DNA of 42,621 nt from positions 1-42,621 of IMG/VR virus record IMGVR_UViG_3300032163_000033, one strand, 5' to 3'. How positions within the stretch are numbered: position 1 is the stretch's first letter; every line of letters starts with the position of its first letter. Position numbers and translations under genes: made by a program. The stretch is from a virus. Of the stretch, positions 1 through 42,621 are shown one piece after another. A model generated the notes under the pieces. That model was not told where the DNA came from. It saw only the letters and a program-made list of their open reading frames with translations, and did no database searches.

Positions 1-121
1 TCAAACAAAAGAATATATACCATGCTATACATGCGGGCAAGTGAATCACTGGACTTGCCTGCACGCTGGGCACGCGATAGCCGGAAGACACAACGGAGTT
101 ATATTTGATTTATTTTTAGTA
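1..121. repeat. Left copy of 121-bp terminal direct repeat
   Basis: These bases recur at 42501-42621 with two mismatches (91 C versus T; 101 A versus C). The repeat lies inside a ninG-like reading frame that continues correctly through it. This supports a circular or circularly permuted genome of about 42,500 bp, with the overlap left by the assembler. The two differences (one silent, one Ile/Leu) suggest a mixed population rather than an exact packaged terminal repeat. Confidence 0.9.
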
Positions 122-337
122 AGACCACAATGCGCAAAGTGCAATATATTTAATGGTGGTGAATACGGAAAATTTGCAGCAAAACTTATTCGTGAATTTG
201 GGCTTGAATGGTATGAGGCAAAACAGCGACTTTGTTCAAAGGGATCATCAAGGATAGTTAAATATACCCGCGATGAATATATTGAAATGTTACAGTTTTT
301 TACAGAGCATGAAAAAGAAAGTCATGCGAAAAATTGA
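2..337 (+). CDS. ninG: NinG-like recombination protein, 3' part (gene crosses the circle junction)
   Basis: The C-terminal part of a protein whose start lies at 42415 near the other end of the window. The joined product is about 140 aa, with a basic N-terminus, an aromatic segment (AFSIYIRHQ), a zinc-type CYTCG pair, then GHAIAGRHNG, RPQCAKCN and a helical end. This order (CxxC, GHF/GHA with R-x-N, CxxCN) matches phage lambda NinG/Rap, which acts in recombination on branched DNA. Counted alone from GTG at 41 it would lose the first zinc Cys pair, so the true start is the one across the junction. It is followed at once by a small Cys-rich gene overlapping its end. Confidence 0.82.
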   Translation, partial: QTKEYIPCYTCGQVNHWTCLHAGHAIAGRHNGVIFDLFLVRPQCAKCNIFNGGEYGKFAAKLIREFGLEWYEAKQRLCSKGSSRIVKYTRDEYIEMLQFFTEHEKESHAKN

Positions 338-527
338 CTATCTTGACCCGCTGACTGTGCTTGAATACGACGAACGAAAAGAAATCGGATGCTTTTCTTG
401 CAGGAACAGCAAAAGGAGGGACTTTAAAAGCTTTTGCCAGATATTGGAATTAGGTATAGGCGAAAACCTTAACTACCCGGACGAATCGAAATACAGTTGT
501 AAATTCTACATAGGAAAAAAACGATGA
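324..527 (+). CDS. Small cysteine-rich phage protein
   Basis: 67 aa from ATG 324, just inside the end of the ninG-like gene. In-frame ATGs at 273 and 309 lie deeper in ninG and are less likely. The protein has four cysteines (GCFSCRNS, then SFC and YSCKFY), a pattern typical of small zinc-binding phage proteins. It is charged and has no signal peptide or membrane segment. Its stop overlaps the next start as ATGA at 524, so it is probably co-translated with the nucleotide-sugar gene downstream. I do not recognise a specific family. Confidence 0.6.
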   Translation: MRKIDYLDPLTVLEYDERKEIGCFSCRNSKRRDFKSFCQILELGIGENLNYPDESKYSCKFYIGKKR

Positions 528-1633
528 AATTAATAGTGTTAGGCGCAGACGGATATATCGGATCGGAATTCATGTACAGAAACGACATACATCACGATAT
601 AATCGTGGTCGATAATTATTACAAGCGCACTTTGCTTGGGGAGGAGAAAATAACCCCGCTGTACGATGTGCCGTATATTCACGAAAGAGAATGGAAGTGT
701 AAGAAATCTTTTATTGATATTACCGATTCATCTGCCGTCGATAGATTAATAAAAAACTTTAAACCGGATGCAATACTCCATCTCGGAGAACAACCTTCCG
801 CGCCGTGGTCGATGAATGGAGCGGGGAAGGCTACACGAACGATTGATAATAACCTTAATGGTACGTTAAATATTATTTTTTCCGTTTTAGCGCATGCGCC
901 GGACGCACACATAATCAAAATCGGATCAATGGGCGAATATGGTACGCCGAACGTAATCATACCCGAAGGCTGGTTTGATCTGGACTATCGAGGCAGACAG
1001 GACAGGTTGTTATTTCCAAAAAACCCGCATTCTATCTATCATCTATCCAAGGTTTTCGAGTCCGACGCTTTAGCGTTTGCCTGTAAAACATGGGGACTCA
1101 AAGTTACTGATCTCAATCAGGGCTTTGTCTACGGAACGACATCGGAGGCGAGATCGCGATATTGTTACGACGCAATGTTTGGTACTTCAATCAATCGTTT
1201 TATCGCACAGGCTGTTGCGGGGATACCTTTAACTGTATACGGTAAAGGCGGACAAACAAGGGGCTTGATACATATCAGCGATAGCATTAAGTGTCTGGAA
1301 TTAGCACTTCAAAACACGCCTACCGCCGGACAATTTGTTGTTGCCAATCAATTAACGGAATGGAAAACGATTAATGATATTGCAGCAATGGTAGTAGGTG
1401 CCGCCGAACAAATGGCGATAACTGCAACGATTGAACCGATAGATAATCCACGGACAGAGCAAGAAGAGCATTTTTACCAAGCCGATCATAGTGTTATGCA
1501 AGACTATGGTTTAAGAGCGATACCAATAAATCACGCACTATTAATGGAACAAATAGATTTAGTGAGGTTTTATAAAGATAACATTAAAAAAGAATTAATA
1601 TTCCCAATGGTGAAATGGTCTAAAAGGGGTTGA
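524..1633 (+). CDS. sqdB: UDP-sulfoquinovose synthase-like (SQD1/SqdB family)
   Basis: 369 aa extended short-chain dehydrogenase. The family converts UDP-glucose and sulfite to UDP-sulfoquinovose, the head group of sulfolipid. The NAD motif is GADGYIG (7-13). SQD1 hallmarks run the full length: LGEQPSAPWSM (88-97), NNLNGTLN, MGEYGTPN (136-143), YHLSK (172-176), TDLNQGFVYG, DAMFGTSINRF, LTVYGKGGQTRG and NPRTEQEEHFY. The tyrosine and lysine of the active site are present (Y172, K176). The usual threonine before MGEYGTPN is serine (S135), a conservative change. Length and C-terminus (VKWSKRG) match complete enzymes. The start overlaps the previous gene as ATGA. Together with other sugar genes nearby it suggests glycan modification. 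Its actual product in the infected cell is unknown. Confidence 0.9.
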   Translation: MKLIVLGADGYIGSEFMYRNDIHHDIIVVDNYYKRTLLGEEKITPLYDVPYIHEREWKCKKSFIDITDSSAVDRLIKNFKPDAILHLGEQPSAPWSMNGAGKATRTIDNNLNGTLNIIFSVLAHAPDAHIIKIGSMGEYGTPNVIIPEGWFDLDYRGRQDRLLFPKNPHSIYHLSKVFESDALAFACKTWGLKVTDLNQGFVYGTTSEARSRYCYDAMFGTSINRFIAQAVAGIPLTVYGKGGQTRGLIHISDSIKCLELALQNTPTAGQFVVANQLTEWKTINDIAAMVVGAAEQMAITATIEPIDNPRTEQEEHFYQADHSVMQDYGLRAIPINHALLMEQIDLVRFYKDNIKKELIFPMVKWSKRG

Positions 1634-1658
1634 CAAAACAGATAAACGCGTTTAAAAT
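1630..1658 (+). promoter_or_regulatory. Strong sigma-70 type promoter
   Basis: TTGACA (1630-1635), a 17-base spacer, then TAAAAT (1653-1658). The -35 box overlaps the sqdB stop codon. It should drive 1689 onward. The same pair of boxes with the same spacing recurs at 38722-38750. Confidence 0.75.
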
Positions 1659-1688
1659 TAGCTAAACTTAACTAACCAGGAGAAGCAA

Positions 1689-2036
1689 ATGAAAGACTTT
1701 ATTGCGATAAATAATCAGGCAGCGCAGGGCGACGTATTGATCACATCCGTATCGGCGATTCCGGATGGATTTACAAAAATAGCAGCGGCAGGTGGACAGC
1801 ATATCATCACGCATAGTGAGACAGGTCACCATCACGTGATGGCAGCCAGTAGCGTCGATTTTTACCAAGCGGCCAATGATCCGTTGATCGCCTATATCGA
1901 CGTAAAAATCCCCGCAAAAATGGAGCATTTACGAAGTTTCGATACACATAAAACGTTGTTATTTGCGCCAGGGATGTATCGAATCAATCGACAGGCGGAA
2001 GAAAGTCACGAGGGCTGGATACGCGTTGCTGACTAA
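1689..2036 (+). CDS. Conserved phage protein with HSETGHHHV motif
   Basis: 115 aa. The start is supported by an AGGAG site 8 bases upstream and the strong promoter at 1630. The sequence QGDVLI...(I)THSETGHHHV...APGMYRI matches a family of small phage proteins of unknown function, often found next to DUF6745-type proteins, as here. The histidine cluster could bind metal. There is no signal peptide or membrane segment. It is probably the first gene of a transcript running into 2062 and the first tandem array. Confidence 0.65.
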   Translation: MKDFIAINNQAAQGDVLITSVSAIPDGFTKIAAAGGQHIITHSETGHHHVMAASSVDFYQAANDPLIAYIDVKIPAKMEHLRSFDTHKTLLFAPGMYRINRQAEESHEGWIRVAD

Positions 2037-2061
2037 AAATGGTTAACAAAGAGGATTGAAT

Positions 2062-2925
2062 ATGAAAACCACAAAACTGACACCCGAACAACAAGAAAAA
2101 TTGATTGAGTTTAGAGATGAGTGCTTGGCTATTGGGCTGTCGTGCGAGCCAGTGGATGCACAATTGGCAACCGAGACGATCAGCGCGGCATATAAAATTA
2201 TGGGCCTAAAAGTGCCAGAAATTCGGATTGTGTCTTCGCCGCTGGCCGCAAATAAACTAATAAATAAAATCAGCAAAAAAAAGGCAAATAATTACACGGC
2301 TACATACCTATGGGGTGCTAGTGACATCTATTGGATCGCGTTTTATTTGTTTCCAGAAATGTACCTCGGCATTACATACCCAAAAGAATCTTCAGAAAAA
2401 TTGCATATCATGTATGAGATCGCTAAAAACACCGGTTGGTGGTATCCGTTTGAAAATTTATGCATTGTTTCCGACAGGCCCGAATATATTAAGTGCGATG
2501 ATCAAAAAAGGCTCCATTCGGCCACCGGCCCGGCAATACTCTATCGAGACGGGTTTGCTGTGTACCAGTACCATGGTGTTGATATCCCGAAAGAGTGGAT
2601 TTTAGAGAAAAATTTAACACCAGCGCAAGCGCTTACCTGGAAAAACGTAGAGCAGCGCAACGCTGCATGTCAAATACTGGGTTGGAAAAACATATTAAAA
2701 ACCCTGAAAGCGGAGATTATTGACGCCGATCCGAACCCTTATCTAGGCACGCTGTACAGCGCCACGATGCCGGGCGGCGCCGAACAAAAATTTTTAGCCG
2801 CAAAATGTGGAACCGGCCGGGAAATAGTAATACTCGCATCATCAAAAGCCAAGACCGCAAGGGAGGCGGGGGCACTGAGTTATGGTATACCAGTGACTGA
2901 CTATAACCCGGAGGCACGAACCTAA
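2062..2925 (+). CDS. DUF6745-like protein
   Basis: 287 aa from ATG 2062, with GAGG 7 bases upstream; a TTG six bases earlier lacks a well-placed site. The middle reads RLHSATGPAILYRDGFAVYQYHGV (in two blocks around residue 150), then IPKEWI and LTPAQAL. This is the LH..GPA...DG...Y..HGV pattern of DUF6745 proteins of actinobacteria and phages; the biochemical role is unknown. The C-terminus carries a basic, small-residue segment. Its stop overlaps the first array gene (TAATG at 2923-2927), so the array is probably translated after it. Confidence 0.6.
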   Translation: MKTTKLTPEQQEKLIEFRDECLAIGLSCEPVDAQLATETISAAYKIMGLKVPEIRIVSSPLAANKLINKISKKKANNYTATYLWGASDIYWIAFYLFPEMYLGITYPKESSEKLHIMYEIAKNTGWWYPFENLCIVSDRPEYIKCDDQKRLHSATGPAILYRDGFAVYQYHGVDIPKEWILEKNLTPAQALTWKNVEQRNAACQILGWKNILKTLKAEIIDADPNPYLGTLYSATMPGGAEQKFLAAKCGTGREIVILASSKAKTAREAGALSYGIPVTDYNPEART

Positions 2926-3170
2926 TGCTAGGTAAGTCTGTCAATGATAAGTTTTACATCGTGCTTGACTACGAAACTGACGTTGTGCTCAATCCCGTTC
3001 TTTCCAGCGGGATTGAGCCAGCGCTTTACGGTGCGCTACGCGGCACGTTTCCCCGCATACTTAGCCCCGCGCTTGGCCCCGCGCTTGACCGCGCGCTTGA
3101 CGCCGCGCTTACCCTCCCCCGCGCCGCCGCCCTCGTCCAGCTTCAGCAGGAAATAAAAAATGTTAGGTAA
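2925..3170 (+). CDS. Tetrapeptide-repeat small protein, array 1 unit 1
   Basis: 81 aa. It begins MLGKSVNDKF and ends ALVQLQQEIKNVR. The core is partly degenerate: the early part lacks the tetrad and holds an 11-bp perfect inverted repeat (2987-3018). Later tetrads are SPAL GPAL DRAL DAAL. The start overlaps the stop of 2062-2925 as TAATG. The tail DNA contains AGGA 8 bases before the next ATG. No known family is recognised, and there is no signal peptide. Confidence 0.7.
   Translation: MLGKSVNDKFYIVLDYETDVVLNPVLSSGIEPALYGALRGTFPRILSPALGPALDRALDAALTLPRAAALVQLQQEIKNVR
2987..3018. repeat. Perfect 11-bp inverted repeat (hairpin)
   Basis: GCTCAATCCCG (2987-2997) and its exact complement (3008-3018) flank a 10-base pyrimidine-rich loop. 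It interrupts the tetrapeptide core of unit 1 and has no T-tract, so it does not look like a terminator. It may be a small palindromic insertion. Confidence 0.7.
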
Positions 3171-3204
3171 ATCTGTCAATGATCAGTTCCGCGTCGCGCT
3201 TGGC
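3092..3204. repeat. 113-bp exact duplication, copy 1
   Basis: Identical to 3689-3801. It spans the second half of unit 1, the junction, and the start of unit 2. The duplication boundaries fall inside tetrapeptide cores, not at gene ends. Confidence 0.9.
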
Positions 3205-3453
3205 TACGCGCTTGACGACACGCTTCTCCCCGCGCTTGGCCCCGCGCTTGACGACACGCTTCGCCCCGCGCTTCGCGTCGCGCTTGACGACACGCTTCGC
3301 CCCGCGCTTGGCCCCGCGCTCCACAACGCGTTTGGCCCCGCGCTTTATGACACGCTTTACCGCACGCTTAACCGCACGCTTACCTCCACGCTTGACGCCG
3401 CGTATGACGCCGCCCTCGCCCAACTTGAGCAGGACTTAAAAAATGTTAGGTGA
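3160..3453 (+). CDS. Tetrapeptide-repeat small protein, array 1 unit 2
   Basis: 97 aa, the longest unit. Start MLGKSVNDQF, then about 18 tetrads in perfect register (RVAL GYAL DDTL LPAL ... TSTL), then DAALAQLEQDLKNVR. The start codon lies 11 bases before the end of unit 1, with AGGA 8 bases upstream. The tetrad third residue is Ala or Thr and the fourth is almost always Leu. An antisense Lys/Arg-rich frame is open here but has no independent support. Function unknown. Confidence 0.75.
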   Translation: MLGKSVNDQFRVALGYALDDTLLPALGPALDDTLRPALRVALDDTLRPALGPALHNAFGPALYDTLYRTLNRTLTSTLDAAYDAALAQLEQDLKNVR

Positions 3454-3652
3454 GTCTCTCAATAATAAGTTTCTCGTCGCGCTTGGCCCCGCGCTCCACA
3501 ACGCGTTTGGCCCCGCGCTCCACAACGCGCTTGGCCCCGAGCGTTATGACACGCTTTACGATGCGCTTAACCGCACGCTTCGCCCCGCGCTTAGCCCCGC
3601 GTATGACGCCCCCCTCGCCCAACTTGAGCAGGATCTAGAAAATGTTAGGTGA
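3443..3652 (+). CDS. Tetrapeptide-repeat small protein, array 1 unit 3
   Basis: 69 aa. Start MLGESLNNKF, core LVAL GPAL HNAF GPAL HNAL and so on, end LAQLEQDLENVR. The A-run before the next ATG is broken (ctagaaaatg). Its first 53 coding bases (3443-3495) are identical to the start of unit 4, so it is the 5' donor of that chimera. Overlaps unit 2 by 11 bases. Function unknown. Confidence 0.72.
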   Translation: MLGESLNNKFLVALGPALHNAFGPALHNALGPERYDTLYDALNRTLRPALSPAYDAPLAQLEQDLENVR

Positions 3653-3767
3653 GTCTCTCAATAATAAGTTTCTCGTCGCGCTTGGCCCCGCGCTTGACGC
3701 CGCGCTTACCCTCCCCCGCGCCGCCGCCCTCGTCCAGCTTCAGCAGGAAATAAAAAATGTTAGGTAA
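3642..3767 (+). CDS. Tetrapeptide-repeat small protein, array 1 unit 4 (minimal, chimeric)
   Basis: Only 41 aa: MLGESLNNKF, three tetrads (LVAL GPAL DAAL), then TLPRAAALVQLQQEIKNVR. Its first 53 coding bases equal those of unit 3 and everything from 3689 equals unit 1. The two identities overlap by the six bases CGCGCT at 3689-3694, the invariant core of the repeat. It is therefore a product of crossover between repeats. It keeps the ribosome site and start for unit 5. Confidence 0.75.
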   Translation: MLGESLNNKFLVALGPALDAALTLPRAAALVQLQQEIKNVR

Positions 3768-3801
3768 ATCTGTCAATGATCAGTTCCGCGTCGCGCTTGG
3801 C
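3689..3801. repeat. 113-bp exact duplication, copy 2
   Basis: Identical to 3092-3204. It covers the second half of unit 4, the junction and the start of unit 5, so unit 5 begins exactly as unit 2 does. Confidence 0.9.
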
Positions 3802-4026
3802 CCCGTGCTTCGCCGCACGCTTGACCCCGCGCTTCGCCCCGTGCTTCGCCCCGCGCTTGACCCCGCGCTTCGCCCCGCGCTTGACCACGCGCTTTATCCC
3901 GCGCTTTACCGCACGCTTGACCCCGCGCTTTACGACGCGCTTTATCCCGCGCTTTACCGCACGCTTGACCCCGCGAATGACGCCGCCCTCGTCCAACTTC
4001 AGCGGGAAATAAAAAATGTTAGGTAA
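3757..4026 (+). CDS. Tetrapeptide-repeat small protein, array 1 unit 5
   Basis: 89 aa and a clean example of the architecture: MLGKSVNDQF, then 15 tetrads without a break (RVAL GPVL RRTL DPAL RPVL RPAL ... YRTL), DPAN, then DAALVQLQREIKNVR. Codons follow NNY NNC RYG CTT throughout. Asp, Arg or Tyr fills the first position and Pro, His, Asp or Arg the second. The period of four would spiral slowly on a helix, but frequent Pro argues against a plain alpha-helix. Function unknown. Confidence 0.78.
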   Translation: MLGKSVNDQFRVALGPVLRRTLDPALRPVLRPALDPALRPALDHALYPALYRTLDPALYDALYPALYRTLDPANDAALVQLQREIKNVR

Positions 4027-4249
4027 ATCTGTCAATAATAAGTTTTACGACACGCTTCGCCCCGCGCTTGACCCCGCGCTTTATGATGCGCTTAACACCG
4101 CGCTTAACACCGCGCTTCACGACGCGCTTACCCCCGCGCTTTACAATGCGCTTGACCACGCGCTTTACAATGCGCTTCGCGTCGCGCTTTATCCCGCGCT
4201 TCGCCCCGCCATCGTCCAACTTCAGAAGGACTTAAAAAATGTTAAATAA
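4016..4249 (+). CDS. Tetrapeptide-repeat small protein, array 1 unit 6 (last)
   Basis: 77 aa: MLGKSVNNKF, 13-14 tetrads (YDTL RPAL DPAL YDAL NTAL ...), end VQLQKDLKNVK. The usual following ATG at 4239 starts a different gene, a small zinc-ribbon-like protein, rather than another unit. So the array's coupling signal (AGGA, 8 bases, ATG) has been inherited by an unrelated gene. Confidence 0.75.
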   Translation: MLGKSVNNKFYDTLRPALDPALYDALNTALNTALHDALTPALYNALDHALYNALRVALYPALRPAIVQLQKDLKNVK

Positions 4250-4409
4250 TATACATCTATTTCATAATTATTCCTGCTGGAAGCGAGCGACAACAGACTA
4301 TGGTCGACGGTCAACCGACGGAGAAAATACTATTAGAGTATTCAAAAAATGTATAGTTTGCGGGAAAGTAAAGCTTAAAGATATAGTTAACAAAAGAGGT
4401 GATGTATGA
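4239..4409 (+). CDS. Small CxxC protein
   Basis: 56 aa, ATG 4239 to TGA 4409, overlapping the last array unit by 11 bases and using its ribosome site (GAAGGA). It contains an early SCWKR and later CIVCGKVKLK, giving a CxxC pair typical of the small zinc-ribbon proteins common in phages. The end overlaps the next start (ATGATG at 4406). Without this gene the 4250-4405 interval would be empty, and the frame is open exactly between its neighbours. Function unknown. Confidence 0.6.
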   Translation: MLNNIHLFHNYSCWKRATTDYGRRSTDGENTIRVFKKCIVCGKVKLKDIVNKRGDV

Positions 4410-4624
4410 TGCTAAAAAAAGAAAATTATTACAAAGCGATAATTATTATAATGATAAATATGGCAGTATTATGGGTGATTGTTTTTTCATTATCAATTAA
4501 ACCCTCTCGCGCAAGCAGTACAAATATAATTATTACATCATGCGTTGATCACAAAATAATATTGAAAACCAAAGATTGGCGAGCATGGAAAATTGATGGC
4601 GACAATCAGCCAGAGGAATGCTAA
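4406..4624 (+). CDS. Small exported or membrane-anchored protein
   Basis: 72 aa. A strong hydrophobic segment (residues about 9-30, IIIIMINMAVLWVIVFSL) follows a short basic N-terminus; a signal-peptide-like site is near PSRAS. The outside part is about 38 aa with two cysteines, one at the C-terminus. AGAGGTGA lies upstream. The stop overlaps the next ATG as TAATG (4622-4626). No family recognised; an envelope role is likely. Confidence 0.6.
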   Translation: MMLKKENYYKAIIIIMINMAVLWVIVFSLSIKPSRASSTNIIITSCVDHKIILKTKDWRAWKIDGDNQPEEC

Positions 4625-5307
4625 TGACACCATATATTTTAGCCGAAATTGCATCTGCCCACGACGGGAGCTTGCGCACAATTAAAGATATGATCCGCGT
4701 AGCTGGCGCGGTAGGCGCAGACGGTGTAAAACTACAAATATGGGCACATTCAGAACTACCGGAATCTGAATATAAGGCCAATATGGCAGGAATTGAATTC
4801 TCGGTGCAGGAATGGACGGGAATAATAAAACACGCATTAGATCATTTTGATAAAGACGATATTTGGGCCGAATTCTATGGATCCGCATCTGCGCATATAT
4901 TCAGTAATCAAGTTGGGCAGATAAAGGTATCAAGCGCCAACGCCGCCGAGATATGTTCAGCCAGGGGCAGGAACGTGTGGTGGAGAAATGGCCTCGAACA
5001 TTTAGGCGGGGGATACGACGGTATATGTATTGGCCAACAGTTACGACCGACACCAATAAAAGATTCGCAGATCAGAAATATTAAACAGTGGGCACAACAA
5101 AGACCCGTCCTATATGCTGACCATACTGATACAAAAGTCGATTCTGTTCCGATTTGTGCAATGGCTATGACATTTGGTGCATGTGTAATCGAAAAACATT
5201 TTACATTAAATTCCAACATATATGGAAGGGACAGCGTGAGCGCTCTCACTCCAACAGGATTTAAGGCTTTTGCTGAAAAATTAAATGAATTAAGTGAGGC
5301 ACTATGA
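4624..5307 (+). CDS. Short NeuB-like nonulosonate synthase (barrel only)
   Basis: 227 aa from ATG 4624 (GAGG 7 bases upstream; an earlier ATG at 4618 lacks spacing). It is related to sialic/legionaminic/pseudaminic acid synthases, which condense a hexose derivative with phosphoenolpyruvate. Visible signatures are ILAEIASAHDG (N-term), GADGVKLQ (K36), QIKVSSANA, ADHTDT and GACVIEKHFTL (metal and PEP site region). Family members are about 340 aa; this one ends after the TIM barrel and lacks the C-terminal SAF/antifreeze-like domain that completes the active site across the dimer. It may have another substrate or a non-catalytic role. Its stop overlaps the first unit of array 2. Confidence 0.75.
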   Translation: MTPYILAEIASAHDGSLRTIKDMIRVAGAVGADGVKLQIWAHSELPESEYKANMAGIEFSVQEWTGIIKHALDHFDKDDIWAEFYGSASAHIFSNQVGQIKVSSANAAEICSARGRNVWWRNGLEHLGGGYDGICIGQQLRPTPIKDSQIRNIKQWAQQRPVLYADHTDTKVDSVPICAMAMTFGACVIEKHFTLNSNIYGRDSVSALTPTGFKAFAEKLNELSEAL

Positions 5308-5537
5308 TGCTAGGTGAGCCTCTCAACAATAAGTTTTACGAGGCGCTTAGCCCCGCGCTTTACAATGCGCTTCGCCCCGCGCTTGACCCCGCGCTTGACG
5401 ACGCGCTTTACCACGCGCTTGACGACGCGCTTGACCACGCGCTTCATCGCACGCTTGACCAAGCGCTTCGCCCCGTGCTTGACCCCGTGCTTGACGCCGC
5501 CACCGTCCAGCTTCAGCAGGACTTAAAAAAATGCTAG
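5307..5537 (+). CDS. Tetrapeptide-repeat small protein, array 2 unit 1
   Basis: 76 aa from ATG 5307 (MLGEPLNNKF). A second ATG three bases upstream (5304) overlaps the NeuB-like stop. Fifteen or so tetrads: YEAL SPAL YNAL RPAL DPAL DDAL ... RPVL DPVL, then DAATVQLQQDLKKC. The Shine-Dalgarno AGGA at 5518-5521 serves the next unit. The ATGATGA overlap implies coupling to NeuB-like translation. Confidence 0.75.
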   Translation: MLGEPLNNKFYEALSPALYNALRPALDPALDDALYHALDDALDHALHRTLDQALRPVLDPVLDAATVQLQQDLKKC

Positions 5538-5761
5538 GTGAGTCTCTCAATTACAAGTTTTACACCGCGCTTCGCCCCGCGCTTAGCCCCGCGCTTTACA
5601 ATGCGCTTGACCGCACGCTTTACAATGCGCTTTACAATGCGCTTAGCCCCGCGCCTTACCCCGCGCTTCGCGTCGCGCTTTACCAAGCGCTTGACGACGC
5701 GCTTCGCCCCGCGCATGACGCCCCCCTCGCCCAACTTCAGCGGGACTTAAAAAAATGTTAG
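5531..5761 (+). CDS. Tetrapeptide-repeat small protein, array 2 unit 2
   Basis: 76 aa: MLGESLNYKF, tetrads YTAL RPAL SPAL YNAL DRTL YNAL YNAL SPAP YPAL RVAL YQAL DDAL RPAH, then DAPLAQLQRDLKKC. Starts within the end of unit 1 (7-base overlap). Gln codons (caa) occasionally break the NNC rule. Function unknown. Confidence 0.75.
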   Translation: MLGESLNYKFYTALRPALSPALYNALDRTLYNALYNALSPAPYPALRVALYQALDDALRPAHDAPLAQLQRDLKKC

Positions 5762-5961
5762 GTGAGTCTCTCAATTACAAGTTTTACGAGGCGCTTAGCC
5801 CCGCGCTTGACCAAGCGCTTAGCTCCGCGCATGACGACGCGCTTGACGCCGCGCTTTACGACGCGCTTCAGCGCACGCTTTACCAAGCGCTTGACCACGC
5901 GCTTGACCCCGCACGCGCCGCCGCCACCGCCCAACTTCAGCGGGACTTAAAAAAATGTTAG
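5755..5961 (+). CDS. Tetrapeptide-repeat small protein, array 2 unit 3
   Basis: 68 aa: MLGESLNYKF, tetrads YEAL SPAL DQAL SSAH DDAL DAAL YDAL QRTL YQAL DHAL DPAR, then AAATAQLQRDLKKC. Same 7-base overlap and A7 run at the end (5949-5955). The first ten residues are identical to unit 2. Function unknown. Confidence 0.75.
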   Translation: MLGESLNYKFYEALSPALDQALSSAHDDALDAALYDALQRTLYQALDHALDPARAAATAQLQRDLKKC

Positions 5962-6149
5962 GCGAGTCTCTCAATAATAAGTTTCACGACGCGCTTGACT
6001 ACGCGCTTGACCACGCGCTTCGCTCCGCGCTTGACCCCGCGCTTTACGACGCGCTTGACCACGCGCTTGACCACGAGCTTTACCACGCGCTTGACCCCGC
6101 GCTTCTCGTCGCGCTTGACACCGCGCTTCGCGCTTGGCCGCACGAATGA
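5955..6149 (+). CDS. Tetrapeptide-repeat small protein, array 2 unit 4 (C-terminus altered)
   Basis: 64 aa: MLGESLNNKF then HDAL DYAL DHAL RSAL DPAL YDAL DHAL DHEL YHAL DPAL LVAL DTAL, ending RAWPHE. The conserved tail is missing: after the last tetrad the sequence leaves register and stops. It is the last unit, so the missing tail matters little for a following gene; the next gene has its own AAGGGA site. Confidence 0.7.
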   Translation: MLGESLNNKFHDALDYALDHALRSALDPALYDALDHALDHELYHALDPALLVALDTALRAWPHE

Positions 6150-6184
6150 AGCCATCTTTAATTAGATAAAGAAGGGATTAGCTT

Positions 6185-6868
6185 ATGAACGGAAAAACGA
6201 TTATCTGCATAATAGCGAGGCTTAAGTCGAGAAGACTTCCTCAAAAGGCGCTCGCTGTGCTTTACGGCGAAACATTAATAATGAGGCTAATAGAGAGGCT
6301 AAGGGGGGTTAAAATACCCATAGTGCTATGTACTAGCAATAACACGCAAGACATGCCATTAGCTGATATAGCTCAATCTAATGGCCTATCTTACATTCAG
6401 GGGGACGAGGATGATGTAATGAGTAGAGCACTAGATGCTGCTGACATTTGTGGGGCAGACACTATCATCCGGGTTACCGGGGACAATCCGCTGACTGATC
6501 CAGATTTATTGGCCTACCTGCTGCAAAGGCATAAGGGGGCGGATAATGACTACACCTACACCAAAGACGCGCCCAGGGGAACGCGGTCGGAGATAATCAA
6601 AACAACTGCCCTATACCAGCTTTATAAGGGGCTTTCAGGGACAGCACGGAATGACACTGAATACATGACTAATTATCTATTTACCTTGCCTAAACGAGAA
6701 AATATTCAATTACCGCTGATGTGGGTCGCCCGCGATCAATCATTTACTGTAGATACCCCAGATGATCTGGAATATGTGCGTCAAATATATGACGAATTTC
6801 AAGGGAAGCCGCCTAAATTAGAGGAATTAATTCAATGGGGGAATAAACACCCAAAGATAAAGGGGTGA
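6185..6868 (+). CDS. SpsF/NeuA-type cytidylyltransferase
   Basis: 227 aa nucleotidyltransferase of the acylneuraminate cytidylyltransferase superfamily, which makes CMP-activated sugar acids. The N-terminal nucleotide-binding signature is IIARLKSRRLPQKAL (9-23), followed by VMSRALDAA, IIRVTGDNPLTDPDLL (the D-containing metal site) and FTVDTPDDLEYV near the C-terminus, all arranged as in SpsF proteins. AAGGGA precedes the ATG. With two NeuB-like genes in the genome it could complete a nonulosonic acid activation path, but SpsF members vary in substrate. Last gene of the accessory block. Confidence 0.8.
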   Translation: MNGKTIICIIARLKSRRLPQKALAVLYGETLIMRLIERLRGVKIPIVLCTSNNTQDMPLADIAQSNGLSYIQGDEDDVMSRALDAADICGADTIIRVTGDNPLTDPDLLAYLLQRHKGADNDYTYTKDAPRGTRSEIIKTTALYQLYKGLSGTARNDTEYMTNYLFTLPKRENIQLPLMWVARDQSFTVDTPDDLEYVRQIYDEFQGKPPKLEELIQWGNKHPKIKG

Positions 6869-7014
6869 ATTCAAGAAATGGCGGTTTGTATTTTGAAAAT
6901 AGTTTGAATTTAGGTTGCCCTTGACGATTTTATTGAAAAATTAATATCCATTTTTTAAAAAGTGAGCTGATTTTCTTCCGCTGTCATGCACCCCCACTAA
7001 ATCGAATTACTGTG
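6869..7014. other. AT-rich non-coding stretch
   Basis: No convincing gene. It is AT-rich with short A and T runs. A TTGACG at 6921 has only a poorly spaced -10 candidate. It ends where the GTTAG motif cluster begins. Confidence 0.5.
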
Positions 7015-7058
7015 GTTAGTGGGCGCTAACTCACGTTAGCAGACACTAACCCGGTTAG
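7015..7058. promoter_or_regulatory. Cluster of five alternating GTTAG/CTAAC motifs
   Basis: GTTAG at 7015, CTAAC at 7026, GTTAG at 7035, CTAAC at 7046 and GTTAG at 7054, spaced 8-11 bases and so roughly one helical turn apart. The last two form the palindrome ACTAACCCGGTTAGT (7045-7059). Such a phased array suggests a multi-site protein-binding region (operator or replication origin) just upstream of the 7.2-9.3 kb gene block. Confidence 0.6.
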
Positions 7059-7189
7059 TCACTGAAACCGCACATATATAGTGTAACAGCCCCCAACAGA
7101 TCGCCATCGCTGCGCAAAAACCTAACCTATTGATTTTTGCGGTAAACGATACCGCACGTCGGAAATAGCCGAAAAAGCCGGAAAAATTG

Positions 7190-7217
7190 TTGCGCCGCGC
7201 AGCGGTTGAGCTACAAT
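7190..7217 (+). promoter_or_regulatory. Possible sigma-70 promoter
   Basis: TTGCGC (7190-7195), a 16-base spacer, TACAAT (7212-7217). It lies about 35 bases before the ATG at 7252 and is the best candidate to drive this operon. Confidence 0.45.
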
Positions 7218-7251
7218 GTAAACACCACACACACCACACGAGGGCATTAAA

Positions 7252-7407
7252 ATGTACAAATTAACAGCAACACTACCTACCGGCAATCAATGGATCTGTA
7301 CCAGCACACAGACGACCGATCTGCAACGCATCGCCGCAAATCTGCGGGCGGTCAGCTACGTGATCAGTAAGAACGGGACAATTATCTACATCCAGGAGGC
7401 GGTATGA
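7252..7407 (+). CDS. Small hypothetical protein
   Basis: 51 aa, ATG 7252, with AGGG upstream; the TGA overlaps the next ATG as ATGA at 7404-7407. Hydrophilic, beginning MYKLTATLPTGNQW and ending GTIIYIQEAV, which looks like a small mixed alpha/beta protein. There is no Cys pair or membrane segment. Its own tail carries the CAGGAGG site for the next gene, so it is the leader gene of the block. Confidence 0.6.
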   Translation: MYKLTATLPTGNQWICTSTQTTDLQRIAANLRAVSYVISKNGTIIYIQEAV

Positions 7408-8504
7408 GACACGACCGCAAATTTATTTTGGCCGCCACGCGTGCGGCATATGACCAGGCCGCCGCCGCCTGTCCCGATCTGGGACTAACGGATCAGTTAG
7501 CGCTGACAATCATTGTCGCTGGTCGAAAAAATGCCGTGCGCGCAATCGCAAACGCGACCAGCGCGCAGGTGACAAATGCCTATCGGCGTGCGACAATAAT
7601 CGCACGTGATCGCGCCATTAAGGCTCGGGATAATGTAGTTAGCGCTCATGATTTGCACCGGCTCGCGCTGGCCTTGCCGCGCGATCCTACGATCACACAA
7701 TTGATCCAGTGTGCACCCGTGGCCGCGCCGCCCGCAGATCTGACCCGGTACGGACGCAACATCGCTGATCACCACAATCGGGCCCGCGTATACACGGGCA
7801 CCCCCGGCAGAGTCGCCCACGAGACACACACCCAACTGGGCAACTACGGCGGCTATCCGTGTTATCGTTACGGCGGACACATCGGGGCCGTACAGATAGC
7901 ACCCGATCGTTACCTGTTGCAATTAACGATCGGTGGGCAATGGCAGCGGTTGATCACGCGCGTCAGCGCATTGACCGGTGATCGGTACGCGTTGCTGGGC
8001 GACAAACGTGCTATTGCACGCGCTGATGTACGCGCTCAAAAATCGACATCGATCAGCTACGCCGCGCTAACACGCATGACGCGCCGACTAAATGTTGATC
8101 TGTACGCTGATTATCAGGGCGTGTATATAAAAAACGATATTACTGACTATCACGCTGATCGCGATTGGTTGCGGACGTTGCGCAGTCCGGGCAAATGGCG
8201 TGCACAGTTAGCGGCAAAAACCGATCAAGTGCTGCGCGACCTGGCAAACAAAAAACAACGGGATCAAATTTTGCGGCAAGCGCTGGCGCACAACATTTTT
8301 GTCACCGTGGCGGACTCGCTGGCTGCAAAAAATTGTAACGCTGGCACCAATAGCGCCAAAAAAGATTGTGAGAGATATTTGCATGCTGGGGATCTTGGCG
8401 GTGTGCGTGCGGACGTGCTGATCGCGGTACGCGGAGAACAGGCGCACAGCGCTATTATCGCAGCGGCGCTACGGCAATCGGACGCCAGCAATGGGAGCGC
8501 ATGA
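7404..8504 (+). CDS. Unknown 366-aa phage protein (possible replication or DNA-binding role)
   Basis: Excellent start (CAGGAGGCGGT before ATG). Ala- and Arg-rich, mostly helical at the ends, with a basic middle (RMTRRLNVDLYADYQGVYI) and a Cys pair near the C-terminus (NCNAGTNSAKKDC). I do not recognise the family. It is the largest gene behind the GTTAG cluster, in a genome with no visible polymerase, helicase or primase, so a replication-initiation role is possible but only by position. Its DNA holds 19 GATC sites in 1.1 kb (about four expected) and three copies of the 8-mer GTTAGCGC or its complement. Confidence 0.7.
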   Translation: MRHDRKFILAATRAAYDQAAAACPDLGLTDQLALTIIVAGRKNAVRAIANATSAQVTNAYRRATIIARDRAIKARDNVVSAHDLHRLALALPRDPTITQLIQCAPVAAPPADLTRYGRNIADHHNRARVYTGTPGRVAHETHTQLGNYGGYPCYRYGGHIGAVQIAPDRYLLQLTIGGQWQRLITRVSALTGDRYALLGDKRAIARADVRAQKSTSISYAALTRMTRRLNVDLYADYQGVYIKNDITDYHADRDWLRTLRSPGKWRAQLAAKTDQVLRDLANKKQRDQILRQALAHNIFVTVADSLAAKNCNAGTNSAKKDCERYLHAGDLGGVRADVLIAVRGEQAHSAIIAAALRQSDASNGSA

Positions 8505-8505
8505 T

Positions 8506-8742
8506 ATGAGCAAGGAGTTAAAAAATATAGCTGACATTGTTGCCATGATCGACCCCACCGGTGCGTTGGCGCGTGCTGGCATGTTGAGCACCCCTTGTGA
8601 TCGGACGCTAGCAATTTATAGGCCCGGCGTGCCAATGCCCGGCATGTATTGCAGCGGGTCATACAGGGGGGGTATGCCCAATACGGGACGGCATGCGTGT
8701 CATTTGTGCGGCAGGACAATGGAGAGGTGGCATGATCGATAA
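8506..8742 (+). CDS. Small C-terminal CxxC protein
   Basis: 78 aa from ATG 8506 (GGGAG 9 bases upstream). The N-terminal half is amphipathic (IADIVAMIDPTGALARAGM); the C-terminal end reads HACHLCGRTMERWH, a CxxC zinc-ribbon half-site, with other Cys earlier (TPCD, MYCSG). It overlaps the next gene by 11 bases. No known function; its place in the operon suggests an early accessory role. Confidence 0.55.
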   Translation: MSKELKNIADIVAMIDPTGALARAGMLSTPCDRTLAIYRPGVPMPGMYCSGSYRGGMPNTGRHACHLCGRTMERWHDR

Positions 8743-8911
8743 CCGACACAAAAAACACAGACGCAATAAAGCGCAATCGGGACATGTCGAGCTCCGGTTT
8801 TGGGTCCCAAAACATTGGCGCGAAGACTTGCGATCAGCCTGTAAAACGGTTATAATACATGAGGTTAGCAGACTGAGCAGACGAGATGCAACACTACCGC
8901 CGAGAGGATGA
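8732..8911 (+). CDS. Small basic protein, possible DNA-binding
   Basis: 59 aa from ATG 8732 with GAGAGGTGG directly upstream. Very basic N-terminus (RHKKHRRNK), then VELRFWVPKHWREDLRSA, a strand-helix pattern reminiscent of ribbon-helix-helix proteins, and a basic C-terminus. Overlaps both neighbours (8742 and 8886). Family not recognised. Confidence 0.5.
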   Translation: MIDNRHKKHRRNKAQSGHVELRFWVPKHWREDLRSACKTVIIHEVSRLSRRDATLPPRG

Positions 8912-9275
8912 CGAGATCCTGATCAGATGGTCCGAGGTTGTCCGCCAAGAAATTGACGCAAACAATCTCGGGCCGTCTATCCTGCATAGGATCATAACCC
9001 TCGGCCCCGTAGGCGCATCCATCCACGCAACGATACCACACACCCCCCGCTACTGGCCCACGCAAGCAATTAGGTTAATCAACGCTTACATACAATCTAT
9101 AACAGTGAGGGATCGTAATATACTGGTGAGCCGCTATGTGCTCCATTCTAGTCTTGCGGAGATAAGTCGGTCTATTGATCTGGACAAATGGCACATCCGC
9201 AACCGACTCGACACCCTGATCCGCCGAGCCAACAAATACCTGCAAGTCAATCAATCCAACCAATCAACCACTTGA
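8886..9275 (+). CDS. Late-gene regulator candidate (Q/sigma-region-4-like HTH)
   Basis: 129 aa. The C-terminal third reads ITVRDRNILVSRYVLHSSL, AEISRSIDLDKWHIRNRLD, then TLIRRANKYL. This is the helix-turn-helix layout of sigma-70 region 4 and of phage antitermination (Q-like) or RinA/ArpU regulators. It sits just before the terminase genes, where phages commonly place the late regulator, and is followed by a strong promoter-like sequence at 9272. I cannot tell a Q-like antiterminator from an activator. The ribosome site is weak. Confidence 0.6.
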   Translation: MQHYRREDDEILIRWSEVVRQEIDANNLGPSILHRIITLGPVGASIHATIPHTPRYWPTQAIRLINAYIQSITVRDRNILVSRYVLHSSLAEISRSIDLDKWHIRNRLDTLIRRANKYLQVNQSNQSTT

Positions 9276-9299
9276 CACCAGCACAATAGATGCAATAAT
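9272..9299 (+). promoter_or_regulatory. Candidate late promoter
   Basis: TTGACA (9272-9277), a 16-base spacer, AATAAT (9294-9299). It overlaps the end of the Q/sigma-like gene and precedes terminase. A GCGCTAAC motif (9307-9314) lies at the expected start of transcription and could be an operator. Confidence 0.55.
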
Positions 9300-9424
9300 G
9301 TAGTAAGCGCTAACATACTGCCTATGTATACAATACAATAGATATCTATCTATGTAGGGTAGATCAGGCAATTGATTGAGGTGTGGTATAAATACAACAT
9401 AATACAACACAATAAGAGAATGAT

Positions 9425-9820
9425 TTGAAAGGATTAAGACCGCAAAAGAATATAGATGGTCAGAAAGTAGGACTCGCAGAATCAGCGAGACTGCGCATCA
9501 AATCAATATTATTACTTGATCGCGTCCAGAATCATGCACTTGGGCGCATCACAATGACTCAGTCTCAATTGTATGCCGCATTGGCATTGCTCAAGAAGAC
9601 CATACCAGACCTGTCTACCGTAGAGTTTAAAGGCCACGCAGGCACAACTATCAACGTCCTCTCGTACGCTAGCCTACCCACTACTCCTATATATAGTGTT
9701 ACCGATACGATAGCTGCTCCTATATATAGTACCGATAGCAACCAGCGATTACTGGAAGTAGTACCCAAAGTATTACCAGATGATACTTTCACCCCTACTC
9801 TACCCCTTGAGTCTCCATAA
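9425..9820 (+). CDS. Terminase small subunit-like protein
   Basis: 131 aa from TTG 9425 (AAGAGA 6 bases upstream; no in-frame ATG until residue 44). The segment RIKSILLLDRVQNHALGRI, then TMTQSQLYAALALLKKTIPDL and STVE, matches the small-terminase-type proteins of many podoviruses, which recognise the packaging site for TerL. The C-terminal third is low-complexity and holds two copies of the DNA string CTATATATAGT. TerL follows after 244 bases. Confidence 0.65.
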   Translation: MKGLRPQKNIDGQKVGLAESARLRIKSILLLDRVQNHALGRITMTQSQLYAALALLKKTIPDLSTVEFKGHAGTTINVLSYASLPTTPIYSVTDTIAAPIYSTDSNQRLLEVVPKVLPDDTFTPTLPLESP

Positions 9821-10033
9821 ACACGGGGTTTTATAATACTATTGTGTTATATAGTGTAGGGTTATTAAGGGAGTGGGGGGATTACTCTATATATAGGGGG
9901 ATTAGCCGGTAGGGATTAAGACCCCCCCCGGGGGGTGAAATTGGGATTCAGAATGTTTGCGTGGGCCCCACCCCCACCCCTACCCCCCCTAAAAAAAGAA
10001 CATTAGCGAACTCTAATATGCCAATAATCTTTT
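9821..10033. other. Non-coding gap between TerS-like gene and TerL
   Basis: Unusual homopolymer-rich DNA: runs of C and G (9922-9937 is C8G6), stretches of CCCCACCCC, and CTATATATAG at 9890. No gene or clear terminator hairpin with a U-tract was found. The position next to terminase makes it a candidate packaging (pac/cos) region. Confidence 0.4.
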
Positions 10034-10072
10034 AATCTTTGCCCATAATCTTTGCCCATAATCTATGCCCAT
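10034..10072 (+). repeat. Three 13-bp tandem repeats containing the TerL start
   Basis: AATCTTTGCCCAT at 10034-10046 and 10047-10059, then AATCTATGCCCAT at 10060-10072. The T-to-A change in the third copy creates the ATG of TerL. No ribosome-binding sequence precedes it. Confidence 0.8.
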
Positions 10073-11378
10073 AACTATCCCTAATCTTTGGAGCCCTCGG
10101 GACTACCAGTTGCCGGTACTAAAGTATTTCGCCGACGGGGGAAAAAGAGCGGTTCTCGTCTGGCATCGGAGATCGGGTAAAGACTCCCTGGCAATGAACT
10201 GGACGGCCATTTCATCCCATGGGAAGAAGGGGACTTACTGGCACCTACTTCCCACCGCCAAACAGGCCAGAAAGGTTATTTGGGAGGCCATTAATCCCGA
10301 TACGGGTTTGAGGTTAATTGACCAAGTCTTCCCCCCTGAAATACGAAAGGAGGGGAATGAAGGCAAAAGAGAAGATGAAATGTTAATCCGTCTTTCTTGT
10401 GGGTCTAACTACCAACTAGCGGGGAGTGATAATTACAATGCCTTAGTAGGCTCCAATGTCCTGGGGGTTGTCTTTTCAGAGTGGTCTTTGTGTGACCCCA
10501 GATCGTGGGACTACATACGGCCTATCCTGGCGGAAAACGGAGGGTGGGCGATGTTTATCTTTACCCCACGAGGGAAAAACCACGGGTATGATCTGTATAA
10601 AATGGCCTCCGGGAACAAAGATTGGTTCTGTTCGTTGATGACCGTTGAGGACACGAAACGAGGAGACGGTACCCCGGTAATCCCTCCCAGCGTTATAGAA
10701 GAAGAAAAAGCCGCCGGGATGGCGATTGAATTAATCGAACAAGAATATTATTGCTCCTTTGAGGCGCCTATGGTGGGGGCTTATTACTCCATCCAAATGG
10801 CCGATATGCTAAGTTCAGGAAGACTTGGAAATGTCCCCTATGACCGAAGCCTCCCTGTTGAAACCTGGTGGGACTTAGGTATGGATGACGCCACCTCTAT
10901 CGGGTTTGTTCAAAGAGTGGGCAAAGAAATCCGCTGTATTGATTACTATGAGACCTCCGGTGAAGACTTAGCGCATTATGTCAACGTTCTTCAGAACAAA
11001 AAATACAACTATTCTAACCATATCCTTCCTCATGACGTAAAGGTTCGAGAATTAGGAACCGGGAAATCAAGGGAAGAAGTCTTAAAGAACTTAGGCCTTC
11101 GTGTCACGATTGCCCCTGACTTTGGCTTGATGGAAGGAATTGAGTCTGTTCGTAGAATGCTTCCTATGATCTGGATGGATAAGTTAAAATGTGACCGATG
11201 GATAGAGTCTTTAAGGCAATACCGGAAAGAATGGGATGAGGTTCGACAAGTTTATCATATGAGGCCCGTTCATGACTGGGCTTCCCATGCGGCGGATATG
11301 ACCCGCTACGGATCACTGGTTAAAGGCCGCCGACCTTTTTCAGGCCCATCTGATCAGCCAAAAATTAAAATTCTTTAA
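10065..11378 (+). CDS. terL: Terminase large subunit
   Basis: 437 aa packaging ATPase-nuclease that drives DNA into the prohead through the portal. Walker A is HRRSGKDS (34-41), Walker B GVVFSEW (134-140, Ser in place of the common Asp before Glu) and the coupling motif FTPRG (166-170). The nuclease half starts at WWDLGMDDATSI (D270, D274, D275) and ends with HDWASHAADMTRY. The N-terminal WSPRDYQLPVLKY fits the family's usual beginning, so the ATG at 10065 is right despite having no Shine-Dalgarno. Followed by a small AT-hook protein and a NeuB gene before the portal. Confidence 0.93.
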   Translation: MPITIPNLWSPRDYQLPVLKYFADGGKRAVLVWHRRSGKDSLAMNWTAISSHGKKGTYWHLLPTAKQARKVIWEAINPDTGLRLIDQVFPPEIRKEGNEGKREDEMLIRLSCGSNYQLAGSDNYNALVGSNVLGVVFSEWSLCDPRSWDYIRPILAENGGWAMFIFTPRGKNHGYDLYKMASGNKDWFCSLMTVEDTKRGDGTPVIPPSVIEEEKAAGMAIELIEQEYYCSFEAPMVGAYYSIQMADMLSSGRLGNVPYDRSLPVETWWDLGMDDATSIGFVQRVGKEIRCIDYYETSGEDLAHYVNVLQNKKYNYSNHILPHDVKVRELGTGKSREEVLKNLGLRVTIAPDFGLMEGIESVRRMLPMIWMDKLKCDRWIESLRQYRKEWDEVRQVYHMRPVHDWASHAADMTRYGSLVKGRRPFSGPSDQPKIKIL

Positions 11379-11390
11379 AAGGAAAAACTT

Positions 11391-11594
11391 ATGCCGGTTA
11401 CACGCTTTGATCACAGCCTTCAACATGCCCAACAAATAGACATGTTAAGAACGAAAAACCAGAAACTAGAGAAAAGGGTCGAGGCTCTTGAAGAGCAAGT
11501 AAAAACACTTATTGAGGTCACGGCAAAACGTCCGGTGGGTCGCCCACCAAAAGCCGATGAATCAAAAGACGCAAAAGACGAACAAGCCGCTTGA
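11391..11594 (+). CDS. Small coiled-coil protein with AT-hook-like motif
   Basis: 67 aa, AAGGA before ATG. Residues about 10-45 form a heptad coiled coil (LRTKNQKLEKRVEALEEQV); then comes KRPVGRPPKA, an AT-hook-type minor-groove binding motif, and an acidic/Lys end. Similar small proteins lie beside terminase in other phages, but the role is unknown. The stop overlaps the next start as TTGA (11591-11594). Confidence 0.65.
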   Translation: MPVTRFDHSLQHAQQIDMLRTKNQKLEKRVEALEEQVKTLIEVTAKRPVGRPPKADESKDAKDEQAA

Positions 11595-12547
11595 CCTACA
11601 TCATCGCCGAGGTTGGTGGAAATCATGACGGTAATATCAACACCGCCTTAGAGCTGATTTATCTTGCTTCAGAGGCCGGGGCGGATGCAGTAAAATTTCA
11701 AACCTTTACTGCTGAAAAACTGGTTTCTAAAACAGCCGACGCCCTCCCTCAAGCAAGAAGGGCGGGGTATACTTCTCAATTGGAGCGATTCAAAGACCTG
11801 GAATTCTCTGAGTTCGATTGGGAGCGGATTATTCAAGAGTGTAAAAAAGAGAATATTGACTTTTTAACAACTTGTTTTGATCCAGAAACTTTAAGGCTTT
11901 TCTCCCCGAGGATGAAATTTATCAAAATAGCCTCGGGTGATCTGACCTACAAAGCCTTGCTTCGGGAAGCCCGTGCCACAGGAAAGCATGTCTTGTTGTC
12001 CAGCGGAATGTCGTCTATGGAAGAAATCAATGAAGCCGTAAGGATACTTGATCGTGATAACGTTACCGTCCTGCACTGTGTTTCTGCCTACCCCACACCG
12101 GACGATCACGCGAATCTGGGGGTGATTACTTCACTTAAGTCGATTTACAGCTCAGTAGGATATTCTGATCATACCGTGGGGATAACGGCTTGTTTAGTAG
12201 CCCTGGGATTGGGGGCCGAGGTCATCGAGAAGCATTTTACCCTGGATTCAAGTAAAGAATACGGGGATCATCCCTTATCTGCTGAATTCGAGGAATTAAA
12301 GGTTCTCGTGGAGGAATCAAAAAGAATATCTTTGATGTTAGGCGTAGAAAAACCGGACTCAATTGAATTAATCAACAAAAATCTGTTACGAAGAGGCGTG
12401 TATGCAGCAAAAAACATCCCTCTTGGCGTGCCTATTAGCGAAAAAGACATAATTGAATTACGTCCAGCAACAAGATGTCAATATAATGACGTTATCGGAA
12501 GACGTGCAAAGAAGCCCTATTCCATTGGAATGCCCCTAGATGCCTGA
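11591..12547 (+). CDS. neuB: NeuB-type nonulosonic acid synthase (full length)
   Basis: 318 aa from TTG 11591, overlapping the previous stop. It is a sialic/legionaminic/pseudaminic acid synthase-like enzyme: TIM barrel with YIIAEVGGNHDGN, GADAVKFQ, FIKIASGDL, SSGMSS, GYSDHTVG and GAEVIEKHFTLD, followed by a C-terminal SAF/antifreeze-like domain (LLRRGVYAAKNIPLGVPI...DIIELRP). The family condenses a 2-acetamido sugar with phosphoenolpyruvate. The SAF end is slightly short, ending at GMPLDA where it overlaps the portal start by 8 bases. It is unusually placed between TerL and portal, so it would be expressed with virion genes. Substrate cannot be told from sequence alone. Confidence 0.88.
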   Translation: MTYIIAEVGGNHDGNINTALELIYLASEAGADAVKFQTFTAEKLVSKTADALPQARRAGYTSQLERFKDLEFSEFDWERIIQECKKENIDFLTTCFDPETLRLFSPRMKFIKIASGDLTYKALLREARATGKHVLLSSGMSSMEEINEAVRILDRDNVTVLHCVSAYPTPDDHANLGVITSLKSIYSSVGYSDHTVGITACLVALGLGAEVIEKHFTLDSSKEYGDHPLSAEFEELKVLVEESKRISLMLGVEKPDSIELINKNLLRRGVYAAKNIPLGVPISEKDIIELRPATRCQYNDVIGRRAKKPYSIGMPLDA

Positions 12548-14909
12548 TATCAAGAAAAAGAAACTCACCGACAGTGAAATAAAGGCGATGGTGGAAAAAG
12601 AACTTCAGGGTTCTATGGGATATCAGTCTTCTGAACTCGCCACACAACGCGCCAGGGCTATGGATCGTTACTTGGGTGAGCCTATTGGCACTGAAATGGA
12701 AGGCCGCTCTCAAGTCCACACTAGGGACGTGATGGAAATCATCGAGTGGATACTGCCATCCCTGATAAAAGTCTTTGCATCTACTGAAAAAGCGGTTGAA
12801 TTCGTACCCGTGGGTCCTGAAGATGAAGAAAAAGCCCTTCAGGAAGGTCTTTATCTGAACCATGTCTTTTATCAAGAAAACGATGGTTTTTTAGTCCTCT
12901 ATTCTTGGTTTAAAGACGCCCTTTTATCGAAAAACGGCATTATCAAAGTCTATGCGGAAGATAATGAAAAAACATCAAGGGAAAGCTATTTCGATCTTCT
13001 TGATCCAGAATTTCAAGCCCTAAGCTCCGATGAAGAGCTGGAGTTAATAGAACACTCCACAGAAACAAAGATGATTAAGCTAGATGATTCTGGGCAGTCC
13101 ATTCCTGTTGTTCTGCATGATGCGAAATTCATGAGAACCACAAGCAAAGTCTCTTACAAGGTTTCTGTCGTCCCACCGGAAGAATTTTCTATCTCAACGG
13201 ATGCCCAGTCTATTGATGCTTCAAAAGCAAGATTTTGTGCTCATACAACTGTTATGACGGTTTCTGATGTCAGATCGATGGGTTACAGTGACAAAGATAT
13301 TCAGGAAATGGATTTTCAGCCAAATCCCAAAGAATTAACCCTTGAAACAATCAGCCGCAAAAATCTAACGGATGAATACACCGTAGCAGAGGATATTTCC
13401 AACATTTCTCAGCAACGGATTAGAATGAATGAATGTTATATGTACGTCGATAGGGACGGCGATGGAATATCGGAATTAGTGAAGATTCTTTACTCAAAGA
13501 ACTTCATTGATGTGGAAGATATAGAATATCATCCGATTATAGCTATTTCTCCCGTTATCCTAACGCATAAGTTCTTTGGTTTATCTATTGCCGATTTTAT
13601 CGGTGATATTCAGGAAATCAGAACGCATCTTTTTCGTTCTTACATGGATAACATTAATCAAACGATTAATGGCACAACCTACTATGATGAAAACCGGGTT
13701 AATGTGGATGATATGCTAAGCTCCACCCCTTTTGGTATTCGAGCAGTAGACGGAAGCCCTGGAGACGCCGTTTTCCACGTCCCACCACACGGGCTACCGC
13801 CGGATGCGTTTTCTTTGAATGACTTCCTTGATAAGATGATTAATAACCGAGTAGGTGATTTTAGAACCCCGCTCGATCCAAATGTCTTAGCCACCGCTCA
13901 AACCGGGGCGATGTTATCCGCCATTAACGAGGCGCGATCAAAAGTTGAAATGATCGCCAGAATTTTCGGCGAGGTCGGGGTTAAACAGCTTTTCAGAACC
14001 CTGCATCACCTTGTTCGGACTTATTCAAACAAAGAACAAGTTGTTAAATTACGAAACAAATGGGTTCCTGTTGATCCCAGGGAGTGGAGGGAAAGGAATA
14101 ATCTTGTCGTCCGCGTAGGTCTTGGTACCCAGAATAAAGCCGAGAATGTCGCTAACATGAACCAACTTTTGCAAACACAGATGGGATTAATACAGGCGGG
14201 TATTCCTATTCTGGTACCAAATAATATCTACAATACCGCAAGGGAACTTGTTGAACACATGGGCTATCATGCCGAACACTTCTTCACATCACCAGACATG
14301 ATCCCGCCAAAACCACCACAACAAGACCCGAACGATAAACTAATTCAAGCACAGATTCAAATTGAATCCGGGAAGCTACAGGTTGAAAGAGAAAAGGCCG
14401 CTCTTGCCCAAAACTCTAAAATGTCAGAGATGCAGTTAAAAGCCAAAGAAATGGAGATTAAGCAATCCAATGAAATATCAAAAGCAAACCTTGAGCGCTT
14501 AAGGGCAGAACTTGAAAGAGCAAAAGTTTTCTACGACACCCAAAAGAAGGATGTTGAGACAACATTAAAAAACAAAGAAATCAATTTAGATGCAGAATAT
14601 AAACAAGTCGAGCAAACGTTAAGAGCGCAAGAAATAGCAACTAAAAATCTTCTTGAAGAATACAAGCTTGAGCTAAATGCTCAAATAGAAATATTAAAAA
14701 TATCTACAAAGAATGATGAGACATCAAAAAACATTAATGAACTCATGGCTAAATTCGCCGATATTGAGACAAAAATGGATTCAGGCCCAGAAAGTATGGA
14801 TATTTCTTATGACGATTCAGGAAGAATAACAAGCCTTGGGAACAAGAAAATTAAGCGTGACATTAACGGCAGGCCGGTGAAGATTGAAACAGATAGAACT
14901 AGAAAATAA
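12540..14909 (+). CDS. Portal protein (P22-type)
   Basis: 789 aa. The N-terminus reads RYLGEPIGTEMEGRSQV, RDVMEIIEWILPSLIKVF, VEFVPVGPEDEE and YSWFKDALLSKNGI, the pattern of P22-like portals of short-tailed phages. The portal forms the dodecameric ring that docks TerL and the tail. Residues about 590-740 are a long charged coiled coil (LQVEREKAALAQNSKMSEMQ and onward), a C-terminal extension like the P22 barrel. The DNA is AT-richer at the 3' end. Overlaps NeuB (8 bases) and the next gene (26 bases). Confidence 0.9.
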   Translation: MPDIKKKKLTDSEIKAMVEKELQGSMGYQSSELATQRARAMDRYLGEPIGTEMEGRSQVHTRDVMEIIEWILPSLIKVFASTEKAVEFVPVGPEDEEKALQEGLYLNHVFYQENDGFLVLYSWFKDALLSKNGIIKVYAEDNEKTSRESYFDLLDPEFQALSSDEELELIEHSTETKMIKLDDSGQSIPVVLHDAKFMRTTSKVSYKVSVVPPEEFSISTDAQSIDASKARFCAHTTVMTVSDVRSMGYSDKDIQEMDFQPNPKELTLETISRKNLTDEYTVAEDISNISQQRIRMNECYMYVDRDGDGISELVKILYSKNFIDVEDIEYHPIIAISPVILTHKFFGLSIADFIGDIQEIRTHLFRSYMDNINQTINGTTYYDENRVNVDDMLSSTPFGIRAVDGSPGDAVFHVPPHGLPPDAFSLNDFLDKMINNRVGDFRTPLDPNVLATAQTGAMLSAINEARSKVEMIARIFGEVGVKQLFRTLHHLVRTYSNKEQVVKLRNKWVPVDPREWRERNNLVVRVGLGTQNKAENVANMNQLLQTQMGLIQAGIPILVPNNIYNTARELVEHMGYHAEHFFTSPDMIPPKPPQQDPNDKLIQAQIQIESGKLQVEREKAALAQNSKMSEMQLKAKEMEIKQSNEISKANLERLRAELERAKVFYDTQKKDVETTLKNKEINLDAEYKQVEQTLRAQEIATKNLLEEYKLELNAQIEILKISTKNDETSKNINELMAKFADIETKMDSGPESMDISYDDSGRITSLGNKKIKRDINGRPVKIETDRTRK

Positions 14910-15759
14910 AGAAAATAAACAGTTAGAAAATAAAGACAAACAAAACTGGGAAGTCAAATACCCAAGCATAGGCCTAACCCTTAGCTGTGTAATTAACACA
15001 GATAAGGATAAGATAAGAAACAATATTATTGAGAACATTCAAAGAACACACCCTAGAGTGTGGCCGCATAAAGAACAAGATACCGAGGTTATTATATGCG
15101 CCGGTGGTTCTTCTTTGTTGGATCATTTCGATGAAATACATAAGAAGCAACAAGACGGCGGTAAAGTCATTGCTCTTGCCAACACAGCCCATATTTTAGT
15201 TGAAAACGGAATAAGGCCAAACGCTCAAATATTACTAGATGCAAAACCGCGTAATGCTGAGTTCGTCGTGAACGGTATTGAGACAGTTTGCTTTATAGCG
15301 TCTCAATGTGATCCATCCGTTTTTGAAAAAGCAGAAAAGACAGGGAATAAAATATATCTATATCATGCAGTTAATAACGATGCTGAATTCAGTTATATCA
15401 ATGATGTTGAAAACGCTTGGATACCTATCCAAGGCGGTAACACTATCACTATGCGTGCTATCCGTTTGTTTACTATTCTTGGCTATTCTAATTTCCAAAT
15501 ATACGGCTGGGATTCGTGCATCATGAACGACAGGCACCACGCCTATCCACAACCAGACGCGGACAAGCAAAAAATATTTTGTCTTGAATTAGAGGGTAAG
15601 AAGTTTCAATTAACAGCGTGGATGCTGTCGCAAGGTCTTGAGTTTGTGAATTTTGTTAAGAATTTTTGCATGAAAATAGAATTAAATGTGCATGGTGACG
15701 GTCTCATATCCCACATCATCAAAACCGGTTCATTAAAAGTGAATATAAAAGAGGCTTAA
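14884..15759 (+). CDS. DUF115/MAF-like protein (possible nonulosonate transferase)
   Basis: 291 aa from TTG 14884 with GGTGA upstream. The core EVIICAGGSSLLDHFDEI, VIALANTAHILVENGI, PNAQILLDAKPRN and later IPIQGGNTITMRAIRLF, LGYSNFQIYGWDSC is characteristic of DUF115 (MptE-like). That fold is shared with bacterial motility accessory factors (Maf), which transfer sialic, legionaminic or pseudaminic acid to flagellin. With two NeuB-like genes and an SpsF-like gene, transfer of a nonulosonic acid to a virion or host protein is attractive but unproven. The N-terminal 30 residues are very charged. It sits between portal and tail genes. Confidence 0.68.
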   Translation: MKQIELENKENKQLENKDKQNWEVKYPSIGLTLSCVINTDKDKIRNNIIENIQRTHPRVWPHKEQDTEVIICAGGSSLLDHFDEIHKKQQDGGKVIALANTAHILVENGIRPNAQILLDAKPRNAEFVVNGIETVCFIASQCDPSVFEKAEKTGNKIYLYHAVNNDAEFSYINDVENAWIPIQGGNTITMRAIRLFTILGYSNFQIYGWDSCIMNDRHHAYPQPDADKQKIFCLELEGKKFQLTAWMLSQGLEFVNFVKNFCMKIELNVHGDGLISHIIKTGSLKVNIKEA

Positions 15760-15760
15760 C

Positions 15761-16195
15761 ATGGCTGCAACAGCTTGGGAATTTTATAACAACTTTAAAA
15801 AGGTTATCAGTAGCGGACAGGTCGATCTAACAGGAGCCACTACTAATTTCAAGATGCGATTATTTACATCCGCCTCTAATGCAGCAACGGCAACATTGCT
15901 GACGGCAGGTCAATTGACAGGGGAAGTTAATAGTTCAGCCTACCCAACAAAGGGCCAGCCAATAACAGTGAATTATTCAGTCAAAACGACTACCTCAACC
16001 TATTCATGGACATTTACAACCGTCGTATTCACTGCGTCAGGTACGGCGATAAACCAAGTTAAATACGCTGTTATCGCGACACAGACGGCGTCTATTCTAG
16101 TTTGTTGGTCACAGCTATCAACCGCTGAATTCAATGTTGCTTTAAATGGCACCTTAACCATTTACCCAAATACAACAGTGTTTGAACTTAACTAA
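15761..16195 (+). CDS. Phage structural protein
   Basis: 144 aa, AGAGG before ATG. The opening MAATAWEFYNNFKKVI, then FKMRLFTSASNAATA, LTGEVNSSAYPT and a Thr/Ser-rich beta-strand end, fits a common family of small phage structural proteins (AWxFYxxFK ... LxTSASNAAT). The exact virion position is unknown. It heads a run of beta-rich tail or adhesin genes inserted between portal and scaffold. Confidence 0.65.
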   Translation: MAATAWEFYNNFKKVISSGQVDLTGATTNFKMRLFTSASNAATATLLTAGQLTGEVNSSAYPTKGQPITVNYSVKTTTSTYSWTFTTVVFTASGTAINQVKYAVIATQTASILVCWSQLSTAEFNVALNGTLTIYPNTTVFELN

Positions 16196-16214
16196 AGACT
16201 CATTAAATAATTAA

Positions 16215-17984
16215 ATGGCGGCAATTACATCAACTACCTCGGGGCCGCGCAGTGTAGGCAGCACCTGGGTCGGTGGTATTGCGCCTACTACCGGCGACAC
16301 GGCGATCATCGCTAACGGCCATAATGTAACGGTCGATAGTGCGTGGACTATCGGCACCGGTGCTGGGGCGGCAATAACCGCCGATGCTGGCGGTACCCTG
16401 ACGCTGGACGCGTATGCGGTCACGTGCGACGGCGATGTTTCATTAGCTGGCGATGTAGCACAAGGCGCAGGTAGCACGTTCACGCTCAATGGCAATTACA
16501 ACATCATTTATACAGGTTCATCTGGTACATGGACAATGAATGGTACGTCAGGGAATCGCTGCACGCTGCAAGCGGCTTCAACCTTCGGTTTTGCAATACG
16601 CAGTGCAGCCACTACCACTGCCGTAGTTCTACGCGGAACATACGCGAATATACGGCGGTGGGGTAGGTCAAACGCAATAGACGAGCATGCGACAACCATC
16701 TACTCTAACGGCGTTAAATCGGAAATAGATTTGACTAACTGCCTGGTAACCGACTATTGGCGGTTGCGTTTTGCGATCACATATACCCCATTATCAACCA
16801 GCATATTTAGATTTACTCGGTGCGATTTCAGGAATCCACTGTATACAGATGTAATGGAGTACACGACAGATACACCGCACGATGCCAATACCAGGGGGTT
16901 TTTCGACTGTACTTTTGTTGGTACGGCAGCTAACAATAACGTAGGATTCACGTCAGGGGGGACTACATTCGGTAATAATTTTTACGTGTCTAATTGTGTG
17001 GCTGAGGATGTACATTTTAATAACTCCGGCGGGATGCCGCTACAAATAGACGTATTTGCCAGGAAAAACGCATACACAGGTGGGGTAAATGACATAACAG
17101 TGTCACGGCAAAACAATGGCGGGGCCAGGGTATTTGATTGCATTATTGATGGAGGCAATAGATTAAATCCGCATATGATTTCAGTGTCTGGCGTAGATGG
17201 CACAAACCTTAATACGATTGAGGACAACATAACATTTGGTTATGATGCTGATGCAAATGGAATTTTGTACACAGACTCGGCAATAATCAGACGAAACATA
17301 TCAGTAGGTGGAAGCGGGCCGACTACCGCAGTAGCGGGGACGACTGCAATCGTGATAGAGAGATGCACCCACATACACACAACAAGCGACGTGAGCGCTG
17401 GCCTTGGAATTTCCGAGACATCCGTTTATGGGGCTGGCCTGGTTACGTTTAGAAGTTGCCTAATGTATGGCACGGCAGCCGCTACAGATCGAGGAATACG
17501 CTCTCTCGCTGCATCATGGACACTGGCGTACACTGACTACAATTGTTGGTATAACGTCTCACCAAGTGGTGACGTATACAATAACGTTACGGTAACTGGC
17601 AAAACTGAAAATGTCGATCTCGGGTTTGGTCTATATGACATAACGGCCAGCCCGACCATGTCGAATGTTAACGCAACCCTGGCAACATGGGACACATCGT
17701 TAGGCGGGGCCGGGACAGTCGCTAATGCGTTTGCCGAAGCACTAAAGAAGAACGGGTTTGATAGCGCCGGGTCGGCGGCGACGTTTAACAGCGCATACAC
17801 AAAATCAAACGCCCTCGCATATTTCAGGGCGGCCTTTGCGCCAAACAATGTCACGCTTCAAGCCGCAGGTTTCGGCGGCGAGGACATTGGCGCACTGGCT
17901 GTCATCAACGTGCCACCAATCGGGGCGGTAAACATCAATATTAATTCGCTGGACAACAGATTCGGGAGTATACGTCGTGGCTAG
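16215..17984 (+). CDS. Beta-helix tail spike/fibre-like protein
   Basis: 589 aa. The N-terminal part STWVGGIAPTTGDTAIIANG, HNVTVDSAW resembles the G8-like opening of phage spike proteins; the rest is Asn/Gly/Thr-rich with many short strands, as in right-handed parallel beta-helices that bind or cut surface glycans. No catalytic residues can be assigned. The ATG lacks a Shine-Dalgarno. GC content and codon style are higher than in the portal gene just upstream, suggesting a separate origin. Confidence 0.68.
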   Translation: MAAITSTTSGPRSVGSTWVGGIAPTTGDTAIIANGHNVTVDSAWTIGTGAGAAITADAGGTLTLDAYAVTCDGDVSLAGDVAQGAGSTFTLNGNYNIIYTGSSGTWTMNGTSGNRCTLQAASTFGFAIRSAATTTAVVLRGTYANIRRWGRSNAIDEHATTIYSNGVKSEIDLTNCLVTDYWRLRFAITYTPLSTSIFRFTRCDFRNPLYTDVMEYTTDTPHDANTRGFFDCTFVGTAANNNVGFTSGGTTFGNNFYVSNCVAEDVHFNNSGGMPLQIDVFARKNAYTGGVNDITVSRQNNGGARVFDCIIDGGNRLNPHMISVSGVDGTNLNTIEDNITFGYDADANGILYTDSAIIRRNISVGGSGPTTAVAGTTAIVIERCTHIHTTSDVSAGLGISETSVYGAGLVTFRSCLMYGTAAATDRGIRSLAASWTLAYTDYNCWYNVSPSGDVYNNVTVTGKTENVDLGFGLYDITASPTMSNVNATLATWDTSLGGAGTVANAFAEALKKNGFDSAGSAATFNSAYTKSNALAYFRAAFAPNNVTLQAAGFGGEDIGALAVINVPPIGAVNININSLDNRFGSIRRG

Positions 17985-18537
17985 CCAGCAACCGATCCGC
18001 AAAAACAGAGATTACATATTTTACGCGGCGTTGGTATCGCAGGCGGACACGAAAAAAATGCAGGCCAATCCGACCATTGCGGCTGGTGATTTTAAAGTGT
18101 CAACGGATGGCGGTACGCTGGCCAATATGACGACGTTGCCTGTTGTGACGCCAGCAAGTAGTGTGCTGGTTAAATTTACCGTGGCAGCGGCGGAAATGCT
18201 GGGCGACAACATCGAGATCGTTTGTATTGATGCGGCGGGCGCTCAGTGGTGTGATGCGGTGTTTAGCATTCAGACCATTGACGATGCACCGTGCGTTAGT
18301 ACGGTAGGCAGTGGATCTACCACTACTAGCGTTGTGTCGAGCGCTATGTATCCAGCAGGTGCAGCACTCGATCAATTCAAAGGCCGGATCATTGTGTTTG
18401 ATCAGAACACGACAACGACAGCGCTACGTGGACAAGCTACTGACATTACAGGATCTAGCAATGCTGCCGCGCCCACCTTTACTGTTAGCGCATTATCAAC
18501 CGCACCGGTGTCGGGCGATACGTTTAAGGTGTACTAA
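17977..18537 (+). CDS. Tail/adhesin-associated beta-rich protein
   Basis: 186 aa from GTG 17977 (GGGAG upstream), overlapping the spike gene by 8 bases. The sequence RNRDYIFYAALVSQADTKKM (written here without the first lysine), DFKVSTDGGTLANM and VLVKFTVAAAEMLGD looks like a beta-sandwich structural protein found next to phage tail spikes. No enzyme motif. Role inferred from place and composition. Confidence 0.55.
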   Translation: MASQQPIRKNRDYIFYAALVSQADTKKMQANPTIAAGDFKVSTDGGTLANMTTLPVVTPASSVLVKFTVAAAEMLGDNIEIVCIDAAGAQWCDAVFSIQTIDDAPCVSTVGSGSTTTSVVSSAMYPAGAALDQFKGRIIVFDQNTTTTALRGQATDITGSSNAAAPTFTVSALSTAPVSGDTFKVY

Positions 18538-18539
18538 AA

Positions 18540-18908
18540 ATGTCTCAACGTGTACATGACAGGGTAAAGGAGACGACTACAACCACAGGCGCTGGCAACA
18601 TTGCATTGCTCGGCGCTGTAACGCAATTTCAGTCGTTCTCTAACCGCGCGGATTTTCTGGCAGGCGGCTGGATTTATTACGCCATTGTCGGGCAATCCGG
18701 GAACGAGTGGGAAGTTGGCAAGGGGTATCTTTCTGGTGCTGCCGTACTAGTTCGTTCTGAAGTGTTTGAGTCGAGTAATTCAGACGCATTAGTTTCGTTT
18801 TCTGCCGGTACGAAAGATGTTTTTTCAACGATCCCGTCCGAGCGAATCGAGGAAATATTTACTAAAGGCCAGGCAGTTGCACTAGCAACTGGGCTGGCGA
18901 TGCCATGA
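18540..18908 (+). CDS. Conserved phage structural protein
   Basis: 122 aa, AAGGTG upstream. The stretches RVKETTTTTGAGNIALLGA, YYAIVGQSGNEWEVGKGY, FESSNSDALVSFSAGTKDVF and STIPSERI match a very common small phage protein family that sits among tail or decoration genes. Molecular role unknown. Confidence 0.7.
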   Translation: MSQRVHDRVKETTTTTGAGNIALLGAVTQFQSFSNRADFLAGGWIYYAIVGQSGNEWEVGKGYLSGAAVLVRSEVFESSNSDALVSFSAGTKDVFSTIPSERIEEIFTKGQAVALATGLAMP

Positions 18909-18918
18909 GGGTTGAATA

Positions 18919-19911
18919 ATGTCAGCTAATACCGATCCAATTTACAGCGTAGTGCCACGAACAGAATGGGCGGCCGTGCTGACTAGCGCAGCAGCAGACT
19001 ACACCGGATACTCAAATCTCAATTCCGAGATATTCGGTGGGGATGAAAATGGTGGATTTTTGAAATCGATCCGCTGTAAGGCGCTCGGGACAAACATAGC
19101 CACAGTATTGCGTATTTATATCAACAATGGACTCAGTAACCAGCAGATTATTACCACGTCCGGCGCACCTACCGGCACACCGTCGGCGTCTGGCGGGACG
19201 TTAGCAACAGGGACCGACAATCGCGCAAAAATAGTCGCTGTCGGTGAAGGTGGCGACGTTGGCGTCGTCAGCACGGAAAGCGCTGCTGTTTCTTCAACAG
19301 GACCCAGCGCGTCCATTTTGTGGAGCTGGACCGCGCCGTCAGGGCATAATGTGTCGGCGTATCGTGTGCATGTTGCGGTGGCCACTAACATGCAGGCAGA
19401 ATATTTCTGGGCTCCGCAGTCCACGATCACTGCGTCGCAATCGGGTACTACGATGACCGTTACCGCTATTGTGTCAGCGCCGGACACGCGCATCTGTAAC
19501 GCGTTGGGCATCGGCACTGTGTTCGCCAGCGGCATTACAGCGGGGACGTACATTGTGAAACAATTAACCAGCTCCGAGGCTGACAGTTCGCTGGGACGAA
19601 CAGGAACCTATACACTCAGCGCCAGCGCAACAGTCGGCAGCACGAGTTGTGTTACAGACTCGCTGAAATACGAACAGCTTTCTCCTGCGCATTCGATGGT
19701 GGCTAGTTTTGATGGGCAGCCGACGAAAAACAACAATTATTTTTATGGTGAAGTATCACTACCTGCAACAACAGCCAGCGCTACTAGTGCAACGCCAGAT
19801 ATTGAGTACGCCATGGGTATTGGCATAGACCCAGGGTTTGAGGTGTACGTCGGACTTGGTACCACTGTGGCGGCGGGTTGGCATATTGCAGGCATCGGTG
19901 GGGGTTATTAG
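18919..19911 (+). CDS. Phage structural protein with inserted central domain
   Basis: 330 aa, GAGGG upstream. The N-terminal part (TDPIYSVVPRTEWAAVLTSA ... CKALGTNIATVLRIYINNG) and the C-terminal part (EVSLPATTASATSA, DIEYAMGIGIDPGFEVYVGL, GTTVAAGWHI) resemble a common 150-aa phage structural family. About 170 residues of Thr/Ser/Gly-rich Ig or FN3-like sequence are inserted between them. Probably a virion surface or tail decoration protein. Confidence 0.6.
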   Translation: MSANTDPIYSVVPRTEWAAVLTSAAADYTGYSNLNSEIFGGDENGGFLKSIRCKALGTNIATVLRIYINNGLSNQQIITTSGAPTGTPSASGGTLATGTDNRAKIVAVGEGGDVGVVSTESAAVSSTGPSASILWSWTAPSGHNVSAYRVHVAVATNMQAEYFWAPQSTITASQSGTTMTVTAIVSAPDTRICNALGIGTVFASGITAGTYIVKQLTSSEADSSLGRTGTYTLSASATVGSTSCVTDSLKYEQLSPAHSMVASFDGQPTKNNNYFYGEVSLPATTASATSATPDIEYAMGIGIDPGFEVYVGLGTTVAAGWHIAGIGGGY

Positions 19912-20856
19912 GTGCTGGATTTATCACACCTACCAACGGGCACAGGCCCGGTGGCTGTGCAGGAATTCTTTGGTCAAGCCACAGTTCTTGGCGCTAGCTA
20001 CCAAACCTGGGTGAAGCCGCGTGGTAAAACCATGTGCAGCATCCTCCTGTCGGGAAAAGGCGGTAACGGCGGCACCGGTGTCATTGGCGCTACTTCAACA
20101 GCGGCCGGTGGTGGTGGTGGTGGATCAGGCGGACAAACCAGCCTGACCATGCCACTGGCGTTATTGCCCGATGTTTTATATTTGTCATTAGCAGGTCAAT
20201 CAGCAACAACTACGCTGGCAAGTACAATCAGTATACAACCGAGTTTAACGGCAGGTGGTGCTGCACCTGTCGCTAACAATGTATTGATGATCGCCAATGG
20301 CGGCGGTAACGGCGGCAACGCGTCTGGCGCAACGGCCGGAACTGCTGGTACTGCCGGAGCCATTGCTACGGTGACTACTATGCCACTTGGCTGGCAATGG
20401 GCGAATCTATCACTGGCGGGACAAGCGGGCATTGCGGGCGGGGGAGTTAGCGCCGGGGCTGCGCTCACGTTACCATTAACCGGATTGACTATTACCGGCG
20501 GTACCGGCGGCGCTGGTATCAGTTCAACAGGCACTCCAGGTGCGGCCGGTGGCGCCATCACAGGCGCTGGGCTGCTACCCTCTTCACCAGGCGGAATTGG
20601 CGGGGCGGCTGCAACGACACCACCAACAAATGGTGGTGCGGGATTCAATCCAATCCCGAAGTTAAGATATTTCTACGGTGGTACCGGCGGCGGGTCGACA
20701 CACGCGGATGCTACCGGCGCGGGTGCCGTGCAGGCGTCCGGCGGTAATGGCGCACCCGGAAGTGGTGGTGGCGGTATGGGTGGCGCGCTTACTGGGTCTA
20801 CCGCGGGCGCAGTCGGACAAGGCGGGGTTGCGTACTGCTTAATTGTTTGTTGGTAA
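19912..20856 (+). CDS. Glycine-rich tail adhesin-like protein
   Basis: 314 aa from GTG 19912 with GGTGGGGG upstream. After YQTWVKPRGKTMCSILLSG there are many Gly clusters (GGGGGGSGG, GGNGGNASG, GGTGGG), ending GQGGVAYCLIVCW. Such glycine-rich repeats form the polyglycine-helix sandwich of phage receptor-binding tips (as in T-even gp38-type adhesins). I infer a host-recognition role; no chaperone gene is recognised nearby. Confidence 0.65.
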   Translation: MLDLSHLPTGTGPVAVQEFFGQATVLGASYQTWVKPRGKTMCSILLSGKGGNGGTGVIGATSTAAGGGGGGSGGQTSLTMPLALLPDVLYLSLAGQSATTTLASTISIQPSLTAGGAAPVANNVLMIANGGGNGGNASGATAGTAGTAGAIATVTTMPLGWQWANLSLAGQAGIAGGGVSAGAALTLPLTGLTITGGTGGAGISSTGTPGAAGGAITGAGLLPSSPGGIGGAAATTPPTNGGAGFNPIPKLRYFYGGTGGGSTHADATGAGAVQASGGNGAPGSGGGGMGGALTGSTAGAVGQGGVAYCLIVCW

Positions 20857-20859
20857 TTT

Positions 20860-21696
20860 ATGCTTGGCCATAGCCCTCTATCAACGCTGCCTCTAGGTGC
20901 TGTACCCGCAGAGGCAACAGCGCCTCGAACGGTCGGTGTACTTACACAACCCGCGTCATTCCGTCGGCCGATGCGGCGGTATGGGTCTTTTCTTGCCAGA
21001 TCTAATAACAATATAGTAAAAGCTGTTCCTTCCACAACGATAAGATTAACGACCTTTATACCCGTTGGCACGGTATCGTCAACAAGCTCCATAGTAAAAG
21101 CTGTTCCTTCCACAACGTTGAAGCTAACAACGTTCGTTCCCGTGGGGACGGTTGCTATCCCTGGTGTTATTGTGAAGGCTATTCCTTCCACAACATTAAG
21201 ATTGTTAACTTTTTCGCCTGTCTTTGTAAAGACTATTAGCAAGGCAATACCTTCAGCTACTTTAAGGTTGACCTCTTTCGCCCCTGTTGGAGTTGTTGCA
21301 ATAGCAGGGCAAATAACAAAAGCCGTTCCATCTGGTTATTTAATGTTTACTGCTTTTGCACCGCAGTTTATAAATACCGGCACAACGACTACAACAACAG
21401 TGACCAGGCCAGCCGCCGGTGGTGGAATAAGACACCGACCACAACGGCTTGTAATTATCGGCAAGAAAAGATATCGGGTCGATAGTTATGATCAAGAAAT
21501 GTATTTGCTCAGAAAATACCTTAAAGAGCAAAACGAGTTATTAGATGAAGAAGTTAACAGGAAAGAGAATAAAAAGGTAACTGTAAGACTTCTAAAGAGC
21601 AAGATTGAATTAACTGAAACAAGAATGACAAGGGTGAGTGAGCAATGGAGAATCAATCAGGAAAACGAAGACATTATGCTGATGTTGGTGGCATAA
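20860..21696 (+). CDS. Repeat-containing tail-associated protein
   Basis: 278 aa. The start MLGHSPLSTLPLGA is a type seen on phage tail-associated proteins. Residues about 50-170 contain five copies of a roughly 25-30 residue repeat (I-V-K-A-V/I-P-S-T-T-L-R-L-x-x-F-x-P-V). A Thr-rich linker and a charged C-terminal coiled coil (MYLLRKYLKEQNELLDEEV...) follow. The C-terminal part has AT-rich DNA like the portal gene, while the first part is like the adhesin block, so this gene may span the block's border. Overlaps the next gene by 52 bases. Confidence 0.6.
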   Translation: MLGHSPLSTLPLGAVPAEATAPRTVGVLTQPASFRRPMRRYGSFLARSNNNIVKAVPSTTIRLTTFIPVGTVSSTSSIVKAVPSTTLKLTTFVPVGTVAIPGVIVKAIPSTTLRLLTFSPVFVKTISKAIPSATLRLTSFAPVGVVAIAGQITKAVPSGYLMFTAFAPQFINTGTTTTTTVTRPAAGGGIRHRPQRLVIIGKKRYRVDSYDQEMYLLRKYLKEQNELLDEEVNRKENKKVTVRLLKSKIELTETRMTRVSEQWRINQENEDIMLMLVA

Positions 21697-21956
21697 CAGA
21701 ATTTGAATTAATGCAGATTAGGCGTGAGGGGAACGTCTCTGAAGAACATTTAAAATCGCTTAGTGGCTATTTTGAGAAGATAAGAAAAGTCATTCATGAG
21801 AAATGGGAAATCATTTCAATTTCAGATGATGAAACATCGAAAATATTAAAACATCAATTAACCGCCTTAAATGAACTTGAACGGTTAATGTCTTTAGATG
21901 TTTCAAGGGGCAAACAAGCTTCTAAAAAATTAGAGGATAGATATGCAAACCGATAA
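21645..21956 (+). CDS. Hypothetical protein upstream of scaffold
   Basis: 103 aa, mostly helical and charged (EEHLKSLSGYFEKIRKVIHE; KHQLTALNELERLMSLDVSR). It overlaps the end of the previous gene by 52 bases and the scaffold by 14, so it is probably translated in coupling. Proteins of this size and make-up lie before scaffold genes in related podoviruses, but I do not know a function. Confidence 0.55.
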   Translation: MENQSGKRRHYADVGGITEFELMQIRREGNVSEEHLKSLSGYFEKIRKVIHEKWEIISISDDETSKILKHQLTALNELERLMSLDVSRGKQASKKLEDRYANR

Positions 21957-23061
21957 AACTGAGCAAGTATTTCTTGATAAATTAAAAGAAAATAGACAAG
22001 AAAAACCAGCGGAACCCGCCAAGCCGGATACATTAGCAAGTGATGCCGGAGAAAACAATGGCATAACTAATGATGAAGCTAACGAGCTTCATCAAGAAAC
22101 AAGCAATGCAGACAACACAAGCAACACAAGCAAGGATGAACAAACCACGCTAGAAGAAGCCAGCAGCACTATTGCTGGTGATACGAACACTACGAACACG
22201 GATAAAGAAGTTAGGAGCGATGCCGAGGAAGTCGAACTAGATGCCGATCAGCTTGCACGTTTACTAGGTCTTGAATCAAATAATCTTATTGTTGATAATA
22301 ATGGTAAGGTTAAAATCAAGACTAAAGTCAACGGCCAAGACAGTGAATCTACCTTGCAAGACTTAGTCCGAGCCTACCAAACCGATGCTTACTTGTCCAA
22401 CAAAGGCCGAGAAGTGGCCAAACTGGAAGAGCAACGCAAGCAAGAGCTTGCCGAGTTCATGAACAGAGCAGAAACGCACGCACAGCAGCAAGCAGCATTA
22501 TTAAATGTCCTGAAAGAAACTTATTTACAAAGAACGTCCGAAGCGGAACTGAAGATATTGAGAGAGAGCGATCCAGCCGAGTATGCGGCGCGAAAGGAAG
22601 AAATTAGAGATAAGGAAATCAAGTTGTCGAATATTGCCTCAGAAGCAACCAGAAACTATGAGGAAGCACATAGACGCTACAATGAAGAACAAGAAAAGCA
22701 TAAACAAACATTTCTTGTTGAACAGTATCATGTTCTTGAAAAATCAATCCCTAACTTCAAAACATCCTTGGAGCCAATCAAAAGCCATGCGATGGAATTG
22801 GGGTTTAGTGAAAAAGAACTGAATCATGTCTATGACTCTCGAATAGTTCAAGCCTTATATGAATCTATGCAGTACAGAAAAGGTTTGTCTGGAGCCAAGA
22901 CCAAGCTTTCAAAGACTTTACCTAAAGTCTTAAAGCCTGGGGCAAGGCGGGATAATTCTCAAATTTCACTCGATAAGATAGCCACCCAAAGAGCCGTTCT
23001 TAAAAAATCAGGCAGCATTGATGATGCACTTGCTTTACTTAAATCAATGAGGAAAAAATAA
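21943..23061 (+). CDS. Capsid scaffolding protein
   Basis: 372 aa, GAGGA before ATG, immediately upstream of the major capsid gene. The N-terminal 100 residues are acidic and Asn/Thr-rich; a short domain (DADQLARLLGLE ... STLQDLVRAYQTDAYLS) is followed by a long coiled coil (about 170-270) and a basic C-terminus (ALLKSMRKK). This fits phage scaffold proteins, which assemble inside the prohead and leave before packaging. Stop and capsid start overlap (TAATG). Confidence 0.8.
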   Translation: MQTDKTEQVFLDKLKENRQEKPAEPAKPDTLASDAGENNGITNDEANELHQETSNADNTSNTSKDEQTTLEEASSTIAGDTNTTNTDKEVRSDAEEVELDADQLARLLGLESNNLIVDNNGKVKIKTKVNGQDSESTLQDLVRAYQTDAYLSNKGREVAKLEEQRKQELAEFMNRAETHAQQQAALLNVLKETYLQRTSEAELKILRESDPAEYAARKEEIRDKEIKLSNIASEATRNYEEAHRRYNEEQEKHKQTFLVEQYHVLEKSIPNFKTSLEPIKSHAMELGFSEKELNHVYDSRIVQALYESMQYRKGLSGAKTKLSKTLPKVLKPGARRDNSQISLDKIATQRAVLKKSGSIDDALALLKSMRKK

Positions 23062-24026
23062 TGGCACTACCAGTCAATACAATCACCACGTTTGATCGGT
23101 CAACAATGAATCGTGAAGATTTATCAGACATGATCTATGACGTATCGCCCACGGACACACCGTTTATTTCCGGTATTTCTCGTGTCAAAGCAACCGCAAC
23201 CCTTCATGAATGGCAATCAGACGTTCTTGATACTGCTACATCACAAGCCTATCTGGAAGGCGATGACGCAACAGCCGACGCCGCTGCCGCGCCCACTCGC
23301 CTTTCAAATCGTTGTCAGATTTTCCGTAAAGTCATTTCTGTGTCTGGCACACAACGAGCCGTTCGCTCCGCCGGGACTTCGGATGAATACGACCGCCTGT
23401 TGTTGAAAAAGGGCAAGGAGCTGAAGCGCAATATCGAGTTCACCTTACTTGCCGCTCGAAACAAGGACTCGCCAACCAGTACAGCAACGGCACGAAACGT
23501 GGGCGGTGTAGCGGCTTGGCTTGGAACAAACTTTTTTAAAATGACATCCACAGGCACCACGCCTGGTGGTGGGACAGGTTACGTGGCGGGAACCGGTATT
23601 ACCATCACCACAGCAACCCAGCTGCAAGACCCTGTAGCGACGGTAATCGCCCAATGTTGGAACAACGGCGGTGATCCATCGATCATTATGGTGGATTCCA
23701 ATGCTAAGCGATTCCTGTCTAAATTGACTGGTATCGCAACACTGTACCGTGACGTTCCTCCGAGTTCCCAAGGTCAAATCATCCAGGGGGCTTCTGTCCT
23801 GGTTTCTGACTTCGGTGAACATACCATCGTTCCCAATCGTTTCATGCCATCGACTCAAATTTACTTCCTTGACATGCAATACTGGGCTGTGGCGGAACTT
23901 CGCGGTATTAGTGAAGAAGTTTTGGCTAAAACCGGTGATGCTGATCGGGCCATGTTGATCACTGAATTAACCCTTGAGTGCCGTACCCCGGCTGCAAGCG
24001 GTAAAATTGGTGAGCTGGCATATTAG
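23061..24026 (+). CDS. Major capsid protein (DUF5309/SU10-type)
   Basis: 321 aa. The N-terminus VNTITTFDRSTMNREDLSDM (one block), DVSPTDTPFISGI and LHEWQSDVL, then SGTQRAVRSAGTSDEYDRLL and KRNIEFTLL, is the signature of DUF5309 major capsid proteins, an HK97-fold group. The C-terminus has the typical YFLDMQYWAVAELRG and ELTLECRTPAASGKIGEL. GAGGA precedes the ATG. A strong terminator follows 15 bases after the stop, so capsid mRNA can end here. Confidence 0.92.
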   Translation: MALPVNTITTFDRSTMNREDLSDMIYDVSPTDTPFISGISRVKATATLHEWQSDVLDTATSQAYLEGDDATADAAAAPTRLSNRCQIFRKVISVSGTQRAVRSAGTSDEYDRLLLKKGKELKRNIEFTLLAARNKDSPTSTATARNVGGVAAWLGTNFFKMTSTGTTPGGGTGYVAGTGITITTATQLQDPVATVIAQCWNNGGDPSIIMVDSNAKRFLSKLTGIATLYRDVPPSSQGQIIQGASVLVSDFGEHTIVPNRFMPSTQIYFLDMQYWAVAELRGISEEVLAKTGDADRAMLITELTLECRTPAASGKIGELAY

Positions 24027-24040
24027 GCTTTACTCCTTTT

Positions 24041-24062
24041 GGCCCCTTCGGGGGCCATTTTT
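24041..24062 (+). terminator. Rho-independent terminator after the capsid gene
   Basis: GGCCCC, a TTCG tetraloop and GGGGCC (24041-24056; the loop side contributes an extra G), followed by ATTTTT. A classic strong hairpin with a U-tract. Its place after the capsid gene would lower expression of the downstream tail genes relative to capsid. Confidence 0.92.
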
Positions 24063-24080
24063 AATGGTGAAATTAGAAAC

Positions 24081-24386
24081 ATGAAATTAGTTGATTATGA
24101 TCCGTTCTTCGGAATAAGCACTTATTACAAAACACAAGACGGTAAAGGGATTTTATCTGAAGTTCAAGACGTTGAGCCATTTATTGATATAAACAAGAAT
24201 ATCGCAGATTCTTTGGATAAACGACAAAACTTGTGGATGGTGGGCGAAATCCCGTTAACCATCTGTCATAAGTGGGCTATTGAATGCGGCCATAAGATGT
24301 TTAGTAAAGAATGGCAAGAATACTCAAAAAAACAATTAAATAATCCAGATTATAAGATGTTTAATCAAGCAAAAATAAAACTATGA
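24081..24386 (+). CDS. Conserved podovirus protein downstream of capsid
   Basis: 101 aa from ATG 24081; longer versions would begin inside the terminator. The text DPFFGISTYYKTQDGKG, VQDVEPFIDINKN and NPDYKMFNQAKIKL follows a pattern (FGxxTYY ... DV.P..D.NK ... LN.PDY..F) seen in small proteins next to capsid genes of marine and freshwater podoviruses. Function unknown. The stop overlaps the TPR gene start as ATGA. Confidence 0.65.
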   Translation: MKLVDYDPFFGISTYYKTQDGKGILSEVQDVEPFIDINKNIADSLDKRQNLWMVGEIPLTICHKWAIECGHKMFSKEWQEYSKKQLNNPDYKMFNQAKIKL

Positions 24387-25753
24387 CAACAGATAAACAT
24401 ATCATCGCAAGAGATGCTTACGCTAATAAAGATTATCAAACCGCTCTTGAAGCAATAAACGATATATTAGACGATAACCCAAATGATTCAGCCGCCTTAT
24501 TTATTCTTGGCGGGATTCTTATACAAACAAATAAAAAAGGTCTTGCTTACAACATATACGCAAGATGCGCGAAACAAATACCCGAAAGCGCCGAAGTCTG
24601 GGGTAATTTCGGAAGATGCCAATCCGATGATCCCGACGGTTGGAATAAATCAATGGAGTGTTTTAATAAATCCCTTGAATTAAACCCAGAATCTTATATA
24701 ACAATGGCGAATATATCTAGTTTGTATTTACAGCAATGCAAGCCAAAAGAAGCCCTTATGTGGGCCTTTAAATCATTATCAATAAACCCGGATTACAATG
24801 TTGCCCAATCTTGTCTTGGATTCTGCTATTTGTATCTTGGTGAATGGGATAAAGGTTTCGAGTATTACCATGCAATGGTAGGGCACGCTTCAAGACCGCA
24901 CATTCTGTATAACGACTTGCCGGAATGGGACGGAACACCAGGGCAGACTATCATCGTGAATGGCGAACAAGGGATAGGGGATGAAATAGTCTTTTCTTCA
25001 TTAATCCCGGATATTGCTAAAAATAACCGCGTGGTTTATGACTGCATGCCTAGATTAGAATCTTTAATGAAGCGCTCCATGCCTGACAATGTTTTTGTGG
25101 TTGGCGGTAGGTGGAAAGATGAGGTTTTCCTGCCGGAAAACTTCCAGCCAACTGCCAGAATTACACAAGCAGGTCTAGGGAAGTATTGCAGAAAAACAGA
25201 TTCCGACTTTAATGGCGATCCTTATTTGGTGGCTGATAAAGACATGAGGAAGGCTATGCGAGGCTTGCTTGATTCTTTGGGTTCAAAGCCAAAAATCGGC
25301 ATAGCCTGGACGGGCGGGACGAAACAAAGTCGTATGCACTTCAGAAATAGAACCCTTGAGGATTTAACGCCTTTATTAAGGAATGATTCAGTTACCTGGA
25401 TATCGCTGGAATACAAAGATAAAAGCATTGAAATTGAAGACTACTTCAAAGCAAGAAATATAAAAATACACCACTACCCTTTTATCACTGAAATTAAAGA
25501 ATATGACATGACCGCCGCCCTTGTCGCCGAACTCGATTTAGTAATCGCCGTGCCGACGACTGTCACACAATTAGCCGGTGCCATGGGGGTTCAGGCTTGG
25601 GTTATCGTTCCGGAGATAACAGGATGGTTATTCAACCTGACAAAATATGTCTGGGCAAAGAGCGTTAAAACCTTCAGAGCGCCAGACATGAAGGCAATGG
25701 AAATTAATCTGCACAACTGGTTAATCAGTAGGAGCAAGAAGAATGCCGCTTAA
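24383..25753 (+). CDS. TPR protein with GT-B glycosyltransferase-like C-terminus
   Basis: 456 aa. Residues about 1-165 are tetratricopeptide repeats (ALEAINDILDDNPNDSAALF; ECFNKSLELNPESYITM; EALMWAFKSLSINPDYN). After WDGTPGQTIIVNGEQGIGDE the C-terminal half reads KPKIGIAWTGG, TLEDLTPLLRND, ELDLVIAVPTTVTQLAGAMG and AWVIVPE, the pattern of TPR-linked GT-B enzymes related to heptosyl or O-GlcNAc transferases. This suggests glycosylation of a protein, perhaps a virion protein, since the gene lies between capsid and adaptor genes. Donor sugar unknown. Confidence 0.75.
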   Translation: MTTDKHIIARDAYANKDYQTALEAINDILDDNPNDSAALFILGGILIQTNKKGLAYNIYARCAKQIPESAEVWGNFGRCQSDDPDGWNKSMECFNKSLELNPESYITMANISSLYLQQCKPKEALMWAFKSLSINPDYNVAQSCLGFCYLYLGEWDKGFEYYHAMVGHASRPHILYNDLPEWDGTPGQTIIVNGEQGIGDEIVFSSLIPDIAKNNRVVYDCMPRLESLMKRSMPDNVFVVGGRWKDEVFLPENFQPTARITQAGLGKYCRKTDSDFNGDPYLVADKDMRKAMRGLLDSLGSKPKIGIAWTGGTKQSRMHFRNRTLEDLTPLLRNDSVTWISLEYKDKSIEIEDYFKARNIKIHHYPFITEIKEYDMTAALVAELDLVIAVPTTVTQLAGAMGVQAWVIVPEITGWLFNLTKYVWAKSVKTFRAPDMKAMEINLHNWLISRSKKNAA

Positions 25754-25880
25754 AAGTGGGAAATCCAATAAAATAATCTCTCTCAATATTAAGGCTGAAA
25801 TGAAAAAAGGTAGACCGCAACAACAAGCCGTCGCTATCGCCATGAGAAAAGCCGGGAAAGGCCGGAAAAAGAATAAATGA
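25743..25880 (+). CDS. Small basic phage protein
   Basis: 45 aa, overlapping the TPR gene end by 11 bases and the adaptor start by 4 (ATGA). Lys/Arg-rich: MPLKSGKSNKIISLNIKAEM, then KKGRPQQQAVAIAMRKAG and KGRKKNK. This is a very common small protein in podovirus virion operons (pattern KKGKPQKQAVAIA). It probably binds nucleic acid or structural partners; function unknown. Confidence 0.75.
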   Translation: MPLKSGKSNKIISLNIKAEMKKGRPQQQAVAIAMRKAGKGRKKNK

Positions 25881-26482
25881 TATCAGATTATACATCTTTA
25901 CAAACCGATCTATTATCCTGGATGGAAAGGGATGACATGACGGCTCAGGTATCTTTGTTTATTCGTCTTGGTGAGCGAAGAATTTATAGAGAAATCAGAA
26001 TCGACTCTATGGAGAGCGCGCTTTCAGTGACGCTTGCCGCGGGCGTTGCGACTATTCCAGCGGATTACCTTGAATTAAAACAAGCCTATATTGACGGAAA
26101 CCCGGTTCAGCCTCTACAGGTTAAAACAAGTGAATTCATTTTTAACACTTACCCCAATAGAACAGCCGACAGCAAACCAAGCTATATAGCCACAGACGCC
26201 GGATCATTCATCTTCGGGCCATATCCAGACAGTGACTACGTTTTAAAAGGAACCTATTACAAAAGATTAACGGTTCTATCTTCTACCAATACCACTAATT
26301 ACTTTACCGGCGATGGAGGTGATTTATTGTTCTGGGCTTCCTTGGCGGAAGCGGAAACTTTTTTAAAGAACGATGAAAGAATTAATCTGTGGGAGGCAAG
26401 ATATCAAATGGCTAAAAAAGAAATAATGAAAGAACGTAGGCGCGGAAGATTAAGCGGAATATTACGGAGTACACCTAGATGA
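25877..26482 (+). CDS. Head-tail adaptor protein
   Basis: 201 aa. The segment YTSLQTDLLSWMERDDMT, IRLGERRIYREIRIDSME, ATIPADYLELKQAYIDG and FWASLAEAETFLKNDERI matches phage adaptor/connector proteins of the P22 gp4 and SU10 adaptor type, which bind below the portal and nucleate the short tail. Overlaps both neighbours by 4 bases. Confidence 0.82.
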   Translation: MISDYTSLQTDLLSWMERDDMTAQVSLFIRLGERRIYREIRIDSMESALSVTLAAGVATIPADYLELKQAYIDGNPVQPLQVKTSEFIFNTYPNRTADSKPSYIATDAGSFIFGPYPDSDYVLKGTYYKRLTVLSSTNTTNYFTGDGGDLLFWASLAEAETFLKNDERINLWEARYQMAKKEIMKERRRGRLSGILRSTPR

Positions 26483-27213
26483 GTTTAGAAGACTTAACCG
26501 GTTCAAGTAAATACATATCAGACTTTGTAACCACCAATCCTGTTTCAGCGACAGATACTGTTCAATATGGCGCTGATCATATCCGTGGTATTAAAAACGC
26601 CACTAAAAACACATTTCCCAACGTTACCGGTGCCGTGACCGCAACGCATACCGAGTTAAATCTTATAGATGGTTATACCGGAAATGCCGCCGATCTAAGC
26701 GTCATGGCAACCACGGCCGCCGCAGGTGTTGTGGCAAATGACATAAAAATATTAGCGGGGGCGGCCGCAGGCGGACTTACTGCTGCTGAATTGCTTTATA
26801 TAAATACTTTAACCTCAAACGCACAAACACAGATTACCAATAATCTTGCAACCGCAATAGCAAGAGCGAATCATACCGGCACGCAAATAATGTCCACCAT
26901 TTCCAATGCCGGATCGCTTGCAACCTTAAATAGTATTGCCGCCACTAATCTTGACGCCAATTCAGTTATTGATACAAAAATATATTGGGAAAGTATCACG
27001 TCTGGGGTTATTGGTGGTACTACGTGGGTAGTTCCGGCGGGGCTTTATACGGTAACTACTGATAATGGTACTACCCTTACTTTAGACGTTTATCAGGGTG
27101 GTGTATGGCGTATTGGAGTGAATATCTTCGGCGGTGGTGCGGTATACAGTGACGGAAGCAACGTAAGATTTAATAATAATACTGGTTCTATATACTATAT
27201 CAAACTCGCATGA
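26479..27213 (+). CDS. Tail fibre/needle-like protein
   Basis: 244 aa. The N-terminal part QYGADHIRGIKNATKNTFPN, VTGAVTATHTELNLIDG is a widespread phage tail fibre motif; an Ala/Thr-rich helical shaft (about 70-140) and a small beta-rich tip (TTWVVPAGLYTVTTDNGTTL ...) follow. Probably a trimeric fibre attached to the adaptor or hub. The start overlaps the adaptor stop. Confidence 0.7.
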   Translation: MSLEDLTGSSKYISDFVTTNPVSATDTVQYGADHIRGIKNATKNTFPNVTGAVTATHTELNLIDGYTGNAADLSVMATTAAAGVVANDIKILAGAAAGGLTAAELLYINTLTSNAQTQITNNLATAIARANHTGTQIMSTISNAGSLATLNSIAATNLDANSVIDTKIYWESITSGVIGGTTWVVPAGLYTVTTDNGTTLTLDVYQGGVWRIGVNIFGGGAVYSDGSNVRFNNNTGSIYYIKLA

Positions 27214-28787
27214 AACATCCTATTGTTAATCTTGATAAATATGGTCTAATAAAAGATACCCCCGCAATAGATATTCCAGAGCAAGCCGTTTCAGACGGAA
27301 ACAATATTGTTTTTATAGACGGAAAATGCAAAAAATCATACGGATATACTTCAGTATTTGGAACTCCAACAGTAGCCCCTTATTGGGCAATGGCCGTTCC
27401 AACCGCTACAGCCTATTATTGGATATACACCTCTCTTACTAAATGTTATGTGACCGACGGGACTACGCACACCAACATCACAAGACAGACCGCATCCGTT
27501 GATGTTAACTATAATGCAACGGGTGATAATGATTGGAATGGCACGTTTATCGGCGGAACACCAGTAATTAATAACGGGATAGATTCACCCCAGATGTGGG
27601 TTACACCTATTTCAGCATCTAACAAAATGACAAGCCTGACTTTTTCGTCTGGACAAACATGGACAAGCAAAGGGTATACCGCTTCAGTTTTCAGGCAGTT
27701 TAAAAACTTTGGTATAGCATTAGATTTTAACAATGGAACAACAAGATACCCGCAAATGGTTCTGTGGTCTGATCCGGCCCCCATTGGAACCGTGCCATCA
27801 ACCTGGGATTGGACGGATACGACTTCATTAGCCGGAAGAAACGAGTTAGCCGGTGGCGGATTTATCATTGATGGTAAGATTTTAGGTGAGCAATTCATCA
27901 TCTACAAAGAAGACGCCATCTTTAGAATGTATTACGTTGGTGGCAATGATGTCTTTGGTTTTGAAAAAATATCAGATGATGGCGTTTTCTCAAGACATTG
28001 CGTAGCGGAATTTCCAGGCGGCCATGTTGTCTATGTCAATGGTGACGTAAAGACACATCAAGGGAATATTCCGCAGAGCATTATTTCAGGGAAATTAAAG
28101 AGGTTTCTAGCCTCTGATATAGATACCACCTACAACACGCGTGTCTTTTTAGTTCACAACATGAATAAAAATGAAATATGGATATGCTACCCAGCTTCAG
28201 GAAATTCTTATCCGAACAAAGCCATAACCTGGAATTATGTAAATAATACATTCGGATTGAGGAGTTTATCCAGTACTAGCCATATTGCAAATGGTGTGGT
28301 TGATACGTCAGCAACAGGAACTACATGGAATAGCTACACAACAACAACATGGAACGCAGCTCAGTTCGTATGGGGGGCGCGATCTTACAATCCATCATTG
28401 GTTAAATTACTCGGCTGTGATCCGACGAATACAAAATTATATCTTTACGACGATGACACGACGAATCAACATAACTTAGTTAACCCGACGGCTTATGTCG
28501 AGAAAACAGATATCATTATTGACGATTTGGACACCGTAAAATTCGTAAATCGAGTCTATCCAAAAATTCAAGGCTCAGGGGATATAACGGTTCAAGTCGG
28601 CACGCAATCGGTTCCTAATGGTGCTGTGTCATGGTCGGCCTCTATCCCTTTCACAATAGGAACAAGTTACAAGGTTGACGTAAGAAAATCAGGAAAACTT
28701 CTGGCTTACCGAATACAAAGCACTGGTAACGTAAGCTGGGAGTTTACCGGAATAGAATTCGAATATGTTCATGCAGGCAAACGATGA
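27210..28787 (+). CDS. Tail hub/stabilisation protein (P22 gp10-like)
   Basis: 525 aa. The opening GLIKDTPAIDIPEQAVSDGN, NIVFIDGKCKKSYGY, later FKNFGIALDFNNGT, FIIDGKILGEQFIIYKEDAI and HVVYVNGDVKTHQGN follow the pattern of P22 gp10-type packaged-DNA stabilisation or tail hub proteins, with repeated beta-blade segments. It forms the channel below the adaptor in short tails. Overlaps both neighbours as ATGA. Confidence 0.78.
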   Translation: MKHPIVNLDKYGLIKDTPAIDIPEQAVSDGNNIVFIDGKCKKSYGYTSVFGTPTVAPYWAMAVPTATAYYWIYTSLTKCYVTDGTTHTNITRQTASVDVNYNATGDNDWNGTFIGGTPVINNGIDSPQMWVTPISASNKMTSLTFSSGQTWTSKGYTASVFRQFKNFGIALDFNNGTTRYPQMVLWSDPAPIGTVPSTWDWTDTTSLAGRNELAGGGFIIDGKILGEQFIIYKEDAIFRMYYVGGNDVFGFEKISDDGVFSRHCVAEFPGGHVVYVNGDVKTHQGNIPQSIISGKLKRFLASDIDTTYNTRVFLVHNMNKNEIWICYPASGNSYPNKAITWNYVNNTFGLRSLSSTSHIANGVVDTSATGTTWNSYTTTTWNAAQFVWGARSYNPSLVKLLGCDPTNTKLYLYDDDTTNQHNLVNPTAYVEKTDIIIDDLDTVKFVNRVYPKIQGSGDITVQVGTQSVPNGAVSWSASIPFTIGTSYKVDVRKSGKLLAYRIQSTGNVSWEFTGIEFEYVHAGKR

Positions 28788-28987
28788 CACTACTTGCAAG
28801 TGACAAAAGAATTGAAGACGTTGTCCTAAATAATAGATTGGAATTCGTGCAATTAAAAATATGGCGAAAAGCCCCCGCCAAACCCAGAACGGGGCAAATC
28901 TATTTTGCTGACGGGACTCAATGGAATCCCGGATCGGGCGAGGGCATTTATTTACGATTAGCGGCAGGTACTTGGAGTAAATTATAA
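28784..28987 (+). CDS. Small conserved virion-operon protein
   Basis: 67 aa. LKIWRKAPAKPRTGQIYFAD, then GTQWNPGSGEGIYLRLAAGT is a common small protein next to gp10-like hub genes. Probably a small beta-barrel or tail accessory. The next gene starts at its stop (TAATG). Confidence 0.65.
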   Translation: MTLLASDKRIEDVVLNNRLEFVQLKIWRKAPAKPRTGQIYFADGTQWNPGSGEGIYLRLAAGTWSKL

Positions 28988-29796
28988 TGGGCATATTTGA
29001 CGGATTGTTCGGTGGTGGTGGTCAGATGCAAACCACAACGGGGTCAAGCACTACAGCGCTTCCCCCCGGACAACAACAGCAGATCGATTATCTATTCAAT
29101 CAAGCAGGGAGCGCTTTTCCTAATTTTGGCCAGACGGCGGGATTTAATCCAACCCAAAATCAAGCCTTCAGTTTTGGTCAGAATTACGCGCAGAACTTTG
29201 ATCCATCACAAGCCAACAATGCTTTAAACTTCGCCCTTCAAGGCCCGATGAATCCATATACTGATCAATTAGTCCAACAAGCCCAGAGGCCACTAATTCA
29301 AAATTTCCAAGAACAGATCATCCCCGGCCTACGTGCGGGATCAATAGGCACGGGTTCTTTTGGCGGATCACGGGGAGGGATTGCTGAAGGTATTGCAGCG
29401 CGAGGGCTTGCCGATCAAATGGGCAACATCTCTACCGGCATTCATTCCAATGCTTATAATACGGGCATGAACACGATGATGCAGGGGTTAGGTCTTGCCC
29501 CTCAGATCGCCCAATATAACCAAATGCCCTACAATCTCTTACAGAACATGGGCTCCCAACAACAACAACAGCAACAAGCCCAGATGGACTCACCTTATCG
29601 TCAGCTTCAACAGTTCCGCGATCTCATTTCCGGGAACTATGGAGGCACGACAAATACCACAGGGACACAATTCACGCCATCTAGTGGCCCAGGAGGCGCA
29701 TTAATAGGGGCCGGTCTTGGGGGGCTGGTTGGATCAATGTATGGCAATCCAATGGGCGGCGCACAGCTTGGCGCAAGCATTGGGAGGTTGTCCTAA
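28987..29796 (+). CDS. Ejection/internal virion protein, first of three
   Basis: 269 aa, rich in Gln, Asn and Gly (GQQQQIDYLFNQAG; SQQQQQQQAQM) with a Gly-zipper C-terminus (GGALIGAGLGGLVGSMYG) that could insert in a membrane. Its order, after the hub and before two larger Gln-rich proteins, matches DNA-ejection protein operons of podoviruses. The function is inferred from order and composition. Confidence 0.65.
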   Translation: MGIFDGLFGGGGQMQTTTGSSTTALPPGQQQQIDYLFNQAGSAFPNFGQTAGFNPTQNQAFSFGQNYAQNFDPSQANNALNFALQGPMNPYTDQLVQQAQRPLIQNFQEQIIPGLRAGSIGTGSFGGSRGGIAEGIAARGLADQMGNISTGIHSNAYNTGMNTMMQGLGLAPQIAQYNQMPYNLLQNMGSQQQQQQQAQMDSPYRQLQQFRDLISGNYGGTTNTTGTQFTPSSGPGGALIGAGLGGLVGSMYGNPMGGAQLGASIGRLS

Positions 29797-31226
29797 TGCC
29801 GGGATTCTGGGATAGCAGCGCACCCTATGACTTAGCAGGGCTTTTCTTTGGCATGCCAAACAGATACGGCCATGCTAACGAAGCCCTCTCACAAAGGGCT
29901 TTTAGCCAAGCGGATAGGCTTCGCTCAAAGCTTGAACAACAAGCCCAAATGCAGCAAATGCAAGGTCTTATCGGCCAACAGCAGATTGGAGGGATGGTGC
30001 AAGCCCCTGGAAGCTACGGCGACTATGTTCCCGGACAAAATGAGATGTTTCCCGGTGAGACCCCCGGATCACTTAGTGGACAAAACACCCAGGGTTTATT
30101 GCAAAGCCAGGACTATCAGCCAGGGGCCGGAATGCCGCCCATGTCTCCTGGAATGCCGGGGCCGATGGTGACAACTCCCGATTTTCAGCAAGGGACGGGA
30201 CTGCTTGGCGGCCAGATGAACCAACAGCAATTTGCAGCGGGTTTATTGGGTGTCCCCGGCCTTCACCCAAGCGTACAAGAAACCGCCTTGAAAGGGTTGA
30301 TGGCTACGCCCACGCCAGTGCACGGGGTATTCCAGCGCGAAGCTGTGTATGATGCAAATGGTAAAGCGGTAGTTGATGAGTTTGGGAGACAAAAAGAGCA
30401 ATTCGTTTTACGGAATCCAACTAATGCACAAGTCATGGGTATTGGTGGCGGAGCCGCGCAATCATTCGCCGGAAATAAGTATACGCCTGATGAACTCCAA
30501 AAGATTCAGGACATAACAACCGGAAAATCACCGCCAGCTGGGACTACGCCTGATCAAATAGCACAAGGCAATGCCGACTACCAAGAGAAATATGGACAAT
30601 CCCGTTATAGCGTTACCCCAAATCAACCGCCAGTACAAACAGCAATGACTATGGCTGGGCTTGCAGCATCAAAAAACGCCGTTAAAAATATAATGAATAT
30701 TATATTTGAAAAAGGCGACCCGATAAATGGGAAGATAAATGGTGACGTCAGCCTTCTTGGTACGGAAGCGTTAAATTCCAAAAGTCCAGTCATTAACGCC
30801 ATTGCAAGAATTGTTACGGATGATCAAACCAAAATACTTGCTTATAACGTGGCCGAGCCAGTGGCGGATGTTACAAGGGCAGTATCTGGTGCAGTTATGA
30901 CCCCGCCTGAATTAGCGAGCACCGCTATCAGATTTACCCCAGTAGCCGGTGATCCGGATTCAGTAATTCGATCTAAAATGGTAAAACTGCAACTATACTT
31001 GCAAAATGCCACAAATTATCTTGATCCACAAGCGATCGCAAGAGCACGAGCAACCGGTCAAATAACATCTAATGATGTTAATTACAGTAAATTACAGCAT
31101 GATGCGGATAAACTTTTGAACACAAAACAAAATACACCTCCCACAGGGCTTCTTAATAAAAAAAGACCTTCAGACGGAATGACTATGGATGAAATAAATA
31201 AACGAACACCGGAGCTTAACCACTAA
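29796..31226 (+). CDS. Ejection/internal virion protein, second
   Basis: 476 aa. N-terminal LFFGMPNRYGHANEALSQRA and a Gln/Met/Gly/Pro-rich low-complexity stretch (about 45-160); the second half is helical (AMTMAGLAASKNAVKNIMNI ... SVIRSKMVKLQLYLQNATNY). This is typical of injected proteins. No lytic transglycosylase motif was seen. Start overlaps the previous stop (TAATG). Confidence 0.65.
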   Translation: MPGFWDSSAPYDLAGLFFGMPNRYGHANEALSQRAFSQADRLRSKLEQQAQMQQMQGLIGQQQIGGMVQAPGSYGDYVPGQNEMFPGETPGSLSGQNTQGLLQSQDYQPGAGMPPMSPGMPGPMVTTPDFQQGTGLLGGQMNQQQFAAGLLGVPGLHPSVQETALKGLMATPTPVHGVFQREAVYDANGKAVVDEFGRQKEQFVLRNPTNAQVMGIGGGAAQSFAGNKYTPDELQKIQDITTGKSPPAGTTPDQIAQGNADYQEKYGQSRYSVTPNQPPVQTAMTMAGLAASKNAVKNIMNIIFEKGDPINGKINGDVSLLGTEALNSKSPVINAIARIVTDDQTKILAYNVAEPVADVTRAVSGAVMTPPELASTAIRFTPVAGDPDSVIRSKMVKLQLYLQNATNYLDPQAIARARATGQITSNDVNYSKLQHDADKLLNTKQNTPPTGLLNKKRPSDGMTMDEINKRTPELNH

Positions 31227-31228
31227 AT

Positions 31229-33349
31229 ATGGGCGTCTTCGATGCACAATCCTATAAGGATTATTACAGCAGAGCGCAGGAAAGAGCAAAAGAGCAGGGA
31301 AGTTATGGCGCTGTCTATCCTGTGACTGGATTAAAGGGCTCCGATCTTTATACAGAACAACCAATCCCGGCCGATATACAAAACAAATATAGAACAAATA
31401 TAGAGGCGAACATGGCCGGATTGAGGAGCGATATTAATATTGCGAAAGAACGAGGTGACACAGAACTAAGGGATGAATTAACTAGACAATATTTCGATGA
31501 AAAAACACGCCTAGGAACCTTGGGCGACGTAAGCAAGCACGATTACCCGACAACGGCGTTCCAGGGGGCTTTTAGAGGTATACCGTTTGGAAATGAGCTA
31601 ATGGCTCAAGTAGGGGCATTAAGAAATCAGGCGGTAGGTGATCAATCAACACGCGCTGATCAATACGACATGTTGAAAGAATTACAGAATCAACAAGCGC
31701 AGCAAAATCCATCCGGTGGAGAACAGGGATTGCTTGGTTCAATCGGGGCAGGCGGCGCAATAATGAGGGGAACTAACGCGCTACTTCCACCCGTCGCGCG
31801 AAGTTTACAGGGAAGCCGCATTCTTGGCCCGACTGTTTATGGTGCGGAATATGGCGCATTACATGGCGCAGGCCAAGACATACCCGAAGGCTCACCACAG
31901 ACAGATCGAGCGAAGAACGCATTGATTGGCGGTATGGGTGGCGGAATTGGTGGCGGGCTTCTGGGCAGTGCTCTTGCAGGCCTTGGGAATATAGGTAGAA
32001 ATATTACCGATAGATTTACCAAAATGACACCGGCTTTACAGGAAGTGGCGCGAGCGCAGCAAAAAATGGAAATGCCACAAGCACAAGCGCTTGCAAACTT
32101 TGATGCCGTGAATTCTGCCACGCAAGGCAATGCCACGCTGGCCGATGTTTCATCCAGTGCCGCAAGGAAGGCCTATGCAGCAGCGCAAATGTCACCAAAA
32201 TATGGCAATATAGCTACTGAATTTTATAAAAATCGTGTAGAACAATTACATCAAAACGCTAAGGACTTGCTCGCTCAACATACCAATGTAAACCCGGGAA
32301 CAGTCACGACTGTAGCGGAAACAATCGCCCAAAAAGAGGCGAATGCAAAACCATTTTATGATCAGGCCGATCAAGTATTAATTAAACTGGATAGCGAAGG
32401 AATGAATATTTTAAGAAATATGAAAAAAAGCCAATATGATGAAAGATTAAATATGTTAAAATTACAGGAACGATTTACTAATATCAAACTTCCAGAATAC
32501 AAGGATCTGAAGGCGGGGACAACCATACCACTACCATTATTAGATGGACTAAAACGAAGCTTTCAGAGTTTTCGACCTACCGCCTCTGTTGCCGACAATA
32601 ACACATATGGTGAGTTCGGGAAAAGAATCAGAGATTACACAATAAAGAATAGTGGTGGAGAAACCGGCCCGTATGCCCAAGCGCTGAGGGAATCAGGAGA
32701 TTATCTAAAGCTGCAAGAGGCGGAAAAAATTGGATTAGACATATACAAAACAACCATCCCGGAAATAAGAGCGTTTTTCAGAAATAAACCTACAGCCGAT
32801 GAAATACAGGCATTTCAGTCTGGCGGATATCAGGCAACTGCAAGCAAAATAGATGCAGTTAATCTTAACAATGACCCATCCGCAGCATTAATTGGTAAAC
32901 AAGAATTGCGTGATAAGCTGGGTTTTTTAATTGGAGACAAAGCAAAAACAAGCGAGATAACCGGCATGATTGAGGCTTTAAAAACGGCGGCTACCACAAG
33001 AAACGATATTCTGTCTGGATCACAAACCGCAGGCCGTCAGGTAGCGATTCAAGAGCTTAAACAAGCTGCCGGGACACCATTTCTAAAAAATATTATATCT
33101 CAAAATTATGGAGCCGCCGCGCGTGAGGCGTTAGGTATAAAAGGCGGCTTAACCATGAAAGAAATAAAGGTTGCCACAGATGTAGGGGAAATCTTTTCAA
33201 GAACCGGCAATGCCGGAAGAGATACGCTTAATCAAGTATATGAATATATCAAAAAATTAGAGGGCCGTGACAAAACGTTTGGCTTGCAATTGGTGTCCGC
33301 CATTACCCCGACTTATGCATTAAACAATGGTACTAAAGAAAATAGATAA
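31229..33349 (+). CDS. Ejection/internal virion protein, third (large)
   Basis: 706 aa. Gly-rich hydrophobic stretches (IGGMGGGIGGGLLGSALAGL around 230-250) followed by long helices (NFDAVNSATQGNATLADVSS; RIRDYTIKNSGGETGPYAQA). Consistent with the large injected protein of podoviruses that spans the cell envelope during ejection. No transglycosylase or protease motif is evident. Last gene of the virion operon. Confidence 0.68.
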   Translation: MGVFDAQSYKDYYSRAQERAKEQGSYGAVYPVTGLKGSDLYTEQPIPADIQNKYRTNIEANMAGLRSDINIAKERGDTELRDELTRQYFDEKTRLGTLGDVSKHDYPTTAFQGAFRGIPFGNELMAQVGALRNQAVGDQSTRADQYDMLKELQNQQAQQNPSGGEQGLLGSIGAGGAIMRGTNALLPPVARSLQGSRILGPTVYGAEYGALHGAGQDIPEGSPQTDRAKNALIGGMGGGIGGGLLGSALAGLGNIGRNITDRFTKMTPALQEVARAQQKMEMPQAQALANFDAVNSATQGNATLADVSSSAARKAYAAAQMSPKYGNIATEFYKNRVEQLHQNAKDLLAQHTNVNPGTVTTVAETIAQKEANAKPFYDQADQVLIKLDSEGMNILRNMKKSQYDERLNMLKLQERFTNIKLPEYKDLKAGTTIPLPLLDGLKRSFQSFRPTASVADNNTYGEFGKRIRDYTIKNSGGETGPYAQALRESGDYLKLQEAEKIGLDIYKTTIPEIRAFFRNKPTADEIQAFQSGGYQATASKIDAVNLNNDPSAALIGKQELRDKLGFLIGDKAKTSEITGMIEALKTAATTRNDILSGSQTAGRQVAIQELKQAAGTPFLKNIISQNYGAAAREALGIKGGLTMKEIKVATDVGEIFSRTGNAGRDTLNQVYEYIKKLEGRDKTFGLQLVSAITPTYALNNGTKENR

Positions 33350-33353
33350 TCTG

Positions 33354-33518
33354 TTAGGGTTTTTCTCTCTGTTTTCTATCATGTTCCGCGTCCGCCATTA
33401 ACTCGCCAATCACTTGAAAAGGAAGCATGATCACACCGAGGCCGAGGCCAAGAAAAACACAATTACACATATATTCCCAAATAGCCTGCCAATCAAATGT
33501 TGCAATGAATTCACACAT
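33354..33518 (-). CDS. Antisense small membrane protein between virion and lysis genes
   Basis: 54 aa read right to left from ATG at 33518, with an excellent AAGAGG 7 bases upstream. MCEFIATFDWQAIWEYMCNC, then a hydrophobic stretch VFLGLGLGVIMLPFQVIGEL and a charged end. The only minus-strand gene among about 26 kb of plus-strand late genes. It could act in lysis timing or superinfection control; the function is unknown and the call rests on the ribosome site and the clean membrane segment. Confidence 0.5.
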   Translation of the reverse strand: MCEFIATFDWQAIWEYMCNCVFLGLGLGVIMLPFQVIGELMADAEHDRKQREKP

Positions 33519-33530
33519 ATATATACCTCT

Positions 33531-33549
33531 TAAGTAAACAGTAAGTAAA
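33531..33549. promoter_or_regulatory. Direct repeat TAAGTAAA, two copies
   Basis: TAAGTAAA at 33531-33538 and 33542-33549, one helical turn apart, between the antisense gene and the lysis operon. Possible binding site for a regulator of either. Confidence 0.35.
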
Positions 33550-33584
33550 GCATATCATGGGTTTTACAAAAGTAAAGGACAACT

Positions 33585-33839
33585 ATGGCAAACATTGACC
33601 CATTACCCTTAATCCTAGCGCTTTGGTCTAGTTTATTAACCGTATTTTCGGCAGGGATAGGCTGGCTGGTGAATCGAATCTTTAAAATGCTGGATCATCT
33701 TCATGCTGAGCATTCTGCAATCCGGCAGGAGCTCCACGGCGCTTTTATTCGACGTGATGATTATATGCAGCAAAATAAAACAATATCAGAACAATTAAAC
33801 AGAATAGAACACAAACTAGATAGGAAGGTGGATAAATGA
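33585..33839 (+). CDS. Small membrane protein, holin-like
   Basis: 84 aa, AAAGGA before ATG. One hydrophobic segment (residues about 7-28, LPLILALWSSLLTVFSAGIG) and a soluble helical C-terminus with a short coiled coil (TISEQLNRIEHKLDRKV). First gene of the lysis cassette. Resembles small phage proteins with an N-terminal anchor; holin or antiholin role inferred from context. Confidence 0.55.
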   Translation: MANIDPLPLILALWSSLLTVFSAGIGWLVNRIFKMLDHLHAEHSAIRQELHGAFIRRDDYMQQNKTISEQLNRIEHKLDRKVDK

Positions 33840-34159
33840 TTGCTTTTATTTTCGGAAGTACTTTGGTCGCTTGGGTTATGTATTACATCATTATGGGATT
33901 GAAGAAAAGAAAGCCTGAAATCATGGATAATCCTATGGCTAGAGTTCTGGCTATTTTGTTTGTATTTGCGGGTGTGATAGTTGATGTTTTTTACAACCTA
34001 ACTGTGGGATCAATTATTTTCTTTCAGATACCAAAACAATTACTATTCACCACTAGATTACAAGACAACATGTACACCGGTGGCTGGCGAAGTAAGCTAG
34101 CAAATACATTATGTAGTGTATTGGACAGACTTGATCCAGATCATTGTGGGAGAAAATGA
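33836..34159 (+). CDS. Two-helix membrane protein of lysis cassette
   Basis: 107 aa with two hydrophobic segments (IAFIFGSTLVAWVMYYIIMG and ARVLAILFVFAGVIVDVFYN) and a basic/Cys C-terminus (TGGWRSKLANTLC, DPDHCGRK). The pattern (LTVGS.IF...P...LFT.RL....GGWR) is common next to holin genes in podoviruses. Possible holin; overlaps the previous gene as ATGA. Confidence 0.6.
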   Translation: MIAFIFGSTLVAWVMYYIIMGLKKRKPEIMDNPMARVLAILFVFAGVIVDVFYNLTVGSIIFFQIPKQLLFTTRLQDNMYTGGWRSKLANTLCSVLDRLDPDHCGRK

Positions 34160-34345
34160 ATGAAATTCAAACAAGACATAAAAGAATTTATCAGCTCAAA
34201 ATCCAACTGGCTTGGGGTGTCAGCGGTTTTATCCGGCGCCATTGGTTATCAAACTAAAGCCCTTCAGCCGATTGAAGCGATCAATATGATTGGTGGCGGG
34301 CTTGCTCTGTTGTTTGTCCACGATACTATTGCAGGCAGCAAATGA
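34160..34345 (+). CDS. Small holin-like membrane protein
   Basis: 61 aa. Residues about 15-35 and 43-56 are moderately hydrophobic (WLGVSAVLSGAIGYQT; AINMIGGGLALLFVHDTIAG), like small phage holins with two weak helices. Starts one base after the previous stop and overlaps the next gene as ATGA. I cannot tell which of the three small membrane proteins is the true holin. Confidence 0.55.
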   Translation: MKFKQDIKEFISSKSNWLGVSAVLSGAIGYQTKALQPIEAINMIGGGLALLFVHDTIAGSK

Positions 34346-34638
34346 AATTATATGCCTGGATTGCCGCCGGTCTTCTTTTGATTGGCATACAGTGGGGCTT
34401 ATCGAATCTGCTTTATAAGGCCAAACTCACTGCCGCCGTAGAGGCGGCGCGAGAATACGAACAGAAACAGGCCGCTATTGCTCAGGATGTTGCTGTGGAG
34501 CTTGAGCGCAAGAAGACAAAAATAGAAGTGCGCACCCAGATAATCTATCGAACCATTGAAAAGTACATTGATCGTTCTGGCGATCAAATATGCCTGGATG
34601 ATGAAGGGCTGAAAATATTCAATGGGGAATGGAAATGA
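34342..34638 (+). CDS. i-spanin (Rz-like)
   Basis: 98 aa with an N-terminal membrane anchor (KLYAWIAAGLLLIGIQWGL) and a periplasmic coiled coil (AAVEAAREYEQKQAAIAQDV ... ERKKTKIEVRTQI), ending near a Cys (QICLDDEG). This is the Rz layout; with the lipoprotein gene that follows it forms the spanin pair that fuses inner and outer membranes at lysis. Points to a Gram-negative host. Confidence 0.75.
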   Translation: MKLYAWIAAGLLLIGIQWGLSNLLYKAKLTAAVEAAREYEQKQAAIAQDVAVELERKKTKIEVRTQIIYRTIEKYIDRSGDQICLDDEGLKIFNGEWK

Positions 34639-34886
34639 CTACCTATCATTTCCCTTTCTTTTTGATCGCTGTTCTGATCGTCATTATTTTGACGGGATGC
34701 GGTTCTCCTCCCCTGATCACCCGCGCCGCTCCCCCGGCGTCTGTGATTGAGCCGTGTCCCGTCACCCCAAAAGCCCTGGATGGAAAGAAAAGCACCCTAC
34801 TGAAAATAACCGTTGAACGCCAAAAACTTTACGACCAATGCGCCAGTAAAGTCGAGGCCATGAGAGAGATTGAGTCTAAACGATGA
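34635..34886 (+). CDS. o-spanin lipoprotein (Rz1-like)
   Basis: 83 aa from ATG 34635 (GGGG 7 bases upstream; ATGA overlap with Rz). A signal sequence (FPFFLIAVLIVIIL) leads to the lipobox LTGC, then a Pro-rich outer-membrane part (SPPLITRAAPPASVIEPCPV). Longer than lambda Rz1, with a helical C-terminus. Unlike lambda, the two spanin genes overlap by only four bases. Confidence 0.75.
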   Translation: MTTYHFPFFLIAVLIVIILTGCGSPPLITRAAPPASVIEPCPVTPKALDGKKSTLLKITVERQKLYDQCASKVEAMREIESKR

Positions 34887-35149
34887 ACTTTATCAAACTA
34901 ATAACAGACGTGAGGTCTTTAATAGGGCTTTTAGCCGTATTAGGAGCCTTTGCGGTGTGGGCTGCTGATACTCGCTACGTTACACAGGATAAGCTCAGCG
35001 ACGCTCAAAAGGCTTCTGAAGTGCGCCAGATTAACCGGGAAATCCAAGACCTGGAGATACAAAAAGGGTATACGTTGGATCAACGACAGGTTAAAATGAT
35101 TGAGGCGCGAATCGCCGTCAAACAAAACCAAATCAAAGACACTGAATGA
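34883..35149 (+). CDS. Membrane-anchored coiled-coil protein
   Basis: 88 aa: hydrophobic segment (SLIGLLAVLGAFAVWAA) then a long charged coiled coil (SEVRQINREIQDLEIQKGYT...). Shape resembles an i-spanin or phage assembly factor, but a spanin pair already precedes it. ATGA overlaps on both sides. Function unknown. Confidence 0.55.
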   Translation: MNFIKLITDVRSLIGLLAVLGAFAVWAADTRYVTQDKLSDAQKASEVRQINREIQDLEIQKGYTLDQRQVKMIEARIAVKQNQIKDTE

Positions 35150-35580
35150 AGCTTTTACTTGAGCGTTTTGGATCAATCCCAGGTCATGGGACAATTGGCA
35201 GAATGACTGGGGTGGATTTTGAATGCTACACAATGGAACGGATATGGAATAATAATGCCCCTGGTGATAGCTGTGTTCCACGTGGAACCTATCAGCTTGA
35301 GCCCCATAGCACCCAGGCGCACCCAGGTGTTTATGCCCTGGTTAATCGAGATCTGGGGGTGAGTCATTACCCAGAATCTGGTATTCCGCGTAGCGCTATC
35401 CTGATCCATTCCGCCAATTTTGCCCGCGAACTTAGGGGCTGTATTGCGCCAGGGTCGGCTATTTCATGCTCTGGTGAGTTAATGGTCACTAACTCGGTGG
35501 TGACGCTGGCCCGGTTGAAAGAAATTCTTTTTAACGGTGAAAACCACACGTTAGAAATTACCTGGAAAACATACGAATGA
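35146..35580 (+). CDS. DUF5675-like protein (candidate murein-active lysis enzyme)
   Basis: 144 aa. The order CYTMERIW (about 27), VPRGTYQLEP (44-53), ILIHSANFARELRGCI (85-100) fits DUF5675, a small phage family. The IHSxN...GC part (H88, C99) recalls the His/Cys site of L,D-transpeptidase-like folds. No classic endolysin (lysozyme, amidase, endopeptidase) was recognised in the cassette, so this gene is the best candidate for that job. The family's activity is not established, so this is an inference. Confidence 0.65.
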   Translation: MKLLLERFGSIPGHGTIGRMTGVDFECYTMERIWNNNAPGDSCVPRGTYQLEPHSTQAHPGVYALVNRDLGVSHYPESGIPRSAILIHSANFARELRGCIAPGSAISCSGELMVTNSVVTLARLKEILFNGENHTLEITWKTYE

Positions 35581-35672
35581 CGCTAAGCTGCGTTTTAGGA
35601 AGCATGATCCTTGGGATCAGTCTTGTTTTTGTCCTTGTTGGCGTTTTGTTTTTAAACGGAAAAGATGAATAA
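35577..35672 (+). CDS. Tiny single-span membrane protein
   Basis: 31 aa, ATGA overlap with the previous gene: MTLSCVLGSMILGISLVFVL, then VGVLFLNGKDE. Almost wholly a membrane helix. No family recognised; the tight overlap and clean helix support it. Could be an antiholin-like regulator. Confidence 0.45.
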   Translation: MTLSCVLGSMILGISLVFVLVGVLFLNGKDE

Positions 35673-35793
35673 GTTATCACTAATATTCTTATGTTTATCG
35701 GACACTAATCTGCAATGGCTGCCGGTTGAAATTAAAACCGCACCCGGATGGGTGGCAAAAGACCGTTGGGAGCAGCGGGTTTATTGTCGTTGA
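35665..35793 (+). CDS. Small hypothetical protein overlapping the minus-strand gene
   Basis: 42 aa, ATG 35665 inside the end of the previous tiny gene, stop 35793. It reads MNKLSLIFLCLSDTNLQWL, then PVEIKTAPGWVAKDRWEQRV and YCR. Its last 62 bases overlap the 3' end of the convergent radical SAM gene. A short phage-like ending (WEQRVYCR) gives it some support, but it may be fortuitous. Confidence 0.35.
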   Translation: MNKLSLIFLCLSDTNLQWLPVEIKTAPGWVAKDRWEQRVYCR

Positions 35794-36676
35794 ACCAAAC
35801 ATGGGTTGAACCCACGGTACATTTTTCGCATGGAAATCCTTTTTCTGGGGTATTGGATTGCTTCCTGATCATTTCCATTTTTTCAGAATTCCACAGCCCC
35901 ATAATTCCAACATCCTGATAGTTCCCTAGCGGGAATTCATCATACCAAGAAGAACAGCAAGGGTACCCTACCCCATTCCAGCCTATGACAAGCCGTTGCC
36001 AGGGCTGGGCGCAACGTTTTCTCCCTACCGACACAAACCTCCCAGACAACAACCTCCCGTCCTGCCCCCTATCTGAGGCGGGCCTTATACGAATATCCCT
36101 TGTATACCGTAAAAACTTCTCGACAAACGAAACCGCTTCATGATCATTTTGTTTTTGTTGCGTCATTTGTATCCTGAGTTTTGTCCTTCCTTTATTTTTC
36201 TCTCTAAAAAATTCCAATCTTTGTACCAATTTATCCCATGACGCCCCTACCCGGATGCTCTCATAGGTTTCTTTTGTTGCGCCATCTACCGAAACGATTA
36301 ATCGATCTAACCCGCCATCAATTAAATTTTCGATCCTCTCCTCAGATAACGCAACTAAGTTTGTGTTTAATTGCACTTCTTTAATGTCAGCACATTTAGC
36401 GAGAAGCACAAAATTTTCAAGCTCTTTGTGTAAAGCTGATTCCCCCCTGAACTGAAATTTTATTGATGGAATGCCAAGAAATGCAGCCTCGTTAATTAAT
36501 GAGGCTGCCATGTCATTCGGCATCATTCCCTTTTCTGTTATTGGATCAAAACCATGTCTACACATAGTGCATTTTAGATTGCAATGGTTTGTTAGTTCAA
36601 TATCCAAATGCAGCGGAACCCTGAAATGGATATTAAACCTTTCAGCTAACCACCATTTTATTCTATAAAATTTCAT
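35732..36676 (-). CDS. Radical SAM/SPASM enzyme
   Basis: 314 aa. N-terminal cluster motif CNLKCTMC (C32, C36, C39) binds the 4Fe-4S used to cleave S-adenosylmethionine; GESALHKELENF and LNTNLVALS follow the usual barrel. A SPASM-type C-terminal Cys set (RKRCAQPWQRLVIGWNGVGY, PCCSSW, FPCEKC) binds a second cluster. Related enzymes modify peptides or sugars. Third gene of a minus-strand operon after an epimerase and a glycosyltransferase, so a sugar-related reaction is plausible. Overlaps the epimerase by 14 bases. Confidence 0.82.
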   Translation of the reverse strand: MKFYRIKWWLAERFNIHFRVPLHLDIELTNHCNLKCTMCRHGFDPITEKGMMPNDMAASLINEAAFLGIPSIKFQFRGESALHKELENFVLLAKCADIKEVQLNTNLVALSEERIENLIDGGLDRLIVSVDGATKETYESIRVGASWDKLVQRLEFFREKNKGRTKLRIQMTQQKQNDHEAVSFVEKFLRYTRDIRIRPASDRGQDGRLLSGRFVSVGRKRCAQPWQRLVIGWNGVGYPCCSSWYDEFPLGNYQDVGIMGLWNSEKMEMIRKQSNTPEKGFPCEKCTVGSTHVWFNDNKPAAPNGLLPPIRVRF

Positions 36677-37508
36677 AGTTTTCTACATACCATTCAACAG
36701 TGTCAATAATCAATTTTTCTATTTTTGTATTTGGTTCATAATTCAACAAAAGTTTAGCGTTGTTAATGTCAACGATATTGGTTAAAGCCTCACCCGGCCT
36801 TGGCTGTAGATTAATTATCTCAGCACCTGTAATTCTTGCGACGATCTTGGCGATATCATACACCGATATTTGAGTCCCTGAACCGATAGCTATCGGCCCA
36901 CACCTACCGCCAAATCTGGATTCAGAGGCGGCCTTAATTGCTCCGCAAATATCATCAACATGAACCATGTCTCTTGTTTGAAGACCCGTCCCGTTTATGT
37001 ATATTTTCTTTTCTTTCAAAGCTGTTTTACAAAAAGAAGCGACAACAGAGGACTTTTCTACAGAGAACGGGCCGAAGACGTTGGTAAAACGTAGAACGAT
37101 AATATCGAGCTTGTTTACTGTTTGATACGCTTTTGCAATCGCTTCATTGCAAGCCTTTCCCGCGCCATAGTGGTGAGTGGGATGATCGGCCGCCGAGCTG
37201 GAGGCAAGAATTATCTTTATGTCAGAGTTAATTCTGTTGACAGCTTCGAGCACATTAACTGTGCCGAGCACATTAGTTTCAAATGAGGCTAATGGTAATT
37301 TATTGCATTGTGGTATCCCAGAGATTGCCGCAAGATGAATGATACAGTCCGGCCTCCCATTATCAATGCTGTCCATCACCCTATGGAAATCTACAACATC
37401 ATCAAACTCACTATCAGTGATATCTAATCCAAGAAAATCAATATCAGGATTGTTGCGTAAAAATGCAGAACCGATAAAACCCTTGTAACCAGTAATTAAG
37501 TATTTCAT
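36663..37508 (-). CDS. NAD-dependent sugar epimerase/dehydratase
   Basis: 281 aa extended SDR. NAD motif GYKGFIG (7-13), Ser triad LASSSAAD (about 101-108) and catalytic YGAGK (Y114, K118), then RFTNVFGP and TRDMVHVDDIC. These are typical of UDP-sugar 4-epimerases and dTDP-sugar dehydratases; the substrate cannot be chosen. Overlaps the glycosyltransferase by 4 bases, so the two are co-translated. Confidence 0.85.
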   Translation of the reverse strand: MKYLITGYKGFIGSAFLRNNPDIDFLGLDITDSEFDDVVDFHRVMDSIDNGRPDCIIHLAAISGIPQCNKLPLASFETNVLGTVNVLEAVNRINSDIKIILASSSAADHPTHHYGAGKACNEAIAKAYQTVNKLDIIVLRFTNVFGPFSVEKSSVVASFCKTALKEKKIYINGTGLQTRDMVHVDDICGAIKAASESRFGGRCGPIAIGSGTQISVYDIAKIVARITGAEIINLQPRPGEALTNIVDINNAKLLLNYEPNTKIEKLIIDTVEWYVENYEIL

Positions 37509-38143
37509 TTTGTCACCCCGTATTTTTCCTCTAGCATTTTCCTCACCTTCTCCCGTTCCTCAATATTTGTTGACATACTCTCATGCCCAGTCCTATAGAA
37601 GTATAGCGGAAGCGGTAAATGTTTGGAGACATAACCATCCCGTCGGAACCGGCACCATAAATCAAAGGCCTCTTGATATTGAAGCGATTCATCATACCCA
37701 CCTAGTGCCTCGAATGTTTCCCGCCTGATTAGAACACCGCAGGCATGCTCCAGCTTCTCATGGTGCCTAACGCTATCGCCGCCAAAATAATCACAATGCA
37801 CAGCATCACAGTTATACGACGCCGCGACCCTTACCAACAAGCCAACAGTCATAGGCGTAATACTATCATCCGCATCAACCCGCATAAAATATTCCCCAGT
37901 GGATGCATTTATGCCCCTATTGGAAGCGGCCGCTAGCGATTGCGGATCAGTGCGAATGATTACTGCATCCCGATGGGTGCTCGCATATTCGATCATCTCA
38001 TCAACAACCACCGAGCCCCCATTATTAACAATAATCAGTTCGTTGCCATAATGCTGAGACTCAATACTGTGGATACACTCGGCCAAATACTCGACATACG
38101 CCTCGTGAGCTACCACTATCACCGATACCTTTTTGCTGTTCAT
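37505..38143 (-). CDS. Family 2 glycosyltransferase
   Basis: 212 aa GT-A enzyme: KVSVIVVAHEAYVEYLAECI at the start, LAAASNRGINASTGEYFMRV and the metal-binding DADD (D90-D93), then RRETFEALGGYDESLQYQEA and FDLWCRF. First gene of the minus-strand operon; AGGGGG lies just upstream. Shorter than many GT2 members but with the full catalytic core. Probably adds a sugar to a host or virion glycan. Confidence 0.82.
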   Translation of the reverse strand: MNSKKVSVIVVAHEAYVEYLAECIHSIESQHYGNELIIVNNGGSVVVDEMIEYASTHRDAVIIRTDPQSLAAASNRGINASTGEYFMRVDADDSITPMTVGLLVRVAASYNCDAVHCDYFGGDSVRHHEKLEHACGVLIRRETFEALGGYDESLQYQEAFDLWCRFRRDGYVSKHLPLPLYFYRTGHESMSTNIEEREKVRKMLEEKYGVTK

Positions 38144-38363
38144 AAACCCCCTGTCTGTAGGTCAGAAATTTTCTCGCAAAAAACCAAAGAACCGGGAAGA
38201 AAGGCAAGCCCCCCCTCCCCCCAATAGCTTTATTGGGATGAAGCTGTCGCATATCGGGTTTCCCCTCACGGCAGGAAGTCGTAAGAATCCAAGAAAGAAA
38301 AAACAGAAATTCACTGTAAAACTGCCAATGAACTTGTGTTTTTGCTCTGGCGAAGTTGACAAG

Positions 38364-38398
38364 GAGGGTGTGGGGATATAAGATTCTTCCACACCCTC
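38364..38398. repeat. Perfect 10-bp inverted repeat
   Basis: GAGGGTGTGG (38364-38373) and CCACACCCTC (38389-38398) with a 15-base AT-rich loop containing GATATAAGATT. There is no long T-run on either side. Possibly an operator or an RNA hairpin. Confidence 0.65.
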
Positions 38399-38420
38399 TT
38401 AATTCGCAAACTAAGAGTAA

Positions 38421-38443
38421 CTTGACATCTCCCCGGTGTCAAG
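38421..38443. promoter_or_regulatory. Operator-like palindrome
   Basis: CTTGACA (38421-38427) and TGTCAAG (38437-38443) flank a 9-base GC-rich centre. The size and symmetry are those of a dimeric repressor site. It contains TTGACA on both strands. Confidence 0.5.
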
Positions 38444-38450
38444 TGTGACG

Positions 38451-38471
38451 AACCCCCGAAAGGGGGTTTTT
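38451..38471 (+). terminator. Rho-independent terminator
   Basis: AACCCCC, GAAA loop, GGGGGTT, then further T's (T5 in all). It works in the rightward direction, so a rightward transcript must enter it from the control region. Confidence 0.75.
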
Positions 38472-38490
38472 CATTTGAGCACCTCATTGT

Positions 38491-38688
38491 CTACTCCTCC
38501 TCATACTTTAAAATTTTATGAATTCTTTGTTTTGATACCCCCATAATCAAACCGATTTTATCCAGTTTAAACCCATTTTTACGCAACGTTACCGCCACGC
38601 CACGCCTGGCCTTCCACGCATCCAGCTGAAGTTGTCTGGGTGAATCTTTTAAATCTTTTAAATCTTTTAAAACTTTACCGCTATTCAT
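38491..38688 (-). CDS. Small helix-turn-helix regulator
   Basis: 65 aa from ATG 38688 with AGAGAGG 5 bases upstream; a longer version lacks a site. The N-terminus is a Lys-Asp-Leu repeat encoded by three direct copies of a 9-base unit; the C-terminus KNGFKLDKIGLIMGVSKQRI reads as a helix-turn-helix like that of transposon resolvases or sigma region 4. It is divergent from the early genes and shares their promoter region, the usual position for an autoregulated switch protein. Confidence 0.6.
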   Translation of the reverse strand: MNSGKVLKDLKDLKDSPRQLQLDAWKARRGVAVTLRKNGFKLDKIGLIMGVSKQRIHKILKYEEE

Positions 38689-38721
38689 GTGAACCTCTCT
38701 TTTTTTATTTCCCAAAACATG

Positions 38722-38750
38722 TTGACATTATAAATCACTAGGCCTAAAAT
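38722..38750 (+). promoter_or_regulatory. Strong early promoter giving a leaderless mRNA
   Basis: TTGACA (38722-38727), 17-base spacer, TAAAAT (38745-38750). Transcription should start at about 38757, which is the A of the ATG of the next gene. The boxes and spacing are identical to those at 1630-1658. Confidence 0.75.
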
Positions 38751-38755
38751 GTATA
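38727..38755 (-). promoter_or_regulatory. Overlapping divergent promoter
   Basis: Read leftward: TATACA (38755-38750), a 17-base spacer, TATAAT (38732-38727). It would drive the HTH gene and shares bases with the rightward promoter, so only one polymerase can bind at a time. Confidence 0.5.
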
Positions 38756-38756
38756 C

Positions 38757-39053
38757 ATGAGACCGAATATATTTATGAAAGAAGACTATGACCAATTACA
38801 TGCGGCGGCCCGGCGCTATTGGCTGGATGAGCTCAACAGCTCTGAAGAGGCTATCAATGTGTGGGGCTATATGCTCGAAGACTTAACTCTATCGAAATCC
38901 TTGATCCGGGCAATTCAGGAAAAGGGCTGGGATGAGATTGGGAGCTTGCTCTCGCTGGAGTTTTCCAACGCGGTTGAGAAATTAGCAACACTGTATGCCG
39001 ATCGTGATGCCCGTCGCTGCATCGACAGAACCCACATAGCCGGATCATGGTAG
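38757..39053 (+). CDS. Early hypothetical protein (probably leaderless)
   Basis: 98 aa. The ATG lies 7 bases after the -10 box and has no Shine-Dalgarno; another ATG at 38775 also lacks one. Helical and acidic-to-neutral (DYDQLHAAARRYWLDELNSS; SLEFSNAVEKLATLYADRD). First gene of the early transcript leading to the SSB-like and exonuclease genes. Family not recognised. Confidence 0.6.
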   Translation: MRPNIFMKEDYDQLHAAARRYWLDELNSSEEAINVWGYMLEDLTLSKSLIRAIQEKGWDEIGSLLSLEFSNAVEKLATLYADRDARRCIDRTHIAGSW

Positions 39054-39062
39054 GAGTTTTAA

Positions 39063-39275
39063 ATGGCAAATGATTACTATATCAGGGAGCCTGATATTAT
39101 GAACGAACTTGATACCACAGAAATACAGGAATATCTCTATTTTGAGGCCTTCAAGATTATGAAGGAATTGTATTGCCTGGATGATGATTTTTTTCAATTC
39201 GTTCGTTGTTTAGATAACACCTTCAACCACAACATGGGGAAAAAATATGATTTACAAACAGATCGTAAACACTAA
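39063..39275 (+). CDS. Small acidic early protein
   Basis: 70 aa, TAGGAG before ATG. Acidic and aromatic (DIMNELDTTEIQEYLYFEAF; DDDFFQFVRCLDN). Overlaps the SSB-like gene by 29 bases. Such acidic early proteins may mimic DNA or inhibit host factors, but nothing specific can be claimed. Confidence 0.55.
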   Translation: MANDYYIREPDIMNELDTTEIQEYLYFEAFKIMKELYCLDDDFFQFVRCLDNTFNHNMGKKYDLQTDRKH

Positions 39276-39771
39276 ATACGGCCCAAAAGCGGAGTGCGTC
39301 AACGATAAGGGGGAAACAAAACAGTACACCATGTCCCCCCTTGCATTGCAAAAAGCAATGTCTTTTACGCCTGGATTGGAAATATGGGCAAAATGGGGGA
39401 AGGATCAGGCGGGATATGTCTTTGTTGAAGAATGGACAAATATTGCCCCTATCAAAAAACCTTATACGGGTTCTGGTGGATCACAGGCGTATGATCCAAA
39501 GACCTTTGTGTCTAACGTGGTAGGGCAGGCTATCGCCTCAAAGGCCATTGTCAGCCCCGATCAGATCGATGCTTGGGCTAAGGCGGCTTGGAAGGCGATC
39601 AACTCCCTGGCCCCCGCTGTGGCAGCTGAGGGTATCGCCTTAGTGCGAGCTGCCGTTGCTCCACAGCAAGCGCCCTATCAAGCCGTACAGCAGCCCCCTC
39701 AGGGAAATCAAAACCCCCAGGGCTGGGATCAGGCCTATCCAGACTTTAACGACGATATTCCGGCGTTTTAA
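39247..39771 (+). CDS. Single-stranded DNA-binding-like protein
   Basis: 174 aa. The N-terminal 80 residues are beta-rich (KYGPKAECVNDKGETKQYTM; WAKWGKDQAGYVFVEEW) and could be an OB-like fold; the middle is Ala-rich, then a Gln/Pro linker and an acidic tip FNDDIPAF, the signature C-terminus of SSB proteins. It lies directly before an exonuclease gene, as in phage recombination operons. GGGGA upstream. Confidence 0.65.
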   Translation: MIYKQIVNTKYGPKAECVNDKGETKQYTMSPLALQKAMSFTPGLEIWAKWGKDQAGYVFVEEWTNIAPIKKPYTGSGGSQAYDPKTFVSNVVGQAIASKAIVSPDQIDAWAKAAWKAINSLAPAVAAEGIALVRAAVAPQQAPYQAVQQPPQGNQNPQGWDQAYPDFNDDIPAF

Positions 39772-39773
39772 TC

Positions 39774-40535
39774 ATGGACACTTACCCTCTTTACAATGGT
39801 GACGTTATTTTGACGTTTGATGACAAAAAACACGTCTATCGAGTCAATGACGAAATTGTCCCGTCTGTTACGGGGATCGTTGAGGCAATTGGCGGAAAAT
39901 TTTCGATTGGCGCCGGTTGGGCGGCGAAAATGTGCGGGGAATATTTGGAGGCCAACCTAACGCCGGAAATTGCACAAGATGAAATCCAGCTAAAGGCTTT
40001 TGCAAAAGAAATGAAATCACAGCACAGGAAGAAGACGGAATTCGCCGCCGACATCGGGACTTTAGTGCATGATTTTTTACACAAGTTTATGACCAAGCAA
40101 AACCCATCCCAACCAAACAACCCGCAAGCCGCGACCGCCTGCAAAAAGTTTATTGAATGGTCAAAAAATCATGATATTGAAGTGCTGGGTTCTGAGAAGA
40201 AAATATATTCACAAATCTTTAAGTATGCTGGCACTTATGATCTCGATTGTATGTTTGATGGTGAACGAACCATGATCGACTTTAAAACGTCCGCCGCCGT
40301 CTATCCTGAGAATTTTATTCAGCTAGGCGGGTATATCATAGCCGTAGAAGAGGAGCTTGGTGCTAATGAGGATGTTTTTAAATCATCCATGATCATCCGC
40401 TGCCCCAAAGACGGGAACGATATTGAGATTAAGCGAACCAACAGCGTCGTAAGAGATACGACTGCTTTTATGTCAGCGGTAGACATATATAGGCGATTAG
40501 CTGATCTTAAAACCTATTTGGCGAAAGCTGGATAA
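39774..40535 (+). CDS. PD-(D/E)XK exonuclease (RecB-like)
   Basis: 253 aa. GTLVHDFLHKF (about 95-105), E141 in VLGSEKKIYS, D156/D158 in GTYDLDCMFDGE, D169-x-K171 in MIDFKTS and QLGGY (183-187) give the full RecB-family catalytic set. Probably makes recombinogenic ends together with the SSB-like protein; NinG near the junction could act on the same intermediates. The genome has no visible polymerase, so recombination-dependent replication with host enzymes is plausible. Confidence 0.82.
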   Translation: MDTYPLYNGDVILTFDDKKHVYRVNDEIVPSVTGIVEAIGGKFSIGAGWAAKMCGEYLEANLTPEIAQDEIQLKAFAKEMKSQHRKKTEFAADIGTLVHDFLHKFMTKQNPSQPNNPQAATACKKFIEWSKNHDIEVLGSEKKIYSQIFKYAGTYDLDCMFDGERTMIDFKTSAAVYPENFIQLGGYIIAVEEELGANEDVFKSSMIIRCPKDGNDIEIKRTNSVVRDTTAFMSAVDIYRRLADLKTYLAKAG

Positions 40536-40539
40536 CCGG

Positions 40540-40554
40540 CACGGCGGCCCCGTG
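40540..40554. repeat. Short hairpin after the exonuclease gene
   Basis: CACGG, 5 bases, CCGTG at 40540-40554, between the exonuclease stop and the secreted-protein gene. No T-tract. Confidence 0.4.
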
Positions 40555-40573
40555 AGAAAAAGGAGCAAAGACG

Positions 40574-40834
40574 ATGAAAAAATTAATTTTTGTTTTGCTG
40601 GCATTATCAGGAACGGCAAATGCTGATCCATTTAGTCTGGTAATTGGTGCAAGCCTAAATCTGTTGCCGGTGAGCGTTGGTTATTTGGCTGGCATGCGTG
40701 ATACCAATGTCCCCGCATGTTTTAGCGAGCCACAACACAAGGTCGCCTGGAAAAATAACCCAACCGGCTATAATTTTTATACCGGTGGGTGTGATTATAT
40801 TGCCAAAAAAGAACAGTTAGTAGAAGTTAAATAG
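40574..40834 (+). CDS. Small secreted protein
   Basis: 86 aa with a clear signal peptide (MKKLIFVLLALSGTANA, cleavage before DPFS). The mature part is about 69 aa with two cysteines (VPACFSE, GGCDYI), probably a disulfide in the periplasm. AAGGAG precedes the ATG. Family unknown. It heads the accessory region that holds array 3. Confidence 0.6.
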   Translation: MKKLIFVLLALSGTANADPFSLVIGASLNLLPVSVGYLAGMRDTNVPACFSEPQHKVAWKNNPTGYNFYTGGCDYIAKKEQLVEVK

Positions 40835-40838
40835 CACA

Positions 40839-40854
40839 ACACGAGACCTCGTGT
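40839..40854. repeat. Palindrome upstream of array 3
   Basis: ACACGAG, AC, CTCGTGT: a perfect 7-bp inverted repeat with a 2-base centre, just after the secreted-protein gene. Confidence 0.6.
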
Positions 40855-40863
40855 GAATGTGGT

Positions 40864-40882
40864 CTTCCGCGCCCGGCGGAAG
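40864..40882. repeat. Hairpin in the leader of array 3
   Basis: CTTCCGC, GCCCG loop, GCGGAAG. Ten bases after the palindrome at 40839 and 38 bases before the first ATG of the array. Could control array expression. Confidence 0.6.
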
Positions 40883-40919
40883 GTGCGAAATATCCGGGCA
40901 CCATTTAAGGCGAAGCATT

Positions 40920-41153
40920 ATGTTAGGTGAGTCTCTCAACAATAAGTTTCACGACGCGCTTGGCCCCGCGCTTGACCACGCGCTTTACGATGCGCTTGAC
41001 CACGCGCTTTACGATGCGCTTTACCACGCGCTTTACCACGCGCTTTACGATGCGCTTTACCACACGCTTTACCGCACGCTTAACCGCACGCTTACCTCCG
41101 CGCATGACGCCCCCCTCGCCCAACTTCAGAAGGAAATAAAAAATGTTAGGTAA
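40920..41153 (+). CDS. Tetrapeptide-repeat small protein, array 3 unit 1
   Basis: 77 aa from ATG 40920 (AAGG 9 bases upstream). MLGESLNNKF, then HDAL GPAL DHAL YDAL DHAL YDAL YHAL YHAL YDAL YHTL YRTL NRTL, TSAH, DAPLAQLQKEIKNVR. Rich in Tyr and His. An upstream in-frame extension exists but lacks a site and is not in other units. Function unknown. Confidence 0.75.
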   Translation: MLGESLNNKFHDALGPALDHALYDALDHALYDALYHALYHALYDALYHTLYRTLNRTLTSAHDAPLAQLQKEIKNVR

Positions 41154-41325
41154 ATCTCTCAATGATAAGTTTTACGACGCGCTTCGCCCCGCGCTTGGCC
41201 ACGCGCTTGACCCCGCGCTTGACCCCGCACTTCGCGACGCGCTTGACCACGCGCTTTATCCCGCGCTTTACGATGCGCTTCGCTTCGCGCGCGCCGCCCC
41301 CCTCGCCCAACTTGAGCAGGACTAG
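41143..41325 (+). CDS. Tetrapeptide-repeat small protein, array 3 unit 2 (tail shortened)
   Basis: 60 aa: MLGKSLNDKF, YDAL RPAL GHAL DPAL DPAL RDAL DHAL YPAL YDAL, RFAR, AAPLAQLEQD, then TAG in place of the Leu codon of the tail (gactag). It does not overlap unit 3, which starts 3 bases after the stop, yet the AGGA spacing is retained. Confidence 0.72.
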   Translation: MLGKSLNDKFYDALRPALGHALDPALDPALRDALDHALYPALYDALRFARAAPLAQLEQD

Positions 41326-41328
41326 AAA

Positions 41329-41526
41329 ATGCTAGGTGAGTCTCTCAATAATAAGTTTTACACCGCGCTTGACCACGCGCTTTACCGCGCGCTTCTCCCC
41401 GCGCTTGACCCCGCGCTTTATCCCGCGCTTTACAGTGCGCTTCGAGTCGCGCTTTACCGCACGCTTGGCCCCGCGCTTCTCACCGCCCTCGCCCAACTTG
41501 AGCAGGACTTAAAAAATGTTAGGTGA
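41329..41526 (+). CDS. Tetrapeptide-repeat small protein, array 3 unit 3
   Basis: 65 aa: MLGESLNNKF, YTAL DHAL YRAL LPAL DPAL YPAL YSAL RVAL YRTL GPAL, then LTALAQLEQDLKNVR. Ribosome site GCAGGA. Overlaps unit 4 by 11 bases. Function unknown. Confidence 0.75.
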   Translation: MLGESLNNKFYTALDHALYRALLPALDPALYPALYSALRVALYRTLGPALLTALAQLEQDLKNVR

Positions 41527-41713
41527 GTCTCTCAATAATAAGTTTTACACCGTGCTTGACGACGCGCCTGCCCAAACGCTTTACCGCGTGCTCCACAACG
41601 CGCTTGGCCCCGAGTTTAATCGCACACTTCGCCGCGCGCTTTACCGCACGCTTGACCCCGCGAATGACGCCGCCCTCGCCCAACTTCAGCGGGACTTAAA
41701 AAATGTTAGGTAA
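41516..41713 (+). CDS. Tetrapeptide-repeat small protein, array 3 unit 4
   Basis: 65 aa: MLGESLNNKF, then a more diverged core YTVL DDAP AQTL YRVL HNAL GPEF NRTL RRAL YRTL DPAN, then DAALAQLQRDLKNVR. The register of four is kept even where Ala and Leu are replaced. Overlaps unit 5 by 11 bases. Confidence 0.74.
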   Translation: MLGESLNNKFYTVLDDAPAQTLYRVLHNALGPEFNRTLRRALYRTLDPANDAALAQLQRDLKNVR

Positions 41714-41897
41714 ATCTCTCAATAATAAGTTTTACGCGCTCCACGACGCGCTTCGCCCCGCGCTTGACCCCGTGCTTGACGACGCGCTTGACCCCGCGCT
41801 CCACGACACGCTTGACCACGCGCTTTACCGCACGCTTGACCCCGCGAATTACGATATCCTCGTCCAACTTCAGCGGGAAATAAAAAATGTTAGGTAA
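41703..41897 (+). CDS. Tetrapeptide-repeat small protein, array 3 unit 5
   Basis: 64 aa: MLGKSLNNKF, YALH DALR PALD PVLD in a shifted reading of the tetrad (three bases missing after YA), then DDAL DPAL HDTL DHAL YRTL DPAN YDILVQLQREIKNVR. The shift keeps the protein frame while changing the tetrad phase relative to the start. Function unknown. Confidence 0.74.
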   Translation: MLGKSLNNKFYALHDALRPALDPVLDDALDPALHDTLDHALYRTLDPANYDILVQLQREIKNVR

Positions 41898-42108
41898 ATC
41901 TCTCAATGATAAGTTTTACGACACGCTTCGCCCCGCGCTTGACCACGCGCTTCGCGTCGCGCTTCTCGTCGCGCTTGGCCCCGCGCTTTATCCCGCGCTT
42001 CGACGCACGCTTTATCGCACGCTTGAACGCACGCTCCACGACACGCTTACCCCCGTACTTGACGATATCCTCGTCCAGCTGGAACGAGACATAACAAAGG
42101 AAACCTGA
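41887..42108 (+). CDS. Tetrapeptide-repeat small protein, array 3 unit 6 (last)
   Basis: 73 aa: MLGKSLNDKF, YDTL RPAL DHAL RVAL LVAL GPAL YPAL RRTL YRTL ERTL HDTL TPVL, then DDILVQLERDITKET. The tail differs from other units (ITKET instead of IKNVR) and the next gene has its own AAGGA site, so the array ends here. Confidence 0.75.
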   Translation: MLGKSLNDKFYDTLRPALDHALRVALLVALGPALYPALRRTLYRTLERTLHDTLTPVLDDILVQLERDITKET

Positions 42109-42109
42109 T

Positions 42110-42418
42110 ATGAAAATATCAACAGCACTGCAATTACTGGTCGATACCGATGAAATATGCGGCCGCCTCAAGGGATCATGCGACGCGCTGGAATATCAGA
42201 TAAAAGTCATGGAGGCAACCGGTTATCTTGAAGCGTCTGGAACGCAAGACGAACGAAAGTCTAGGGCAAGAACAACGGAGGCATATATAGCATTGACACA
42301 TGACTATGGTAGTACCAGGATCGACTATGAAATTATAGCGGCAAAGCGAAAGACAGCTGAATTAACTATTGAAGTCTGGCGGTCAGTTAACGCTAATCGA
42401 CGCCGTGGCAATATATGA
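42110..42418 (+). CDS. Small helical protein upstream of ninG
   Basis: 102 aa, AAGGA before ATG 42110. Almost wholly helical and charged, with a C-terminal KRKTAELTIEVWRSVNANRR, resembling small early phage proteins near recombination genes. Four-base overlap with ninG (ATGA at 42415). Function unknown; co-expression with NinG is likely. Confidence 0.6.
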   Translation: MKISTALQLLVDTDEICGRLKGSCDALEYQIKVMEATGYLEASGTQDERKSRARTTEAYIALTHDYGSTRIDYEIIAAKRKTAELTIEVWRSVNANRRRGNI

Positions 42419-42621
42419 AGAAGAAACATATAAAGAAAAAAATGACGTTGCCAAGGCTTAAAAAAAAGGTATGGAAAGCTTTCAGCATTTATATACGGCA
42501 TCAAACAAAAGAATATATACCATGCTATACATGCGGGCAAGTGAATCACTGGACTTGCCTGCACGCTGGGCACGCGATAGCCGGAAGACATAACGGAGTT
42601 CTATTTGATTTATTTTTAGTA
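42415..42621 (+). CDS. ninG: NinG-like recombination protein, 5' part
   Basis: The start of the gene that continues at base 122 of the window. ATG overlaps the previous stop (ATGA). Residues 1-69: a Lys-rich N-terminus, VWKAFSIYIRHQTKEYIPCY, TCGQVNHW, CLHAGHAIAGRHNGVLFDLF. Through the 121-bp overlap it differs from the left copy by one residue (Leu for Ile). Joined length is about 140 aa, near the usual size of NinG. Confidence 0.82.
   Translation, partial: MKKKHIKKKMTLPRLKKKVWKAFSIYIRHQTKEYIPCYTCGQVNHWTCLHAGHAIAGRHNGVLFDLFLV
42501..42621. repeat. Right copy of 121-bp terminal direct repeat
   Basis: Matches 1-121 except at 42591 (T) and 42601 (C). See left copy. Confidence 0.9.

Follow-up and report, generated by a model that had tools for sequence, protein, structure and literature searches.

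A tailed phage, whose whole virus record of 42,621 bases (the window) was analyzed here, quite probably carries a hypervariable, translationally coupled family of small genes made of xxAL tetrapeptide repeats, which would be diversified by in-register recombination and of which the fourth unit of the first array would be a recombinant. Comparison of the units with one another and with those of a sister phage (IMGVR_UViG_3300036766_000196, contig L001) supports the view that unit 4 is a chimera, produced by repeat-mediated recombination, in which a head of the unit 3 type is joined to a tail of the unit 1 type.

Genome organization and the repeat-gene arrays

An SU10-type portal and major capsid protein and a terminase were recognized in this genome. 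The ends of the record (positions 1-121 and 42501-42621) overlap by 121 bp with 98.3% identity and two mismatches, and the phage genome, of about 42.5 kb, is therefore probably circular or circularly permuted. The two mismatches perhaps reflect population variation at the circular join. The genome contains 16 tandem units of 12-nt repeat genes spread over three plus-strand arrays: array 1 (2925-4249), with six overlapping xxAL-repeat genes (W01-W06); array 2 (5307-6149), with four units (W07-W10); and array 3 (40920-42108), with six units (W11-W16). GC content is 57-60% in the arrays versus 45% in the rest of the genome, and most array ends sit tight against the adjoining genes. A DUF6745 protein is encoded directly before array 1 (2056-2925), and in both phages its stop codon overlaps the start of the first unit. 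Arrays 1 and 2 are located among genes of the sugar/surface-glycan type, which occur at 524-1633, 4618-5307, 6185-6868, 11591-12547 and 35732-38143 and include two epimerases, two NeuB-like synthases, a cytidylyltransferase and a GT2 glycosyltransferase; a radical SAM/SPASM protein is encoded there in addition.

The unit plan consists of a conserved head of about 10 codons (MLGESLNNKF type), a body of 12-nt repeats, each encoding the tetrapeptide x-x-Ala-Leu, and a conserved tail (..QLQxDLKNVR) that also contains the purine-rich site for the following unit and extends over its start codon. Neighboring units overlap by 11 nt (7 nt in array 2), and the sole exception is W12, which ends 3 nt short of W13. 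In array 1, unit 1 (W01, 2925-3170) is followed on the same strand by unit 2 (W02, 3160-3453, 97 aa), unit 3 (W03, 3443-3652), unit 4 (W04, 3642-3767), unit 5 (W05, 3757-4026) and unit 6 (W06, 4016-4249), which closes the array and the end of which overlaps the following gene at 4239. Non-repetitive stretches occur within the repeat body of W01 (segment 2960-3060), where the insert is also present in the sister unit S12, and within that of the sister unit S05 (L001:9817-10011). Fusion of units by frameshifting at the A6/A7 run was considered and rejected, as the relative frame of neighbors is not conserved because the run has seven A in array 2 and six in arrays 1 and 3.

Unit 4 and its junction

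The preliminary description of this DNA had equated bases 3642-3694 with 3443-3495 and bases 3689-3801 with 3092-3204. Both identities are exact. The left tract is actually 3 nt longer and reaches its maximal extent at 3639-3694 (plus strand, 56 nt, identical to 3440-3495 at the head of unit 3), while the right tract, 3689-3801 (plus strand, 113 nt, identical to 3092-3204, the tail of unit 1 and the head of unit 2), was already maximal. The two meet in the hexanucleotide CGCGCT, as had been stated, and their overlap at exactly 3689-3694 (plus strand) constitutes the ambiguity interval of the junction. No exact repeats longer than these two tracts occur within arrays 1 and 2 or the region that separates them, and in a wider comparison they are also the longest within the arrays of either phage. 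The description of unit 4 as an intact gene was likewise confirmed: its ORF (3642-3767) encodes a 41-aa product, MLGESLNNKFLVALGPALDAALTLPRAAALVQLQQEIKNVR, a purine-rich Shine-Dalgarno-like site (GAGCAGGA) is sited upstream in the tail of unit 3, and the final 11 nt overlap unit 5. At 41 aa, unit 4 is shorter than all the other units (60-97 aa). A 38-nt string across the junction occurs only once in the window and is absent from 14.8 kb of the sister phage.

Unit 3 is the presumed donor of the head and unit 1 the presumed donor of the tail, the direction of transfer of the 113-nt tract being presumptive as well. Both the exact breakpoint and the direction of the event appear ambiguous from the sequence. 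The switch might have occurred inside CGCGCT, but an identical unit 4 would also be produced by a two-step route, in which a crossover in the 18-nt CGCGCTTGGCCCCGCGCT common to units 3 and 1 is followed by the slippage loss of one 12-mer that lies between the copies of a 10-nt repeat.

Reshuffling between sister phages

The flanks that the two phages share are highly similar, with 98.6% and 99.2% identity in the long ones and 94.4% in one of 391 nt. However, only three of the 12 complete sister units have a counterpart of at least 90% over the full length, i.e., S01 with W13, S10 with W12 and S12 with W01 (identity of 0.943 for the last pair). The matching units S10 and W12 belong to different arrays, and the same holds for W05 (unit 5) and S04, the sister unit that matches it best. 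S09 and W16, both of them the final unit of array 3, have their last 117 nt in common, while the head and first repeats of S09 resemble those of W10 of array 2, which makes S09 a W10-type head joined to a W16-type tail. This comparison shows an array set that has apparently been reshuffled at a much higher rate than the remaining genome and in which units have evidently moved between arrays and recombined.

The preliminary description had taken unit 4 as direct evidence that units recombine within their cores and had looked to related genomes for further chimeras with breakpoints at this same site. Recombination between units is borne out by the chimeras of the one sister phage surveyed, but its restriction to cores is not. 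Besides repeat cores, the start-codon and tail segments also contain switches, and any stretch of in-register identity can therefore serve.

The core CGCGCT, which had been considered invariant or present in most repeats, is found in phase in only 171 of the 356 twelve-nt steps (48%), and [GA]CGCTT in 237 of them (67%). When two units are cut in register at a uniformly random base, the ambiguity interval is at least 6 nt long in 43% of the cuts and includes the core in 35%; if random cuts are detected in a manner similar to that applied to the real data, the share with at least 6 nt is 47%. With this probability of 35-47% by chance, a single core junction is no evidence of a core hot spot; unit 4 thus stands as a chimera, while the location of its crossover at the core is not established. 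Pooling of the interior switches gives 28 of 32 within identity stretches of at least 6 nt, compared with 47% under the null, in a set of events that are not independent and in which two (W13/S01) represent one point difference and no true switch. This result suggests that switching depends on sequence identity. Runs of at least four identical 12-mers are shared in six cases, while none was obtained in any of 300 replicates of a shuffle in which the same 12-mers were permuted across all units.

Register, frame and coding constraint

The distance from head to tail is in 12-bp register in 23 of the 28 units of both phages. W15, S03, S05 and S07 are off register by one codon. W10 (5955-6149), with which array 2 closes, has lost the register as well and carries a frame break close to its 3′ end (..CTTCGCGCTTGGCCGCACGAATGA). 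That recombining units stay in frame, as had been claimed, is an automatic outcome of the repeat length of 12, and W10 indicates that not every rearrangement preserves the frame. The register itself is kept much more often than in the one case out of four to be expected if only frame selection operated, which would point to repeat-mediated changes.

Most of the variation among repeats falls on the first and second positions of both x codons. The silent positions are nearly fixed (core CGCGCTT and C-ending codons), and Arg is encoded by CGC in 94% of cases in the arrays versus 11% in the other genes tested. A protein-level constraint acts in frame 0 of the arrays, because a Cys codon is avoided at the first x position: TGC is seen there 0 times versus 23 expected from base composition, and 0 versus 6.3 when only distinct 12-mers are counted (permutation P 0.0002). 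The antisense or the +2 frame as the true gene was rejected, since these frames are open merely by repeat arithmetic and the Cys avoidance favors frame 0. Within the arrays, the antisense frames mostly have TTG as start codon.

Proposed mechanism and alternative explanations

In the proposed mechanism, the repeat, with its near-constant silent positions and varying x residues, would leave enough in-register identity between genes and between arrays to allow mispairing during replication or recombination. Switching by unequal exchange, template switch or single-strand annealing would then generate new combinations of heads, bodies and tails as well as new lengths, and in the case of unit 4 would have joined the unit-3-type head to the unit-1-type tail with loss of the body between. 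The machinery may be formed by the phage exonuclease and a NinG-like nuclease, or the process may occur by RecA-independent replication misalignment. The exonuclease (39774-40535, plus strand; PHROG 298, E=6.6e-32) is encoded just upstream of array 3 and is a candidate for the recombination function. The product of 39247-39771 (plus strand) is an SSB-like candidate by its acidic DDIPAF tail only and has no PHROG or Pfam match. The gene for the NinG/Rap-like nuclease starts downstream of array 3 (42415-42621, plus strand) and continues at 1-337 across the circular join; it was assigned through its sister homolog (L001:11105-11527), which matches NinG. Counter to the preferred reading, the parents of unit 4 share only some 55% identity in the 36 nt that flank the junction on each side, which is poor for classical homologous recombination. 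It is a rather doubtful extension of this mechanism that the phage's own exonuclease/NinG module shuffles the tiny-gene array, so that each lineage would have its own repertoire of small proteins against host factors, and that this would constitute an undescribed diversification system.

Several other explanations have to be weighed against in-register recombination. An assembly or amplification artefact, i.e., collapsed repeats or template switching during DNA amplification, is an unlikely source of the chimera. Short-period repeats pose difficulties in assembly, the contig of the sister phage breaks off within an array (S13), the 121-bp terminal overlap of the window contains two mismatches, and the 56- and 113-nt flanking repeats may have been joined to the wrong neighbors. 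However, the two parental identities have no more than 6 nt in common, which makes it very unlikely that a graph misjoin created the junction, and an assembler normally needs an overlap or k-mer far longer than this. Moreover, the 38-nt junction string is unique, and the sister phage independently displays the same type of shuffling. Replication slippage alone, through an internal deletion after a local duplication (a copy of unit 3 followed by copies of units 1 and 2), has some claim to the origin of unit 4, albeit as a possibility that we do not favor. The small size of unit 4 is in line with it, the exact sequence of this unit is reproduced by the two-step route that includes slippage, and RecA-independent misalignment is the route inferred for the repeats of TAL effectors (PMC7845958). 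Nevertheless, slippage needs an earlier duplication of units 1-2 behind the copy of unit 3, and the exchanges between distant arrays seen in the sister phage exceed what is local.

It is very unlikely that CGCGCT acts as a recombination hot spot or recombinase site to which the crossover is specifically targeted. The excess of pooled switches in long identity stretches agrees with it, but the core is merely the longest stretch commonly shared, half of the steps lack an in-phase CGCGCT, heads and tails without this motif also switch, chance suffices for the one unit 4 event, and no such recombinase was recognized among the proteins scanned. It is also improbable that the arrays are DNA-level elements, i.e., iteron-like binding sites of 12 bp in which the core is conserved and the spacer free, and of which the ORFs would be a by-product. 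This is suggested by the core CGCGCTT and the silent sites, the conservation of which greatly exceeds that of the spacer bases, and by the repeat length of 12 bp, close to one helical turn. Yet every unit has a start codon, for most a ribosome site is present in the preceding tail, most units precisely overlap their neighbors, the units are in operons closely spaced with same-strand neighboring genes, and Cys is avoided at the first spacer codon.

Relatives and possible function

Relatives of the units were found in the sister phage only among the viral contigs searched, and none was found in the genome contigs and phage records searched. When viral and GTDB contigs were scanned loosely for the 12-mer, only unrelated simple repeats turned up besides the sister phage, and a match to a Streptomyces plasmid was rejected as low-complexity and antisense to an annotated ORF. 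Searches of Pfam, PHROGs and NCBIfam gave weak, chance-level matches at most, those to PHROGs being mostly of unknown function; the 28 units matched none of the PADLOC defence models (0 families), and no credible match was obtained among PDB sequences or plasmid records. A literature search on tandem paralogous small phage genes returned nothing. AlphaFold2 predicted a single helix of 63 residues (pLDDT 85, pTM 0.43), which is not trusted because a third of the repeats carry Pro and the period of 4 does not give one amphipathic face. Two genes related to the one that follows array 3 (33-41% identical) have no array directly upstream, and these empty sites were rejected as too distant for dating the insertion.

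The unit proteins might be accessory host-interaction proteins under selection for diversity, a tentative assignment that we regard as possible rather than probable. If the preferred reading of in-register recombination is true, about 3.4 kb of a phage of about 42.5 kb would be given over to small coupled genes that form a rapidly evolving repertoire; their silent sites, being nearly constant, would preserve partners for recombination, and the variation would fall on residue-changing sites. How repeat structure, recombination and protein diversification are linked would then be directly testable in two very close genomes, in a protein family without credible match in Pfam, PHROGs, NCBIfam, PADLOC, PDB, or the phage and plasmid records and GTDB genomes searched.

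Comparison with known systems

Several known systems share part of this organization. With regard to a diversity-generating retroelement, no reverse transcriptase was recognized among the proteins scanned (a subset of ORFs), and the four variable repeat positions show no clear adenine-centered pattern. Pentapeptide or hexapeptide beta-helix repeats do not fit the units either, which have a period of 4 residues and no Pfam match. Short coding repeats also occur in ORFs of distantly related phages (pentapeptide, hexapeptide and xVAL; L058, L085 and L099 among others), but these are single tracts in which no head-tail coupled multi-gene array was seen. The one at L099:1-280, with which a distant terminase relative starts, is a 12-nt repeat that reads xVAL in one frame and xSAT on the opposite strand, with one variable codon each, and is a possible parallel case. 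A 20-fold 12-nt repeat (FFTL/FFAL/VFTL) is also present on the minus strand of a Bacteriovoracaceae MAG (L107, ~6260-6480), with no evident relation to the units.

The internal proteins of T4 (IPI-III), which are present in the virion and have a capsid targeting sequence that is cleaved, are products of small genes with a short common N-terminus and diverse bodies. The units resemble them in gene size, in their short shared N-terminus and in the diversity of their bodies, but there is no sequence match and the unit bodies are simple repeats. A precedent in phages for protein diversity by modular reshuffling is provided by the gp38 adhesins of T-even phages, in which hypervariable segments alternating with conserved short motifs are reshuffled (PMC6630733). 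In contrast to the 16 tandem genes described here, which have no link to tail genes and no glycine-rich motifs in any unit, gp38 is encoded by one adhesin gene with glycine-rich motifs. In the TAL effectors of Xanthomonas, as in the phage, tandem short coding repeats have two variable residues each and a length that is a multiple of 3, which keeps changes in frame, and new variants of the TAL arrays arise by recombination and deletion between repeats (PMC7845958). No TAL effector-like repeat (33-35 residues, with the RVD at 12-13) was found in the units, whose 4-residue repeat has no Pfam match; the phage repeat comprises 4 residues versus 34 and is, as predicted from the ORFs, distributed over many tiny overlapping genes. 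In all, the kind of process is already known, and the gene family and its architecture appear to be new.
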